A DNA stretch of 64,000 nt from Methylococcaceae bacterium. GTDB lineage: Bacteria > Pseudomonadota > Gammaproteobacteria > Methylococcales > Methylococcaceae. Under the pieces are notes generated by a model. That model did no database searches, had not been told where the DNA came from, and worked only from the letters and a program-made list of their open reading frames with translations. The stretch covers positions 1 through 64,000 of the forward strand of contig SCQD01000044.1 of assembly GCA_004299145.1 (NCBI GenBank), in the 5' to 3' direction. Positions 1 through 64,000 of the stretch are shown piece by piece (the first letter of the stretch is position 1; every line of letters begins with the position of its first letter). The translations under genes were made by a program, and so were the position numbers.

Positions 1-489
1 GTCATGCAGATGCTGGCGCACGGTTTGGTGGCGGGCGCCTTGTTTTTATTGATCGGCTTGCTGTACGAGCGCACCCACACGCGCGACATCACCGCCTACA
101 GCTCTTTGGTGCAAACCGTGCCGCGTTTCGCGCTGTTCACCACCCTGGCTTTTTTGTCGGCCATCGGCCTGCCCGGCACAGCGGGGTTCGTGGCGGAATT
201 GCACGCCATGCTCGGTAGTTTCCAGGCGTTTCGATGGTGGACGCTGTTGCTCAGCGCCGGCGTGTTGATCAGTGCTGCGTATGCCCTGCGCAGCGTCGGC
301 CGTTTGTTTACCGGGCCGGTGCGTCCCGCCATGCGGAACGTAGCGGATCTGGCCGGACACGAACTGGTGGCGGTGGGCCTGCTGACCGGCTGCGTGCTGT
401 ACATTGGTCTGGCGCCCGCCGCCACGCTGCAATTGATGAGCGCCTCGGTGGCGCAGTTGAGCGCCGCGTTGGCGCAGCATCCGTTGTGA
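1..489 (+). CDS. NuoL/M-type proton-conducting membrane subunit, C-terminal part (truncated by window start)
   Basis: Open from the window edge; hydrophobic protein with 'MLAHGLVAGALFLLIGLLYERTHTRDI' and 'FLSAIGLPGTAGFVAE', typical of the NuoM/MrpD antiporter-like family; 14 bp before dabA. Confidence 0.85.
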   Translation, partial: VMQMLAHGLVAGALFLLIGLLYERTHTRDITAYSSLVQTVPRFALFTTLAFLSAIGLPGTAGFVAELHAMLGSFQAFRWWTLLLSAGVLISAAYALRSVGRLFTGPVRPAMRNVADLAGHELVAVGLLTGCVLYIGLAPAATLQLMSASVAQLSAALAQHPL

Positions 490-502
490 ATGATGACTTC
501 CC

Positions 503-3500
503 ATGACCAGCAACGGCAATAATCAGCGCCGGCGCCTGCAAGATGCCGTGGCGCACCTCAGCCACGTGCTGCCGGACCAGGCGCCCATTCTCAACTTCGT
601 GCACCACAATACCCTGCACGGCTACCAGCACCTGCCGTTTGAACAGGCGTTGGCGGCGGCGGAGCGCGCCGGCGGAGCGCGCAGTTTTCAGCCGGAAGCG
701 GATTTTCGCCGCTATTACGCCGAGGGGCGCATTCGTGACGATGACCTGGACGCCGCCCTGACCGCCCGCCCGGAACTGGCGGTGGACGCCGTGCTGGCCG
801 AGCTTGCCGGCCATACCCTCCATGGCCGCGACGTGTACCGCGCCGCGCTGCTGCACGACATCGAACCCATCAGTCCGGCGCAACTGGCTTGGCGCCTGGG
901 CGCGGGTGGTGCTTTATCCAGCGCGGCAGCCGTTGCCTTGTGGGAGGCCTGCCTGGATGTCCTGAATATCGATCACGACCCGCTACACCCCGAAGAACTC
1001 ACCGACCTTTCGCACGCACAAGCCGAAAGCTGGTTTGCGGGTCACGGCAAGGGTCATCCCGACGCCGATCAGGAGCCCGTGATTTCCAGCGCTGAACAGA
1101 TGCAAGCGGATGCACGCGCCAACCTGGATTGCGCCATCGCCTCGCTGGGCGTCGACAACACCTTGCGCGGCTTATTGCTGACCCTGACGGGGCAGGACGT
1201 GCTGGAATTCGTGCGGCCCATGCTGATCCGCTACCTGGGGGCTTACCTGGACGAAGGCGTGGCGGCCTGGAGTTTGCCGCAACGCCGCACCGGCTTTTAT
1301 CAAGCCTGGCGGCGCTTGGCGCAAACCGATCCGGCCTGGCTGCTGGCGGAAATTCCCGCCTGGCGCGAGCAGCTCGATGCCCTGCCCGACGATGCCACCG
1401 ACGCCGTGGCGTCCCTGCTGCACGATCTGCACCTGCCGCCCAAACACTGGGCCGGCTATTTGCAGCGCGTCGCGCTGGAAATTCCCGGTTGGAGCGGCAT
1501 GGTCAGCTGGCGTCAGCAGCGCGCCGGCTATGCCGCGAACAACGCCGCGCCGGTGGCGCTCATGGATTACCTGGCGGTACGGCTGTGTCTAGACCAGATG
1601 CAACTGGCGCGCGCGTGTGCCGGCCACTGGCGCATCCTGCCCAATCTGGATTCGCTGCGCCATTATTTCGCCGCCAACCTGGCGGAATTTCAGGTACGCA
1701 GCGCGTTGTTTTTGCATGAATTGCCCGAATACCTGGCGGCTGAAGCGCGCCGCCTGATCGGCGAGCTGGGCTCCGAACGCAGCGAGCGCGCCGCCTGGCG
1801 GCATTTGGCGGACATGATCTGGACTTGGCGGCACGTGGTTGACGCTGCTGCCGCGCAGGCAACGGAAGGAGCGGGGTTACAAACCCCGACCCGCCCTGGT
1901 GTCTTCCAACGAGACAACGCTGTTGAGTCAGTCGCCCTCACCCCACCCCTCTCCCGGGGGGAGAGCGAAGCGAGGGGCCGGGAGAGCAAGGTCGCCGCGA
2001 CTTTTAGAAGAACTGCCCATCATCACGGCTGGCGCTTGTTCTTGCTGGCGCAGCACCTGGGGCTGGATGCGGCCGCCGTGCGCAGTCTGGGCGGTAACAG
2101 CGCCGCCGCTTTACTGGCCGCTTTGGATGGCCTCACCCCGAACACGCGCGGCATGATCTGGCTGACGGCCTACGAGCGCCGCTATCGGGAAAGCATTTTC
2201 GGCGCGCTGGCCGCCAACAGGGGACGCGGCGCCTGGTCACAGCGTTGCGCGCGTCCGGCGGCGCAGGCCATTTTTTGCATGGATGATCGGGAAGAAGGCA
2301 TCCGCCGTCACCTGGAAGAAATCAATCCCCAGGTCGAGACGCTGGGCGCGGCGGGTTTTTTTGGCGTGCCCATCCATTGGCGCGGGCTGGACGACGACGG
2401 CACCTTTCCGCTGTGCCCCATCGTGGTGACGCCGGCCAACGAAGTGCGCGAAATTCCTCAGCCCGGCTGTGAAACCCGACAGCGCAGCCATGAGCAACGG
2501 CGCGGCTGGCTGGCCGGCCTGCGCCGTTATTTTCATCAGGAGATGCGCCGCAACCTGCTCAGTTCGGCGCTGGTTATGCAAACTTTGGCGCCGCTGTTGC
2601 TGCCGGTGTTGCTCGGCAAAACCTGGCTGCCGCAGCCGGTGGGCGAGTTGGCGCGGCGCATACAGCGCTGGTGGGCGCCGGCCGTGCCGACGCGGTTATG
2701 GCTGACCGCGCAGGACCATGGCAAACCCGCCACGCCGGAGCAGCCACGCCTGGGCTTCACGATCGGCGAACAGGCGGATCGGGTGGCCGGCTTTTTGCGC
2801 AGCGTGGGCTTGACCGGGGGGTTTGCGCCGCTGGTCATCCTGTTCGGCCACGGCTCCATCAGTCAAAACAATCCCCACTTGGCCGCTTACGACTGCGGCG
2901 CGTGCAGCGGACGCCACGGCGGTCCCAACGCCCGCGTTTTTGCCGCCATGGCCAATCAGCCCGAGGTACGGAAGCTTTTGCGGGAACGCGGCATCGCTAT
3001 CCCTGCCGATAGCTGGTTCTTCGGCGCGGAGCACAATACCGCGAACGAAGCGATTACCTGGTTCGACCTGGAGCAGATGCCCATCGCGCTGCACGCGGCC
3101 TGGGCCCAGCTCGACGGTGAACTGGAGCAGGCGCGCCGCCGGTCGGCGCACGAGCGCTGCCGGCGGCTGGCTTCCGCGCCGCGCTCGCCGACTTTGTCCG
3201 CAGCGCTGCAACACATGCTGGACCGCAGCGTGGATTTCAGCCAGGCGCGCCCCGAGCTGGGCCACGCCACCAATGCCGCCGCATTTATCGGCCGGCGCAG
3301 CATGAGCCGGGGCGCGTTTTTCGACCGACGCGTGTTTTTGATTTCATACGATCCCACCCAGGACCCCGAGGGCCGGGTGCTGGAAAACATCCTGCTGGCC
3401 GCCGGCCCGGTGGGAGCGGGCATCAACCTGGAATACTATTTTTCCAGCGTCGACCGGGATCGCTACGGCTGCGGCAGCAAAACACCGCACAACATCACCG

Positions 3501-3862
3501 GCCTGTTCGGGGTGATGGAAGGCACGGCCAGCGACTTGCGCACCGGCCTGCCGCGCCAGATGACCGAAATTCACGAAGCCATGCGTCTGCTGGTGGTCAC
3601 CGAACACCGGCCGGCGGTGCTGGTTGAGATCTATCAGCGGCAAGCGCCGTTGCGCGAGTTGATCGGCAACGGCTGGATACAGCTGGCCAGCATGGACCCG
3701 GATACGGGGTCGATCTGGCAGTTCGATACTGGCACGGAATCTTTCGTGCAGTGGCAGGAGTCCGGGACCGATTTGCCCAAAGTAGCCGATTCCGGCGCCT
3801 GGTATGCGGGCCATAGCGGGCCTTTGGCGCCGGCTTTGATTGATCCGGTGGCAGGGGGGTAA
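503..3862 (+). CDS. dabA: Probable inorganic carbon transporter subunit DabA (DUF2309/UPF0753)
   Basis: 1119 aa; N-terminal 'LPDQAPILNFVHHNTLHGYQHLPFEQAL', 'FCMDDREEGIRRHLE' (CxD) and 'GHGSISQNNPHLAAYDCGACSGRHGG' (H...C), matching the beta-carbonic-anhydrase-like metal site described for DabA; neighbours encode NuoL-like subunits. Confidence 0.93.
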   Translation: MTSNGNNQRRRLQDAVAHLSHVLPDQAPILNFVHHNTLHGYQHLPFEQALAAAERAGGARSFQPEADFRRYYAEGRIRDDDLDAALTARPELAVDAVLAELAGHTLHGRDVYRAALLHDIEPISPAQLAWRLGAGGALSSAAAVALWEACLDVLNIDHDPLHPEELTDLSHAQAESWFAGHGKGHPDADQEPVISSAEQMQADARANLDCAIASLGVDNTLRGLLLTLTGQDVLEFVRPMLIRYLGAYLDEGVAAWSLPQRRTGFYQAWRRLAQTDPAWLLAEIPAWREQLDALPDDATDAVASLLHDLHLPPKHWAGYLQRVALEIPGWSGMVSWRQQRAGYAANNAAPVALMDYLAVRLCLDQMQLARACAGHWRILPNLDSLRHYFAANLAEFQVRSALFLHELPEYLAAEARRLIGELGSERSERAAWRHLADMIWTWRHVVDAAAAQATEGAGLQTPTRPGVFQRDNAVESVALTPPLSRGESEARGRESKVAATFRRTAHHHGWRLFLLAQHLGLDAAAVRSLGGNSAAALLAALDGLTPNTRGMIWLTAYERRYRESIFGALAANRGRGAWSQRCARPAAQAIFCMDDREEGIRRHLEEINPQVETLGAAGFFGVPIHWRGLDDDGTFPLCPIVVTPANEVREIPQPGCETRQRSHEQRRGWLAGLRRYFHQEMRRNLLSSALVMQTLAPLLLPVLLGKTWLPQPVGELARRIQRWWAPAVPTRLWLTAQDHGKPATPEQPRLGFTIGEQADRVAGFLRSVGLTGGFAPLVILFGHGSISQNNPHLAAYDCGACSGRHGGPNARVFAAMANQPEVRKLLRERGIAIPADSWFFGAEHNTANEAITWFDLEQMPIALHAAWAQLDGELEQARRRSAHERCRRLASAPRSPTLSAALQHMLDRSVDFSQARPELGHATNAAAFIGRRSMSRGAFFDRRVFLISYDPTQDPEGRVLENILLAAGPVGAGINLEYYFSSVDRDRYGCGSKTPHNITGLFGVMEGTASDLRTGLPRQMTEIHEAMRLLVVTEHRPAVLVEIYQRQAPLRELIGNGWIQLASMDPDTGSIWQFDTGTESFVQWQESGTDLPKVADSGAWYAGHSGPLAPALIDPVAGG
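1861..2020. repeat. Dispersed palindromic repeats retained in frame inside dabA
   Basis: Contains 'gcggggttacaaaccccg' hairpin and 'cctcaccccacccctctcccggggggagagcgaagcgagggg...aaggtcgccgcgactttt'; a related sequence recurs at 61463-61530 and a shorter version at 6435-6471. Confidence 0.75.
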
Positions 3863-3909
3863 ACTCAATGTGTCTCAAACATGAACGCCCTTGATAGTGG
3901 AATCGCTCC

Positions 3910-4833
3910 ATGAAGACCGATAGCCTGTTTTATCGTCTGTTTCAACGGATGCCGGCGCTATTGTTGAAGCTGGCCGGGCTGGATATTGCCGCCGAAGGCT
4001 ACCGTTTTGGTTCCGAGGAAGTCAAGCAAACAGCATTTCGCCTGGATGGCGTGCTATCGCCGCCGGACGGCGACGTGCTGCGTCCCACGATTTTTGCCGA
4101 AGCCCAGCTTCAACCGGACGAAAACTTTTATCCACGCTTTTTTTGCGAAATTTTTCTACGCTTGCGCCAGCAAGTTTCATCACGCCCTTGGTACGCGGTG
4201 GTCATCTACCCGAAGCGTGCCACTGAACGTCCGCCTCCGTCGCCGTTTGCATCGCTGTTAAATCTGCCCGAAGTCCGGCGCGTGTATCTAGAAGACTTTT
4301 CACACCGAAGCACCGGCATGCTGGGTCTGGTCAGCCTGATTGTCTGTCCGCCGGAACAGGCCGCTGATCTCAGCCGGCACCTGGCGACGGACAATACCCC
4401 GCCGCTGCCTGCCAATGAATGGCTGGATTTGATTGAAACCATACTGATTTACAAACTACCCCAACTCACCCGCGAGGAGATCAAGGATATGTTAGGCATA
4501 CAAGACGTGGAACTGAAACAAACCCGGTTTTACCAGGATGTATTCAGCGAAGGAAAACTTGAAGGAAAGCTTGAAGGAAAACTTGAAGGAAAGCTTGAAG
4601 GAAAACTTGAAGGGAAACTGGAAGGGAAACTGGAAGGAAAACTGGAAGGAAAACTGGAAGGCCGCACGGCCGAAGCACAGATGCTGCTGCTGCGTTTGCT
4701 GGGCAAGCGCTTCGGTCCACCTGACGAGGCGATATGCCAGCGTATCGAACTGGCTACGCTGGAGCAGCTGGAACACTGGGCTGACAATCTTCTGGATGCC
4801 AAAACGCTGAGCGCGGTTTTCGACGACCATTGA
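3910..4833 (+). CDS. Rpn/DUF2887-family PD-(D/E)XK-like protein with C-terminal DUF4351
   Basis: 'MKTDSLFYRLFQRMPALLLKLAGLDIAAEGYRFGSEEVKQTAFRLDGVL' N-terminus; C-terminal 'AEAQMLLLRLLGKRFGPPDEAICQRIELATLEQLEHWADNLLDAKTL' resembles DUF4351. Confidence 0.8.
   Translation: MKTDSLFYRLFQRMPALLLKLAGLDIAAEGYRFGSEEVKQTAFRLDGVLSPPDGDVLRPTIFAEAQLQPDENFYPRFFCEIFLRLRQQVSSRPWYAVVIYPKRATERPPPSPFASLLNLPEVRRVYLEDFSHRSTGMLGLVSLIVCPPEQAADLSRHLATDNTPPLPANEWLDLIETILIYKLPQLTREEIKDMLGIQDVELKQTRFYQDVFSEGKLEGKLEGKLEGKLEGKLEGKLEGKLEGKLEGKLEGRTAEAQMLLLRLLGKRFGPPDEAICQRIELATLEQLEHWADNLLDAKTLSAVFDDH
4549..4662 (+). repeat. 12-bp tandem repeat encoding (EGKL)9-EG
   Basis: Nine consecutive 12-bp units 'gaaggaaaactt/gaaggaaagctt/gaagggaaactg' read directly from the sequence. 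Confidence 0.95.
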
Positions 4834-4861
4834 TGGCTGATTCTGATCGCGGCTTTACCTC

Positions 4862-6406
4862 ATGATGCATTGGCTGCCCCTCGCCCTCCTCGCCCCCGCC
4901 ATCTCCGCCCTGCTCATCGGCGTCGGCCACTTGGGCGGCCTCGTCGACGGCGAGGACTGGGAAAGCGCCACCGCGCGCATCGCTCAAACCGGTGCGGCGC
5001 TGTCCCTGCTGGCCGGCTTGACGGCGTGGACGGGCACGGTGCCGGCCAGCCTGCACCTGGGCAATTGGCTCAGCAGCGGCGATTTCCACATCGGCATCGA
5101 CTTTTGCCTGGATAAGCTCAGCCTGGGCCTGTCCTGCCTGTTCGCCCTGCTGTGCCTCACCGTCATGCGCTTTTCCGTCAACTACATGCACCGGGAAAGC
5201 GGCTATCACCGCTACTTTTTTGTGCTCAGCCTGTTTAGCACCGCCATGCAGTTGCTGGTCACCGCCGGCAACGGCGCGCTGGCCTTCATCGGCTGGGAAC
5301 TGGCCGGGCTTTGTTCCTACCTGCTGATCGCCTACTTTCACGAGCGCGACAACGCCACGCTCAACGCCACCCGCGCTTTCGTCACCAACCGCCTGGGCGA
5401 CGCCGGCTTTGTCGCCGGTCTGGCGCTGGCCTATCTATGGCTGGGCGGCATCGACTGGAACACCATCGCCGGCGCCGCGACCCGGCTGGGCGACGGCCAG
5501 CGCCTGGCCCTGGCGCTGTGTTTTATATTGGCGGCCATCGCCAAGTCCGCACAAGTGCCGCTGGCGCCGTGGCTGGCGCGCGCCATGGAGGGGCCGACGC
5601 CTTCCAGCGCGGTGTTTTACGGCGCCGTGATGGTGCACGCCGGCGTCTATCTGCTGTTGCGGCTGGAGCCCTTGCTGGCCGCCACGCCGGGCGCCATGGG
5701 CCTGCTGGTGGTGGTGGGTTTGGCGACGGCGCTGTATGGCTTTATCGCCGGCCTGGCGCAGACCGACGTGAAAAGCGCGCTGGTTTTCGCCGCCGGCGGC
5801 CAGCTCGGGCTGATGTTCATCGAGTGCGGGCTGGGCTGGTGGGAACTGGCCGCCTGGCACCTGGCAGCGCACGCCGTGCTGCGCGGCTATCAATTTCTCA
5901 CCGCGCCGTCCTATTTGGCCGCCACGCACGGCTTGACCATGCGCCCGGCGCCACGCTGGCTGGCGCGGCACGACAGGCTGTACGTCGCCGCTTTGCAGCG
6001 GTTTTGGCTGGAAGCGGCCGGCGACTGGATCGTCACCGTGCCCCTGCGCCGTCTGGCGCGCGACTTGAAGCGTTTTGACGCGCGGGTGATCGGCCCCGTC
6101 ATCGGCCTGCCGCAACCGGCGCTGCGGGCACTGTCGTCCCTGGCGCAATGGGAGGAGAGGCGCGTCAATCCCACCGATCCCGTGACCGACCTCGCCCAGG
6201 CGCCCGGTTTGCTGGGACGTCTGGCGCAGCGCTTGACGGCGTTGCTGCACCACTTCGAAGAACATTGGGTGTTGAAAGGCGTCGGTGAAGGGCTGGCGCG
6301 CGAAAGCTACCGGCTGGGGCTCAGCCTCAACCGCATGGATGAATTTCTGGCCCAGCCGCGCTACGTGGCGCTGATGATGATCATTATTTTGTTGATGGTG
6401 CTATAG
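4862..6406 (+). CDS. dabB: NuoL-like proton-conducting subunit, probable DabB
   Basis: 514 aa hydrophobic; 'LFSTAMQLLVTAGNGALAFIGWELAGLCSYLLIAYFHERDNATLNATRAFVTNRLGDAGF' and 'AAIAKSAQVPLAPWLARAMEGPTPSSAVFYGAVMVHAGVYLLLRL' typical of NuoL/DabB. Confidence 0.88.
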   Translation: MMHWLPLALLAPAISALLIGVGHLGGLVDGEDWESATARIAQTGAALSLLAGLTAWTGTVPASLHLGNWLSSGDFHIGIDFCLDKLSLGLSCLFALLCLTVMRFSVNYMHRESGYHRYFFVLSLFSTAMQLLVTAGNGALAFIGWELAGLCSYLLIAYFHERDNATLNATRAFVTNRLGDAGFVAGLALAYLWLGGIDWNTIAGAATRLGDGQRLALALCFILAAIAKSAQVPLAPWLARAMEGPTPSSAVFYGAVMVHAGVYLLLRLEPLLAATPGAMGLLVVVGLATALYGFIAGLAQTDVKSALVFAAGGQLGLMFIECGLGWWELAAWHLAAHAVLRGYQFLTAPSYLAATHGLTMRPAPRWLARHDRLYVAALQRFWLEAAGDWIVTVPLRRLARDLKRFDARVIGPVIGLPQPALRALSSLAQWEERRVNPTDPVTDLAQAPGLLGRLAQRLTALLHHFEEHWVLKGVGEGLARESYRLGLSLNRMDEFLAQPRYVALMMIIILLMVL

Positions 6407-6434
6407 ATGCCGACGTTGATAAAGCGACATTTAA

Positions 6435-6471
6435 ATGCCCTCACCCCAACCCTCTCCCGCGGGGAGAGGGG
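6435..6471. repeat. Short dispersed palindromic repeat (CCTCACCCCAACCCTCTCCCGCGGGGAGAGGG)
   Basis: Intergenic; same core as repeats in dabA and upstream of nspC. Confidence 0.7.
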
Positions 6472-6504
6472 GCTTTGCGTGGCTTTATCAACGCCGGACT
6501 CTCT

Positions 6505-8031
6505 ATGACCCACCCGTTCGAACTGCCCTGGTCCGCTTATAGCGCCGTACCGCTGTTGAGCCTGCTGCTGTGGTTGCCCGCCTTGGGCGCCGTCGCGGTC
6601 TACCGCCTGGCGCAAGATGACCGGCGCGCTTATCGCTGGGCCCTGGGCATTGCATCGGCCAGCCTGGTGGCCATGGCGCAGCTGCTGCTGGGTTTCGACG
6701 ACGCACACCAGGGCATGCAGTTTGCCGAACACCTGGGTGGCGGTTGGCTGAATTACCACTTGGGGGTGGACGGCGTTTCGTTGCTGTTTCTACCGCTGAC
6801 GGCCGGCCTGGCCTGGCTGGCGCTGCTGCAAGGCTACAGCGGCGGCCAGGTGCCGCCGTACCGCTACAGCGCCGCCGTGCTGGCTTATCAGGCGGTGTTG
6901 ACCGGCTTGCTGGTGAGCCAGGACATGCTGCTGTTCTGGCTGTTTGCGGCGGCGGAAACCGCCATCGCCTTGCGCTTGTTGTGGCGCTGGCGCATCGGCG
7001 CGGACTCGGCCATGGTGCGCGCCACGCAAATGCTGGGCGCCGCCGCGGTCTTGCTGTTGCTGGCCGTGTTGCTGCTGGGCTGGCGCCAGGCGGAAAACAC
7101 CGGCGTCTGGTCGTTCGACTGGGCGGATTTGGCGAGGGCATTTAACAGCGGCTCCAACCCAGCCGGCGAACAATCCGCCGTTTTGTTTTTGCTGCTGTTT
7201 GCCGTGGGCCTGCGCATGGCCTTATTTCCCCTGCACGGCTGGCTGGCGCCGGTGCTGCAACATTCCGGGCTGCTGTCGGTGGCACCGGTGTTTCTGGTCG
7301 GCGTCAAAACCGGCGTGTACGTATTGCTGCGCTGGGTGGTGCCGGTATTGCCGCAAGCGCTGAATCATTGGGATGCCTATCTGGTGCCGGTGGCCGTGGT
7401 GGGCGTGTTTTACGGCGCGCTGCTGGCCTTGGTGCAGATCCACCTGGGGCGGTTGCTGGCGTTTGCGGTGGTCAGCCACAGTTCCGTCTTGCTGCTGGGG
7501 GTATTGACGCTGGATAGGGAGGGCTTGGCCGGCACGTTGCTCATGACCATCGACACCGGCATCGCCGGCGCGGCCTTGTTGCTGGTCAGCGGGCAGATCC
7601 AGCGCCGCACCGGCACTGTGCTGCTGCCGCGCCTGGGCGGTCTGCAAGACCCCCTGCCCGCACTGGGGCTGACGTTCATGGTGGCGTCGCTGACCTTGAT
7701 GGCGATGCCCGGCACCCCCGGCTTCGATGCCGCGCATTTGCTGCTGGAAGGCGCGCTGGAAGTGCACGAATGGGGCGTGGCCCTGGCTTTGGCGTTCGGC
7801 ACCGTGCTCACCGCCGGTTTTTTGCTGTGGGCGTTTCAGCGCATTTTTCTGGGCCATGCCCACGGCATCCGCCACGCTGCGATAGCGCCGGTCACCGTCA
7901 CCGAAGGGGTAATGGCGGCGCTGCTGTCGGTTTCGCTACTGGCCGGGTTTTATACCCACCCCTGGCTGGAACTGATCGACGCCAACCTGCCGGGCTTGTT
8001 GCGGGATTATCCCGCGCCGGAGGATCGTTGA
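6505..8031 (+). CDS. NuoM/MrpD-like proton-conducting membrane subunit
   Basis: ATG at 6505 (ORF track extends to TTG 6475); 'LNYHLGVDGVSLLFLPLTAGLAW', 'FPLHGWLAPVLQHSGLLSVAPVFLVGVKTGVYVLLRWVVP'. Confidence 0.85.
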   Translation: MTHPFELPWSAYSAVPLLSLLLWLPALGAVAVYRLAQDDRRAYRWALGIASASLVAMAQLLLGFDDAHQGMQFAEHLGGGWLNYHLGVDGVSLLFLPLTAGLAWLALLQGYSGGQVPPYRYSAAVLAYQAVLTGLLVSQDMLLFWLFAAAETAIALRLLWRWRIGADSAMVRATQMLGAAAVLLLLAVLLLGWRQAENTGVWSFDWADLARAFNSGSNPAGEQSAVLFLLLFAVGLRMALFPLHGWLAPVLQHSGLLSVAPVFLVGVKTGVYVLLRWVVPVLPQALNHWDAYLVPVAVVGVFYGALLALVQIHLGRLLAFAVVSHSSVLLLGVLTLDREGLAGTLLMTIDTGIAGAALLLVSGQIQRRTGTVLLPRLGGLQDPLPALGLTFMVASLTLMAMPGTPGFDAAHLLLEGALEVHEWGVALALAFGTVLTAGFLLWAFQRIFLGHAHGIRHAAIAPVTVTEGVMAALLSVSLLAGFYTHPWLELIDANLPGLLRDYPAPEDR

Positions 8032-8033
8032 TC

Positions 8034-9566
8034 ATGCCTGCTATTGATTTCCCCATCCTGACCACGCTGATACTGCTGCCCTTGCTGGGCAGCGTGCCGG
8101 CTTTGCTCAGCCGCCCCGCCATCGCCTATAAAATCGCCATGGTCATTGGTTGCGTGGAGTTGCTGTTGAGCCTGGTTCCTTTACTGGAGCTGGACGCCGG
8201 CAATCCCAACCCACAACTGCTGGAACGCTATGCCTGGATACCGTCCTTGCACGCCGATTTTCTGCTGGGCGTGGACGGCATTTCCGCGCTGTTTCTGCCG
8301 CTGTCCGCGCTGCTGGGATTGATGGCCGTAGCGGCGTCGCGGCACGCCGTGTCCCAGCAGGCGGCGCTGTATTACGCCCTGCTGCTGGCCTTGCAAGGCA
8401 TCACCCAGGGCGTGTTCTGCGCGCTGGATTTGCTGGCGTTTTTTCTGTTTTGGGAACTGACGCTGGTGCCTTTGTACTTTTTGATCAGCCTGTGGGGCAT
8501 CGGGCCGCAGCGCCGCTTCGCCGCCAGCCAATACGTGCTGCTGATGCTGGCCGGCGGCGTGCCGCTGCTGTTCGCCATCCTGCTGCTGGCGCTCAACCAT
8601 GCCGAAGCGCACGGCCTGACGGCCATGGCGGGGCTGTCGTTCGATTACCTGGAACTGCTGGAAACGCCCATGCCGGCGTCGTTGCAGAGCACGGTATTTT
8701 TATTGCTGTTGGCGGGTTTCGCCGTCAAAGCGCCGCTGTTTCCGTTCCATGTCTGGCTGCCGCGCGTCAGCATGGAAGGCCCGGCGGCGGTCAGCGCTTT
8801 GCTGGTTGGCTTGAAGCTGGGTGCTTATGGACTGCTGCGTTTCGCCATTCCGCTGGCGCCGCTGGGCGCGCAGCAGCACATGCACTGGCTGAGCCTTGCG
8901 GCGGCTTTGGGCATTATTTACGGTGCGCTGCTGGCGCTGGCGCAGACCAATCTGCGGCGGATGCTGGCTTTTGCCGGCATCAGCCACGTGGGCTACGTGG
9001 TGCTGGGGCTGAGCGCCCTCAACCTCCAGGGTGCGCAAGGCGCCCTGCTGCAACTGCTCGGCTTCACGGTGACGGCGGCCGGCTTGTTCCTGCTGACGGG
9101 ATTTTTGCACCAGCGCACCGGCACCACGGAACTCGCCAGCCTGGGCGGCCTGGCGCAAACCATGCCGCGTTTCGCCACGCTGTTTTTCATCCTGGGACTG
9201 TCCAGCATGGGCGTGCCCGGCACCCAGGGCTTTGCCGCCGAATATTTGATCGTGCTGGGCGCGTTGCGCGCCGACATCGGTCTGGGTTTTATTGCGCTGG
9301 TGGGTACGATTTTAGGCGCAGCCTATTTTCTGGGGGCTTGCCGCCGCGCCCTGTTCGGGCCGTTGCGCAACCGCCTGGTGATGGAACTGGCCGATTTGCG
9401 TCCCGGCGAGTTGCGCATCGCCGTGACGCTGGTGCTGTTGGCCTTGCTGGGCGGCTTGTTCCCCCAAGTACTGCTGGACATCAATGCGAGCGCTTTGCAG
9501 CAGTGGGTAAAGCGCAATTGCCCGGCGGCATTAAATGTTCCGCCATTGACAAGGGTAAACGACTGA
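8034..9566 (+). CDS. NuoM-like proton-conducting membrane subunit
   Basis: ATG at 8034, 2 bp after previous stop; 'ADFLLGVDGISALFLPLSALLGLMAV', 'FPFHVWLPRVSMEGPAAVSALLVGLKLGAYGLLRFAIPLAP'. Confidence 0.9.
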   Translation: MPAIDFPILTTLILLPLLGSVPALLSRPAIAYKIAMVIGCVELLLSLVPLLELDAGNPNPQLLERYAWIPSLHADFLLGVDGISALFLPLSALLGLMAVAASRHAVSQQAALYYALLLALQGITQGVFCALDLLAFFLFWELTLVPLYFLISLWGIGPQRRFAASQYVLLMLAGGVPLLFAILLLALNHAEAHGLTAMAGLSFDYLELLETPMPASLQSTVFLLLLAGFAVKAPLFPFHVWLPRVSMEGPAAVSALLVGLKLGAYGLLRFAIPLAPLGAQQHMHWLSLAAALGIIYGALLALAQTNLRRMLAFAGISHVGYVVLGLSALNLQGAQGALLQLLGFTVTAAGLFLLTGFLHQRTGTTELASLGGLAQTMPRFATLFFILGLSSMGVPGTQGFAAEYLIVLGALRADIGLGFIALVGTILGAAYFLGACRRALFGPLRNRLVMELADLRPGELRIAVTLVLLALLGGLFPQVLLDINASALQQWVKRNCPAALNVPPLTRVND

Positions 9567-9634
9567 TTACCTGTGTCCGACAACGCCACGGCATCCCGGA
9601 TCAATTCGTTCATCAGACGTTGTTGGATTCCTGC

Positions 9635-10486
9635 CTACCCCAAGCGGGCAATAATGCCTTCCAATGCATCCAGGCTTTGGTAGCCGATCACCAATTTGCC
9701 CTTGCCGCCCTGGCCGTGCTGTATGCTGACCGGCGCTCCCAGCGTATCTGCCAGTGTGTTTTCCAAGCGTTTGATGTCCGGGTCGGGTGCGGCGGGTGTT
9801 TTGCCGGGTTCTTTATCCGGTTTTTGTAAACGGCGCACCAAGTCTTCGGTGGCGCGCACGGTCAGCTCTTTGGCAACCACCTGTTCGGCGGCCATGACCT
9901 GGGTTTCTCCCGGCAATCCCAGCAAGGCGCGGGCATGGCCCATATCCAGGGCGCTGGTGCTCAGCAGGCTTTTGACTTTGGGTTGCAAGTCGTTGAGGCG
10001 CAACAGGTTGGTCACCGCCGTGCGGGATTTGCCGACGGCTTCGGCCGTTTGCTGGTGCGTCAGGCCGAATTCTTCGATCAAGCGGTGCAGCGCTTCGGCT
10101 TCTTCCAGCGGGTTGAGGTCTTCGCGCTGGATGTTTTCGATGAGCGCCATGGCCAGAGCGGCCTGATCGTTGATCTTGCGCACCACCACCGGCACATCGT
10201 GCAAGCCCGCCATTTGCGCGGCCCGCCAGCGTCGCTCGCCCGCGACGATTTCGTAACGGCCACTTTCCATAACCCGGACAACCACCGGCTGTACCACGCC
10301 CTGGGCTTTGATGGAGTCCGCCAGTTCCTGCAAGCGGACCGGGTCCATGTCTTTGCGCGGCTGAAACGGGCCGGGTTGTAGTTGTTCAATGGCAAGCGTA
10401 CGAAAATTTTCCGGATTGATCGGTTCTTCTTCGGTTTCCAATCCACCCAGCAGGGCGTCAAGCCCGCGGCCTAGTCTTGTTTTCAA
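9635..10486 (-). CDS. parB: Chromosome-partitioning protein ParB
   Basis: 'MKTRLGRGLDALLGG', 'LQPGPFQPRKDMDPVRLQELADSIKAQGVVQPVVVR', 'YEIVAGERRWRAAQMAG', HTH 'LTHQQTAEAVGKSRTAVTNLLRL'. Confidence 0.97.
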   Translation of the reverse strand: MKTRLGRGLDALLGGLETEEEPINPENFRTLAIEQLQPGPFQPRKDMDPVRLQELADSIKAQGVVQPVVVRVMESGRYEIVAGERRWRAAQMAGLHDVPVVVRKINDQAALAMALIENIQREDLNPLEEAEALHRLIEEFGLTHQQTAEAVGKSRTAVTNLLRLNDLQPKVKSLLSTSALDMGHARALLGLPGETQVMAAEQVVAKELTVRATEDLVRRLQKPDKEPGKTPAAPDPDIKRLENTLADTLGAPVSIQHGQGGKGKLVIGYQSLDALEGIIARLG

Positions 10487-10504
10487 GCGACACCTTTGGA
10501 ATTT

Positions 10505-11293
10505 TTAACCGGCCTTGGCAGCGCCGGGGCTTTGATTGCGCCGCACCAATTCGGAAGCCAGGGCCAGATAGGCCAGGGCGCCGCTGGAGCTGCGATCGTA
10601 TTGCAATACCGGCTGGCCATGGCTGGGCGCCTCGGCCAGGCGAATATTGCGGGGGATGACGGTGCGAAATACTTTGTCGGAAAAGTGGCTGAGCAATTGG
10701 TCGGAGACTTCGCGCGCCAGACGGCTGCGATTATCGAACATGGTGCGCAATAGTCCTTCCAGGCGCAGTTCCGGGTTAACCCACTGGCGCACTTTTTTGA
10801 GCGTATCCATCAACGCGGACAAGCCTTCCAGCGCGTAGTATTCGCATTGCATCGGTATCAATACGCTGTGCGCGGCAACCATGGCGTTTAACGTCAGCAT
10901 GTTAAGCGATGGCGGACAATCGATGAGTATGTATTCGTATTTATCGACGCAGGGCGCCAACGCTACTGCCAGCCGGCGCTCGCGCTGAATCGCCTGCATC
11001 AATTCCACTTCGGCGGCGGTCAAGTCGGCATTGGCGGGTATGAGGTCGAATTTCAATTCGGCGAGCGCTTGGATGGCTTGCCTGGGCTCAACTTCGCCCA
11101 GCAATAAATTGCACGATGTTTTTTCGGCCTTGCTTTTATCCACTCCGCAACCCATGGTGGCATTGCCTTGCGGGTCCAGGTCCAGCAGAAGCACGCGGCG
11201 CTTGGTGGCCGCCAGCGAAGCAGCCAGATTGACGCTGGTGGTGGTTTTGCCCACGCCCCCTTTTTGGTTGGCTATGGCGATGATTTTTCCCAT
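10505..11293 (-). CDS. parA: Chromosome-partitioning ATPase ParA/Soj
   Basis: Walker A '[20 protein letters not shown]', '[18 protein letters not shown]'. Confidence 0.97.
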
Positions 11294-11311
11294 GACTTTT
11301 ATGGCTTCCCG

Positions 11312-11935
11312 TTAATGTGTGCTGTTTCTGATACTGACCATATGGCGTTCCGCCGCTAAACCAGGTACGTGCAACGCGTCGATCCGCCAGGGAAAAGACA
11401 GGTGCGCCAACTCGGCTTGCGGGTCGCGTCCTTTCATGGCCAGCCAGAGGCCACCGTATTTGAGCAAGTGGCGGGTTTTGTCGATGAAATCGGGTATCGA
11501 AGCAAAAGCGCGTGAAATAACGGTATTGAAGCCACCGGCATATTCGAAATTTTCTGCCTGGCTGGTTATCACGCCGGCATGGCTTAAACCCAGTTCCAGG
11601 ATGGCCTGGCGTACAAAGCGGGTTTTTTTGCTGCTGCTGTCCAACAGCACGAATTGGTACTGTGGCGCCGCAATCGCCAGTGGGATACCCGGTGTGCCGC
11701 CGCCTGTGCCTATGTCCGCAATATGCCGGCCCTGTAGATAGGGCAGGGCGGTCAGGCTGTCCAGAATATGCAGGCGCAGTATGTCTTCCAGACTGTCTTT
11801 CGACGTCAAATTGTAAGTTTTATTCCATTTTTTCAGTAGCGCGCCGTAGTCCAGCAATTGTTGGATCTGCGTGGCATTCAAGGCTATTCCCAGCTGCTCC
11901 AGGCCTTGCTCCAGCGACGATTTAAGCGTTTGCAT
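11312..11935 (-). CDS. rsmG: 16S rRNA (guanine527-N7)-methyltransferase RsmG (GidB)
   Basis: '[48 protein letters not shown]'; conserved position next to mnmG. Confidence 0.96.
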
Positions 11936-13814
11936 GGTTCAAGCGCTTTTCTTTTTTCAGGTGGATCAACAACAACGAAATTGCCGCCGGCGTAATGCCG
12001 GGAATCCGCGCCGCCTGACCCAGGGTTTCCGGGCATTGATGACGCAGTTTTTCGCGCACTTCATTGGATAAGCCGGTTACCTGTGTGTAATCCAGCTCCA
12101 GTCCCAATTCGATGTCTTCATAGCGGCGATTCCGCTCGATCTCGGCGTGCTGGCGCTCAATGTAGCCCGCATATTTGGCCTGGATTTCCAATTGCTCCAA
12201 CACTTTGTCATCGGTTTCCGCAGCCAGAAACTCCACGACGGAGGCTAATTGGCCGATGGCGACTTCGGGCCTGCGCAATAAATCCAGTAACGTGGTTTCG
12301 CGTTGCAGCGGACTGCTCAACCGCGGATTCAGCGCTGCCGCCTGCACGCTGGATGCTTGTATCCAGGTCGTGCTCAGCGCATCCTGCAAACGCGCTATGG
12401 ACGACTGTTTTTGTGCAAACGCCGCCCAGCGTTCGTCGTCGACCAGTCCCAGCTCTCGCCCTTTTTCCGTCAAGCGCAAATCCGCATTATCTTCACGCAG
12501 CAACAAGCGGTATTCGGCCCGGCTGGTAAACATGCGGTACGGCTCTTGCGTTCCTTGCGTGATCAAATCGTCCACCATCACGCCGATGTAGGCCTCATCC
12601 CGATGGGGCGACCAGGATTCCATGCCCCGCGCCAAGCGCGCTGCGTTAAGCCCGGCCAGCAGACCTTGCGCCGCGGCTTCTTCGTAGCCGGTGGTGCCGT
12701 TGATCTGTCCCGCCAGAAACAGATGGCTCATATGCTTGTGTTCCAGCGAGGCTTTCAAATCACGCGGATCGAAGAAATCGTATTCGATGGCGTACCCCGG
12801 ACGGGTTATGTGCGCATTTTCAAAGCCGCGTATCGAGCGCACCAATGCCAATTGGATATCGAACGGCAGACTGGTGGAAATGCCGTTTGGATAGATTTCA
12901 TGCGTATCCAATCCTTCCGGCTCGACAAAAACCTGGTGTGAATCGCGTTGCGCAAAGCGGACGATTTTATCTTCGATGGAAGGGCAGTAGCGCGGTCCTA
13001 TGCCTTCGATGACCCCGGCATACAACGGTGAACGGTCCAGGCCGGAACGGATGATATCGTGGGTTTTTTCGCTGGTTCTGGTGATGTAGCAAGAGACTTG
13101 GCGCGGGTGCTGATCCGGGTTTCCCATAAACGAAAAAACCGGCAACGGCATATCGCCGGGTTGTTCCTGCAGCAGGGCGTAATCAATGCTGCGGCCATCA
13201 ATGCGTGGCGGCGTGCCGGTTTTCAGGCGCCCCACGCGCAATGACATTTCCCGCAAGCGTTGCGCCAAACGATTGGCGGGCGGATCGCCGGCCCGGCCGC
13301 CTTCGTAATTTTCCATGCCGACGTGGATACGGCCCGCCAAAAACGTGCCTACCGTCAATACCACGCAGGCGGCGCGAAAATTCAACCCGGAATCGGTAAC
13401 CACGCCGCTTACTTGCTGGTTTTGTACCGAGATATCCCGCACCGATTGCTGAAACAAATACAGGTTAGGCTGGTTTTCCAGCGCGTGGCGCACCACTTTT
13501 TTATACAAAGAACGGTCGGCCTGGGCGCGCGTTGCCCGTACCGCAGGACCTTTGCTGGCGTTGAGTATGCGAAATTGAATGCCGGCCCGATCGATGGCGT
13601 GGGCCATCAAGCCACCCAATGCATCGATTTCCTTGACCAAATGGCCTTTACCGATGCCGCCGATGGCGGGATTGCAGCTCATTTGTCCCAGAGTTTCTAT
13701 GTTTTGCGTCAACAACAGAGTTTTTGCGCCACTACGCGCTGCCGCCAGGGCGGCTTCGGTGCCGGCGTGGCCGCCACCTACGACGATTACGTCAAATGAA
13801 TTCGAATACAGCAT
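11922..13814 (-). CDS. mnmG: tRNA uridine-5-carboxymethylaminomethyl modification enzyme MnmG (GidA)
   Basis: '[62 protein letters not shown]'. Confidence 0.98.
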
Positions 13815-13912
13815 TTATTACAGGGATCTGCTCCATGGAGATAGCCGATGATGTGCAGCAAAAAGCTTAGCTGTTACTCTACCATATCCGCTCAACCCGT
13901 CTCATCGTTACT

Positions 13913-14830
13913 ATGCAAAAGTTACTGGACGCTTTTTTTACCCAGGCAAACGATATCATCCTGGGCAAGACGCCGGCCTTGAAGCTGGCGATGTGTTGCT
14001 TGCTGGCGCGCGGACACTTGCTCATCGAGGATGTTCCGGGCGTCGGTAAAACCACGCTGGCCAACACGCTGGCGCATTTATTGGGCCTGAATTATCAAAG
14101 AGTGCAGTTTACCAGTGACCTGTTGCCTGCCGATATTCTGGGGACCACCGTATTCGATCCCGTAAAACAGGTTTTTACCTTTCATCCAGGCGCGGTTTTT
14201 ACCCAGGTTTTACTGGCCGATGAAATCAATCGGACTACGCCTAAAACTCAAAGCGCGTTATTGGAAGCCATGGAAGAAAAACAGGTCACCATAGAACGGA
14301 AGACTTACGATTTACCCACGCCTTTTTTCGTCATCGCCACGCAGAATCCATTATCGCAAATCGGCACTTATCCTTTGCCTGAATCGCAGTTGGACCGGTT
14401 TCTGATGTGTATCAGTCTGGGATTTCCTGATCGCTATGCCGAACGCTCGTTATTGAAAGGCGAGGACAGGCGCCTGTTGCTGCAAAGCAAATCCATCTGC
14501 ATGAATCCGCAGCAGCTGATCGAGTTGCAAAATTCCGTCGCCGCCGTACACGTCTCCGAGGCCTTGCTGGATTATTTGCAAGCGCTGATTCATTACACGC
14601 GCCAAAGCGATGATTACGCCTATGGTTTATCGCCGCGCGCCGGTCTGGCGCTGCTGGCGGCCGCACGCGCCTGGGCGTTTCTGAACAATCGTTCCATGGT
14701 GCTTCCTGAAGACGTTCAGGCCATATTGGGAGCGGTAGCCGGCCATCGGTTGCGCCGTGCGCACGGTATCGGGGGATCTGCGTCGGATTCGGTCGTTGCT
14801 CCATTATTGGAAAAAGTGGCCGTTCCCTGA
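13913..14830 (+). CDS. MoxR-family AAA+ ATPase
   Basis: 'GHLLIEDVPGVGKTTLANTLAHLLGLNYQRVQFTSDLLPADILGTTVFD', 'LLADEINRTTPKTQSALLEAMEEKQVT'. Confidence 0.95.
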   Translation: MQKLLDAFFTQANDIILGKTPALKLAMCCLLARGHLLIEDVPGVGKTTLANTLAHLLGLNYQRVQFTSDLLPADILGTTVFDPVKQVFTFHPGAVFTQVLLADEINRTTPKTQSALLEAMEEKQVTIERKTYDLPTPFFVIATQNPLSQIGTYPLPESQLDRFLMCISLGFPDRYAERSLLKGEDRRLLLQSKSICMNPQQLIELQNSVAAVHVSEALLDYLQALIHYTRQSDDYAYGLSPRAGLALLAAARAWAFLNNRSMVLPEDVQAILGAVAGHRLRRAHGIGGSASDSVVAPLLEKVAVP

Positions 14831-14834
14831 CGCC

Positions 14835-15785
14835 ATGACCGGGTTTTGGTCCAAATTCATCCCAAAACGCCAGCCCCGCCTGGATAAACATCCGTTCGTG
14901 CTTGGCCTGCATAACGTTTACGTATTACCTGGCCGCTGGGGAATAAGTTTTGTGGTGCTGGTTTTTTTGTTATCCATTATTTCCACCAATTACAACAATA
15001 ACCTGGGTTTTTTGCTCACTTTTTTGTTGACGGTATTGGGTTTGGCTTCCGCCATCCATGGTCAGCGCAATTTAGCGGGACTGTCTCTAACTCCCGGTAA
15101 AGTCGATGCCGTATTTCTCGGCGAGCCTCTGGCGTATCCGCTTCAGCTTGAAAACGCCTCCTTCAGTGCCCGTTACGCCATCACCGCCATTACCTCGAAC
15201 GGTGATAAATACGCTGTTGCGCAGGCCGTGCCTCATTCCATCACGCCTATCCTGCTCTATGCCATCCCCAGCCGGCGCGGTCGGCACAGCATCGGTACGC
15301 TGGTGGTGGAAAGCCGCTATCCGTTCGGGTTATTTCGCTTATGGACGCGATTTACTTTTGCTTGGCATGGTCTGGTTTACCCGGCTCCCGCACCCGACAG
15401 CAAGCCATTGCCCATTTCATCGGATGAGCAAGGAGCCGGCGCGGGCAATGTCGCCGGCGACGATGATCTCACGGGTTTTCGCCGCTACCAGACGGGCGAT
15501 CCGATCAAGCACCTGCACTGGAAAAGTTACGCCAAAGGCCGTGGTTTGCACACCCGGATTTATTTGCAAGGTAGTCCGAAATTTTTGTGGGTCGATTTCA
15601 ATATGGCCGATGAAGCGGATGTAGAGGCAAAAATCAGCCGTTTATGCCGCTGGGTTCTGGATGCCGAACACATGGGCATCGATTACGGTCTACGGTTGCC
15701 TGGCTTGGAAATTGCCCCGCATCGGGGTGCCAGTCATCTGGAGGCCTGTCTGACCGCTCTGGCTTTGTTGACAATCACCCGCTAG
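14835..15785 (+). CDS. DUF58 domain-containing protein
   Basis: ATG at 14835, 4 bp after moxR stop; 'DDLTGFRRYQTGDPIKHLHWKSYAKGRGLHTRIY' is the DUF58 signature. Confidence 0.9.
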   Translation: MTGFWSKFIPKRQPRLDKHPFVLGLHNVYVLPGRWGISFVVLVFLLSIISTNYNNNLGFLLTFLLTVLGLASAIHGQRNLAGLSLTPGKVDAVFLGEPLAYPLQLENASFSARYAITAITSNGDKYAVAQAVPHSITPILLYAIPSRRGRHSIGTLVVESRYPFGLFRLWTRFTFAWHGLVYPAPAPDSKPLPISSDEQGAGAGNVAGDDDLTGFRRYQTGDPIKHLHWKSYAKGRGLHTRIYLQGSPKFLWVDFNMADEADVEAKISRLCRWVLDAEHMGIDYGLRLPGLEIAPHRGASHLEACLTALALLTITR

Positions 15786-15789
15786 ATCT

Positions 15790-15798
15790 GTGCATAAG
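15790..15798 (-). promoter_or_regulatory. DnaA box (TGTGCATAA = TTATGCACA)
   Basis: Exact match to TTATNCACA on the minus strand, just after the DUF58 stop. Confidence 0.65.
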
Positions 15799-15824
15799 TG
15801 GAATGAATGCCAACGGCATGATGT

Positions 15825-15921
15825 TGTCCACATCTTCTGCCCATGCGCCAAGCTACTTGTCCACAACTTTGTGAACGGCTGGATAATGGGCGCAGCAATG
15901 CTTGCAGCGTTCTGTGCACAG
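15825..15921. promoter_or_regulatory. Near-consensus DnaA boxes: TTGTCCACA (15825-15833), TTGTCCACA (15857-15865), TGTGCACAG (15913-15921)
   Basis: The two TTGTCCACA sites differ from TTATCCACA at one position; followed by an AT-rich stretch at about 15933-15976. Confidence 0.5.
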
Positions 15922-16009
15922 CATTTTCATCGCTAATAGTAATAGAAAATAATATTTTTACATTACTATTATTACTGCCGTTGCGCCGCTATCTTCGTGT
16001 GGTCCGAAT

Positions 16010-17950
16010 ATGAACAAGTTTGTTTCGACAACCCGCCAGCGTGAATTGATACTAGGCTTGGGCATAATCTGTTTGCCATTTTTTTTGTATTTGTCATACG
16101 GTGCTTTGTTTTTTTTCTATTTCATCATTGGTTTTCGTTATCTCTCGCTCTCTAAAAAGCCAGCGAATCCACCCCGCCGCATCTTATTATTACTCACCAT
16201 TGCAGGTGGAATTATTGTTTGGCTGCAAGCCAATGGCATATTGGGCAAAACATCCGGCGCCAGTTTGTTGCTGGTCGGTACGTGTCTTAAATTTTTGGAA
16301 GTTAAAACCAAGCGTGATTTATATATCATAATTTCTTTGGCCCTATTATTGGTACTGACGCAATTCCTGTTTTCGCAAGCCATTTTTATGGCTTTGTATT
16401 TATTTTTTGCGCTAACCATCATTTGTGCCTTGTTGCTGGGTTTGCACGTCGAGCTGGAAGTTTTTCCCTTTGTGCAGCGGCTGCGAAAATCAGCGTTTAT
16501 TATTTTTCAGTCTTTACCGCTTGCCCTGTTGTTATTTTTATTTTCGCCACGCATTACCGGACCGTTGTGGAGTTTGCCTGAAGAAAAACCGGCTTTAACG
16601 GGATTGGGCGATAAGTTGGAACCCGGCAGCATTACGCAATTGGGCTTATCCAGCGAGTTGGCTTTTCGCGTCAATTTCGTAACAGCCCCGCCGCCACAAA
16701 ACCAGTTATATTGGCGCGGGCCGGTATTTTGGTGGACAGACGGCAAGCACTGGGAGATGCGCAATTTGCCCAATCTTGATCTTGAGCATGCCCCGGTTTT
16801 TTACCAGGGTACTGCTGTCGACTATTCCATCGTGCTGGAACCGCACGGCCAAAAATGGCTGTTGGCGCTGGATCTGCCGCAAATGATTCCTGCGGACAGT
16901 CATCTGACTTTGGATTTTCAGTTATTGTCCAACGCCAACGTACTGAATCGGCGGTTGTATGCGCTACGCTCCTATCCCGTCTATGCGCAAAAAACATTGA
17001 CTTCGTTTGAACGGCGCTTGGGATTGCAGCTTCCCGCAAACCAATTGGATTTGTTGTATCCCCTGGTAACCCACTGGCGAGTTGGCCATACCGACCCTGA
17101 AGTTATTGCCCTGGCGCTGGCATATTTTCGCAACAATCATTTCTTTTATACGCTTAACCCCCCTTTATTGCTGCATCATCCCATCGAGCAATTCTTATTG
17201 GAAACCCGGCGCGGTTTTTGTGAGCACTATGCCACGGCATTTGTCGTTTTGATGCGGCTCGCCGAGATACCAGCCCGCGTTGTGACCGGGTATCAGGGGG
17301 GGCAATGGAATGAATTGGGAAAATTCCTGGAAATCAGGCAAAGCGATGCACACGCCTGGGCCGAAGTATGGCTGGAAGATCAAGGTTGGGTCCGGATAGA
17401 TCCCACTGCCGCCATTGCGCCTGAACGTATTGAAAAACCATTTGACGCTGCTTCCATCAACATTGAATCTTTAAACACGCCTACTTGGCAAAAGGAAGTT
17501 TCCGTTTTATGGTCGAAATCGTTGCGTATCTTCTGGGCCAACCTGGATCATGGCTGGCACCGTTGGGTGTTGAGTTATGATCGCGACAGTCGTGCACGGC
17601 TTTTACAATGGTTTGACGCTGCTTTTTCCTGGCACTGGCTGTTAGGACTGATCGCGGCAGTCCTCATGTGCTGTATTCCTTTTTTATTTTTATATGGGCG
17701 CGATTTTTTCAACCATCACGATCCTGTTCAGCGCTATTACCTTTGGTATTGCCGTAAATTGGCTGATTTAGGTTTACCGCGTCGTCCCTGTGAGGGGCCG
17801 CTGGATTATTCACAACGCGCGTCAATGGCTCGTCCGGATCTTGCCGCAAAAATTTCCGACATTACCCGTTTATACGTCTTGTTGCGTTATGGCTCTGTTT
17901 TTGACCGCAATCTTACGAAAATGCTGCGTTTTCATGTGTCACAATTATAA
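16010..17950 (+). CDS. tgpA: TgpA-like transglutaminase (DUF3488 + transglutaminase-like domain), membrane protein
   Basis: Multi-TM N-terminus, 'RRGFCEHYATAFVVLMRLAEIPARVVTGYQGGQWN...SDAHAWAEVWLEDQGWVRIDPT' transglutaminase core; follows moxR-DUF58. Confidence 0.92.
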   Translation: MNKFVSTTRQRELILGLGIICLPFFLYLSYGALFFFYFIIGFRYLSLSKKPANPPRRILLLLTIAGGIIVWLQANGILGKTSGASLLLVGTCLKFLEVKTKRDLYIIISLALLLVLTQFLFSQAIFMALYLFFALTIICALLLGLHVELEVFPFVQRLRKSAFIIFQSLPLALLLFLFSPRITGPLWSLPEEKPALTGLGDKLEPGSITQLGLSSELAFRVNFVTAPPPQNQLYWRGPVFWWTDGKHWEMRNLPNLDLEHAPVFYQGTAVDYSIVLEPHGQKWLLALDLPQMIPADSHLTLDFQLLSNANVLNRRLYALRSYPVYAQKTLTSFERRLGLQLPANQLDLLYPLVTHWRVGHTDPEVIALALAYFRNNHFFYTLNPPLLLHHPIEQFLLETRRGFCEHYATAFVVLMRLAEIPARVVTGYQGGQWNELGKFLEIRQSDAHAWAEVWLEDQGWVRIDPTAAIAPERIEKPFDAASINIESLNTPTWQKEVSVLWSKSLRIFWANLDHGWHRWVLSYDRDSRARLLQWFDAAFSWHWLLGLIAAVLMCCIPFLFLYGRDFFNHHDPVQRYYLWYCRKLADLGLPRRPCEGPLDYSQRASMARPDLAAKISDITRLYVLLRYGSVFDRNLTKMLRFHVSQL

Positions 17951-17996
17951 TAATGTCAATATATTCTTTATTTATTATTATTAGCTTTGAAAATTC

Positions 17997-18128
17997 TGTG
18001 CACATCACGCCATAAGCCTTGCTACGCTTGTCTTACAGCGGTTTGTCATGTTGTGGACAAGTCGACTGATGCCTGTGCAGAGAGTGTGTATAATTTCTCG
18101 CAGTTGGTGTTCATCCGACTTATGCACA
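17997..18128. promoter_or_regulatory. Second DnaA-box cluster: TGTGCACAT (17997-18005), TGTGGACAA (18052-18060), TGTGTATAA (18085-18093), TTATGCACA (18120-18128)
   Basis: Two exact TTATNCACA matches and two degenerate sites; preceded by an AT-rich tract at about 17943-17985. Confidence 0.55.
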
Positions 18129-18231
18129 GACTTTAGGGTTGATTGTCAACAATGATGTCAAGATTTTTTTGCCCTAAATCTGATTCAATTCAGGTATGAT
18201 TTTTTTCTCTCAATAAGAAGGTATATCAACC

Positions 18232-18630
18232 ATGTTGAAAAAACTTTTTTTCCTTTTCGTAACTTCATTGACGCTAACGCTTTCTGGATGCGCCGAATAT
18301 GGTGGTTATAGACCTACCGTGGATGTCCGCAGTGATGCTAATCCGCAGAATCTGGCCCGTGATGAAGAAGAGTGCCAGGCCATTGCCAAGCGTGCCGCTG
18401 GCGGGGCCGCTAAGGAAGCAGCAACGGGTGCGGTGGTTGGTGGGTTGATTGGTGCTGCTGGTGGTGCTGCGTTGGGCGCTATCACCGGTAATCCAGGCAG
18501 AGGCGCCGCTTTGGGTGCTGCTGCGGGTGGGATCAGCGGTGGGGCGTATAAAGGGATAAATGCCGATGACCGCTATAAAAATGCATTCAATAGTTGCATG
18601 CGCCAGCGCAACCACAGTGTGGTAGATTAA
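18232..18630 (+). CDS. Glycine-zipper lipoprotein
   Basis: Lipobox-like 'LTLTLSGCAEYGG'; 'GAVVGGLIGAAGGAALGAITGNPGRGAALGAAAGGISGGAYKG' glycine zippers. Confidence 0.8.
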   Translation: MLKKLFFLFVTSLTLTLSGCAEYGGYRPTVDVRSDANPQNLARDEEECQAIAKRAAGGAAKEAATGAVVGGLIGAAGGAALGAITGNPGRGAALGAAAGGISGGAYKGINADDRYKNAFNSCMRQRNHSVVD

Positions 18631-18650
18631 TTTAAGTTGTGCGGAGTTTT

Positions 18651-18685
18651 AAAAGCATCGGCGATCATGGATCGCCGATGCTTTT
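18651..18685. terminator. Bidirectional hairpin terminator between glycine-zipper gene and motB
   Basis: Perfect 16-bp arms AAAAGCATCGGCGATC-atg-GATCGCCGATGCTTTT; overlaps the motB stop. Confidence 0.85.
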
Positions 18686-19571
18686 ATATTTTGGAAGGAC
18701 TGATGGTATTGGATTCGCTCTTTAGCGCGGCTGCTTCAGCTTCTTTGGTCATCACGATCAAATTAATGCGCCGATTGATCGGATTTAGCGGATTGGTTTT
18801 ATCCAATGGCATGGAATCGGAAAGGCCTACCACTCGCGCGATTTTATCTTCGGGAAGTCCTCCTTGAGTCAATTCCCTTCTTGCTGCATTTGCTCTATCA
18901 CTGGATAGTTCCCAATTACTGTAATCTCCACTGGTCAAAAATGGCGTAGCATCGGTATGGCCGGTGATGCTGACGCGATTGGGCACCTTGGCTATCGTGC
19001 CCGCCAATTCCCTTAAGATATTTCTGCTGTATGTTTCCAGCGTAGGACTGCCCAAGGCAAACATGGGCCGGTTTTCTTTGTCGACTATCTGTATGCGCAG
19101 GCCTTCCGGGGTAATATCTATCAGTAGCTGATCTTTAAATGGCGCCAGGCTTTGGCTGGCTTGTACTTCATTTTTTAATTCGTCTTTTAACTCTTCCAGC
19201 GTCTTTTTTTCTTGCTCCTTGGATATTTCGTTCAGACTGGATGTTTCCGGGGTGTCGGGATTTTCGTGTGCTGCATCCATTTGTATGACGCTGGTGGATG
19301 CGCCAATATTACCTGTAGAAGGAATGACGTTGCTGCTGGAACCACCTGGTCCTTCACCTGCGCTTTTATTTGTGCCCATCCCGTATGGGTCGTTAAAGTA
19401 TCTTGAAATTGCGGCTTTTTGCTCGGGTGTGGATGAACTTGTCAACCACATCACCATAAAAAATGCCATTAATGCAGTTACAAAATCTGCGAATGCTACT
19501 TTCCAGGCACCACCATGTGAACCGTGGATGACTTTTTTAACCCTCTTTACTACTATAGGTTGGCCTTCCAC
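18684..19571 (-). CDS. motB: Flagellar motor protein MotB (OmpA-like C-terminus)
   Basis: 'GAWKVAFADFVTALMAFFMVMWLTSS' plug/TM; 'VSITGHTDATPFLTSGDYSNWELSSDRANAARRELTQGGLPEDKIARVVGLSDS'. Confidence 0.94.
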   Translation of the reverse strand: MEGQPIVVKRVKKVIHGSHGGAWKVAFADFVTALMAFFMVMWLTSSSTPEQKAAISRYFNDPYGMGTNKSAGEGPGGSSSNVIPSTGNIGASTSVIQMDAAHENPDTPETSSLNEISKEQEKKTLEELKDELKNEVQASQSLAPFKDQLLIDITPEGLRIQIVDKENRPMFALGSPTLETYSRNILRELAGTIAKVPNRVSITGHTDATPFLTSGDYSNWELSSDRANAARRELTQGGLPEDKIARVVGLSDSMPLDKTNPLNPINRRINLIVMTKEAEAAALKSESNTISPSKI

Positions 19572-19580
19572 GTCGTTTCC

Positions 19581-20438
19581 TTATGACTTGGTGCTTTTAA
19601 CGAATGATTCCAATTCGGCAAATCCCGGTCTTTCCGATGAATATATCGTTTTACGGCCGAATTCGACTGCAATTTGCGGTGCATACCCTTGTAATGAAGC
19701 CAAAATCGTGGTTTTTATACAGATAAAAAATTGGCCTTCTTCACGTGCTTCGTGTTCCAGTTGTAGCGACATGGGCGCGAATATGCCATATGCCATCAGG
19801 ATACCCAGTAATGTTCCCACCAGCGCTGCTGCTACGTGATGTCCAATCGATGCGGTATCTCCGCCTAATGAACCCATGGTAATTACGATACCCAGTACGG
19901 CAGCAACGATGCCGAAGGCAGGTAATCCATCCGCAACTTTTGATATTGCAATGGATGGTATGGCTGTTTCATGGTGATGCGTTTCTAATTCGACGTCCAT
20001 CAGGCTTTCGATTTCGATTGGATTCATCGTACCCGAAACCATCAAACGTAGATAGTCGGATATGAAATCCATGATGTGGTGGTCGGATGCTATGTTTTTA
20101 TATTTTGCAAAAATCGGACTGTTATGTGGATCTTCAATATCTGCTTCCAGTGACAGCAATCCTTGCATTCTGGCTTTATTGAGTAATTCAAACAACAATG
20201 CCAAGGCGTCCATGTAAAATTGTTTTTTATATTTAGACCCTTTAATCAATATGTTGAGTTTACCCATTACCTGTTTGATAATGTGAAATGGATTAGCTAC
20301 GACAAATGCCCCTCCGGCCGCACCGCCGATAATCAGCAATTCATAAGGCTGAAATAATGCGCCTAGAACTCCACCTTCGGCGATGAACCCTATGATTATG
20401 GATGCAAATACGATAATAAAACCTACTATTGTGTTCAT
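19581..20438 (-). CDS. motA: Flagellar motor stator protein MotA
   Basis: 'IIGGAAGGAFVVANPFHIIKQVMGKLNILIKGSKYKKQFYMDALALLFELLNKAR', 'GLPAFGIVAAVLGIVITMGSLGG'. Confidence 0.95.
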   Translation of the reverse strand: MNTIVGFIIVFASIIIGFIAEGGVLGALFQPYELLIIGGAAGGAFVVANPFHIIKQVMGKLNILIKGSKYKKQFYMDALALLFELLNKARMQGLLSLEADIEDPHNSPIFAKYKNIASDHHIMDFISDYLRLMVSGTMNPIEIESLMDVELETHHHETAIPSIAISKVADGLPAFGIVAAVLGIVITMGSLGGDTASIGHHVAAALVGTLLGILMAYGIFAPMSLQLEHEAREEGQFFICIKTTILASLQGYAPQIAVEFGRKTIYSSERPGFAELESFVKSTKS

Positions 20439-20653
20439 GCCGTGTCGAGGTTGTTATGGTGTCTTCGGGGATGACGTCCGCTGCTTTTATTTACGGTATT
20501 TGCAAGATTTTTGCAAGCTGTCATAATTTTGTTAACTTTGCTGTACGTCTGGTAGCTTGTCAAGGCTGATTCGCCGCCCTTTGTCCTTATTGCCGGTTGA
20601 TTTTTTCTATTAATTATGTTCTAGTCTCTGGCTTTTTTGGCCTTGGTCATTTC

Positions 20654-21571
20654 ATGAATTCTTCCGACACGACCCCTTTGTCTGCATTGATTCCCGGCAA
20701 GGATTACCGCTCCAATAGCGCAGTTCCGCTGCATCAGGATATTATTCAGTACTATAAAGAGTGTTATTGGGATTATCGCACTTCGTGGATGGATGCGAAT
20801 AATCTTGCCATTCATTATGGTTATTGGGATAAGGATACTCAGTCACACAGCCAATCTTTACTGCATATGAATCGTCTATTGGCTGATACGGCAGCCATCC
20901 GATCGGGTCAAAAGATTTTGGATGCCGGTTGTGGGGTGGGAGGCAGCAGTATCTGGTTGGCGGAAAATTTTGATGTGCATGTAACCGGCATTACCCTCAG
21001 TCCAGACCAGGCCGATATGGCGCGTGCCAATGCCAAGCGCCGTAATGTCGCAGATCGCGTTGAATTCCAGATAGCCGATTACTGCGCTACCCCGTTTCCT
21101 GATGCGGCTTTTGACGTTGTGTGGGGATTGGAAAGTGTTTGTTATTGCTTAAATAAGCTTGAGTTTATTAAAGAAGCTTATCGGCTGTTAAAACCAGGCG
21201 GCTGTTTGGTCAGTGCCGATGGATTTGCTGTGCGGCGTCAGTATTTTGATGATGAATGGCGCGTTATTCGCATTTGTCTGGATGGATGGGCCATTCCGAA
21301 TTTGGCCATACCGGATGATTTCAATGATTATTTAATCAAGGTTGGTTTTACCGATATTGCTTATCGTGACATCAGCCAGCAAACTTTTCCTTCGGCTCGG
21401 CGTATGTATTATACAGCTTTGCTGACTTACCCCATGCAGAAGATCATGTCCTGGCTGCGTTTACGAACCCCCGCTCAGAGCGGCAATTTTTTCACTGCTT
21501 TAAACCAATACCGAATTTTTCGAGACCATTTGGCTTGCTATGGTTTATTTTCAGCAAATAAGCCGATTTGA
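20654..21571 (+). CDS. SAM-dependent methyltransferase (tocopherol/sterol-methyltransferase-like)
   Basis: 'ILDAGCGVGGSSIWLAENFDVHVTGITLSPDQADMARANAKRRNVADRVEFQIADYCATPFPDAAFDVVWGLESVCY'. Confidence 0.85.
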   Translation: MNSSDTTPLSALIPGKDYRSNSAVPLHQDIIQYYKECYWDYRTSWMDANNLAIHYGYWDKDTQSHSQSLLHMNRLLADTAAIRSGQKILDAGCGVGGSSIWLAENFDVHVTGITLSPDQADMARANAKRRNVADRVEFQIADYCATPFPDAAFDVVWGLESVCYCLNKLEFIKEAYRLLKPGGCLVSADGFAVRRQYFDDEWRVIRICLDGWAIPNLAIPDDFNDYLIKVGFTDIAYRDISQQTFPSARRMYYTALLTYPMQKIMSWLRLRTPAQSGNFFTALNQYRIFRDHLACYGLFSANKPI

Positions 21572-21573
21572 TT

Positions 21574-22113
21574 TTATGCCGTCGGTTTTATGTAATCCTC
21601 GATATGTGTTTTGAAGTTTCCTTGATGCTTGTCGGTAAAATATAGATGCAATGCTCTATGGACCGTTTCAAACGCCAGCTCATTCCATGGAATTTCGGTT
21701 TCGTTAAATAATTTCGTTTCCAAGCTTTCGTACCCTGGTGAGAATTTGGGTTCTTTCAGGTGAGCCCTGAATAAAACTTGTACGTGTGAAATGTGCGGTA
21801 TCGTGATGATGGTGTGTACGCCATCAAGCTCGACTTCCGCCGTTGCTTCTTCCCACGTTTCTCTACTGGCCGCTTCGCTGAGTGTTTCGCCTTGTTCCAT
21901 AAATCCTGCCGGCACGGTCCACAACCCAAGGCGCGGTTCTATCGCGCGACGGCATAAGAGTATGCTTTCCTCCCATGCGGGTATGCATCCTGCTATGATT
22001 TTAGGATTTTGATAATGGATAAAGCCGCAGGATATGCATATGTGTCGCTTTCGGTTGTCTCCTTCCGGTATTTCGTAGCGTATGGATGCACCACATATGC
22101 TGCAATACTTCAT
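21574..22113 (-). CDS. NUDIX hydrolase with N-terminal zinc-ribbon-like segment
   Basis: 'MKYCSICGASIRYEIPEGDNRKRHICISCG' and Nudix box 'GFMEQGETLSEAASRETWEEATAEVE'; the ORF track extends to 22131. Confidence 0.88.
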   Translation of the reverse strand: MKYCSICGASIRYEIPEGDNRKRHICISCGFIHYQNPKIIAGCIPAWEESILLCRRAIEPRLGLWTVPAGFMEQGETLSEAASRETWEEATAEVELDGVHTIITIPHISHVQVLFRAHLKEPKFSPGYESLETKLFNETEIPWNELAFETVHRALHLYFTDKHQGNFKTHIEDYIKPTA

Positions 22114-22115
22114 GG

Positions 22116-23459
22116 TTATTTTCCTAGGCAAAACATCGAGAATATATGCCCAAGCATGTCATCCGCCGTTACTTTTCCCGTGATCTCGCCCAATGCCTCT
22201 TGTGCCTGTCGTAAGCATTCAGCGAGCAATTCGTCGTTATGGACATTACATTCGCCTTTCGCTTCATGCAAATAATCGATACTATTTTGCAGTGCTTGCA
22301 GATGCCTGCGCCTTGCAATAAAAATATCGTCTCCTTCAGCGTGAAATCCAGCGGCTTGTTTTAGGTGTTCGCGTAGTTCCGTTAGCCCTGCCCCGGTTTT
22401 TGTAGAAATATAAAGCGTTGTTATATTTCCTTCTTTTTTTAACCCGGGTTTTAATGAGGTAAGATCTATCTTGTTGTAGATCCTGCTGATTGGAATATTT
22501 GCCGGCAGTTCGATATCAATATTGTCCGAGCTCGGACTATTAGCGTCTATTATGATGAGGATGCGGTCTGCTTTTTCCATTTCTATTTGCGCCCGTCTTA
22601 TGCCCTCACTTTCGATCGGGTGATCCGTTTGTCTCAATCCGGCCGTGTCTATGACATGCAATGGCATGCCATCTATTTGGATGGGTTCACGCAGTACGTC
22701 TCGGGTTGTGCCTGGGATATCCGTAACTATGGCACTGTCTTTTCCACTGAGGCAATTGAGTAGACTCGATTTACCACTATTGGGTTTACCGGCCAGTACG
22801 ATTGCGTATCCATCGCGCAGAATGACGCCCAGCCTGGCTTGCTCCAATAATGTGTTGTGTGTCTGCAGGATGTGATCAATGCGCTGTTCCATGGATTCAT
22901 AATCCATAACCATTATGTCTTCGTCACTGAAATCCAGTTTTGCTTCCACCTGTATTCGCAACTCGATCAATGATTGCGCCATGCTGTTTATGTGCTTGGA
23001 AAAGTTCCCTTCCAGTGATCTTTGTGCTGATCGTATGGCTAATTCGGTCGTTCCATTGATTAAATCCGCTATGGCTTCAGCTTGCACCAAGTCAAGTTTG
23101 CCGTTGAGAAATGCCCTTTGGGTAAATTCACCGGGTTGGGCTAGACGAGCGCCGAGTTCCATGGCTCGCTGCAATAAACGATGAGTCAGCAAAGGATTGC
23201 CGTGACAGTGCAATTCCAGCACATCGTCGCCGGTATAGGAGTGGGGAGCAGGGAAGTGTATGGCTATGCCGTGATCGATTGCTTCGCCGTTTTCCGCGTG
23301 GAATGGGATATATAATGCTTGCCGCGGCAATAGGGTACGCCGAAGCAATCCGTAAATCAGGCTATCTAGTTGATTACCCGATATCCGTACGATAGCTACG
23401 CCACCTCTTCCTGGCGGCGTAGCTATCGCGGCTATTGTATCGCTAAATTGCTGGGTCAG
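22116..23459 (-). CDS. mnmE: tRNA modification GTPase MnmE (TrmE); probable non-canonical start (CTG at 23457-23459)
   Basis: GTPase motifs 'VLAGKPNSGKSSLLNCLSGKDSAIVTDIPGTTRDVL' and C-terminal 'IFSMFCLGK'. The N-terminal 'LTQQFSDTIAAIATPPGRGGVAIVRISG' lies upstream of the ORF-track start, with no ATG/GTG/TTG before it. Confidence 0.92.
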   Translation of the reverse strand: MTQQFSDTIAAIATPPGRGGVAIVRISGNQLDSLIYGLLRRTLLPRQALYIPFHAENGEAIDHGIAIHFPAPHSYTGDDVLELHCHGNPLLTHRLLQRAMELGARLAQPGEFTQRAFLNGKLDLVQAEAIADLINGTTELAIRSAQRSLEGNFSKHINSMAQSLIELRIQVEAKLDFSDEDIMVMDYESMEQRIDHILQTHNTLLEQARLGVILRDGYAIVLAGKPNSGKSSLLNCLSGKDSAIVTDIPGTTRDVLREPIQIDGMPLHVIDTAGLRQTDHPIESEGIRRAQIEMEKADRILIIIDANSPSSDNIDIELPANIPISRIYNKIDLTSLKPGLKKEGNITTLYISTKTGAGLTELREHLKQAAGFHAEGDDIFIARRRHLQALQNSIDYLHEAKGECNVHNDELLAECLRQAQEALGEITGKVTADDMLGHIFSMFCLGK

Positions 23460-23463
23460 AGTT

Positions 23464-25074
23464 TTATGCGGTTTTTTCTATTTGTTTGGTGATGTACCAC
23501 TGCTGAACTATAGACAGCGTGTTATTTACCACCCAGTACAGCACCAGTCCCGATGGGAAAAAGGCAAAAAATACGGTGAAAATAAAGGGGAACATTTTCA
23601 TTACGCGTTCTTGTACCGGGTCCATGGTACTTGGGTTTAGCTTTTGCTGAATATACATGCTGACGCCCATCAGCAGCGGCAGGATGAAATAGGGATCTTT
23701 ATCCGATAAATCGCTCAACCAAAGCAGGAAGGGTGCTTGGCGCAGTTCAACGCTTTCCACCAGTACCCAGTACAGAGAAATAAATACCGGTATCTGTACG
23801 AGGATCGGCAGACATCCGCCTAATGGGTTTACTTTTTCCTGTTTGTAAAGCTCAATCATGGCTTGATTGTAACGCTGCTTATCTTCACCGTATCTGTCTT
23901 TCAGAATTTTCAGTTGCGGTTGCAGCTTACGCATATTGGCCATTGATCGATAGCTGGCTTCGGATAGTTTGTAGAACAATAGTTTTATGACCAATGTGAC
24001 GGAAATAATCGACCAGCCCCAATTGCCGTAGAGTGCGTGAAATTTGTCCAGCAGCCAGAATATCGGTTTGGCGATGATTGTTAATGCGCCAAAATCGATG
24101 GTCAATTCCAAGCCTGTCGCTATCGCTTCCAAGTCTCTTTGGATTTTTGGTCCGGCATATAGCGTTAAACCTGTGGTGTAGCGCTCATTGGGTTTCACTT
24201 CGTGATCGGATGAGTAGCTGCCGATCAAATAGCGTTCATCACCCAGGTTTTTGGTGTAATAAGTGTTGTTTTGGCCGTTGCTGGGTACCCAGGCTGCCAG
24301 AAAATAGTGCTGGATCATGGCCAGCCAACCGTCGGTGGCTGTTCGGTTTAAATTGTCGTCAGCCATGTCGTCGAAAGCGACTTTCTTGTATTTGTCCTCG
24401 CTGGTGTAGTAAACCCCACCCGTGTAAGTTCGTACCAATTGCGAGTCACTACTTTTATCGGGACGTTTACGTTGTAGTTGTGCATATTGACGCGCAGTCC
24501 ATGCTTGGTTGGAATTATTGTGAACTTCATGTTCTACTTTGATGGTATAACTGCTGCGGGTAAATGTATAAATTTTAGTGACGTTAATGCCGGATTTATC
24601 CGTCCAGGTGAGCGGAATCCGTATTTCGTTTTCGCCGGGCTGCATGCGGTATTCGGTTGCAGCAGCCTGCCATTGCGCTTGATGATTTGGCGCGTTACCG
24701 CCACTGGTGATGAAGCCGCTTTGTGCCACGAAATAGTTGCCTGTTTCCTCATTTAACAAGCGCACGGGTTTATCCGGTGTTCCCTTTTCTTCCGGATATA
24801 ACCGTAAATCCAACAACCGTATATCACCTCCTGTCGTGCTTAGTTCCAGATCAAGCACATCTGTGAGGACATGTATTTTTTGATTTTTGCTGCTACCAGC
24901 TTCGCTCAAGGATATGGGAGAAGATGATGCGATCGCCGGCGCAGCTGGGTTCGAGCTGTTTTCGCTGGTTGCCTGCGCTAATTTTTTCGGGCCATAATCT
25001 ATCTGCCATGCTTCATACAGCGAGTACACAAGAAAGGCGAAGAGCATGAAGAGGACGAACCGTAAATTATCCAT
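23464..25074 (-). CDS. yidC: Membrane protein insertase YidC
   Basis: Start '[24 protein letters not shown]'; '[48 protein letters not shown]'. Confidence 0.97.
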
Positions 25075-25300
25075 AGGTTGTTTTGGTCTTTTCTGGTACA
25101 GGATCAAGGCCGCCAGGATGCCAGGGGTGGCAGCGTAACAGGCGCCGAATTGTCAAATATAGGCCATGCATCGCCCCAAAACGCTCAATGGCGGTTAAAG
25201 CGTAGCTGGAACAGGTTGGATGGAAACGACAGTGGTATCCGACCCAAGGGCTAAGAAAAAAGCGATAGGCCTTGATCAGCCATATCAATAGGTGGCGCAT
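25067..25300 (-). CDS. yidD: Membrane protein insertion efficiency factor YidD
   Basis: '[65 protein letters not shown]'. Confidence 0.96.
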
Positions 25301-25647
25301 TTTTCTCCATGAATAGCCAATTTTTCCCACGCTATCCTGAGCATCTTGCTGTCAGCATCGGCAGCGCTTGCTTTTACCAACACCACAAAGTCTTGCTTTG
25401 GCAGTGCAGGTTTGTTCAGGCGGAAGGACTCGCGTATCGCTCGTTTGACTCGATTGCGCTGCACGGCTTTTTTTATATTTTTTTTCGCAACGACAAGTCC
25501 AAGGCGTGGATGCGCAAGCCCGTTGGAGCGTCGCAGGATCGTAAAGTAACGATTTGACGCTCGGCTTGCGTTTGCAAATACATTGCTATAATCGCGCGCG
25601 TTGAGCAGTCGGTCACTCCGTGTGAACCGATGTTGCCTCAATGTCAA
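25285..25647 (-). CDS. rnpA: Ribonuclease P protein component
   Basis: '[17 protein letters not shown]', '[29 protein letters not shown]'. Confidence 0.96.
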
Positions 25648-25654
25648 TGGTTGA

Positions 25655-25789
25655 TCAGACCGTCAGGCGCTTACGGCCTTTGGCACGTCTGGCACTGAGC
25701 ACTGCACGACCGCCTTTGGTGCTCATGCGGGCGCGAAATCCGTGCACTCTTGCGCGGTGAAGCTTGCTGGGTTGATAGGTTCTTTTCAT
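25655..25789 (-). CDS. rpmH: 50S ribosomal protein L34 (missed by ORF track)
   Basis: Reverse-strand translation [44 protein letters not shown] (44 aa) ending at TGA 25655-25657. Confidence 0.98.
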
Positions 25790-25874
25790 TTGGTTTTGCT
25801 GCCCTGTGAGTTGTTTAACGGAGACATCTATGTTGTCTTTTTATCATACGGGGCTGGCGTTCACTCGTCAATGC

Positions 25875-25883
25875 TGTGGATAA
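25875..25883 (-). promoter_or_regulatory. DnaA box (TGTGGATAA = TTATCCACA) in rpmH-dnaA intergenic region
   Basis: Exact consensus match 93 bp upstream of the dnaA start. Confidence 0.7.
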
Positions 25884-25975
25884 CTTCACTGTCTTGAGTT
25901 ATTATGACACTCTGGATTTTCTTCTTTTTTCACGCTTTTTTGCGTGTCTGCTCATGGCAATTATTCTTAGATATC

Positions 25976-27307
25976 ATGTCTGCTTGGGAACAGTGCGTAG
26001 GCATATTACAAAGTGAATTACCGGCCCAGCTGTTCAACACTTGGATTCGCCCTTTGCAGGCTGTCGAAAGCGAATCTGAGCTAAAACTTCTTGCTCCTAA
26101 CCGATTTGTTCTTGACTGGGTCAAGCAGCATTTTTTGCCGCGTATCGAAGAATTACTGACCAGTTTGCCCGATTATTCGTCCATGAGGATTGCGCTGGAA
26201 ATTGGCAGCAAGCCTCCATCGCGTGAGCCGCTTGCTAATCCATCCATACCTTCAAAAAAACCTAGTATAGGCCGCAAACAGGCGATACCTAATAACTTAA
26301 ACTTGTCTTTTGTATTTGAAAATTTTGTCGAAGGCAAGTCCAATCAGTTGGCCAAAGCCGCATCCTTACAGGTTTCCGAGAACGTTGGCCGTGCTTATAA
26401 TCCATTATTCATTTACGGTGGTGTTGGGCTAGGTAAAACTCATTTGATGCATGCTATAGGTAATAATATCCTTAAGAATAACCCATCTGCAAATGTTGTA
26501 TATTTGCATTCTGAACGTTTTGTTTCTGATATGGTTAAGGCTTTGCAGCATAATGCTATTAATGCATTTAAAGAACATTATCGCTCCATGGATGCACTTT
26601 TAATCGATGATATTCAATTTTTTGCTGGCAAAGAGCGCTCTCAGGAAGAATTTTTTCATACATTTAATACTTTGCTTGAAAATAAGCATCAAGTTGTACT
26701 TACCTGTGATAGGTATCCAAAGGAAATAAAAGGGTTGGAAGAGCGCCTAAAGTCTCGTTTTGGCTGGGGATTGCCTGTTGCAGTTGAGTCTCCGGATTTA
26801 GAAACCCGTGTGGCGATTTTGATCAATAAAGCAACCCAATCCGGCGTTTCCTTGCCTGATGATGTCGCATTTTTTATAGGGGAACGTATCCGGTCCAATG
26901 TTCGTGAGTTGGAAGGCGCATTGCGACGTGTGATTGCCAACTCTCAATTCACCGGTGAGCCTATCACTTTGGGGTTTGCTAAGGAAGCGTTACGTGATCT
27001 TATCGCGTTGCAGGATAAGTTGGTGAACGTCGATAATATTCAAAAGACCGTTGCTGAATATTATAAGATTCGTCTTTCCGATTTGTTGTCTACCAGTCGC
27101 AGCCGTAATGTCGCGCGTCCACGTCAATTGGCAATGGCATTGGCAAAAGAGCTGACCAGTCATAGTTTACCTGAGATTGGCCAGTTTTTTGGTGGCCGCG
27201 ATCATACCACGGTTTTGCACGCTTGTAGGAAAATCCAGGAGTTGCGCGATACTGATAGTAAGCTGTCAGATGATTATTCCAATTTATTGCGCGTTATTTC
27301 AAGTTAG
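25976..27307 (+). CDS. dnaA: Chromosomal replication initiator DnaA
   Basis: ATG at 25976 '[28 protein letters not shown]'; '[22 protein letters not shown]', '[18 protein letters not shown]'. Confidence 0.98.
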
Positions 27308-27329
27308 CGATTAGACCGGGTTTGCACTG

Positions 27330-28430
27330 ATGAGATTAACTGTTTCTCGCGCGATTTTGCTTGGCCTATTGCAAAAAGTTATAGGCGTGGTTGAGAGCAA
27401 GCAAACTTTGGCCATACTATCTAATGTTTTGTTTCGTTGTGGTGGTGGACGATTATCTCTCACTGCTACAGACCTTGAGATGGAGTTGATTGCTGAAGTT
27501 GATTTTTCTGCTTGTCTCGACAATTTGACTTTTACCGTTCCTGCTCGAACTTTGCTTGATATGTGTCAGTCTTTGGCTGAGGACAGCACCGTTGATTTGC
27601 TGCTGGAAGGTGAGAAACTGCGCATATCGTCCGGTAAAGCTCGTTTTAATTTAACGACTTTGCCCGCCGAAAATTTTCCCGGCTTTGATACGCAGCCCAT
27701 TGATGACTGTTTCGCTATCAGTGGCCCGAAGTTGCGCCGTGTTTTGGAGAAAACCAAATTTGCCATGGCTCTGCAGGATGTGCGTTTTTATCTGAATGGA
27801 TTACTCCTTGAGGTAGAACAGGACGTGCTTCGCGCCGTTACTTCGGATGGACACCGACTTGCTTATAGCGAGCAAAAATTGGATATACCAGTTTCAACCC
27901 AATACCAAGTGATTATTCCCCGAAAAGGTGTGGCTGAACTGTATCGCTTGCTCGGTGGTTGGGAAGATAATGTAGAGATCAGTCTGGGTAGCAATAATTT
28001 ACGCGCTTTGATTGGCGACACCCTGTTTTCGGTCAAATTGCTGGATTCTAAATATCCCGACTATCGCCGCGTGATTCCTAGTGATTTGGGCCTTACTTTT
28101 TTTATAAACAAGCTTACTTTAAAGCATGCTTTGTCTCGCGTTATTGTCGTTTGCCCCGAAAAGTTCAGGGCTGTTCGTTTTGATTGTCAGGCTGATGCCT
28201 TGACGTTGAGCGCGTCCGGTCCTGATCACGAGGATGCCAGCGATGTGGTTGATGCGCACATCGGCAAGGATTTTCAGACCGCTTATAACGGCAGTTATGT
28301 TCTCGATGCTTTGAATCATTGCGATAGCGATATGATCAAGTTTTGCGTTTCGGATAGTAGCACCGCTTGCGTGATCGAATCTGATGACGATTCAAATTGT
28401 CGTTTTGTTGTGATGCCTTTACGTTTATAA
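27330..28430 (+). CDS. dnaN: DNA polymerase III beta subunit (sliding clamp)
   Basis: 'LQKVIGVVESKQTLAILSNVLFR', C-terminal 'RFVVMPLRL'; follows dnaA. Confidence 0.97.
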   Translation: MRLTVSRAILLGLLQKVIGVVESKQTLAILSNVLFRCGGGRLSLTATDLEMELIAEVDFSACLDNLTFTVPARTLLDMCQSLAEDSTVDLLLEGEKLRISSGKARFNLTTLPAENFPGFDTQPIDDCFAISGPKLRRVLEKTKFAMALQDVRFYLNGLLLEVEQDVLRAVTSDGHRLAYSEQKLDIPVSTQYQVIIPRKGVAELYRLLGGWEDNVEISLGSNNLRALIGDTLFSVKLLDSKYPDYRRVIPSDLGLTFFINKLTLKHALSRVIVVCPEKFRAVRFDCQADALTLSASGPDHEDASDVVDAHIGKDFQTAYNGSYVLDALNHCDSDMIKFCVSDSSTACVIESDDDSNCRFVVMPLRL

Positions 28431-28455
28431 ATTGCTGTATTTTTATGCCTGTATT

Positions 28456-29574
28456 ATGGCATTGGCTCGATTAACGATTTCTTCGGTACGTAATGTTCGT
28501 CATGCTGACTTGAGCCTTAGTCCCGGATTGAATTTATTGTTTGGGGCTAATGGCAGTGGTAAAAGTTCCGTGCTTGAAGCAGTGCATTTTTTGAGTCACG
28601 GCAAATCGTTTCGCGCTGGAAACCCTCGCCAATTAATCAGTCATGGGGATAAGGAATTTGCTGTTGTAGCTGGTTTGTATAGCGATGATTTGCATGCTGG
28701 TGCTACTCATCAAATTGGCGTTAGCTTATCTGGCGGTTCGCGGAATCGTCGCATAAATGGACGAAATTGTACTCGTCAATCCGAAATTGCCGCATTGTTC
28801 CCCGTATCGATTTTGCAACCCTCTGCTCAAATATTACTTGAGTCTTCCCCGGATTTACGCAGGCGTTTTTTGGATTGGGGCTCTTTTCAATTATGGGGTT
28901 CTGATTTTTTGTCTACTTGGAAGCGTTTTTCCATGTGCCTTGAACGACGTAGTGTTTTGCTGCGATCTGCAGATACTTCTATGTTAAAGGTATGGGAAAG
29001 CGAGCTTTGCCGTTATGGCGTTGCTTTAGCCAACGCTCGTAGTTCTTATTTATCCAGATTGATGCCTTATTTGCTCGAATCTGCCGGCATTTTACTGGCC
29101 GGCTCGGGTACCTTGATGCTTCATTTTGATCACGGCTGGTCTGTAGACTTAGATTTTCAGGATGCACTTGCTACTAGTCGCGAGAAAGACCGTCGCTTGG
29201 GGTATACCTCGATTGGTCCTCATCGTTGTGATTTTCGTCTGCTGGTAGATGATGTTCCCGTACGACAATATTTGTCACGTGGTCAACTTAAACTCGCTGT
29301 AGCTACTTTGAAAATCGCTCAAGCCCGACTGGCTCAAGAGGTTTGTGGTGTTGGTAATGTTTGTTTGCTGGTAGATGACTTATTTGCCGAATTGGATTTA
29401 GAGAATCGCGGTATTTTTTTAAATTATTTACAAGAACTAGGTCTACAGGTGCTGGTGACTGGTACTGGTGCAGAACAGTTTGACTGTTTAAGCTCCTATG
29501 CGGATACGGCCATGTTCCACGTGAAACATGGTGCGATCACCCCGGCTGAAAATATACAATTCAAAAAAAGGTAG
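28456..29574 (+). CDS. recF: DNA replication and repair protein RecF
   Basis: ATG at 28456; 'NLLFGANGSGKSSVLEAVHFLSHGKSFR', 'RGQLKLAVATLKIAQA', 'CLLVDDLFAELD'. Confidence 0.96.
   Translation: MALARLTISSVRNVRHADLSLSPGLNLLFGANGSGKSSVLEAVHFLSHGKSFRAGNPRQLISHGDKEFAVVAGLYSDDLHAGATHQIGVSLSGGSRNRRINGRNCTRQSEIAALFPVSILQPSAQILLESSPDLRRRFLDWGSFQLWGSDFLSTWKRFSMCLERRSVLLRSADTSMLKVWESELCRYGVALANARSSYLSRLMPYLLESAGILLAGSGTLMLHFDHGWSVDLDFQDALATSREKDRRLGYTSIGPHRCDFRLLVDDVPVRQYLSRGQLKLAVATLKIAQARLAQEVCGVGNVCLLVDDLFAELDLENRGIFLNYLQELGLQVLVTGTGAEQFDCLSSYADTAMFHVKHGAITPAENIQFKKR
29513..29528. promoter_or_regulatory. parS: parS centromere site (TGTTCCACGTGAAACA)
   Basis: Exact 16-bp match to the canonical ParB/Spo0J parS sequence, within the 3' end of recF (encodes '...MFHVKH...'). 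Confidence 0.93.
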
Positions 29575-29580
29575 CAGTGA

Positions 29581-31992
<2,412 letters not shown>

Positions 31993-32775
31993 ATGATCAA
32001 CCATCCTTCAATCGACCCGGTCGCTTTTAGCATAGGCCCGGTACACATTCATTGGTACGGACTGATGTATGTGCTGGGAATCAGCGGCGCCTGGTTAATG
32101 GCGAGAAATCGGGTCAAAACACAACACCCCGAATGGTCGACGGAAATAGTAGATGACATCATATTTTATGCGGCACTGGGGGTGGTGTTGGGAGGGCGCA
32201 TTGGATATATGCTGTTTTATAACTTCTCGGTGTTGCTGGAAGACCCATTCGCACTATTCAAAGTATGGCAGGGCGGAATGTCATATCACGGAGGAATGCT
32301 GGGGGTATTCGTCGCGCTTTGGTTATTAGGACGTAGTGCGCGCATCAGCTTTTTTTCGCTGACTGATTTTATTGCGCCCATGGTGCCGATCGGGTTATTT
32401 GCCGGACGCATCGGTAATTTTATCAATGGGGAATTGTGGGGCAGACCCACGGATCTGCCCTGGGGTATGGTTTTTACGGGAGCCGGGCCAGAGCCGCGTC
32501 ATCCATCTCAGCTCTATGAAGCAGCTCTGGAGGGGGTACTGTTATTTGCAGTACTGTTGCTTTTTACGCGCCGCCCTCAACCGCTAATGGCAGTGAGCGG
32601 CTTGTATTTGCTGGGCTATGGCCTGAGCCGGTTTACCATAGAGTGGGTTAGAGAGCCGGATCGTCACATGGGATTTCTGGCATTCGACTGGTTGACGATG
32701 GGGCAATTGCTGACATTGCCCATGGTGCTGCTGGGGTTGGGCGTCATGGTCTATGCCTACCGACGGCAGGAATAA
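31993..32775 (+). CDS. lgt: Prolipoprotein diacylglyceryl transferase
   Basis: 'IHWYGLMYVLGISGAW', 'GGRIGYMLFYNF', 'WQGGMSYHGGMLG', 'FAGRIGNFINGELWGRPTDLPWGMVF'. Confidence 0.97.
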   Translation: MINHPSIDPVAFSIGPVHIHWYGLMYVLGISGAWLMARNRVKTQHPEWSTEIVDDIIFYAALGVVLGGRIGYMLFYNFSVLLEDPFALFKVWQGGMSYHGGMLGVFVALWLLGRSARISFFSLTDFIAPMVPIGLFAGRIGNFINGELWGRPTDLPWGMVFTGAGPEPRHPSQLYEAALEGVLLFAVLLLFTRRPQPLMAVSGLYLLGYGLSRFTIEWVREPDRHMGFLAFDWLTMGQLLTLPMVLLGLGVMVYAYRRQE

Positions 32776-32778
32776 ACC

Positions 32779-33573
32779 ATGCAGCAATATCTGGCCTTGC
32801 TGCGCAAAGTGAAAGAGCAGGGAGTGCACAAGACGGATCGTACCGGAGTCGGCACGTTAAGCCTATTTGGTGAACAAATGCGCTTTGATTTGGCGCAAGG
32901 CTTTCCATTATTGACCAGCAAAAAATTACATTTGCGTTCCATCATCCATGAATTGCTGTGGTTTATCCGTGGCGATACCAACCTGCGCTACTTGCACGAA
33001 AATCAGGTAAGCATTTGGGATGAATGGGCAAAGGCAGATGGAGAGTTAGGACCAATATATGGATATCAATGGCGTTCCTGGCCCAGTGCGGATGGACGCC
33101 ACATCGACCAATTACGCATGGTTATGGAGCAGATTCGCAGCAATCCTGACTCGCGGCGACTGATTGTCAGTGCCTGGAACGTCGGCGAAATCGAGCGGAT
33201 GGCCTTGCCGCCCTGTCACGTATTGTTTCAATTTTATGTCGCGGAAGGCAGACTCAGCTGCCAGCTATACCAGCGCAGTGCGGACATATTTCTAGGAGTT
33301 CCGTTTAATATCGCGTCATATGCGCTGTTGACCCTGATGATGGCACAAGTGACGGGACTGCAAGCGGGAGAGTTCATTCATACCCTGGGTGACGTGCACT
33401 TATACTCGAACCATCAGGAACAGGCCGATATCCAACTGCAGCGGGAAACTTATCCATTGCCGCATATGCATATCAATTCAGCGATAACTGATTTATTTGC
33501 CTTTAAATTTGACGATTTTACGCTGGAAGGATACCAGGCACACCCACACATTGCCGCCCCGGTAGCGGTATAG
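32779..33573 (+). CDS. thyA: Thymidylate synthase
   Basis: '[18 protein letters not shown]', '[43 protein letters not shown]'. Confidence 0.98.
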
Positions 33574-33576
33574 GTC

Positions 33577-34065
33577 ATGCACATTTCGCTGGTAGTAGCC
33601 ATGTCGCGTAACAGGGTGATAGGCATCAATAATCAAATTCCCTGGCACATACCTGAAGAACTTAAACACTTTCGCGCGCTGACGTGGGGGAAGTCCATCG
33701 TAATGGGTAGGTCGACACACGAATCCATTGGACGAGCGCTGCCGGGTCGACACAACATTGTGCTGACGCGGAATTCAAGCTATCTCGCGGCAGGATGCAC
33801 GGTTGTGGAAAGCCTGGATGCGGCTTGGCAAGAGGCGGGGGCCAAGGAAGTCATGGTGATCGGTGGAGCAGAAGTCTATGCTCAGACCTTGCCGTTAGCG
33901 GAATGTATCTACCTGACCCTGGTCGATATCGACTGCGAAGGAGATGTGTTTTTCCCAGCATACGATGAAACGCAGTGGGAAGAAACAAGCAGCGAATGGC
34001 GTGAAGCAGATAGCGGCAACGCATACCGCTACTGCTATAAAATTTTGCAGCGCAAGATGCATTAG
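33577..34065 (+). CDS. folA: Dihydrofolate reductase
   Basis: 'ISLVVAMSRNRVIGINNQIPWHIPEELKHFRALTWGKSIVMGRSTHESIG'. Confidence 0.96.
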   Translation: MHISLVVAMSRNRVIGINNQIPWHIPEELKHFRALTWGKSIVMGRSTHESIGRALPGRHNIVLTRNSSYLAAGCTVVESLDAAWQEAGAKEVMVIGGAEVYAQTLPLAECIYLTLVDIDCEGDVFFPAYDETQWEETSSEWREADSGNAYRYCYKILQRKMH

Positions 34066-34081
34066 CACCTTGCACTATAAA

Positions 34082-35257
34082 TTATTGTTTGCTCCCACCA
34101 CTTTTGCTGGTGAGTGCAAGAATGTTGGTAGGATTGCTGCGCATCAGCCGGGATTTTTCCCGTTGCCGTTTCAGAGCCAGTTCTACTAATTTTTTAATTA
34201 AAGCCGCAAAAGTAATCCCGGAAGGCTGCCAAAGATAAAAGGACATGGAGCCGGGAATTGCGTTGATTTCATTCACATAGACCTGACGTGCGGTACGATC
34301 GACGAGAAAATCGATGCGTGCAACGCCACAGGCGCCAACAGCCAAAAAGGTTTGGCGCGCAAGATTTTGAATAGTACGGCTAAGGTCCTCGTCGATTTCG
34401 GCAGGGATTTTACGCAAAGCCGATTGCATGCCTTTGGCCCCGCTGCTTTTGGACTGATATTTATCGGCGAACGAAAGAAAATCGGCAGAACGTAAGGGTT
34501 CCTCGCAAACCGAGGCGGAAGTTTCGTCGCCATCACCCATAACTGCACAATTAATCTCAAGCAGATTGGGTACTAATTTTTCAACGATGATACGATCAGC
34601 GAATGACGCCGCCAGATCGATAGCATCATCGATATCGTTTTCGGACTGCACGACAGTGACGCCTATACTGGAACCCAGATTGGCGGGTTTGACGATGGCC
34701 GGGAAACCGATGCGTAGCTGAACGTCATCTTTAAATGCATCGGACTGGCTGAACCAGGCCTTATTGGACATCCATAGATAGTCCACCATGGGTAGACCAT
34801 ATTGGCGGCAGATTTCCTTGAAGCGAATTTTATCCATGCCGAGCGCTGAAGCGGTTACGTCACAGCCCACATAAGGAATGCCATACATTTCGAGCATCCC
34901 CTGCAAACAGCCATCCTCGCCGAAGGTGCCGTGGGTTACCGGGAAGGCAACGTCGATACTGTCGATGAGGTTGCGGCGAAACGGCGAAGCAGGGTAACGC
35001 TGCAATAAAAGTTGCTCATTATGGCCTATGGGAACAACGCGCGTGCAGTGGCGCATCACCGAATCCAGGTTCCGGTAATTATCTATTTCCAACAAATCGG
35101 CACCGCTAAACCAGTGGCCTTCCTTGGAGATATAGACAGGCACAACGCGAAAGAAAGTTGAATCGACGGCGTTTATTACTTGCAACGCCGACAAAATCGA
35201 AATTTCGTGTTCGACGGAGCGGCCACCAAAAAGTACACCCAGGCTGATTTTCATCAT
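34082..35257 (-). CDS. D-alanine--D-alanine ligase family protein
   Basis: 'LGVLFGGRSVEHEISILSALQV', 'FPVTHGTFGEDGCLQGMLEMYGIPYVGCDV', 'VNEINAIPGSMSFYLW'; 'FADKYQSKSSGAKGMQS' in the omega-loop region. Confidence 0.93.
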   Translation of the reverse strand: MMKISLGVLFGGRSVEHEISILSALQVINAVDSTFFRVVPVYISKEGHWFSGADLLEIDNYRNLDSVMRHCTRVVPIGHNEQLLLQRYPASPFRRNLIDSIDVAFPVTHGTFGEDGCLQGMLEMYGIPYVGCDVTASALGMDKIRFKEICRQYGLPMVDYLWMSNKAWFSQSDAFKDDVQLRIGFPAIVKPANLGSSIGVTVVQSENDIDDAIDLAASFADRIIVEKLVPNLLEINCAVMGDGDETSASVCEEPLRSADFLSFADKYQSKSSGAKGMQSALRKIPAEIDEDLSRTIQNLARQTFLAVGACGVARIDFLVDRTARQVYVNEINAIPGSMSFYLWQPSGITFAALIKKLVELALKRQREKSRLMRSNPTNILALTSKSGGSKQ

Positions 35258-35262
35258 ATTGG

Positions 35263-36864
35263 TTAAACTTCGTTATAGGTATCAGGTAAATCATTTTCAT
35301 AAAGGACCACGTCACCCGGGGATATGCGTCCATCCAAATGCGATTGCGCACTTTTCAAATCGGCTGCGATATAAACCTGATCGGCAGGAAAGCCGGCTTC
35401 CGTCAGGCCCACCAAAATGGGCTCAGCACGCTTAGGCCCAACGAGGATAATGTAATCACAGACACCGGCAGCCTGAGCACCGAATGCTTTATTCAAGGCA
35501 AACTCCCGCTCGCCCAGCTCGACCATCCCAGGCGTCAGCAGAAATTTACGGTTGCCGTCAAAAGTAGCCAATACGTCCAAGGCATATTTGGCGCCAAGCG
35601 GATTGGAACTGAAAGCATCGTCCAAAATAGTTATGCCGGTAGTAGTTCGCTTGATTTCCAACCGATGCGGCGCGCAGGGCAGCGCCGCGACGGCAGGCGC
35701 CAAAACGGATGCAGGAATGCCGAGTTCATGACTGACTGCAATGGCGGCAAGGATGTTATAGACATTATGTTTGCCCAGCAGGCGGGCATGAAACCGGTAA
35801 TTGATGTTCTGGGGCATGAGCACGGTGAATTCGGTGCCCTTAGCGCTATAAACGATATCGGTTGCGCGATAATCCGCATCCAAAGTATCAATGCCATAGC
35901 TGATGTAGCGTGGGCCAATCGGCTTGGCGGATTGATGCAGCATGACGTCATCCAGATTGAAAAAAGCCATGCCATTGCTGGCAAGACCGGTAAAAAGCTC
36001 AAGTTTGGTGGCGGTAACGGCATCGATACTGCCAAAAGTTTCCAGGTGCTGTTCACCGATGGCTGTAATAATCCCGATTTTAGGAGCCACCAAATCACAA
36101 AGCTCTTTGATATCTCCAGGTTGCCGGGCTCCCATCTCAACGATAAAAAGCTCGTGAACGGGGCGCAGCATAGTGCGGATGACACGGACCACACCCATGG
36201 TCGTGTTATAGCTGAGGGGGGTCGCCAAGGAATTAAACCGGGTAGACAACAATTGATTAAGAACCAGTTTGGTAGAGGTTTTACCATAACTACCCGTAAT
36301 GCCGATGACCGGCAAATCCACGTGTTTGGCAAGAATCAGCTTGGCATCGTAGTAATAAAAACGGCTGATAGTCCATTCCAAGGGCAAGACCAAGGCATTG
36401 CTCAGCAATAAAAGTACAGGCGAAAAGCACCCCAACACAACTAAAGCAAACAGCAGATAAAAGCCGGCAGGTAGCGAGAATGCAAAACAAGCCGGCAAAA
36501 ATTCATGGGATAAAACGGCGCTAAATCCAAATAAAGCCGCATGGGCGCAAAGTAAGCGGATGACGCGCGGGGTAAAGGCCAGCTTCAACTTTGCAGGTGG
36601 GCGAGAATAAGTGGCAAACAGTGTGGGATAGAGCACACACCAAGCAGCCAGGGCGGCAATAGGCTTAAAGACAAACAGAGCCAAAGGCAAAAAACCCAAA
36701 ACCTGGCGCAAGTGCAAAAAACGCCGAAAGTCTTGACTCAACCAACGAACATAGCGCAAAGACCGGTAACTGTTTTGCTGAAGCATATGCACATCGTGCA
36801 AAACATCGGCATGAACGCCTAATGTGTAGTTGAAAACGGCGAGAATGATTTGATGTATGGGCAT
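35263..36864 (-). CDS. Mur ligase family protein (MurF-like catalytic and C-terminal domains fused to an N-terminal multi-TM region)
   Basis: About 190 aa hydrophobic N-terminus, then 'VDLPVIGITGSYGKTSTKLVLNQLLSTRFN' P-loop, 'IVEMGARQPGDIKELCDLVAPKIGIITAIGEQHLETFGS', 'TGITILDDAFSSNPLGAKYALDVLA'. Confidence 0.9.
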   Translation of the reverse strand: MPIHQIILAVFNYTLGVHADVLHDVHMLQQNSYRSLRYVRWLSQDFRRFLHLRQVLGFLPLALFVFKPIAALAAWCVLYPTLFATYSRPPAKLKLAFTPRVIRLLCAHAALFGFSAVLSHEFLPACFAFSLPAGFYLLFALVVLGCFSPVLLLLSNALVLPLEWTISRFYYYDAKLILAKHVDLPVIGITGSYGKTSTKLVLNQLLSTRFNSLATPLSYNTTMGVVRVIRTMLRPVHELFIVEMGARQPGDIKELCDLVAPKIGIITAIGEQHLETFGSIDAVTATKLELFTGLASNGMAFFNLDDVMLHQSAKPIGPRYISYGIDTLDADYRATDIVYSAKGTEFTVLMPQNINYRFHARLLGKHNVYNILAAIAVSHELGIPASVLAPAVAALPCAPHRLEIKRTTTGITILDDAFSSNPLGAKYALDVLATFDGNRKFLLTPGMVELGEREFALNKAFGAQAAGVCDYIILVGPKRAEPILVGLTEAGFPADQVYIAADLKSAQSHLDGRISPGDVVLYENDLPDTYNEV

Positions 36865-36867
36865 GAA

Positions 36868-37638
36868 TTAATGGCTAAGAAAATGATTCACGATAGTATA
36901 AAACTCCTGGGGTTTATCCAGGTAGCAATAATGGCCGGCATTTTTCAACACGACCAAGCCGGAGTCAGGAATACGCTTTTCCATGATTTTGGCTTGATAT
37001 AAAGGCGTGGTCTGGTCGCTATCGCCCCACATTAAAAGGGTAGGTACTTTGATTTGTGGCAAAAGAGGAGAAAGATCTTCGTTAACGACTTTAACCAGTA
37101 TTTGCCGCAATAATGGAGCGGCATTGCGGTAATCGCTGGAGCCAAATTGTTGCTGCAACCGCTCGAGCAAACGCGCTTGCAATTGAGCGGGCAAAATTCT
37201 CAAACAGAATTTTGCCGATTTATAACAGTAAACTTTACAGTAATAAATCAAAGATTTTTTGCTGGGTACGCCGGCACTGTTGACCAGAATCAACTTGCCT
37301 GCAATTCCCCTGGAGCCTAATACGATGGAAATGCGGCCACCGAAAGAATGGCCAATCAATACAGGGTGAGCGAGATTCAAAAACTTTAAAAAATGCTCGA
37401 CCAAATGACAGTAATCAAACAGCGACCATGCGCCAGGGGGAGCTGCACTGCTACCAAAACCCGGTAAGTCGAGGGAAATTACGCGAAACCCAGCGGACAG
37501 ATCACGTTCAAGCCGGCTAAAACTGGAAATTTCACTGCCCCATCCATGCAGCAAAACCACGGGCAAGCCATTCCCGACGTCGCGGTAATTTAATAAAACT
37601 CCATCAATAGTGGCCGATTTTTGAGGCATAGAAAACAA
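36868..37638 (-). CDS. Alpha/beta-fold hydrolase
   Basis: 'PVVLLHGWGSEISSFSRLERDLSAGFRVISLDLPGFGSS', nucleophile elbow 'LIGHSFGGRISI', 'LLMWGDSDQTTPL', 'AGHYCYLDKP'. Confidence 0.92.
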   Translation of the reverse strand: MFSMPQKSATIDGVLLNYRDVGNGLPVVLLHGWGSEISSFSRLERDLSAGFRVISLDLPGFGSSAAPPGAWSLFDYCHLVEHFLKFLNLAHPVLIGHSFGGRISIVLGSRGIAGKLILVNSAGVPSKKSLIYYCKVYCYKSAKFCLRILPAQLQARLLERLQQQFGSSDYRNAAPLLRQILVKVVNEDLSPLLPQIKVPTLLMWGDSDQTTPLYQAKIMEKRIPDSGLVVLKNAGHYCYLDKPQEFYTIVNHFLSH

Positions 37639-37719
37639 ATAATGGTCGAAACAAAGGAAGATAATTGATTAATATATCAGCATAAAACCCATGAAACCAC
37701 ATCCGTTGTTTTACCGCCC

Positions 37720-38763
37720 ATGACTGATAAAACAGCAGCGTCCCGCCAGCCATACCGCCTATGCGTAGCGCCTATGCTGGATTGGACCGATAGACACTAC
37801 CGATACTTCGCCCGGCTGCTGAGCCGCCATACGCTGTTGTATAGCGAAATGATCACAGCCGCCGCATTGCGGCACGGCGATGCGTCACGATTATTGGCAT
37901 TCGATGAGCGGGAAAAACCCCTGGCATTGCAGCTAGGCGGCAGTGATCCCACGCTGATGGCGGATGCAGCGCGGCTCGGTGCTGCACAGGGTTATGACGA
38001 AATCAACCTCAACGTCGGCTGTCCGAGTCCTCGCGTCAGCCAGGGCCGCTTCGGCGCATGCTTAATGCTGGAGCCGGAGTTGGTGGCCGAATGCGTGGCC
38101 GCCATGCAAGCCGCCGTGGACGTGCCGGTAACGGTAAAAACCCGATTGGGCGTGGATCATCAGGATTCCTATGAATTTCTGTGCCGATTCGTGGCAACCG
38201 TGGCGCAAACCGGCTGCGGCAGATTCATCATCCATGCCCGCAAAGCTTGGCTGGAAGGACTGTCGCCCAAGCAAAACCGCGAAATTCCACCGTTGCGCTA
38301 CGAGTGGGTATACGCACTCAAGCAAGCCTTCCCACAACTGGACATCATACTCAACGGCGGCGTGCAAAACCTGGAACAAGCTGAAAGCCATTTGCGCCAA
38401 GTCGACGGCGTCATGATAGGTCGGGCCGCTTATCATGATCCCTACCTGCTGGCGCAAGCGGATGGGCGCATCTATGGCGATGAGCACCCCATACCGGAAC
38501 GCGCCGAAATCGTAGAGCGACTATTACCCTACATAGCAGAACAACAGGCGCAAGGCACAAGGTTGCATTCCATAACGCGCCACATGCTGGGACTGTTTCA
38601 CAACCAGGCGGGCGGGCGGATTTGGCGCCGGCATTTAAGCACGCACGGCGTCAGGGCAGGCGCCGACGGCAGGGTGTTGAAAGCAGCGCTGACGCTGGCA
38701 GCAAGTGTCAAAAATTTGTCGCAACCGCTTCCAGGGGAGTCCGGGCCGGAGTATACTATCTAG
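37720..38763 (+). CDS. dusA: tRNA-dihydrouridine(20/20a) synthase DusA
   Basis: 'LCVAPMLDWTDRHYRYFARLLSRHTLLYSEMITAAALRHGD', 'EINLNVGCPSPRVSQGRFGACLM', 'RFIIHARKAWLEGLSPKQNREIPPLRY'. Confidence 0.97.
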   Translation: MTDKTAASRQPYRLCVAPMLDWTDRHYRYFARLLSRHTLLYSEMITAAALRHGDASRLLAFDEREKPLALQLGGSDPTLMADAARLGAAQGYDEINLNVGCPSPRVSQGRFGACLMLEPELVAECVAAMQAAVDVPVTVKTRLGVDHQDSYEFLCRFVATVAQTGCGRFIIHARKAWLEGLSPKQNREIPPLRYEWVYALKQAFPQLDIILNGGVQNLEQAESHLRQVDGVMIGRAAYHDPYLLAQADGRIYGDEHPIPERAEIVERLLPYIAEQQAQGTRLHSITRHMLGLFHNQAGGRIWRRHLSTHGVRAGADGRVLKAALTLAASVKNLSQPLPGESGPEYTI

Positions 38764-38770
38764 GCAATAA

Positions 38771-39125
38771 GGGGGCGACATGGCTTCGACGTGGATCGCA
38801 AAACCTTAGGTGCATGCCGAGGGGCAGAGAACCTCGTAAATCCAACTGCACATTTATAGTTGCCAACGACGACAACTACGCTCTGGCTGCTTAGTCGGCC
38901 AGCCTTCGTGAGAATGCCTGCTTATGGGCGTTCTTCTCGGGGGTAACCCAAACATAAGCTACGTGGTGAAGCCTGTCCGGGGCGGATCCGCTAAAACCTC
39001 ACGGAATCGCTGAATGCTCCCTGCCCGTCGGGCAGCCTTCAGTTAAATCAATAGGCTGGGATAAGCATGTAGATCCGAGGGCGGAGGATTTGCGGACGCG
39101 GGTTCAATTCCCGCCGCCTCCACCA
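38771..39125 (+). ncRNA. ssrA: Transfer-messenger RNA (tmRNA), tag peptide ANDDNYALAA
   Basis: 5' GGGGGCGACATGG, internal 'gccaacgacgacaactacgctctggctgcttag', 3' tRNA-like end 'gcggacgcgggttcaattcccgccgcctccacca'. Confidence 0.97.
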
Positions 39126-39151
39126 TTTAACGCATTAAAACAAACGAAAAG

Positions 39152-39178
39152 GCCGCCTATAAAGGCGGCTTTTTTTTT
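39152..39178 (+). terminator. Rho-independent terminator after ssrA
   Basis: GCCGCCTATAAAGGCGGC followed by a T9 tract. Confidence 0.9.
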
Positions 39179-39337
39179 ACCCGCTCCATGTTGGAGCGAT
39201 TTTGAGCAGCCGAAAGCATAATGTTCCGACCGTCGGCAAATCGCCGAGGGCTATGGTCGCGCCAGCCTGCACTTGGCCCAATTACTGCGCGACGCGCTGG
39301 CCTGAAGGCGAAGCAAACCCAATTCCCATGGTATGGG

Positions 39338-41419
39338 TTAAAACCCAACGTTCCATTTAAAACGCAACCAGATTTCCCGTTCACTGCGCTCGATGTTGTA
39401 CTGGCCGCCGAAATCGGCCGCCGGATCGTAGACGCGCGAATTGAAGACGTTGTCGATGCCGAAATTGTAAGAAATGCCGGCGTTGATGTTCCCCGAACCG
39501 AAAACGTTGGCGATCAGGAATGGAGCGGGCTTATCGCCGGCATAGCCGTTGGTGTCGGGACGGCTGCTGCTGTAGACCAAAGAAAAGCCGAGGCGCTGGC
39601 TGCCCACGTAGTTGTAGTTCGCCAGGAAGCTGCCGTTCCATGAAGCCAGATAGGGCAGCCGGCCAGTGTCCTGGTTTTCAGCGTTCAGCAAAGCGCCGCT
39701 CAAACGCAGGTCCAACGAGTCCAGCGGCTTGTACTGCAACACCGCTTCCGCGCCGAGCATGCGCCAGGAAGCGCCGCTGTTGGCAAAGTATTCATCCTCG
39801 TCGTCCGGCGTGGGGGTTTCGTGGATGGTGTCGCTGACGGTGTTATGGAACAGTGTGAGGTTGATATTGGCCCGCTGCCAGTGGTAACCATAGCCCAACT
39901 CCACCGATTCGATGCGCTCCGGTTTGGGAATGGGCGGGATGAAATCGGTGCCTTCCAATACTTTCAAGTATTCGCGGAAAGTGGGGGTGCGGATGGCCGT
40001 GCCGTACAGCAGCTTCCAGGTTTGCTGGTCGTCCGGGCTGAAAACCAGCGCGGCGCGGTAGTTGAAAAAGCCGCCGAATTGCTCGAACTGGTCATAGCGG
40101 CCGCCCAGCGTCAGATTCAGTTGCGGCAGGATGTTCCAAACATCCTGAAAAAATACCGCCACGTCGTCGTTGGCGATGTTCGGGTTGGACAGCAGCGACC
40201 CGGTGACGGGCTGCGGGAAAAAGCCGGTTTTGAAATAGAAGCGGCGCTCGGTGTCCATGTTGACGGCTTCCGAGTGCATCCAGTTAAGGCCCAGCGCCAG
40301 CACGTGGTCGTCGAACAGCCGCTTGAAGCCGGTCACGGTGCCGCCCGCCATGGCCGCGTTCTGCTGTTCTTCGTAGCCGAGGCGCTGCGTGATCTGTTCG
40401 ACTTCGTGCTCCCGTGCGTTGTCGCGGGTGTAATAAAAATTCGCCTGTATCTTGCCTTTATCCAGATCGCCCACCTCGTAGAGCGCCTGCAAAGTCAGCG
40501 AATCTTCTTCGACAAAAGAATTCTGCGTATCGGGAATGAACAGGAACGGGGTGTTGTTGCGGTAATAATCGGCCAGCAACGTCATTCCTTCGAACGGCGA
40601 AGCCTTGATAAATGCGTTGGCATATTCCTCGTCGAGCGGCTGCAAGCTGTTGCCGCCGATGAAACTTTTGCGGTCATCGCGAAACGGCGCATCCTGAGTC
40701 AGCACGCTGGCGAAGGCTTGCAGCCGTTCGCTGTTGTATTGCAGCGTGCCCTTGTAGCGGGCGTTGTCGCCGCCTTCCACGGTCGCTTCGACCTTTTGGC
40801 CGTTCTGGGTGAAGTCGCGCGTGGTTACCGAGATGATGCCGCCGAAAGCATTGGCGCCATACAAGGCCGATGCCGGCCCCAGGATGATTTCGACTTTTTC
40901 GATTTTTTCCAGCGGAAAATTGTCGCCGAGCGAAAAATTGCCGTAGTAGAGGTGCTGCCGGCGCACGCCGTCCACCAGCAACACCATCTTGTCGTTGTAG
41001 CGGTCCAGCAAGCCGCGCGCCCAGATGGAGCGGTGCCGCTTGCGGTGCTGGGCGAGCTGGAGTCCCGGCACATAGGCGAGCAGATCGTCGAGGCGACGGA
41101 TGCCCATGCGCTCGAAATCGGTGCGGGTGAAGCTGTACACCGTGCCCGGTGCTTTCGCTTGCTGGGTCGGCAGCAGCGACGCGGCGCTGACGATTTCCAC
41201 GTTCATCAGCTCGTTGAGCGGCATGTCGAGCAAATTCGCTGCTGCCGTACCGGCGCCGGCTTCTCCCCAGGCGGAGGGCGTAGCGGCCAACAGCACTGCC
41301 AGCAAATACGCCTGCAAGCGTGCACACCGCCCGGTCACGGTTGCTACATCTCGGCCGTCGATGGTGTAGAGGCTATGCGGCGCAGATTGGGCAGGCATGG
41401 TTTGAGGATGGGAACACAA
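39338..41419 (-). CDS. TonB-dependent receptor plug/barrel protein
   Basis: 'FERMGIRRLDDLLAYVPGLQL', 'VEIILGPASALYGANAFGGIISVTTRDF' plug; C-terminal aromatic-rich 'REIWLRFKWNVGF'. Confidence 0.92.
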   Translation of the reverse strand: MCSHPQTMPAQSAPHSLYTIDGRDVATVTGRCARLQAYLLAVLLAATPSAWGEAGAGTAAANLLDMPLNELMNVEIVSAASLLPTQQAKAPGTVYSFTRTDFERMGIRRLDDLLAYVPGLQLAQHRKRHRSIWARGLLDRYNDKMVLLVDGVRRQHLYYGNFSLGDNFPLEKIEKVEIILGPASALYGANAFGGIISVTTRDFTQNGQKVEATVEGGDNARYKGTLQYNSERLQAFASVLTQDAPFRDDRKSFIGGNSLQPLDEEYANAFIKASPFEGMTLLADYYRNNTPFLFIPDTQNSFVEEDSLTLQALYEVGDLDKGKIQANFYYTRDNAREHEVEQITQRLGYEEQQNAAMAGGTVTGFKRLFDDHVLALGLNWMHSEAVNMDTERRFYFKTGFFPQPVTGSLLSNPNIANDDVAVFFQDVWNILPQLNLTLGGRYDQFEQFGGFFNYRAALVFSPDDQQTWKLLYGTAIRTPTFREYLKVLEGTDFIPPIPKPERIESVELGYGYHWQRANINLTLFHNTVSDTIHETPTPDDEDEYFANSGASWRMLGAEAVLQYKPLDSLDLRLSGALLNAENQDTGRLPYLASWNGSFLANYNYVGSQRLGFSLVYSSSRPDTNGYAGDKPAPFLIANVFGSGNINAGISYNFGIDNVFNSRVYDPAADFGGQYNIERSEREIWLRFKWNVGF

Positions 41420-41544
41420 GAAAAGACTGGGAATTGTAACCGCTCAGCCCGAAGTATCTTTAACCCCGTTTTCCCAGTCAATGCCGGTGCCGGTTTTCCG
41501 GTTAAAATGCCCGATATTTCCGCTTTCCAGCATGCATACCGACC

Positions 41545-42849
41545 ATGAATACCTTGAAAATCAATCGGCTTGATACCCGGGACGCCGACTTCCAGGACCG
41601 CCTGGACCAGTTGCTGCGCTACAACGACAGCACGGATGCAACGATTCAGCAACGGGTCACGGACATTATCCAGCGGGTGCGCAGTGACGGGGATGCGGCC
41701 CTGCTCGACTATACCCAGCGTTTTGACCAGTTCAGCGTCGCCGGCGTGGCCGAACTGGAATTGCCCAAGGCGCAGCTGGAGCAAGCTTGGCGTGACTTGC
41801 CGAGTGATTTGGCCGAAGCCTTGCAATTTGCCGCCCAGCGCATCCGCACGTACGCCGAATACCAGAAGTTGCAGTCCTGGAGTTTCCAGGACAGCGACGG
41901 CAGCCAGCTCGGCCAGCAGGTGACCCCGCTGGATCGCGTCGGCCTGTACGTGCCCGGCGGCAAAGCGGCTTACCCGTCTTCGGTGCTGATGAACGCGATA
42001 CCGGCCAAAGTGGCCGGCGTGCCGGAAATCGTCATGGTCTCGCCCACGCCCAAGGGCGAAATCAACGCCTTGGTGCTGGCGGCGGCGCACTTGGCCGGGG
42101 TGGACCGCGTGTTTCGCCTCGGCGGCGCCCAGGCGGTGGCGGCGCTGGCTTATGGCACGGCGACCATTCCGCGCGTGGATAAAATCGTCGGCCCCGGCAA
42201 TATCTACGTGGCCACGGCGAAAAAACAGGTGTTCGGCCAGGTGGGCATCGACATGGTGGCCGGGCCGTCGGAAATCCTGGTCATTTGCGACGGTGGCACC
42301 GATCCCGACTGGATCGCCGCCGATCTGTTTTCCCAAGCCGAACACGATGAAGACGCCCAGGCCATCCTGCTCAGCCCGGATGCAGCGTTTTTGGACGCGG
42401 TGGCCGCCGGCATACGCCGGCTGTTGCCCGATATGCCGCGCGCCGCCGTCATCGAACGGTCTTTGTCCGACCGGGGCGCGTTGATCCAGGTGCGGGATCT
42501 GGAGCAGGCCGCGCAGATCGCCAATCACATCGCCCCGGAACACCTGGAGCTGTCGGTAGCCGATCCCGAGGCTTTGCTGCCGCTGATCCGCAATGCCGGG
42601 GCGATTTTCATGGGGCGCTATACGGCGGAAGCGCTGGGCGATTACTGCGCCGGGCCGAATCACGTGCTGCCCACGGCGCGCACCGCCCGGTTTTCTTCGC
42701 CGCTGGGCGTGTATGACTTCCAAAAGCGTTCCAGCCTGATCAACTGTTCGGCGGCCGGTGCCGCCAAGCTGGGCAAAGTGGCCGACGTGCTGGCCATGGG
42801 CGAGGGCTTGCCGGCCCACGCACTGTCCGCTCGCCACCGGGTGCGGTGA
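41545..42849 (+). CDS. hisD: Histidinol dehydrogenase
   Basis: '[39 protein letters not shown]', '[34 protein letters not shown]'. Confidence 0.98.
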
Positions 42850-43925
42850 TGGGTACGACCGACGCGCTGGTAACCCGCTTGATCCGTCCCGAAATCCGCG
42901 CGCTCAGCGCTTATCACGTGGCCGACGCGGCCGGTTACGTGAAGCTGGACGCCATGGAAAACCCCTACGTCTGGCCGGAAGACATGAGACTGGACTGGCT
43001 GGCACGCTTGCAGACGGTGGCGATGAACCGCTACCCGGACCCGGCGCCGGCCCGGCTGAAAGCCTTGTTGCGCGAGGCCGACGGCATACCTGACGGCATG
43101 GCTTTGCTGCTGGGCAATGGTTCGGATGAAATCATCCAGATGCTGCTCATGGCGGTGGCGGGGCCGGAGGTCAGCGTGCTGGCGCCGGAACCGACCTTCG
43201 TCATGTACCGGCAGATCGCCCGCAGCCTGGGCTTGAACTTTATCGGCGTACCGCTGGCGGCGGATTTCTCGCTGGACCTGGCGGCCATGACGGCGGCCAT
43301 ATCCGAACACAAACCCGCGCTGGTATTCCTGGCCTATCCCAACAACCCGACCGGCAACCTGTTCGAACGGCAGGCGGTGGAAGCCATCCTGGCGGCGACG
43401 CCCGGCCTGGTGGTGCTGGACGAGGCATATGCGCCGTTTGCCGAAGCGACGTTCATGCGTGATTTGCCGAATTACCCCAACCTGCTGGTGATGCGCACTT
43501 TGTCCAAGCTGGGCTTGGCGGGCTTGCGCCTGGGCTATCTGGCGGGAACGCCGGCCTGGATCGACGAGTTGGACAAGGTGCGGCTGCCATACAACATCAA
43601 CGTGCTGACCCAGGTCACGGTGGAGTTTGCCCTGGAACACCATACGGTGTTCGACATGCAGACCGAGAATCTCCGGCGCGACCGGGAAAAACTATTCCAG
43701 GCCTTGCAGGCGCTGCCCGGCTTCACGCCGCTACCCAGCCGCGCCAACTTCATTCTGTTTCGCTGTGACGACCGCCCGGCAGCGGAAATATTCGATGCGC
43801 TGAAACGCGGCGGCATACTCATCAAAAACCTGTCCGGCGCGGGTGGTCCGTTGACCGACTGCTTGCGGGTGACGGTGGGTACGCCGGATGAAAACCGGCG
43901 TTTTTTGGCGGCGTTGCCGGCCTGA
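42849..43925 (+). CDS. hisC: Histidinol-phosphate aminotransferase
   Basis: 'VKLDAMENPYVWPEDM', 'GNGSDEIIQMLLMAVAGP', 'YPNNPTGNLFE', 'RTLSKLGLAGLRLGYL'; start overlaps hisD stop (ORF track GTG at 42846). Confidence 0.96.
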   Translation: MGTTDALVTRLIRPEIRALSAYHVADAAGYVKLDAMENPYVWPEDMRLDWLARLQTVAMNRYPDPAPARLKALLREADGIPDGMALLLGNGSDEIIQMLLMAVAGPEVSVLAPEPTFVMYRQIARSLGLNFIGVPLAADFSLDLAAMTAAISEHKPALVFLAYPNNPTGNLFERQAVEAILAATPGLVVLDEAYAPFAEATFMRDLPNYPNLLVMRTLSKLGLAGLRLGYLAGTPAWIDELDKVRLPYNINVLTQVTVEFALEHHTVFDMQTENLRRDREKLFQALQALPGFTPLPSRANFILFRCDDRPAAEIFDALKRGGILIKNLSGAGGPLTDCLRVTVGTPDENRRFLAALPA

Positions 43926-43949
43926 TGGGTGTTTCGTCTCCATGCCCCC

Positions 43950-46190
43950 TCAAATCCGCATCATCTCAAGATAAATCCTTTCCAGGCCGGTCGTATATCC
44001 GGCGGCGTCACACAGCCCCGACTGAGCCATTTGCGCCCTGAGCGTGCTGCGTATGTGCTGTAAGCGAGGGATGTCTGCCGCCAGTGCGGCGGCGATGCCG
44101 ACGTAGCCGTCTGCATCGGCCGCTATCCATTCGGGGCGTTGCAGGGTGTTGAGCAGGCTGACGCCCATGCGGCTCATGAATCCCTGGCCAGCCAGCGTTA
44201 CCACCGGCACGCCCATCCACAAAGCATCGCAAGTCGTGGTGCCGCCGTTGAATGGCATCGGGTCCAGTGCGATGTCGATGCGGCCATATTCGGCCAGAAA
44301 GCGGGTCAGCGGCGTGACGGGCGGCAGTAAATCGATGCGCTCGCCGGTTATGCCGCGCTCGATGAAGTGGCGGCGAAACCTTTGGCGCGTACCGGCGTCA
44401 GCCAGGCTGGACGCCATCAGCGCCAGGCGGGAATCCGGCACGGCGCTCAACACCCCGGCCCACAGGTCCAGGCAGGAGGCCGACAATTTAGGCAGATTGT
44501 TGAAGCTGCCGAAAGTGATGTGTCCATGGGTCAGTGCGGGTAAGGCTGCAACTTCCGGCGTGCCGGGCTGCGCCTGATAGCACAAAAAACTGTGTGCCAG
44601 ACAGGCAACCCGTTCACGGTATAAAGGTTCCAGCGGCGCGGGAATCAAGTGCCGGTCGGCGATGAGGTAGTCCATCGCCGCAAGCCCGCTGGTATAGGGG
44701 TAGCCTAGAAACAGCGCCTGGATGGGCGCCGGCTTGCAAGCCATCAGGTCCATGCGTCCCCCGGCGGTGTGCCCCGCCAGATCCACCAGAATGTCGATGC
44801 CGTCTTGCCGTATCGTTTCGCCCATGCGCCGCAGGTTGCAGCCTTCGAAGTCGCGCCAGCGATGGCCGTGGCTTTTGAGGCGCTCGCTGTGACTGTCGGC
44901 GGCGTGCGGCAGGGCGTAGCAGGTGACGTGGAAGCGGTCGCGATCATGCTGTTGCAGCACCGGCTCGATAAAAAAACCGATGGGGTGCGCGCGGAAATCC
45001 GGCGAGAGGTAGCCGATGCGCAGCGGGCGTTGTTGGCGCTGGACGCGCCTCTGGGCAAACGGTCTGGCTTTGTCGCCTGCCTTAAAAGTCGCGGCAGCGC
45101 TCCCGACAGGTTCCTGGACAGAGACGGGGTGAGGGTAATCGGTCAAGCTGTCCGCCAACGCCTGATGAAGGCGGGTCAGCGCCGGGGCGTCCAGCTGGTC
45201 GCTATAGAGCGATGAAAACAGGCTGTTGCCGATGGCGACGGGATTGGCGGGTTTTAAGCGCCGCGCTTTGGCCAGACAGGCCTGGCCTTCGGCGATGCGC
45301 GCCTGCTGCACCAGAGCGAACGCATGCATGCCCAGCAGGTCCGCGTGTTCGGGCCGCAAAGCCAGCGCGGGTTCGGTCAGCGCCAAGGCGGCGCTGATCT
45401 GTCCAATATCGATCAGCGTACAGGCCAGGCTGGCGACGCAGTCCGGATCGCCAGGCTGGAGCGCGACGGCTTTACGCAGCGGTACCAGCGCCGCTTCATG
45501 GCGCTTTTGCAGGCGGTACAGCGTGCCCAGATTGGTCAGCGCAACGACGTGGCCGGCGTCGATGACCAGACAGCGTTGCCAGGCGGCTTCAGCATTTTGC
45601 AATTGGCCGGACGCCCGATAGGCCACGCCCAGCGCGTTGTAGGTGCTCGCTTGATCGGGTTGCAGCGCGGCCAGCTTTTGATAGACCGCCAGCGCCGCGG
45701 CGGCATCGTCCTGGTGGTACAGCGCATCGCCGTACAGGCGTAGCAATTCCGGGGCTTCGGGAAACCGTGTCAGCGCGGCGGCCAGCGCCGTGGTTGCCTC
45801 CGCCTGACGGTTTTGCGCAAGCAGCAGGCGCGCCAGGTTGCAATGCGCTGGATACAGCCGGGGGTTGAGTTGCAACGCACGGGCATAGCTTTGCGCCGCT
45901 TCCGCTCCCTGCCCCAGGCGCCGTTGCAGATTGCCGTGGTTGAACCAGAGTTCCGGGGTGGTGTCACCGCTTTGCAGCGCTTTTTGATAGCAGGCCAGTG
46001 CTTCCTGGAAGCGGGATTGGCGGGTATGGATGGAAGCCAGGTTTGCCAGCGCCGTGGCGTGGCTGGGAGAGTGTTCCAGCACCGCCAGATAGCCGCGCAA
46101 GGCGGCATCCAGCCTGCCGTTCTGATGCGCGTGCAGTGCCTGCTGCAAACATTGCTCGCCGGCTGCCGGCAATTTTGCGCCGCTAGGCAT
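43950..46190 (-). CDS. TPR-containing O-GlcNAc transferase (SPINDLY-like family) protein
   Basis: N-terminal TPRs ('YQKALQSGDTTPELWFNHGNLQRRLGQGAEAAQSYARALQLNP'); C-terminal 'RIGYLSPDFRAHPIGFFIEPVLQQHDRD', 'DILVDLAGHTAGGRMDLMACKPAPIQALFLGYPYTSGL', 'TTTCDALWMGVPVVTLAGQGFMSRMGVSLL'. Confidence 0.93.
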   Translation of the reverse strand: MPSGAKLPAAGEQCLQQALHAHQNGRLDAALRGYLAVLEHSPSHATALANLASIHTRQSRFQEALACYQKALQSGDTTPELWFNHGNLQRRLGQGAEAAQSYARALQLNPRLYPAHCNLARLLLAQNRQAEATTALAAALTRFPEAPELLRLYGDALYHQDDAAAALAVYQKLAALQPDQASTYNALGVAYRASGQLQNAEAAWQRCLVIDAGHVVALTNLGTLYRLQKRHEAALVPLRKAVALQPGDPDCVASLACTLIDIGQISAALALTEPALALRPEHADLLGMHAFALVQQARIAEGQACLAKARRLKPANPVAIGNSLFSSLYSDQLDAPALTRLHQALADSLTDYPHPVSVQEPVGSAAATFKAGDKARPFAQRRVQRQQRPLRIGYLSPDFRAHPIGFFIEPVLQQHDRDRFHVTCYALPHAADSHSERLKSHGHRWRDFEGCNLRRMGETIRQDGIDILVDLAGHTAGGRMDLMACKPAPIQALFLGYPYTSGLAAMDYLIADRHLIPAPLEPLYRERVACLAHSFLCYQAQPGTPEVAALPALTHGHITFGSFNNLPKLSASCLDLWAGVLSAVPDSRLALMASSLADAGTRQRFRRHFIERGITGERIDLLPPVTPLTRFLAEYGRIDIALDPMPFNGGTTTCDALWMGVPVVTLAGQGFMSRMGVSLLNTLQRPEWIAADADGYVGIAAALAADIPRLQHIRSTLRAQMAQSGLCDAAGYTTGLERIYLEMMRI

Positions 46191-46222
46191 CGGCGGTTGC
46201 GAGTCCGGCGTAGCCTTTGGCG

Positions 46223-46816
46223 TTATTCGCCGCCGACGCTGCCTGCTATCGCCATTTTGGTGCCTTGTTCTTCCAGCTGCCATAACCAGTTCCTCACCAT
46301 GGCCGGCGTTACCGGCATTTCTTCGGGTAGATCGTCGGTCATTTTGTTCAGAATAGCCAGTATATGTTCCAGCTCGTCGTTCGCCAGGTTCAATTCCGGA
46401 AAATCCGTGGCCAGCACCTGGCAGGCGAAGAGGCCGGTCTGGCCTTTGCGCACGTGGTCCGGCATCACCAAGCGCTTATAAGCCGCCCACACCGGCGCCA
46501 CCCACAACGAAGAGGCTGGGTTACGGTGCGCCATATAAGGCTCTTGCGCCGCTTCTTTAACCCCCAGCACCGGTTTCAGCGCGTGGCGTGAAAACATCGT
46601 GCCCTCGCCGGCCAATAGCCAATCCAGCGACACGCCGGTGGTGCGCTTGAGACGGATGAGGTTTTTCCCCGTCAACGGCGTCCCCTTGTCCACGAACGTT
46701 TTCATGGAACCGCGCGAAATGCCGCAACGGCTGGCGAATGCGTAAGGGTTTTCCTTGCTGATCAGCGCATTCAGTCGATGGGCAAAGTCTGCATCATCAA
46801 GATCTACATTTTTCAT
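46223..46816 (-). CDS. Phage CI-repressor-like HTH transcriptional regulator
   Basis: 'FAHRLNALISKENPYAFASRCGISRGSMKTFVDKGTPLTGKNLIRLKRTTGVSLDWLLAGEG'. Confidence 0.78.
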   Translation of the reverse strand: MKNVDLDDADFAHRLNALISKENPYAFASRCGISRGSMKTFVDKGTPLTGKNLIRLKRTTGVSLDWLLAGEGTMFSRHALKPVLGVKEAAQEPYMAHRNPASSLWVAPVWAAYKRLVMPDHVRKGQTGLFACQVLATDFPELNLANDELEHILAILNKMTDDLPEEMPVTPAMVRNWLWQLEEQGTKMAIAGSVGGE

Positions 46817-47188
46817 GGACAGCCATTTAATCTATGGTGCGAGTTCAAAAATCATGACCGGGAAGTGGTGTCGTAAGTCATTGATAAGCAATAAAACTTA
46901 CTGAAAATGCAAAAAACATCATCGTTTTTATGATTAACCCTTGACTGTTGTTTATTTCTGAACTATCTTTTGCGCCAATCTTTACCGTTTAAGCGGCGAG
47001 CATCCGAGCGCTGCACGTGCCGGACAGCACTCCGCCGTCGCTAAGGTCGCGCGCGCGGCCATAGCCCGGTCTGGCTGTTCAAAAAACAAGCACCGTCGAC
47101 GACCCGCCATTATAGGGGGTCACAGGGGGTGTGGGTATCCCTGAACCCGCAGGGCGGGCGTGGATACCAAAAGCGGCTGCCGCACCTA

Positions 47189-47220
47189 CAAAAAAGCCTG
47201 GCACGAGTCCAGGCTTTTTT
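47189..47220 (-). terminator. Hairpin terminator downstream of rraA
   Basis: AAAAAAGCCTGG-cacgagt-CCAGGCTTTTTT, 16 bp past the rraA 3' end. Confidence 0.85.
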
Positions 47221-47235
47221 GATTTTTGGGGCCGG

Positions 47236-47727
47236 TCAGCTCAGTTTATCGGCGCTGACGATGATGCCGTCTTCATCGGCATACACATAATGGCCGGTGC
47301 GGAAATTGACGCCGGCGAAGGTAATGAGTACGTCTTTGCTGCCATGACCGGGCTTGTGGCTTTTCAAAGGATGGGCGTGCAGCGCGCGAACGCCCAGATT
47401 CAGGCGGTCGATCGACGCACTGTCGCGAATACAGCCGTAAATAATGACGCCCTGCCAGCCGTTATCCAGCGCCAGCCGGGCCGAATCTTCATCCAGCAAG
47501 GCGCAGCGATGGGACGCACCGCCATCCACCACCAGCACTCGCCCGTCCACGGTTTGCGCCAGCGCTTGCTTGAGCGGCGCGTCGTCTTCAAATACTTTGA
47601 GGGTGGTAATCGGCCCTCCAAACGCAGACCGGCTTCCATAGCAGCGAAATACCGGTTCGGCGATTTGAAAATACTCGACGTGGGCGTAGCGGTCGCACAA
47701 GTCGGCGGTTCTGAACGGAGTGCTCAT
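47236..47727 (-). CDS. rraA: RraA family protein (regulator of ribonuclease E / 4-hydroxy-4-methyl-2-oxoglutarate aldolase-like)
   Basis: 'MSTPFRTADLCDRYAH', 'RVLVVDGGASHRCALLDEDSARLALDNGWQGVIIYGCIRDSASIDRLNLGVRALHAHPLKSHK'. Confidence 0.94.
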   Translation of the reverse strand: MSTPFRTADLCDRYAHVEYFQIAEPVFRCYGSRSAFGGPITTLKVFEDDAPLKQALAQTVDGRVLVVDGGASHRCALLDEDSARLALDNGWQGVIIYGCIRDSASIDRLNLGVRALHAHPLKSHKPGHGSKDVLITFAGVNFRTGHYVYADEDGIIVSADKLS

Positions 47728-47742
47728 GTTTCCCCCAGTGAT

Positions 47743-48333
47743 TTAAAACACGCTGTCGAAGATTTCGCGCAAATTTTCTTTTAGATCCGGGAACAAGGCC
47801 AAACGGGGCACATCCTCGCCGGTCCAGAGGATGGGCAGGCCATAGCTGCCGCCATCCAACCGGTAATATTCGACGTAACGTCCCACCGGATCGACGATCA
47901 GGTATTCCGGCACGCCGGATTTTTCATACAAACGGCGCTTTTCACGTTTGTCTTTCACGGCGGTGGAGGGGGGCAGGACTTCCGCCACCAAATCCGGCGC
48001 ACCGTCCACGTATTTGCCATTGGCCAGCTTGGCCGGGTCGCAGACCACGATCAAGTCGGGCTGTACCACGCTGTTGGGGGACAATACGACGTCGATGGGC
48101 GCCAAAAACAGCTCGCAATCCCCACATCCGCCTTTGCCGCGGTTGTTCGTGATCAGCGTTCCCAGACTGGCGGCCAATTGGCGGATAAGGCGCTGGTGCA
48201 CGATGAGCGGCGCGGGGCTCATGTCATAAAGTACACCGTCGATCAGCTCGCAACGGATGTCGTCCGGCCACCGCATGTAGTCGGCCACGGTGTACTCACC
48301 GGGGTAAGGCGTCGATTGGCGTTGCGGTTGCAT
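47743..48333 (-). CDS. Uma2 family (DUF820, restriction-endonuclease-like fold) protein
   Basis: 'YTVADYMRWPDDIRCELIDGVLYDMSPAP', 'VVQPDLIVVCDPAKLANGKYVDGAPDLVAEVLPPSTAVKDKREKRRLYEKSGVPEYLIVDP'. Confidence 0.9.
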   Translation of the reverse strand: MQPQRQSTPYPGEYTVADYMRWPDDIRCELIDGVLYDMSPAPLIVHQRLIRQLAASLGTLITNNRGKGGCGDCELFLAPIDVVLSPNSVVQPDLIVVCDPAKLANGKYVDGAPDLVAEVLPPSTAVKDKREKRRLYEKSGVPEYLIVDPVGRYVEYYRLDGGSYGLPILWTGEDVPRLALFPDLKENLREIFDSVF

Positions 48334-48425
48334 GGCACTGGGTCTTGCTTGGTTCTTGCGCGGCAGTATAAGCGAACACGTTGCTCGAAGTCGTTCAGGA
48401 ACCTATCAGGAGAAAGACGGGGGGG

Positions 48426-48468
48426 CAGGCCTTACAATTCACATTAGAAGTGTCAAATGTAAGGCCTG
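48426..48468. repeat. Palindromic element, CAGGCCTTAC...GTAAGGCCTG
   Basis: Perfect 10-bp arms; same core as the element at 49909-49970. Confidence 0.85.
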
Positions 48469-48561
48469 ACCTCGCGCCACGGTAAGCCGGTAAAGGTTGT
48501 GCCATAACCCAAAAAATCGCCCGCCTGCGGCGAACAAAAAAATAGCTAAATGGCTGAATAG

Positions 48562-49878
48562 TTAAAAAGCCCTCGCGCACCGGACTGCGAACGGGGATTG
48601 CTTACCCTGTCCGGTTATAAAGCCAACATAAACAGTGAAGTCCTTGGCCCAGTCGCTGACGGTGTTGACCTCAGTCGAACTCCAGTAGCAATTAGAGCAA
48701 GTAACCTCGGCATTGCTCAAAAAACCCCCGACATTGGTCAACGGTGCGGGAGCGCCCGGCCCGATGTTGTCGTACATCAGCTGCAACTCGGTTAGTGACG
48801 GCAAATACCAGTCGCCATAACCATAAACGCCGCCATTATAATTTGCACAAATTTGAGCAGCATAACTGCCTGCACCCTGGTTAGCGATAATAACATCGGT
48901 ATTAGACTGTCCGCCCTTAATACCGTCTCTCACGGCGTTGGTCGTTGTCCAACTACCGCTGTACCATTGAATACCCGTGCTTTGATCGGCAGGGGCGGCT
49001 ATTAAACCGTGCTGTCCGCTGTCATAAACATAAAATACGATACCGCCGCCGTAATTGTCGCCAATAGCATGAGCCGGGTAACCTCCCGTTGCGCCTGTTG
49101 CTCCGGTCGGACCGACTAATGACGTTCCAGCCGGCCATGTTCCGCTTGCTTTCGGTCCGTGAATTTGATTGGCAGCCGTATTGATATAAAAATCGCCGTT
49201 CACGCCTACGTCGGCAGCTGGAGCAATTGCGCCACTTAGCACACTATAGCCAGTAGCGCCTGCTGCACCTTGAGCGCCGGTCGCTCCGGTCGCTCCGGTT
49301 GGACCTTGTGGGCCCGTTGCCCCGGTATCGCCTTTAGGCCCTGTTAATCCTGTTGAACCTTGAGCGCCAGTAGCGCCTGTCGCTCCGGTTAACCCGATCG
49401 GACCCTGTGGACCCGCTGCTCCGGTATCGCCTTTAGCGCCGGTAGCGCCCATCTCTCCGGTTAACCCGATCAGACCCTGTGGACCCGCTGCTCCGGTATC
49501 GCCTTTAGCGCCGGTAGCACCCATCTCTCCGGTTAACCCGATCGGACCCTGCGGCCCCTTCAAGGTCACGTCCAAATACATCCAATTACCGGTTACTGAG
49601 TTCTCTTTCGCGTCGAGGGTCGCTGTGGACGAGGTGGCGGACTCCAGCTTCAGGCTGTGGATTCCAACGAGGCCTATGGACAGCCAGTCTTGCACGAGGT
49701 CGGTGACATCCAGCGTGTTCCATGTGCGTGTGGCGAGCTTGGTCGAAACCCTGGCGCCGGTCATCCCCGCAGTCAGTAAGGTGGCGCTGTTCCAAGTTAT
49801 GCTGTTTTCATTCCAGTTATCTTCATTGAGGATAGTCGCTTTGAGTGTGGGGTAATTACGGGGCGTCACGTCCGACAC
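48562..49878 (-). CDS. Collagen-like (GXY repeat) protein with C-terminal DUF1566/Lcl-type domain; 5' end possibly lost
   Basis: '[28 protein letters not shown]...' repeats; C-terminal '[28 protein letters not shown]...[18 protein letters not shown]...YWSSTE...FAVRCARAF' DUF1566-like; no signal peptide seen. Confidence 0.82.
49391..49534 (-). repeat. 72-bp tandem repeat (2 near-identical copies plus partial third) encoding GXY triplets
   Basis: 'aacccgatc' restarts at 49391, 49463 and 49535 (period 72 bp). Confidence 0.9.
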
Positions 49879-49908
49879 GTAGAAATGTAATCAGAGACTG
49901 GAACGACG

Positions 49909-49970
49909 GGGTCAGGCCTTACGTTTTACATTTTTCGCTCGCTTTTTATGTCAATTGTAAGGCCTGACCC
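49909..49970. repeat. Palindromic element, GGGTCAGGCCTTAC...GTAAGGCCTGACCC
   Basis: Perfect 14-bp arms around a 34-bp loop; same core as 48426-48468. Confidence 0.9.
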
Positions 49971-50070
49971 TGTATCCGGGCGCCGTTACAGCGACGCCCG
50001 GCGGCAATATAACGTGTTGTTAATTCGAGCAGCACGCCGAAGTGTTCGTTCGTACAGTAGAGAACCGTCC

Positions 50071-50436
50071 ATGAAAACCCGCAGGCAAGTGATTGACGCC
50101 ATAGAACGCATTGAGGTGGCGATACGTACCCAATTTGCCTATCAATTGGCGGTTGTGCGAAATCTCTGCGCCCACCATAGCCGCCTGTGGAATCGTGAGT
50201 TTACTTTTACCTTCAAGCTGCCGCATCAGCGGCCTCAGGCGATTTTGGCCAGTTTGAATCCAGTCGAGCCGAAAAAGCTCTACAACACCCTGACTATGCT
50301 GGCCTATTTGTTGGATAACGTCAGTCCTGGGCATCATTGGAAGCAACGACTGAGTACCTTGATAACCAACCATGCTGCACCAACGCTGAGCATGGGTTTT
50401 CCCGCCGACTGGCAAGTCAAATCCCTCTGGAAATAA
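50071..50436 (+). pseudogene. Abi-family (Abi_2-like abortive infection) protein remnant with internal deletion
   Basis: 'VIDAIERIEVAIRTQFAYQLA' (N-terminal-type motif) joined directly to 'VVRNLCAHHSRLWNREFTFTFKLP' (C-terminal motif); the middle is missing. Confidence 0.7.
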
Positions 50437-50454
50437 AAAAAGGAAACGCGAAGG

Positions 50455-50812
50455 ATGACCCCACTTGCACACGATTTCATGCCCGGCAACCTGGTTCGCG
50501 CCCGTGGCCGCGAATGGGTGGTGCAAAGCGACTCCCGCTGCTCATGGCGTTGCGTCTGACCACCTACGGCTGTTGATCGCCGACGACGTGGGCATCGGCA
50601 AAACCATAGAAGCGGGGCTGATTGCACGGGAACTAATGGATTGCGGCGAAATCAGCCGTCTGGCCGTGTTGTGCCCGCCGCATCTGGTCGAGCAATGGCA
50701 GAGTGAATTGGCAACCCGCTTCCACCAATGCGTCATCGTGGACGAAGCGCATACCTGCGCTGCCGCCGGCCAGGGCAAACAACCGTGTCACCTTTCGACA
50801 CAAAGGCGCCAC
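50455..50812 (+). pseudogene. SNF2/DEAD-type helicase remnant (degenerate, frameshifted)
   Basis: One frame: '[28 protein letters not shown]'; another: '[66 protein letters not shown]'. Walker A and DEAH motifs are only about 45 codons apart. Confidence 0.75.
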
Positions 50813-50985
50813 TAAAAAGTGCCGGATCAGGGGCTCGAACAGGGGTTAAGCATGGGCGGATTTTCCGCCTTTTTCAACGCCGATTTTTGCCCCATCGGCG
50901 AGGGGTTTGGGAGCGCGGTAGCTGTCGCCGTCGAGGACCACACGGTAGGGTACGCACAGCGTACCCTTAGCGGGGATCGTTTGCC

Positions 50986-52806
50986 TCACCCCGCTTCCAG
51001 ATATTCCACCCGCAATTGCAGCGTGCGCGCATCGCGAAAGGTGTTGACGTCCAGGCGGTACACCAGGCGCAAGCGCCGGCTGCCCAGCCATTGCTGGGGT
51101 TCGTCCACGTTGAACGCCACGGCGTCCACGCGCCGCCCGCTGTCGGGCAGGGCCAGCACCAGGCGCAGGTGCTTTTCGGCCATGATGCGCACCTCTTCGA
51201 CGTCGAACAATCCGTCGAAGCTCGGTTCGGGAAAGCCCTGTCCCCACGGCCCGGCCTGTTGCAGCATTTCGGCAAATTGCAATAAAAAATCGCCGTGTTC
51301 CAGCGCGCCGTCGGTATAAAGCGTGTTTTCCGCCTGCCAGCCCTGCAATTGCCTGGCCGCCACTTGTTCCAGAGCATCCACGAAGGCCGGATAGTCGTTC
51401 GCGCGCAGCGTCAGGCCCGCCGCCATGGCGTGGCCGCCGAATTTTTGCAGCAGGCCGGGGTGGGCCACCGCCACGTCGCTGAGCAAATCGCGGATGTGGA
51501 TGCTGGAAACGGAACGCGCCGAGCCTTTCAACTCGCCGTCGCTGCCCGGCGCAAATGCGATCACCGGCCGGTGCAGGCGGTCTTTGACCCGCGACGCCAG
51601 GATGCCGATCACGCCCTGGTGCCAACCGGCGTCGTACAAACACGCGACCGGCTGCCGCTCGGCCGTTGCCAGCCAGTTCCCGCTCTGCATGATTTTGAAG
51701 GCTTCCAGCTTCATGCGGTCTTCGATGCCGCGCCGCTCCAGATTCAGGCCGTCCAGCGCACAGGCCATTTCCCGCGCCGCCGCGAGGTCGTCGGTCAACA
51801 GGCATTCAATCCCCAGGCCCATGTCTTCCAAACGTCCGGCGGCGTTCAAGCGCGGCGCGACGTTGAACCCCAGATCACCGGCCACCAGATTGGCCGGGCT
51901 GCGCTTGGCGACTTCCAGCAAAGCCAGCACGCCGGCGTGGGCCTGGCCTTTGCGTATGCGCTGCAAACCCTGCTGCACCAGCACGCGGTTGATGCGATCC
52001 AGCGGCACCACGTCGGCCACCGTGCCCAGCGCCACCAAGTCCAGCAATCGGCCCAGATTCGGCTCGGCCAGTCCGCAACGCTCGAACCAGCCGGCCTCTC
52101 TGAGCTTGCTGCGCAACGCGATCAACACGTAAAACATCACCCCCACTCCGGCCAGCGCTTTACTGGGAAAGGCGTCGCCGGGCAGGTTGGGGTTGACGAT
52201 GGCGTCGGCGGCGGGCAGCGTGGGACCGGGCAGGTGGTGATCGGTGACGAGCACGCCGATGCCCAGTGCTTTGGCCGCCGCCACGCCTTCCAGGCTGGCG
52301 ATGCCGTTGTCCACGGTAATCAGACAATCGGGCCGGCGCGCGGCGGCCAGGGCGACGATTTCCGGCGTCAAGCCATAACCGTATTCAAAGCGGTTGGGCA
52401 CCAGGTAATCGACCTGCCTGGCGCCCAGGCTGCGCAGACCACGCAATGCCACGGCGCAGGCGGTGGCGCCGTCGGCGTCGAAATCCGCCACCACCAGCAG
52501 GCGCTTATCCTGCATGACGGCGGCGCTCAGCAGATCGGCCATGGCATCCATGCCGGACAGGTTCGATGGCGGCGGCAGGCTGTCCAGGGAACGATCCAGT
52601 TGCTGGATGTTTTGCACGGCACGGGCGTAGTAGATGCGCTGCAGGACCGGGTGCAAGTGTTGCAGTGGGTGATCAATCGGGGTGGGGTAGGTGCGGCGGA
52701 CGATGTTTTTTTTCACGGCAAACCGATTCGTTGAGATTCGCGGCGATTGTACCCGACAACCCGCCTCGTTCACCTGGTCAACCAAACGCGCTAGACTGTC
52801 TTTCAT
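50986..52806 (-). CDS. recJ: Single-stranded-DNA-specific exonuclease RecJ
   Basis: 'LLVVADFDADGATACAVALRGLRSLGARQVDYLVPNRFEYGYGLTPEIV', 'VLVTDHHLPGPTLPAADAIVNPNLPGD', 'KFGGHAMAAGLTL'. Confidence 0.96.
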   Translation of the reverse strand: MKDSLARLVDQVNEAGCRVQSPRISTNRFAVKKNIVRRTYPTPIDHPLQHLHPVLQRIYYARAVQNIQQLDRSLDSLPPPSNLSGMDAMADLLSAAVMQDKRLLVVADFDADGATACAVALRGLRSLGARQVDYLVPNRFEYGYGLTPEIVALAAARRPDCLITVDNGIASLEGVAAAKALGIGVLVTDHHLPGPTLPAADAIVNPNLPGDAFPSKALAGVGVMFYVLIALRSKLREAGWFERCGLAEPNLGRLLDLVALGTVADVVPLDRINRVLVQQGLQRIRKGQAHAGVLALLEVAKRSPANLVAGDLGFNVAPRLNAAGRLEDMGLGIECLLTDDLAAAREMACALDGLNLERRGIEDRMKLEAFKIMQSGNWLATAERQPVACLYDAGWHQGVIGILASRVKDRLHRPVIAFAPGSDGELKGSARSVSSIHIRDLLSDVAVAHPGLLQKFGGHAMAAGLTLRANDYPAFVDALEQVAARQLQGWQAENTLYTDGALEHGDFLLQFAEMLQQAGPWGQGFPEPSFDGLFDVEEVRIMAEKHLRLVLALPDSGRRVDAVAFNVDEPQQWLGSRRLRLVYRLDVNTFRDARTLQLRVEYLEAG

Positions 52807-52826
52807 CGTTCAAGCGCCACTGATGG

Positions 52827-53747
52827 TTGATGCCAATGATGGAATACCCCAAACCGACCGTATTGATCGTCGATGACGCCAGGGAGAACATAAAAATCCT
52901 GGCTGGATTATTGGCGGACGACGAAATCCGCGTGATTTTCGCCGTCAGCGGTCAGGCGGCGCTGGATAAAGTCGAGCGCGAGCCCGTCGATTTGATTTTG
53001 CTGGACGTGGTGATGCCGGATATGGATGGTTATGAGGTCTGCCGCCGCTTAAAAGCGGATCATCGCTTTCGTGATATTCCGGTTATTTTTGTGACCGGGC
53101 GGGACAGCGGCGAGGACGAAGAATTGGGGCTGTCGCTGGGCGCCATCGATTACATCACCAAACCGTTCAGGTCCAGCGTGGTGCGCATCCGCGTGCAAAA
53201 CCACCTGAATTTGCGCCGCCTGCAACAAACCCTGGAACGTCTGGCCATCACCGACCCGCTCACCGGTGTCGGCAATCGCCGCTATTTTCTCGACCACATT
53301 CGTCTCGCCCAGCAGCGCAGCGAACAAAACGGCGCGTCTTTCACGCTGATCATGCTGGATCTGGATCATTTCAAGCTCATCAACGACGGCTTTGGCCATG
53401 ACGTCGGCGACACCGCCCTGATGGAGATCGCACACTACTGCCGCGTCAGGCTACGCCCCAGCGATTTGTTTTGCCGCTACGGCGGGGAAGAGTTCGTGGT
53501 GCTGTTGCCCGATACCGGTTTGCATGAGGGTAAAATCATCGCCGAACAACTGCTGCATGGAATAGGTGCGCTGGAAATCGCCGCGCAGGATCTGGCTTTA
53601 CACTTGACGGCCAGCTTTGGCGTCGCGCAAATCGAACCTGGAGAATCGTACTCTTCCGTGCTGATCAGGGCCGACCAGGCCCTGTATCGCGCCAAGCAAT
53701 ATGGACGTAACCGTGTTGAAAGTGATCCCGATGAAAAGAACAACTAA
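52827..53747 (+). CDS. Response regulator diguanylate cyclase (REC-GGDEF)
   Basis: 'VLIVDDARENIKILAGLLADD', 'DLILLDVVMPDMDGYEVCRRLKAD', 'FCRYGGEEFVVLLPDT' catalytic motif. Confidence 0.95.
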   Translation: MMPMMEYPKPTVLIVDDARENIKILAGLLADDEIRVIFAVSGQAALDKVEREPVDLILLDVVMPDMDGYEVCRRLKADHRFRDIPVIFVTGRDSGEDEELGLSLGAIDYITKPFRSSVVRIRVQNHLNLRRLQQTLERLAITDPLTGVGNRRYFLDHIRLAQQRSEQNGASFTLIMLDLDHFKLINDGFGHDVGDTALMEIAHYCRVRLRPSDLFCRYGGEEFVVLLPDTGLHEGKIIAEQLLHGIGALEIAAQDLALHLTASFGVAQIEPGESYSSVLIRADQALYRAKQYGRNRVESDPDEKNN

Positions 53748-55752
53748 CCGCCTGTCTTGGCCGATGATTTTATGCTTGCAGCTTGCCTTGCCTGCGGCAA
53801 GCGCCGATGAATTCTCCATCGATGAAGTCAGAAACATGTCGCTGGATGATATTCTCCAGGTGAATATCAGCACCGGCACACAGAAACCGTTGGCGCGGAC
53901 GCCCACCACCACCAGCATGGTGACGGCGCAGGACATCGAGCGCATGGGCGCGGTGGACGTGTTCGACGTGCTGGAAATGATTCCCGGCGTACACGTCTAT
54001 CCGGCGCAGGATGGCGCCATGTCCGCTGCCGTGGATATCCGCGGTCTGCACAGCGTCAAGGGCGCGCAAGTGCTGTTTTTGCGCGACGGCAAGCCGGTGC
54101 GCAGCGTGGAGTTTGCCGCCCAGCCGGAAATTTTCCGCATGTCGGCCCAGCTCATCGAACGCATTGAGGTGATACGTGGTCCCGGCTCCGCGCTGTACGG
54201 CGCCGATGCGTTTGCCGGCGTCATCAACGTCATTACCAAAAAGAACGCCAATATGCTGGGCGCGCGCGGCGGCTCTTTCGGCAGCGCCGAAGGCTGGCTG
54301 GGCAAGAGCGGCTCATTGGGCCCCATCAATTGGGACATGCTGGTGGATTACTCGCGCAGCGACGGCGATTCCAGCCGGATATTCCGTCACGACTTTTTGA
54401 GCGTTGCAGGGCAGCCGAGCTGGTCTCCCGGCGTCCTCGCCACCCAGTTCGACGTGGTGGACGCGCAATTAAGGCTGTCATCGGGGCCATTCTCCAGCCG
54501 CTTCTGGCTGTGGGATTCCCGCTCCGGGTTCGGCCTGAGCCCGGGCAATACCTATGCACCGAACAACACGGTCAGTTCCGCGACGCATCTGGCCGAATTG
54601 ACCTATGAAGACAAGGTGTCGACCGACGGCAATCTGAAAACGTCTTTCACTTACAGCGACTTTGCCGTGCGCCGTGAAGCATCGGTGTTGCCGGCCGGCG
54701 CTTTCGGCTATTATCTAACCGACGTCCACCAGATGGACAAGGTCAAAGAAGAACGCCTGCAATTCGACAGCGCATACACTTACACGGGCTTCAACCGGCA
54801 CCGCCTGCGCGTTGCCAGCGGTTGGATGGGCGAAAGCCTGGCCAGCCCCACGTTTATCTTTTCCGGCATCACCCTACCACCCTCGCCCCCGGTTTCCCCG
54901 CTCTACCTGCCGCACAGCCGTGACCTGGGCTATTTTGCCCTGCAGGACGAATACGCTTTTGCCAGAGACTGGGAGCTGACCGCCGGCATCCGCTACGACC
55001 ACTACAGTGATTTCGGCGACGTCGCCAACCCGCGCGCCGGCCTGGTGTGGACGGCGACATCCAGCCTCACCGCCAAACTGATCTACGGCGAAGCGTTTCG
55101 CGCGCCGGCCTTTGCCGAGTTGTACAAAATCGCGCCGGGCATTACCGGCAATCCGGATTTGCGCCCCGAAAAGCAGCGTAGCGTGGAATTATCGCTGGAT
55201 TATCATCCTACGGAGCGCCTGCACACGGCGTTGGCGCTGTATCGCTATCTGTCGACCGAACTGATTCAAAGCTATAAAGCCTATACCAATCCGGAGCACC
55301 CCCTGGGCGGCGTGTATAACGACCGCTCTCAGTTGGGCATGGGCGCCGAATGGGAACTGGGCTATGCGCTGAGCGAGCAGTTACGCATCGATACTTCCCT
55401 GGCGTACAACAATTCACTGAACGACGACACCGAGCAAAGAATCGCGTTCACGCCGCGCTGGTCCGCCAAGACCATGATCAACTGGCAGTTTCAGCCGCAG
55501 TGGAATCTGAATCTGCGCGTCAGGGCCTATATGGACCGCGTCCGCAGCCCGCAGGATCTGGGGCCGCCGATACCGGATTACCAATTGGTGGATCTGACCT
55601 TGGGCCATCGCCTCAACAGCCACGCTTCGGTATCGCTGTCGGTGCAGAACCTGATCGACAGCAAGGCCTATGAACCCAGTATCAGCAGTGTGGCCGACGA
55701 CTTCAGGCTGCCGGGCCGCAGCTTTTTGGGCAAGGTGGAATACCGTTTTTGA
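53731..55752 (+). CDS. TonB-dependent receptor
   Basis: ATG 53731 inside the end of the GGDEF gene; signal peptide 'LCLQLALPAASADEF'; plug 'VFDVLEMIPGVHVYPAQDGAMSAAVDIRGLHSVKGAQVLFLRDG', 'IRGPGSALYGADAFAGVINVITKK'; C-terminal '[10 protein letters not shown]'. Confidence 0.94.
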   Translation: MKRTTNRLSWPMILCLQLALPAASADEFSIDEVRNMSLDDILQVNISTGTQKPLARTPTTTSMVTAQDIERMGAVDVFDVLEMIPGVHVYPAQDGAMSAAVDIRGLHSVKGAQVLFLRDGKPVRSVEFAAQPEIFRMSAQLIERIEVIRGPGSALYGADAFAGVINVITKKNANMLGARGGSFGSAEGWLGKSGSLGPINWDMLVDYSRSDGDSSRIFRHDFLSVAGQPSWSPGVLATQFDVVDAQLRLSSGPFSSRFWLWDSRSGFGLSPGNTYAPNNTVSSATHLAELTYEDKVSTDGNLKTSFTYSDFAVRREASVLPAGAFGYYLTDVHQMDKVKEERLQFDSAYTYTGFNRHRLRVASGWMGESLASPTFIFSGITLPPSPPVSPLYLPHSRDLGYFALQDEYAFARDWELTAGIRYDHYSDFGDVANPRAGLVWTATSSLTAKLIYGEAFRAPAFAELYKIAPGITGNPDLRPEKQRSVELSLDYHPTERLHTALALYRYLSTELIQSYKAYTNPEHPLGGVYNDRSQLGMGAEWELGYALSEQLRIDTSLAYNNSLNDDTEQRIAFTPRWSAKTMINWQFQPQWNLNLRVRAYMDRVRSPQDLGPPIPDYQLVDLTLGHRLNSHASVSLSVQNLIDSKAYEPSISSVADDFRLPGRSFLGKVEYRF

Positions 55753-56283
55753 AAACACGGACGCCGCTTGATAGGAAAGGCGCAATCCGTGGCGTAACGC
55801 CATGGTTGGCGCTGCTGGCCTGCCTGATTCCCTGCCCCGCGCCGGCGGTGGACTCCGCCGAGACCATTCGCGCTTCGGTGATCGAAAAAATCGCCCGCTT
55901 TATTGAATGGCCTGCGTTCGACAACGAGCGCTTCACGCTCTGTACAGTGGTTGATACGTCGTTAATGGCGGCACTGACCGGTTACTACGAAACTGCCACG
56001 CTGGCGGGTAAGCCGGTCACCCTGGTCACGTTCAAAAAGCACTCGCCACCACCCTATTGCCAAGCCATTTATCTGGGCGAAAAGGACATGGATGCCGTCG
56101 ACACCGTGCTGCAAGCCACCCGCAACCAGCCGGTGCTGCTGGTTGCGGAAAAAGAGGATGCCGTGTCGCAAGGCGTACACGTGGATTTTTTTACCTCGGC
56201 GGATCGGCTGCATTTGGAGGTCAATCGCAGGGCACTGGAATCCAGCGGCTTCAAGGTCAGCTATCACTTATTGAAGGTGGCGC

Positions 56284-56297
<14 letters not shown>
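55749..56297 (+). CDS. YfiR family periplasmic protein (DUF4154)
   Basis: TTG start overlapping the TonB receptor stop; '[33 protein letters not shown]', '[42 protein letters not shown]'. Confidence 0.88.
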
Positions 56298-59397
<3,100 letters not shown>

Positions 59398-59415
59398 ACC
59401 TGCCCATCTCCAAAC

Positions 59416-60231
59416 ATGACACAATCCCCCAAGCGCACGGTATTTTTAATCTCGGACCATACCGGCATTACCGTGCAGACCATCGCCAAGACGCTGCTCA
59501 GCCAGTTTGAAAGCGTGGTGTTTGAGCGGGTGACGCTGCCGTTTGTGGATAGCCCGGAAAAACTGCGCCAGGCGTGCGGGCGCATCGATACGCAGTCGGC
59601 GCAAAGCGGGCTGAAACCCATCGTGCTGAGCAGCCTCACCGACAGCCGCTTGCGTGCACAGTTACGCTGCTGTCAGGGCCTGGTGCTGGACGTGTTCGAC
59701 GCATTTATAGGCGCGCTGGAAAAGGAACTGAGCCAACCGGCGTCCAGGGTAGTGGGGCGCGCACACGGCGCGCCGGACCAGGCCGCCGGGCAACGGCGCA
59801 TTAAAGCGCTGCGTTTTGCTCTGCGAACCGAGGACGGCGTGCAAATCGAAGATTATCCCCGTGCCGACCTCATCGTGTTGGGCGCGTCGCGTTGCGGCAA
59901 AACGCCCGTTTGTTTGTATCTGGCGATGCATAACGGTCTCAACGTCGCACAATATTCGCTGAACGAAGACGAACTTGCCGCCGGCGTTTTACCTGGCCTG
60001 CTATGGCCCTATCGCGCCAAGTTGTGCGGCTTGCTGGTGGAGCCGCTGCAGTTGGCGGCCAATCGGGAGGAGCGCCGGCCCGGCAGCGGTTATGCGTCGG
60101 CAGGCCAGTGCGCCAAAGAAATTGAGGCGGCGCGGGCGCTGTATACCGCAGAGCAGATTCCCTTTCTGGATGCCAAATCGATGTCTGTGGAAGAAATGGC
60201 GGTGCGGCTGTTGCGGTGCTGCAAGCTTTAG
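59416..60231 (+). CDS. ppsR: PEP synthase regulatory kinase/phosphorylase PpsR (DUF299)
   Basis: 'RTVFLISDHTGITVQTIAKTLLSQFE', 'ADLIVLGASRCGKTPVCLYLAMHNGLNVAQYSL'. Confidence 0.95.
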   Translation: MTQSPKRTVFLISDHTGITVQTIAKTLLSQFESVVFERVTLPFVDSPEKLRQACGRIDTQSAQSGLKPIVLSSLTDSRLRAQLRCCQGLVLDVFDAFIGALEKELSQPASRVVGRAHGAPDQAAGQRRIKALRFALRTEDGVQIEDYPRADLIVLGASRCGKTPVCLYLAMHNGLNVAQYSLNEDELAAGVLPGLLWPYRAKLCGLLVEPLQLAANREERRPGSGYASAGQCAKEIEAARALYTAEQIPFLDAKSMSVEEMAVRLLRCCKL

Positions 60232-60253
60232 ATCCCGGCGTTGATAGGTCATT

Positions 60254-61540
60254 TTATGCGGCGTCCCCGCTCCACTGCCGCAAATAATCCTCGTAGGTGT
60301 AGGTCTTTTGCCGGTGGAGTTTCCCCGCCGCATCCAGCGCGTAAATAGAGGGGAAATTATGGCCGTTGAAGCGATTGGCTTTGATCAGGCTGTAAGCGCC
60401 GACATCGGCAAACACCATCATGTCGCCTATCCGGGGCAGGGCAGCCAGGCGGTATTCGCCGAACACGTCCCCCGCCAAACAGGTGCCTCCCGCCAAAACA
60501 ACTCGATGGACGCCGTGGCGTGATTCATTGAGTAGCCGCGGGCTGCGCTGATATTCGAACACTTCAGGATGGTGGTTCACCGAGGTATCCAGTACGGCCA
60601 GGGTTTTGCCGCCGCTGTCGAATACGTCCAGCACCCGCGTTGCCAGAAAGCCGGCGGCACCCACGATCGCTTTGCCGGGTTCGAAAAACACAGCGAGCCG
60701 CCGTTCTCCACACAGCCGCAAAATGATTTCCGCCAGATCCGCCAGTTCTTGCGGGGTGTCCCATACATAGCCGCCGCCCAGATTGATCCATTGCAAACGG
60801 TAAAGCCAGCCGCCCAGCGCGTGCTCGATTTTTGCCAGCGTTTGTGCCAGCGGTTGAAAGTGGCGCGACTGAAATATGTTGTGAAAATGGATGCCTTGAA
60901 CTTCATCCAGCAGCGGATCGCCGGCAGTCAGGCGCGCGGATAATTGGGACAACGGAACGCCCAGCTTGGAATGGGGCCGGCAAGGATCGTAGCGCGCATC
61001 ATCGAGAAACGAACACTCGGGATTGACGCGCAAGCCGGCGTTGAGCCGGTTTTGCGCCAATGGCTGCAGGTGCCGCCACTGGCTGAGCGAGTTATAGCTG
61101 AGATACCCGCACAAGCCGGCGATTTCATCCATGTCCTCGGCGCGCAGACCGGGCGTAGTGATGTGCAAACCAGCCGGTTCCGCACCGGCGGCGGTCGCCA
61201 GTTTGGCTTCGAACAAGGAGGAAACGGCAAAACCATCCAGTTGGGGGCGCAGTTTTTCCAGCAGGGGTAGAAAAGGCAGGGCTTTGACGGAATAGAGAAC
61301 TTTAAGCGGGCATAGGCGCTTTACCGTTTGCAAGGCTGCCAGGCGCTGCGCTATCAGGGATTCGTCATAAATAAAAGCCGGGGTGCTAAGCCCCGGCTGA
61401 TTCAGACGTGTAAAAGTGGAGTCCGGCAAAATATTGGCTGAAGTACGGCGAGTTACCGAGAAAGTCGCGGCAACCTTTACCCCCAAACCCTCGCTTCGCT
61501 CTCCCTCTGGGAGAGGGTCGGGGTGAGGGAAACCGGTCAT
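60254..61540 (-). CDS. nspC: Carboxynorspermidine/carboxyspermidine decarboxylase (start uncertain)
   Basis: 'GLSTPAFIYDESLIAQRLAALQTVKRLCPLKVLYSVKALPFLPLLEKL', 'IHFHNIFQSRHFQPLAQTLAKIE', 'WINLGGGYVWDTP'. The first ~40 residues of the ORF are repeat-derived; the true start may be a TTG near 61430. Confidence 0.9.
   Translation of the reverse strand: MTGFPHPDPLPEGERSEGLGVKVAATFSVTRRTSANILPDSTFTRLNQPGLSTPAFIYDESLIAQRLAALQTVKRLCPLKVLYSVKALPFLPLLEKLRPQLDGFAVSSLFEAKLATAAGAEPAGLHITTPGLRAEDMDEIAGLCGYLSYNSLSQWRHLQPLAQNRLNAGLRVNPECSFLDDARYDPCRPHSKLGVPLSQLSARLTAGDPLLDEVQGIHFHNIFQSRHFQPLAQTLAKIEHALGGWLYRLQWINLGGGYVWDTPQELADLAEIILRLCGERRLAVFFEPGKAIVGAAGFLATRVLDVFDSGGKTLAVLDTSVNHHPEVFEYQRSPRLLNESRHGVHRVVLAGGTCLAGDVFGEYRLAALPRIGDMMVFADVGAYSLIKANRFNGHNFPSIYALDAAGKLHRQKTYTYEDYLRQWSGDAA
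61463..61530. repeat. Dispersed palindromic repeat (CCTCACCCCGACCCTCTCCC...GGGAGAGCGAAGCGAGGG...GTTGCCGCGACTTTC on minus strand)
   Basis: Shares core plus the downstream 'GCCGCGACTTT' tail with the in-frame repeat in dabA. Confidence 0.8.
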
Positions 61541-61589
61541 GGCGGGAGTGCTTTTATGGTCAGGGGCGGCACTCGCGCCATGACCGGTT
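61531..61589. repeat. Inverted repeat AACCGGTCATGGCG...CGCCATGACCGGTT
   Basis: 14-bp perfect terminal arms plus inner GAGTGC/GCACTC complementarity; a further copy of 'TAACCGGTCATGGCGCGA' at about 63312-63329. Confidence 0.85.
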
Positions 61590-62607
61590 AGGCGGCAACC
61601 CTGCGCACCAGTTCGTTGGCCATGGCCTGGGTATTGACGCCGGCGCCCGGGTTCAGGTCGGGCGTCACATAGCGGCCTTCGTTTACCACGTCGCGCACCA
61701 CCCGCTCGATTTTGCGCGCCGCGCCCATTTCACCGATGTGTTCCAGCATCATGACGCCGGCCATGATGGTGGCGATGGGGTTGGCGATGCCCAAGTGGGC
61801 AATGTCCGGAGCCGAGCCATGCACGGCTTCAAACAGGGCTGCGCTGTGGCCGATATTGGCTCCCGCGGTGAGACCCAAGCCGCCGATCAGGCCGGCGGCC
61901 AGATCGGAAAGAATGTCGCCGAATAGGTTGGTGGCGACGATGACGTCGAAATCGCAGGGATTCATCACCAGTTTCATGGCGCAGGCATCGACGATGACGT
62001 CGTTGAATTCGATGTCCGGGTAACGCTGGGCAATTTCTTTGCCGATTTCCAGAAACAAGCCGAACGTGCACTTGAGGATATTGGCTTTGTGCACCAGGGT
62101 GACTTTTTTACGCCCGGTGCGACGGGCGTAGTCGAATGCATATTCGATGATGCGCTCGCAGCCGTTGCGGGTCACCAGCAGTACGCTTTCGGCGGCGATT
62201 TTATGGCCATCTTCGGTGATGAAATGCTCAATGCCGCTGTATAGCCCTTCGGTATTTTCCCGCACCGTGACGATGTTGACGTTTTGGTATGGCGTATTGG
62301 TGCCGGCAAATGAAATGGCCGGGCGGACATTGGCGTACAAGTTGAAAGTTTGGCGCAAGGTAACGTTGACGCTGCGATAGCCGCCGCCCACCGGGGTGGT
62401 CAAAGGGCCCTTGAAACACAAGCGCGTGTGGCGAATGGAGTTCAGCGTGGCGTCCGGCAACGGATTGCCGACGGCTTCCACCGCCGCCATGCCGGCGATT
62501 TGTCTGTCCCATTGCACTTGAACCCCGGTTGCTTCAATCACGCGGACAGCCGCGTCGACGATGGACGGACCAATGCCGTCCCCGGGTATGAGGGTGATTT
62601 TGTACAT
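61588..62607 (-). CDS. NAD-dependent isocitrate/isopropylmalate dehydrogenase family protein (likely NAD-IDH)
   Basis: ATG at 62607 'MYKITLIPGDGIGPSIVDAAVRVIEATG'; 'VTVRENTEGLYSGIEHFI', 'NLFGDILSDLAAGLIGGLGLTAGANIG'. Confidence 0.93.
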   Translation of the reverse strand: MYKITLIPGDGIGPSIVDAAVRVIEATGVQVQWDRQIAGMAAVEAVGNPLPDATLNSIRHTRLCFKGPLTTPVGGGYRSVNVTLRQTFNLYANVRPAISFAGTNTPYQNVNIVTVRENTEGLYSGIEHFITEDGHKIAAESVLLVTRNGCERIIEYAFDYARRTGRKKVTLVHKANILKCTFGLFLEIGKEIAQRYPDIEFNDVIVDACAMKLVMNPCDFDVIVATNLFGDILSDLAAGLIGGLGLTAGANIGHSAALFEAVHGSAPDIAHLGIANPIATIMAGVMMLEHIGEMGAARKIERVVRDVVNEGRYVTPDLNPGAGVNTQAMANELVRRVAA

Positions 62608-62635
62608 GTGGTTTCCTGGGTTGGGGTCGTATCGA

Positions 62636-63253
62636 TCAGGAGGATTGCGCGCGGGATTTGGCGTAATCGGCAATTTTTTCAGATAGTTTGTCCAGCAGTT
62701 TCGGGAAGCCTTCGTGCTCGATAATGCTTTCGTACTGGGCGCGCTTCAAGGCCAGATCGCTGATGCCGTCGACGATAATATTGATGATGCGCCACTGTCC
62801 ATTGGCCTGATTCAACATGTACTCGAACTTGTGCGGTGCTTCGCTGGAAGAAGTCAGCGTATAGCGGACCAATATCCGCCCACTTTTCGCCGCGTCTTCG
62901 GATTCGTATTTGAACGCTTCGCCGGCATAACTGTCGAACTGCGCGGCATAGGTGGCGATACTGTAATCCGCGAGTTTTTGCTGCAACTGGGATTTCTCTT
63001 CATCGGTCAGATCCTTCCAGTACCTGCCCACCGCCAGCTTGGCGATCGATTCAAAGTCGTGGGTTTCCAATACCACCGGCGTCAGCACGTCCACCCGTCC
63101 CTGATAGCCATAGGCTTTGGCGCCTTTCATCACCTCGATCAAAACGTTGTCCAGCTTGTCCACCACGTCACGGGCGGTTGCATCGGCGCCTGTCGCCAGA
63201 CAGGAAAACCCCAACATCAATGCCGATAAAATCAGTTTTGAAACGTTTGACAC
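62636..63253 (-). CDS. mlaC: MlaC/Ttg2D family phospholipid-binding ABC transporter substrate-binding protein
   Basis: 'VVLETHDFESIAKLAVGRYWKDLTDEEKSQLQQKLADYSIATYAAQFDSYAGEAFKY', 'QWRIINIIVDGISDLALKRAQYESII'. Confidence 0.92.
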   Translation of the reverse strand: MSNVSKLILSALMLGFSCLATGADATARDVVDKLDNVLIEVMKGAKAYGYQGRVDVLTPVVLETHDFESIAKLAVGRYWKDLTDEEKSQLQQKLADYSIATYAAQFDSYAGEAFKYESEDAAKSGRILVRYTLTSSSEAPHKFEYMLNQANGQWRIINIIVDGISDLALKRAQYESIIEHEGFPKLLDKLSEKIADYAKSRAQSS

Positions 63254-63413
63254 GCATTTGCTCCGTCATGAAATAAACCGGCATATCATAGCCCGCCGTG
63301 CCTGAGATTTCTAACCGGTCATGGCGCGATTTTCACGGCGCGGCGCGGCCAGGCCGCATGCCTTGTGTTAAAATGCCCGCTGCTCTTCAGTAAAAGCTTG
63401 CCGCCTGAATTTC

Positions 63414-64000
63414 ATGTCAACAATCCAGCACACTCCCTTCATCGACGATGTACATCGTTTTGAAGACACCCGGTGCATCGCTATCGATCGGGTCGGCATC
63501 AAGGATATCCGTCATCCTTTAACCATACTTGGACGCGACGGCTCGTCCCAGTCCAGCGTGGCAACGTTCAGCATGTGCGTCGATCTGCCGCATCACCAAA
63601 AGGGCACGCACATGTCGCGTTTTGTGGCGATGCTCAATTCCGACATCGACGCGCTGGACATCAACAACTTTGCTCATACCGCCCATGCCATGGCAAAGCG
63701 CCTGGAAGCCGGGCATGGCTACCTGGAGGCCGCATTTCCGTACTTCGTGCGCAAAAAAGCGCCGGTCAGCGGGGTGAGCAGTTGGCTGGACTATCAGGTG
63801 ACCGTAACCGGTATTTGGCGGGACGGCGAAGCCGATACTTGTTTGCAAGTGGTGATTCCCGTCACCAGCCTGTGCCCCTGTTCGAAAAAAATCTCCGAAT
63901 ACGGCGCGCACAACCAGCGTTCGCACGTAACGCTGACGGTGCGTCCCGTTGCGGAACTATGGATAGAAGATTTGATCGATCTGGTGGAAAAAGAAGCTTC
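63414..64000 (+). CDS. folE2: GTP cyclohydrolase FolE2 (COG1469), truncated by window end
   Basis: ATG 63414; 'RVGIKDIRHPLTILGRDGSSQSSVATFSMCVDLPHHQKGTHMSRFVAML', 'VTSLCPCSKKISEYGAHNQRSHVTLTVRP'. Not in the ORF track as one ORF. Confidence 0.95.
   Translation, partial: MSTIQHTPFIDDVHRFEDTRCIAIDRVGIKDIRHPLTILGRDGSSQSSVATFSMCVDLPHHQKGTHMSRFVAMLNSDIDALDINNFAHTAHAMAKRLEAGHGYLEAAFPYFVRKKAPVSGVSSWLDYQVTVTGIWRDGEADTCLQVVIPVTSLCPCSKKISEYGAHNQRSHVTLTVRPVAELWIEDLIDLVEKEA

Follow-up and report, generated by a model that had tools for sequence, protein, structure and literature searches.

Two inverted DnaA-box and AT-rich modules flanking tgpA as the probable origin of chromosome replication in a Methylococcaceae bacterium

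The window analysed here, a stretch of 64 kb from the 4.6-Mb draft genome (353 contigs) of a Methylococcaceae bacterium, carries on either side of a tgpA-like gene an arm with a cluster of DnaA boxes and an AT-rich element, and the two arms are inverted copies of each other. This paired-arm locus is almost certainly the chromosomal origin of replication (oriC), an assignment that is based on the GC skew of related genomes, on box and AT statistics, and on the conserved location. The reading that we prefer, with a probability of roughly two in three, is that the right arm is the ancestral oriC and that the left arm arose from it as a complete duplicate in inverted orientation and is maintained under selection, with two sites for DnaA assembly and unwinding about 2 kb apart. 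A first-pass annotation had already suggested that the origin may be at this locus, and this proposal is well supported by the same three lines of evidence.

On the minus strand the gene order is parB-parA-rsmG-mnmG, after which moxR, a DUF58-like gene and tgpA follow on the plus strand, giving the arrangement mnmG-moxR-DUF58-like-[left arm]-tgpA-[right arm]. To the right of tgpA there are a glycine-zipper lipoprotein gene and motBA, and farther right mnmE-yidC-rnpA and dnaA-dnaN-recF-gyrB. In gammaproteobacteria, mnmG (gidA) often adjoins oriC. Here it is an open reading frame at 11922-13814 on the minus strand, with homologues detected by tblastn, and it is separated from the paired-arm locus by two genes and from the right arm by three, which is close to mnmG in the sense of an E. 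coli-type origin. The gene between the arms (16010-17950, plus strand) encodes TgpA_N, transglutaminase and DUF4129 domains according to Pfam. The name of the DUF58-like gene is derived from synteny and sequence resemblance; the open reading frame had no match in Pfam or NCBIfam. A parS site, TGTTCCACGTGAAACA, which is an origin-proximal partition site, occurs at 29513-29528. The GC content is 42-52% over positions 16000-38000, which include the origin, dnaA and gyrB, versus 53-67% across most other parts of the window. The window further contains a tmRNA gene (38771-39125, tag ANDDNYALAA) and two copies, at 1935-2004 and 61461-61529, of a dispersed repeat of 50-70 bp, CCCTCACCCC...GGGAGAG, which matches the own genome at 43 or more places and looks like a REP/MITE-type element.

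Since the own genome is a draft in 353 contigs, GC skew was taken from two complete relatives, the congener G016 and the genome G004 from another genus. In G016 positive skew extends from 0 to 2.0 Mb and negative skew from 2.1 to 3.7 Mb; values stay near zero up to 3.99 Mb and become strongly positive at 3.998 Mb, which is the gap 3' of tgpA, about 20 kb before dnaA. In G004 negative skew covers 1.6 to 3.43 Mb and gives way to positive skew afterwards. Within the contiguous stretch of 3.380-3.457 Mb the cumulative minimum of G004 is located at 3,445,014 and falls in a paired box cluster (3,444.5-3,446.4 kb), beyond which there is noise to about 3.5 Mb; dnaA of this organism is located at 2.847 Mb, deep in the negative-skew arm and 600 kb from the paired cluster. 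In both genomes one flank of the switch is sharp, and the other is blurred by noise over about 100 kb. In the own contig the skew dips only slightly, with a local minimum at 12-18 kb, and beyond 18 kb it is steadily positive; in a further relative, G017, it is too irregular to place a switch. As a control, the same box scan was applied to mnmG loci of Klebsiella, Citrobacter, Vibrio and Halomonas and recovered the expected cluster about 350 bp upstream of the gene; these control loci were obtained with MnmG as the query, and a search for related loci with TgpA as the query gave no match.

The box clusters stand out clearly within the window. When spans of 145 bp were scanned over the 64 kb for sites with at most one mismatch to TTATNCACA, three boxes were found only in the gaps to the left and right of tgpA, one cluster in each, which places both clusters above background. 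The first-pass box counts of three exact TTATNCACA and three TTGTCCACA sites in the gaps were confirmed, as were the two AT tracts. From the outside inwards, the left arm carries a weak box-like site TTGTCAACA (15766-15774, minus strand), the box TTATGCACA (15789-15797, minus), and two TTGTCCACA boxes (15824-15832 and 15857-15865, both plus). The right arm, read away from tgpA, carries TTGTCCACA (18052-18060, minus), TTATACACA (18085-18093, minus), TTATGCACA (18120-18128, plus) and the identical weak box TTGTCAACA (18143-18151, plus). The only box that differs between the arms is the left TTGTCCACA at 15824, of which the mirror partner is TTATACACA; both are acceptable DnaA boxes. Between the boxes and the AT tract both arms have the same TGTGCACAG element (15913-15921 in the left arm). 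An exact TTATTCACA box at 17806, within the coding sequence of tgpA, is probably due to chance.

Each cluster is accompanied by a candidate DNA unwinding element (DUE). The left one (15929-15979, minus strand) reaches an AT fraction of 0.90 and the right one (17934-18000, plus strand), with the run 5'-TTATTATTATTAG-3', an AT fraction of 0.93. According to nearest-neighbour stability, the least stable 40-bp window of the 64 kb is 17943-17982 and the second least stable is 15934-15973, with values of -0.92 and -0.93 kcal per step, and the third window is clearly more stable (-1.05). An AT-rich element adjacent to the boxes occurs in both arms, and the two candidates are equal in instability. Both contain trio-like runs of the form 3'-GAT-TAT-NAT-TAT-5' that lead away from the box cluster, on the plus strand in the right arm (NAT is TAT) and on the minus strand in the left arm (NAT is CAT). 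In the basal unwinding system, DnaA filaments are loaded along DnaA-trios in the direction away from the boxes (Richardson et al. 2019, PMC6669920). Both arms resemble this system in having a box, a short spacer and trinucleotides of the 3'-GAT-5' type that run 3' to 5' away from the boxes, but the trio-proximal boxes are degenerate here (TGTGCACAG), and two systems face each other.

The mirror-symmetric order of boxes, AT tract, gene, AT tract and boxes, which had been recognized in the first-pass annotation, exists because the two gaps are inverted copies of each other, a homology that had escaped notice. In a blastn self-comparison, positions 15765-15973 and 17943-18152 form an inverted repeat with 74% identity (E 7e-28), the left arm having its boxes outside and its AT element facing tgpA, and the right arm having the order tgpA, DUE, boxes. 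The local alignment of the arms has a score of 120, against a maximum of 31 among 1000 dinucleotide-preserving shuffles, and the own genome contains just these two copies of the module. Identity between the arms is 93% in the motif columns (three 9-bp boxes, the TGTGCACAG element, the TTGTCAACA site and the trio-like run) and 66% in the remaining spacer columns, a difference for which the Fisher p value of 4e-5 is only indicative because the motif columns were partly picked after viewing the alignment. The DnaA boxes and the AT-rich element are preserved while the spacers drift.

Comparison with relatives indicates which of the arms came first. In L280 and L285, two loci from genomes that belong to a different family of the order (f5), the gene series mnmG-moxR-DUF58-tgpA is followed by a single unit of AT element and boxes, in the same position and orientation as the right arm. 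In the congener G016, box units are present in the gap 3' of tgpA, there is no left arm, and a gap between DUF58 and tgpA is absent, since the codons of the two genes overlap. The DUF58-like proteins of all relatives end with LALF plus one to three amino acids, or a close variant, and tgpA follows close behind; only the protein encoded in the window continues, with LALLTITR, using codons at the beginning of the left arm, of which the outer 20 bp or so double as the last codons of this gene. The different C-termini and the proximity of tgpA in relatives show the left arm to be a derived inverted copy that was inserted between the DUF58-like gene and tgpA, and the conserved place and orientation identify the right arm as the ancestral, continuous oriC module.

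Paired units are also found elsewhere in the family. The pattern TGTGGANAA-N(34-40)-TTNTNCACA had matches in 19 of 38 family genomes, and the reversed control pattern had none in the same 38. Three genera (g5, g11 and g13) possess two units with the AT elements facing inward around qmcA-nfeD, which encode SPFH and NfeD proteins according to Pfam, between ppk2 and tgpA. In G004, G020, G025 and G028 no part of the retrieved locus is less stable than these two AT elements. Two units in tandem rather than mirrored were found in G016 and G019, and one unit in genera g8 and g9. The resolved genera in this survey exclude g2, g3, g7, g12, g14 and g15. With four mirror-pair and two tandem-pair genera, the numbers are too small to prove selection of the inward mirror form. 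The place and orientation of the right arm are conserved in relatives (L280 and L285), and paired units exist in other genera. An alignable pair was found only in the own genome: a DNA search with the right arm as query, which covered 311 genomes of the order, gave no other such pair, and its matches were short and mostly AT-rich. Units of one genome are often closer to each other than to those of other genomes, with similarity z scores, inflated by the shared boxes themselves, of 53 for the two arms of the window, 24 for G019, 23 for G016, 22 for G025 and 16 for G004. This likeness within genomes points to repeated duplication or concerted evolution. A role of tgpA as a conserved spacer was rejected: in relatives the units are separated by qmcA-nfeD or by no gene at all, or there is just one unit.

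Other arrangements of boxes were noticed during this survey. In genus g9, nine DnaA boxes are packed into one dense cluster upstream of moxR (L076:3528-3754, L078:4714-4940). In Methylocaldum (g6, G006) a second box cluster is located 9.8 kb from the first (L178:8740-8910 and about L178:18660-18793), and the AT elements of this pair apparently point outward. In genomes of another family of the order, the dnaA-dnaN gap contains two or three tandem units of DnaA boxes and AT element (L275:8987-9900, L277:16238-17200, L281:9750-10340, L282:9102-9560).

Under the preferred reading of an ancestral right arm and a selected duplicate, ATP-DnaA would bind both box clusters. In the right arm, the boxes would feed an ATP-DnaA filament through TGTGCACAG onto the trio-like AT-rich unwinding element, and each arm would direct a filament onto the strand that bears its trios and unwind its own DUE in the direction of tgpA, after which the helicase would be loaded and forks would depart in both directions. 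DnaA binding, unwinding, helicase loading and the use of both arms in cells are predicted from the motifs and their arrangement.

A different role for the left arm deserves serious consideration, although we regard it as the lesser possibility. The right arm may be the sole origin, and the left arm a derived cluster for DnaA titration or regulation, comparable to datA, DARS or incA, that also controls tgpA transcription. The left arm could then be preserved merely for DnaA binding. A single DUE is what known origins have, clusters of DnaA boxes in the vicinity of origins are often regulatory, the left arm is directly upstream of tgpA, and the ancestral place is held by the right arm alone, all of which would fit. 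Titration does not need an AT/trio element, however, and the left arm has retained one that ranks second for instability among all 40-bp windows of the 64 kb, as well as an unchanged TGTGCACAG.

The mirror pair might also be one obligate origin with two unwinding elements, each loading one helicase, which we consider rather unlikely. DnaA filaments would form on opposite strands, one helicase would be loaded per DUE on its free strand, and the helicases would cross through the spacer gene before bidirectional forks emerge. If this were true, the inward mirror form in four genera would be a selected geometry and not a leftover of duplication.

Bipartite origins as described so far consist of two box clusters with the DUE in one of the sub-regions and with dnaA as the usual spacer (PMC4285127). 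The incA/B-incC region of Bacillus subtilis and oriC1-oriC2 of Helicobacter pylori resemble the tgpA locus in having two clusters with a spacer gene between them and a total length of about 2 kb. That the locus is such an origin, with one functional DUE and tgpA as a dnaA-type spacer, seems unlikely to us. Its overall length of about 2.4 kb is near the size range given in PMC4285127, and the proposed analogy with these two bacteria stands as far as two clusters split by a gene are concerned. It fails in that these origins have one DUE whereas here there is a candidate in both halves, the halves are inverted copies, the spacer is not dnaA, and the single-unit ancestor is intact in other taxa. 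Because each half has its own unwinding element, the tgpA locus is not a standard bipartite origin. The right arm alone, with a DUE beside the boxes in one gap close to mnmG, is similar to the continuous oriC of the E. coli type, including a TTATTAG element beside the box side, which we take to be equivalent to that at the R1-proximal 13-mer of E. coli. The differences are that the module is present twice in mirror image, that mnmG and the right arm have three genes between them, and that a GATC cluster is lacking: dense GATC sites, as expected for SeqA/Dam, were not found, with no site in the right arm and one at the edge of a left box. Pseudomonas twin ARS origins and the putative double origins in DoriC also comprise more than one origin-like region close together, but they are by dnaA or far apart, and in the portion of the source available to us none is described as mirror-image copies (Gao 2015, PMC4403523).

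An origin at rpmH-dnaA or dnaA-dnaN, the location in Pseudomonas or Methylomonadaceae, is very improbable. The dnaA gene (25904-27307, plus strand, from the open reading frame list) has one perfect box at 25875 in its upstream gap, and box clusters do occur at dnaA-dnaN in genomes of another family of the order, but the 64-kb box and stability scans detected neither a cluster nor an unstable tract at this place, and the skew switches about 20 kb before dnaA in G016 and 600 kb from it in G004; this location was therefore rejected. The description of the origin as lying away from dnaA is correct in that the two are not adjacent, and needs qualification in that dnaA follows on the right after only about 8 kb. 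An explanation by chance or by simple AT-rich repeats between genes can be dismissed in view of the alignment statistics and the reversed pattern, even though AT-rich intergenic gaps are common.

A search of the open-licence literature, with subscription journals outside its scope, yielded no paper on oriC of Methylococcaceae or on a mirrored origin with two DUEs. The reason for the existence of split origins is an open question (PMC4285127). The occurrence of two complete inward-facing modules with different spacer genes in several genera of methanotrophs would mean that the role of a box cluster is separable from that of the DUE. Paired modules also allow deletion tests of whether two unwinding sites are in competition, serve as a backup for each other, or load one helicase each. 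For the Methylococcaceae, a location of oriC that is independent of dnaA would be useful for genome rotation, for the construction of minichromosomes and for estimates of replication rate.

Follow-up and report, generated by a model that had tools for sequence, protein, structure and literature searches.

MurF and Ddl are regarded as conserved, cytosolic drug targets encoded in the dcw cluster, and in the solved structures of MurF the UDP moiety of the substrate is bound by domain 1. Among the relatives of the Mur ligases, MurT, the subunit of lipid II isoglutaminyl synthase whose partner is GatD, is active on lipid II. In Helicobacter pylori, ddl, the gene for an EstV-like hydrolase, and murF are presumably neighbors; a literature search by the locus tags of these H. 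pylori genes returned nothing. Two reports describe H. pylori MurF as essential, as carrying a membrane N-terminus of four helices, and as a member of shape complexes at the inner membrane (PMC9448923, PMC9507126; the former cites a 2018 study by Blair and coworkers), so a membrane MurF as such has precedent. EstV of H. pylori is described as a carboxylesterase acting on short esters (PMC3741291).

The window analyzed here (the whole stretch of 64,000 nucleotides) encodes a MurF, termed TM-MurF, that resembles the H. pylori enzyme, as described in those reports, in its multi-helix membrane N-terminus. TM-MurF forms a cassette with a hydrolase and a Ddl. No description of the cassette, of its exclusion of canonical MurF, or of the double loss from dcw was found in the literature searched, which leaves most subscription journals outside.

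A three-gene cassette next to folA

The host of the cassette is likely, judging from its GyrB and its pmoA/amoA-family genes, a gammaproteobacterial methanotroph. On the minus strand of the window, the genes for the alpha/beta hydrolase, TM-MurF, and Ddl follow each other in the direction of transcription with gaps of 3 and 5 bp (Table 1), matching the preliminary description of three minus-strand genes spaced 3 to 5 bp apart. The hydrolase open reading frame comprises 256 amino acids and starts with TTG or with an ATG three codons later. The same arrangement recurs elsewhere, with the hydrolase directly upstream of TM-MurF at 79 of the 86 loci that are informative for it and Ddl directly downstream at 79 of 89. 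The three-gene arrangement is therefore not due to chance, and the survey of co-occurrence bears out the earlier view of Ddl and the membrane MurF as a co-inherited unit.

Table 1. Features of the cassette, in positions of the window
Feature	Position	Strand	Evidence or remarks
Alpha/beta hydrolase, lipase family V/EstV-like, cassette gene 1	36868..37638	-	Pfam/NCBIfam Abhydrolase_1
TM-MurF, 533 aa	35263..36864	-	Pfam/NCBIfam, AlphaFold2, Foldseek
N-terminal membrane domain of TM-MurF, aa 1-185, in place of MurF domain 1	36310..36864	-	
Motif HMLQxN-x-Y-x3-R-Y-x2-W, aa 26-41, TM-MurF, predicted cytosol side	36742..36789	-	Q29, Y33, R37, W41 invariant
Basic loop, aa 92-107, TM-MurF, predicted cytosolic	36544..36591	-	Family consensus KKxLxxTxRxKRLxxT
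Mur ligase central (ATPase) and C-terminal domains, TM-MurF	35266..36309	-	Pfam PF08245/PF02875
P-loop GITGSYGKTS, aa 188-197, TM-MurF	36274..36303	-	
D-alanine--D-alanine ligase (Ddl), 391 aa	34082..35257	-	NF002528, TIGR01205
Shortened Ddl loop PGSMSFYLW, signature of cassette Ddls	34229..34255	-	

The position of the cassette beside gyrB-lgt-thyA-folA, also reported earlier, was confirmed. The order dnaA-dnaN-recF-gyrB-lgt-thyA-folA is conserved between this genome and G001, a genome of the same genus, with protein identities of 56 to 89%, and the two part directly after folA, where the cassette follows in this genome and apaH, read by eye from the sequence, follows in G001. The apaH of the present genome lies beside mpl on another contig. 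Since synteny ends at folA and the cassette comes next, gene order marks this near-origin site as an insertion or rearrangement breakpoint and not as the ancestral location. GyrB of this genome is approximately 65% identical to the GyrB proteins of Aeromonas and Escherichia coli.

Carriage on a plasmid or virus was considered and rejected, as no plasmid record covered 80% of the protein and no viral contig was related. Base composition is weak as evidence of foreign origin, the cassette having a GC content of 45 to 50% and its origin-proximal neighbors a similar 48 to 52%.

A membrane domain in place of MurF domain 1

The best family model for TM-MurF is that of MurF (TIGR01143), but the alignment starts only at model position 69, and the Pfam domains of the protein are Mur_ligase_M and Mur_ligase_C. 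The score of 225 bits falls short of the curated MurF cutoff of 288.6, owing both to the lack of domain 1 and to changes in some of the canonical C-terminal motifs (KGSRSQ to ENDLPD and LGxM to TPGM). A Pfam search with the N-terminal ~185 amino acids retrieved no match; this region is hydrophobic and has a positive-inside pattern. In the AlphaFold2 model, which is confident (pLDDT 90, pTM 0.84), the N-terminus consists of long helices. The best Foldseek matches of this model in the PDB are MurF structures, and they extend over only about 360 C-terminal columns, so that domain 1 appears, from the predicted fold, to be truly absent and to have its place taken by the membrane domain. Both the family model and the structural comparison thus uphold the earlier proposal that a multi-TM region stands in the place of the first MurF domain.

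With canonical soluble MurF (TIGR01143; PDB 1gg4, 4cvk, and 4qf5), TM-MurF has in common the central ATPase and C-terminal domains, the P-loop, and the motifs K287/E289, H366-N367-x2-N370, and D416-x2-N419-x-N421-P422. The MurF-type catalytic residues of the central ATPase and C-terminal ligase domains are kept, and the residues found in both forms comprise T190, G191, S192, G194, K195, T196, K199, E243, H273, K287, and N303, together with H366, N367, N370, R401, D416, N419, and N421. In contrast, TM-MurF differs systematically by T for N at position 221 (NT for NN), H for G at 400, TP for LG at 444 to 445, and ENDLPD for KGSRSQ at 523 to 528. In the tree, membrane and canonical MurFs form reciprocal clades with a support of 100/100. 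MurT matches TM-MurF weakly (20 to 25 bits), has no membrane domain, and works with a different partner.

Conserved residues within the membrane domain (H26 to W41, K92 to T107, and E163) map to stretches predicted to be cytosolic, as would be expected for a platform that binds the acceptor, a role they may have. Within the basic loop at amino acids 92 to 107, K92, T98, R100, and R103 are invariant in the alignment, and the content of lysine and arginine is 3.9 per 10 amino acids.

Ddl and the hydrolase

The Ddl contains the Dala_Dala_lig_N and C domains (Pfam/NCBIfam) and exceeds the curated cutoffs of NF002528 (327 versus 262 bits) and TIGR01205 (283.6 versus 245.65 bits), and its fold matches DdlA structures. 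It shares both domains, the EHE and K-Y motifs, and the ATP-grasp residues with the DdlA type (NF002528; PDB 3i12 and 7u56; H. pylori 2pvp), whereas the loop at the second-substrate site is about four residues shorter than in DdlA. E16-H17-E18 is present and K266-Y267 is invariant, in keeping with the compatibility with D-Ala-D-Ala noted previously. The protein is 46 to 49% identical to the cassette Ddls of Bacillaceae and 30% identical to DdlB of G001, and MurF and Ddl therefore most likely traveled together, as far as these identities indicate.

The hydrolase conserves a catalytic triad, with Ser in GHSFGG, Asp in WG-x-x-D, and His in HYxYL. It has this Ser-Asp-His triad in common with EstV of lipase family V (NF058580), which is its best-scoring named family, at 129 bits against a cutoff of 300. 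The hydrolase is missing beside TM-MurF in 7 of the 86 informative loci, and the earlier suggestion that it edits or releases the product found no support. Because some lineages do without it beside MurF, a role as an auxiliary esterase is a guess.

The cassette holds the only MurF and Ddl of the genome

The genome (4.64 Mb in 353 contigs, with a completeness of 100% and a contamination of 0.93%) encodes five Mur-ligase proteins, namely, MurE, MurD, MurC, Mpl, and TM-MurF. The first four each score above a curated cutoff (MurE with 489 bits against TIGR01085), and no MurF above the curated cutoff of 288.6 bits was found across the genome. The only strong Ddl is that of the window (161.6 bits); two further matches, at 39.7 and 33.4 bits, are taken as other ATP-grasp proteins. 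Two genes of the pmoA/amoA family were also observed in this genome.

The dcw genes lie together at locus L006 on a single contig, C79, in the order ftsI-murE-mraY-murD-ftsW-murG-murC-murB-ftsQ-ftsA-ftsZ. A gap of 2 bp separates murE from mraY, with no murF between them, and no ddl lies between murB and ftsQ; the cluster is otherwise intact, and its MraY is ordinary. In G001 and two other members of the family, the corresponding orders are murE-murF-mraY and murB-ddl-ftsQ, and MurF and DdlB of G001 are canonical, with 429 and 403 bits. The scar between murB and ftsQ contains an inverted repeat and other sequence that is not in the G001 arrangement.

The preliminary description had taken the cassette for an accessory system. 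The genome search and the dcw comparison instead retrieved no other murF or ddl, in dcw or elsewhere, which is the very result that the preliminary description had named as refuting its reading, and the cassette copies would thus be the essential ones. On this genetic evidence, TM-MurF would provide the sole MurF-like function of the cell.

Distribution and exclusion of canonical MurF

Carriers were searched for with profile A3, which models only the membrane domain. Within the order (311 genomes, 50 genera), the intact membrane domain occurs in this genome only; it was found in 7 of 369 sampled genomes of the class and in 23 of 399 of the phylum of Evansella. Sixty relatives have a canonical MurF as their best match, with an alignment that begins at approximately residue 180. 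A scan of genome contigs revealed full-length homologues with 36 to 46% identity in Evansella, Gracilibacillus, Aquibacillus, many uncultured Bacilli, a Scalindua, and a gammaproteobacterial metagenome-assembled genome (MAG). The cassette recurs in Bacillota, one planctomycete, and a few other gammaproteobacteria.

Canonical MurF above the curated cutoff is absent in 51 of the 56 genomes with TM-MurF that were searched (28 plus 27 plus the present one) and accompanies it in 5, counts to be read with the proviso that many comparison genomes, including those of Bacillota, are MAGs and that a divergent canonical MurF below the cutoff could escape the search. The other carriers in the class, all at least 90% complete, lack canonical MurF above the cutoff in six of six cases. 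In two of these six (L193 and L194), the cassette lies within dcw, in the order ftsI-murE-[hydrolase-MurF-Ddl]-mraY, which is the exact slot of canonical murF. This mutual exclusion, the in-slot cassettes, and the dcw losses of the present genome constitute strong genetic evidence that the cassette performs the MurF and Ddl steps.

On whether gammaproteobacteria acquired the cassette once or several times, the best tree implies three changes, and a single gammaproteobacterial clade is not rejected (p-AU 0.29). TM-MurF of the window has no well-supported sister, its highest identity being 54%, to a member of the class. Transfer presumably ran into the methanotroph.

Proposed function and alternative explanations

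It is very probable that a horizontally acquired and self-sufficient cassette replaces the essential canonical murF and ddl in this gammaproteobacterial methanotroph. Ddl would join two D-Ala using ATP, and the membrane-anchored MurF, at the cytoplasmic face, would add D-Ala-D-Ala to the precursor tripeptide, also with ATP. With its conserved basic cytosolic loops, the membrane domain would bind the acceptor in place of the missing domain 1 and would bring the last Mur step close to MraY. The most likely acceptor is the usual one, UDP-MurNAc-tripeptide, and the hydrolase may be an auxiliary partner that is not strictly required.

An unlikely variant of this replacement would have TM-MurF work after MraY, on lipid-linked MurNAc-tripeptide (lipid I/II), with the last steps reversed. 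It draws on the exchange of the UDP-binding domain 1 for a membrane domain with basic loops, on the clade-specific swaps in otherwise invariant ligase-domain motifs, and on the activity of MurT, a weak match in sequence, on lipid II. However, the basic loops could equally bind the UDP group, the ATPase/ligase core residues common to UDP-dependent MurF are kept, and MraY shows nothing out of the ordinary. It is highly improbable that D-Ala-D-Lac or D-Ala-D-Ser is the product of the Ddl and that the cassette changes the end of the stem peptide in the manner of glycopeptide resistance. The second-substrate loop is short relative to the DdlA and VanA types, but H. pylori Ddl (PDB 2pvp), judged from alignment lengths, likewise lacks the insert, and a Gram-negative host would gain little from such a change. 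The best family models are D-Ala-D-Ala ligases, with Van-type models far below their cutoffs, and on these scores and the invariant K-Y motif a VanA-type resistance ligase was rejected.

The probability of an assembly or binning artifact, in which the contig belongs to another organism or gaps in dcw were collapsed, is smaller still. The genome is a draft in many contigs, but the cassette lies inside a contig whose dnaA-to-folA segment is syntenic to G001, murE-mraY and murB-ftsQ share one contig, and completeness is 100% with a contamination of 0.93%; moreover, a cell deprived of the cassette would have neither MurF nor Ddl. Least probable of all is an accessory system that works beside canonical MurF and Ddl, for example, on a noncanonical acceptor. 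The five genomes in which both MurF forms occur speak for it, yet it is contradicted, and was rejected, for the present genome, where no other MurF or Ddl exists and both dcw slots are closed.

Implications

The replacement of canonical MurF and Ddl by the cassette would mean that a movable unit can substitute for both enzymes together, either from another locus or from the murF slot of dcw itself. Annotation pipelines that rely on the MurF cutoff will report such genomes as lacking murF. If TM-MurF did act after MraY, cells with this form only would finish the pentapeptide on undecaprenyl-linked MurNAc-tripeptide, in a reversal of the last cytoplasmic steps. With the cassette, two questions come within reach of direct tests, namely, by what means a Mur ligase lacking domain 1 chooses its acceptor and whether D-Ala-D-Ala can be added at the membrane.

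Genomic setting of the cassette

In the comparison of loci L007 (4817-5650) and L140 (after about 8250), folA appears to be followed by apaH in the same-genus genome; in our genome, apaH adjoins mpl on a different contig. This displacement points to a rearrangement breakpoint at the hydrolase-membrane MurF-Ddl cassette. At the ddl-less murB-ftsQ junction of the genome's own dcw cluster (locus L006, contig C79, about 3850-4080) lies an inverted repeat, GTAGGGTACGCTGTG...CACAGCGTACCCTAC, through which an extended ftsQ ORF runs; window positions 50949-50967 hold a 19-bp match. The window also encodes two NADH-quinone oxidoreductase subunit M-like proteins in succession (6475-9563), 16 kb before dnaA. 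The host is probably a methanotroph, because its genome has two pmoA/amoA family genes.

pmoA/amoA family genes in the genome of the Methylococcaceae bacterium (G000)
Feature	Contig	Positions
pmoA/amoA family gene 1	C197	8861-9571
pmoA/amoA family gene 2	C203	3661-4365

The cassette and its variants in other genomes

Two Gammaproteobacteria with small genomes of 1.0-1.9 Mb (G183 and G401) carry the cassette within the dcw cluster, between murE and mraY (loci L193 and L194), as a clean in-slot replacement. Deeply diverged membrane MurFs with long branches occur in three further members of the class (L169, L170, and L171, in G339, G204, and G218, respectively). The hydrolase is upstream of all three, and none has a same-strand Ddl directly downstream; in G218, a Ddl lies upstream in divergent orientation. 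In a Tenericutes MAG (L080, 5914-8896), a MurE-like gene, not Ddl, directly follows the membrane MurF. Membrane and canonical MurF occur together in five genomes (those of L064, L065, and L077, plus G636 and G821), in which the cassette could be accessory.
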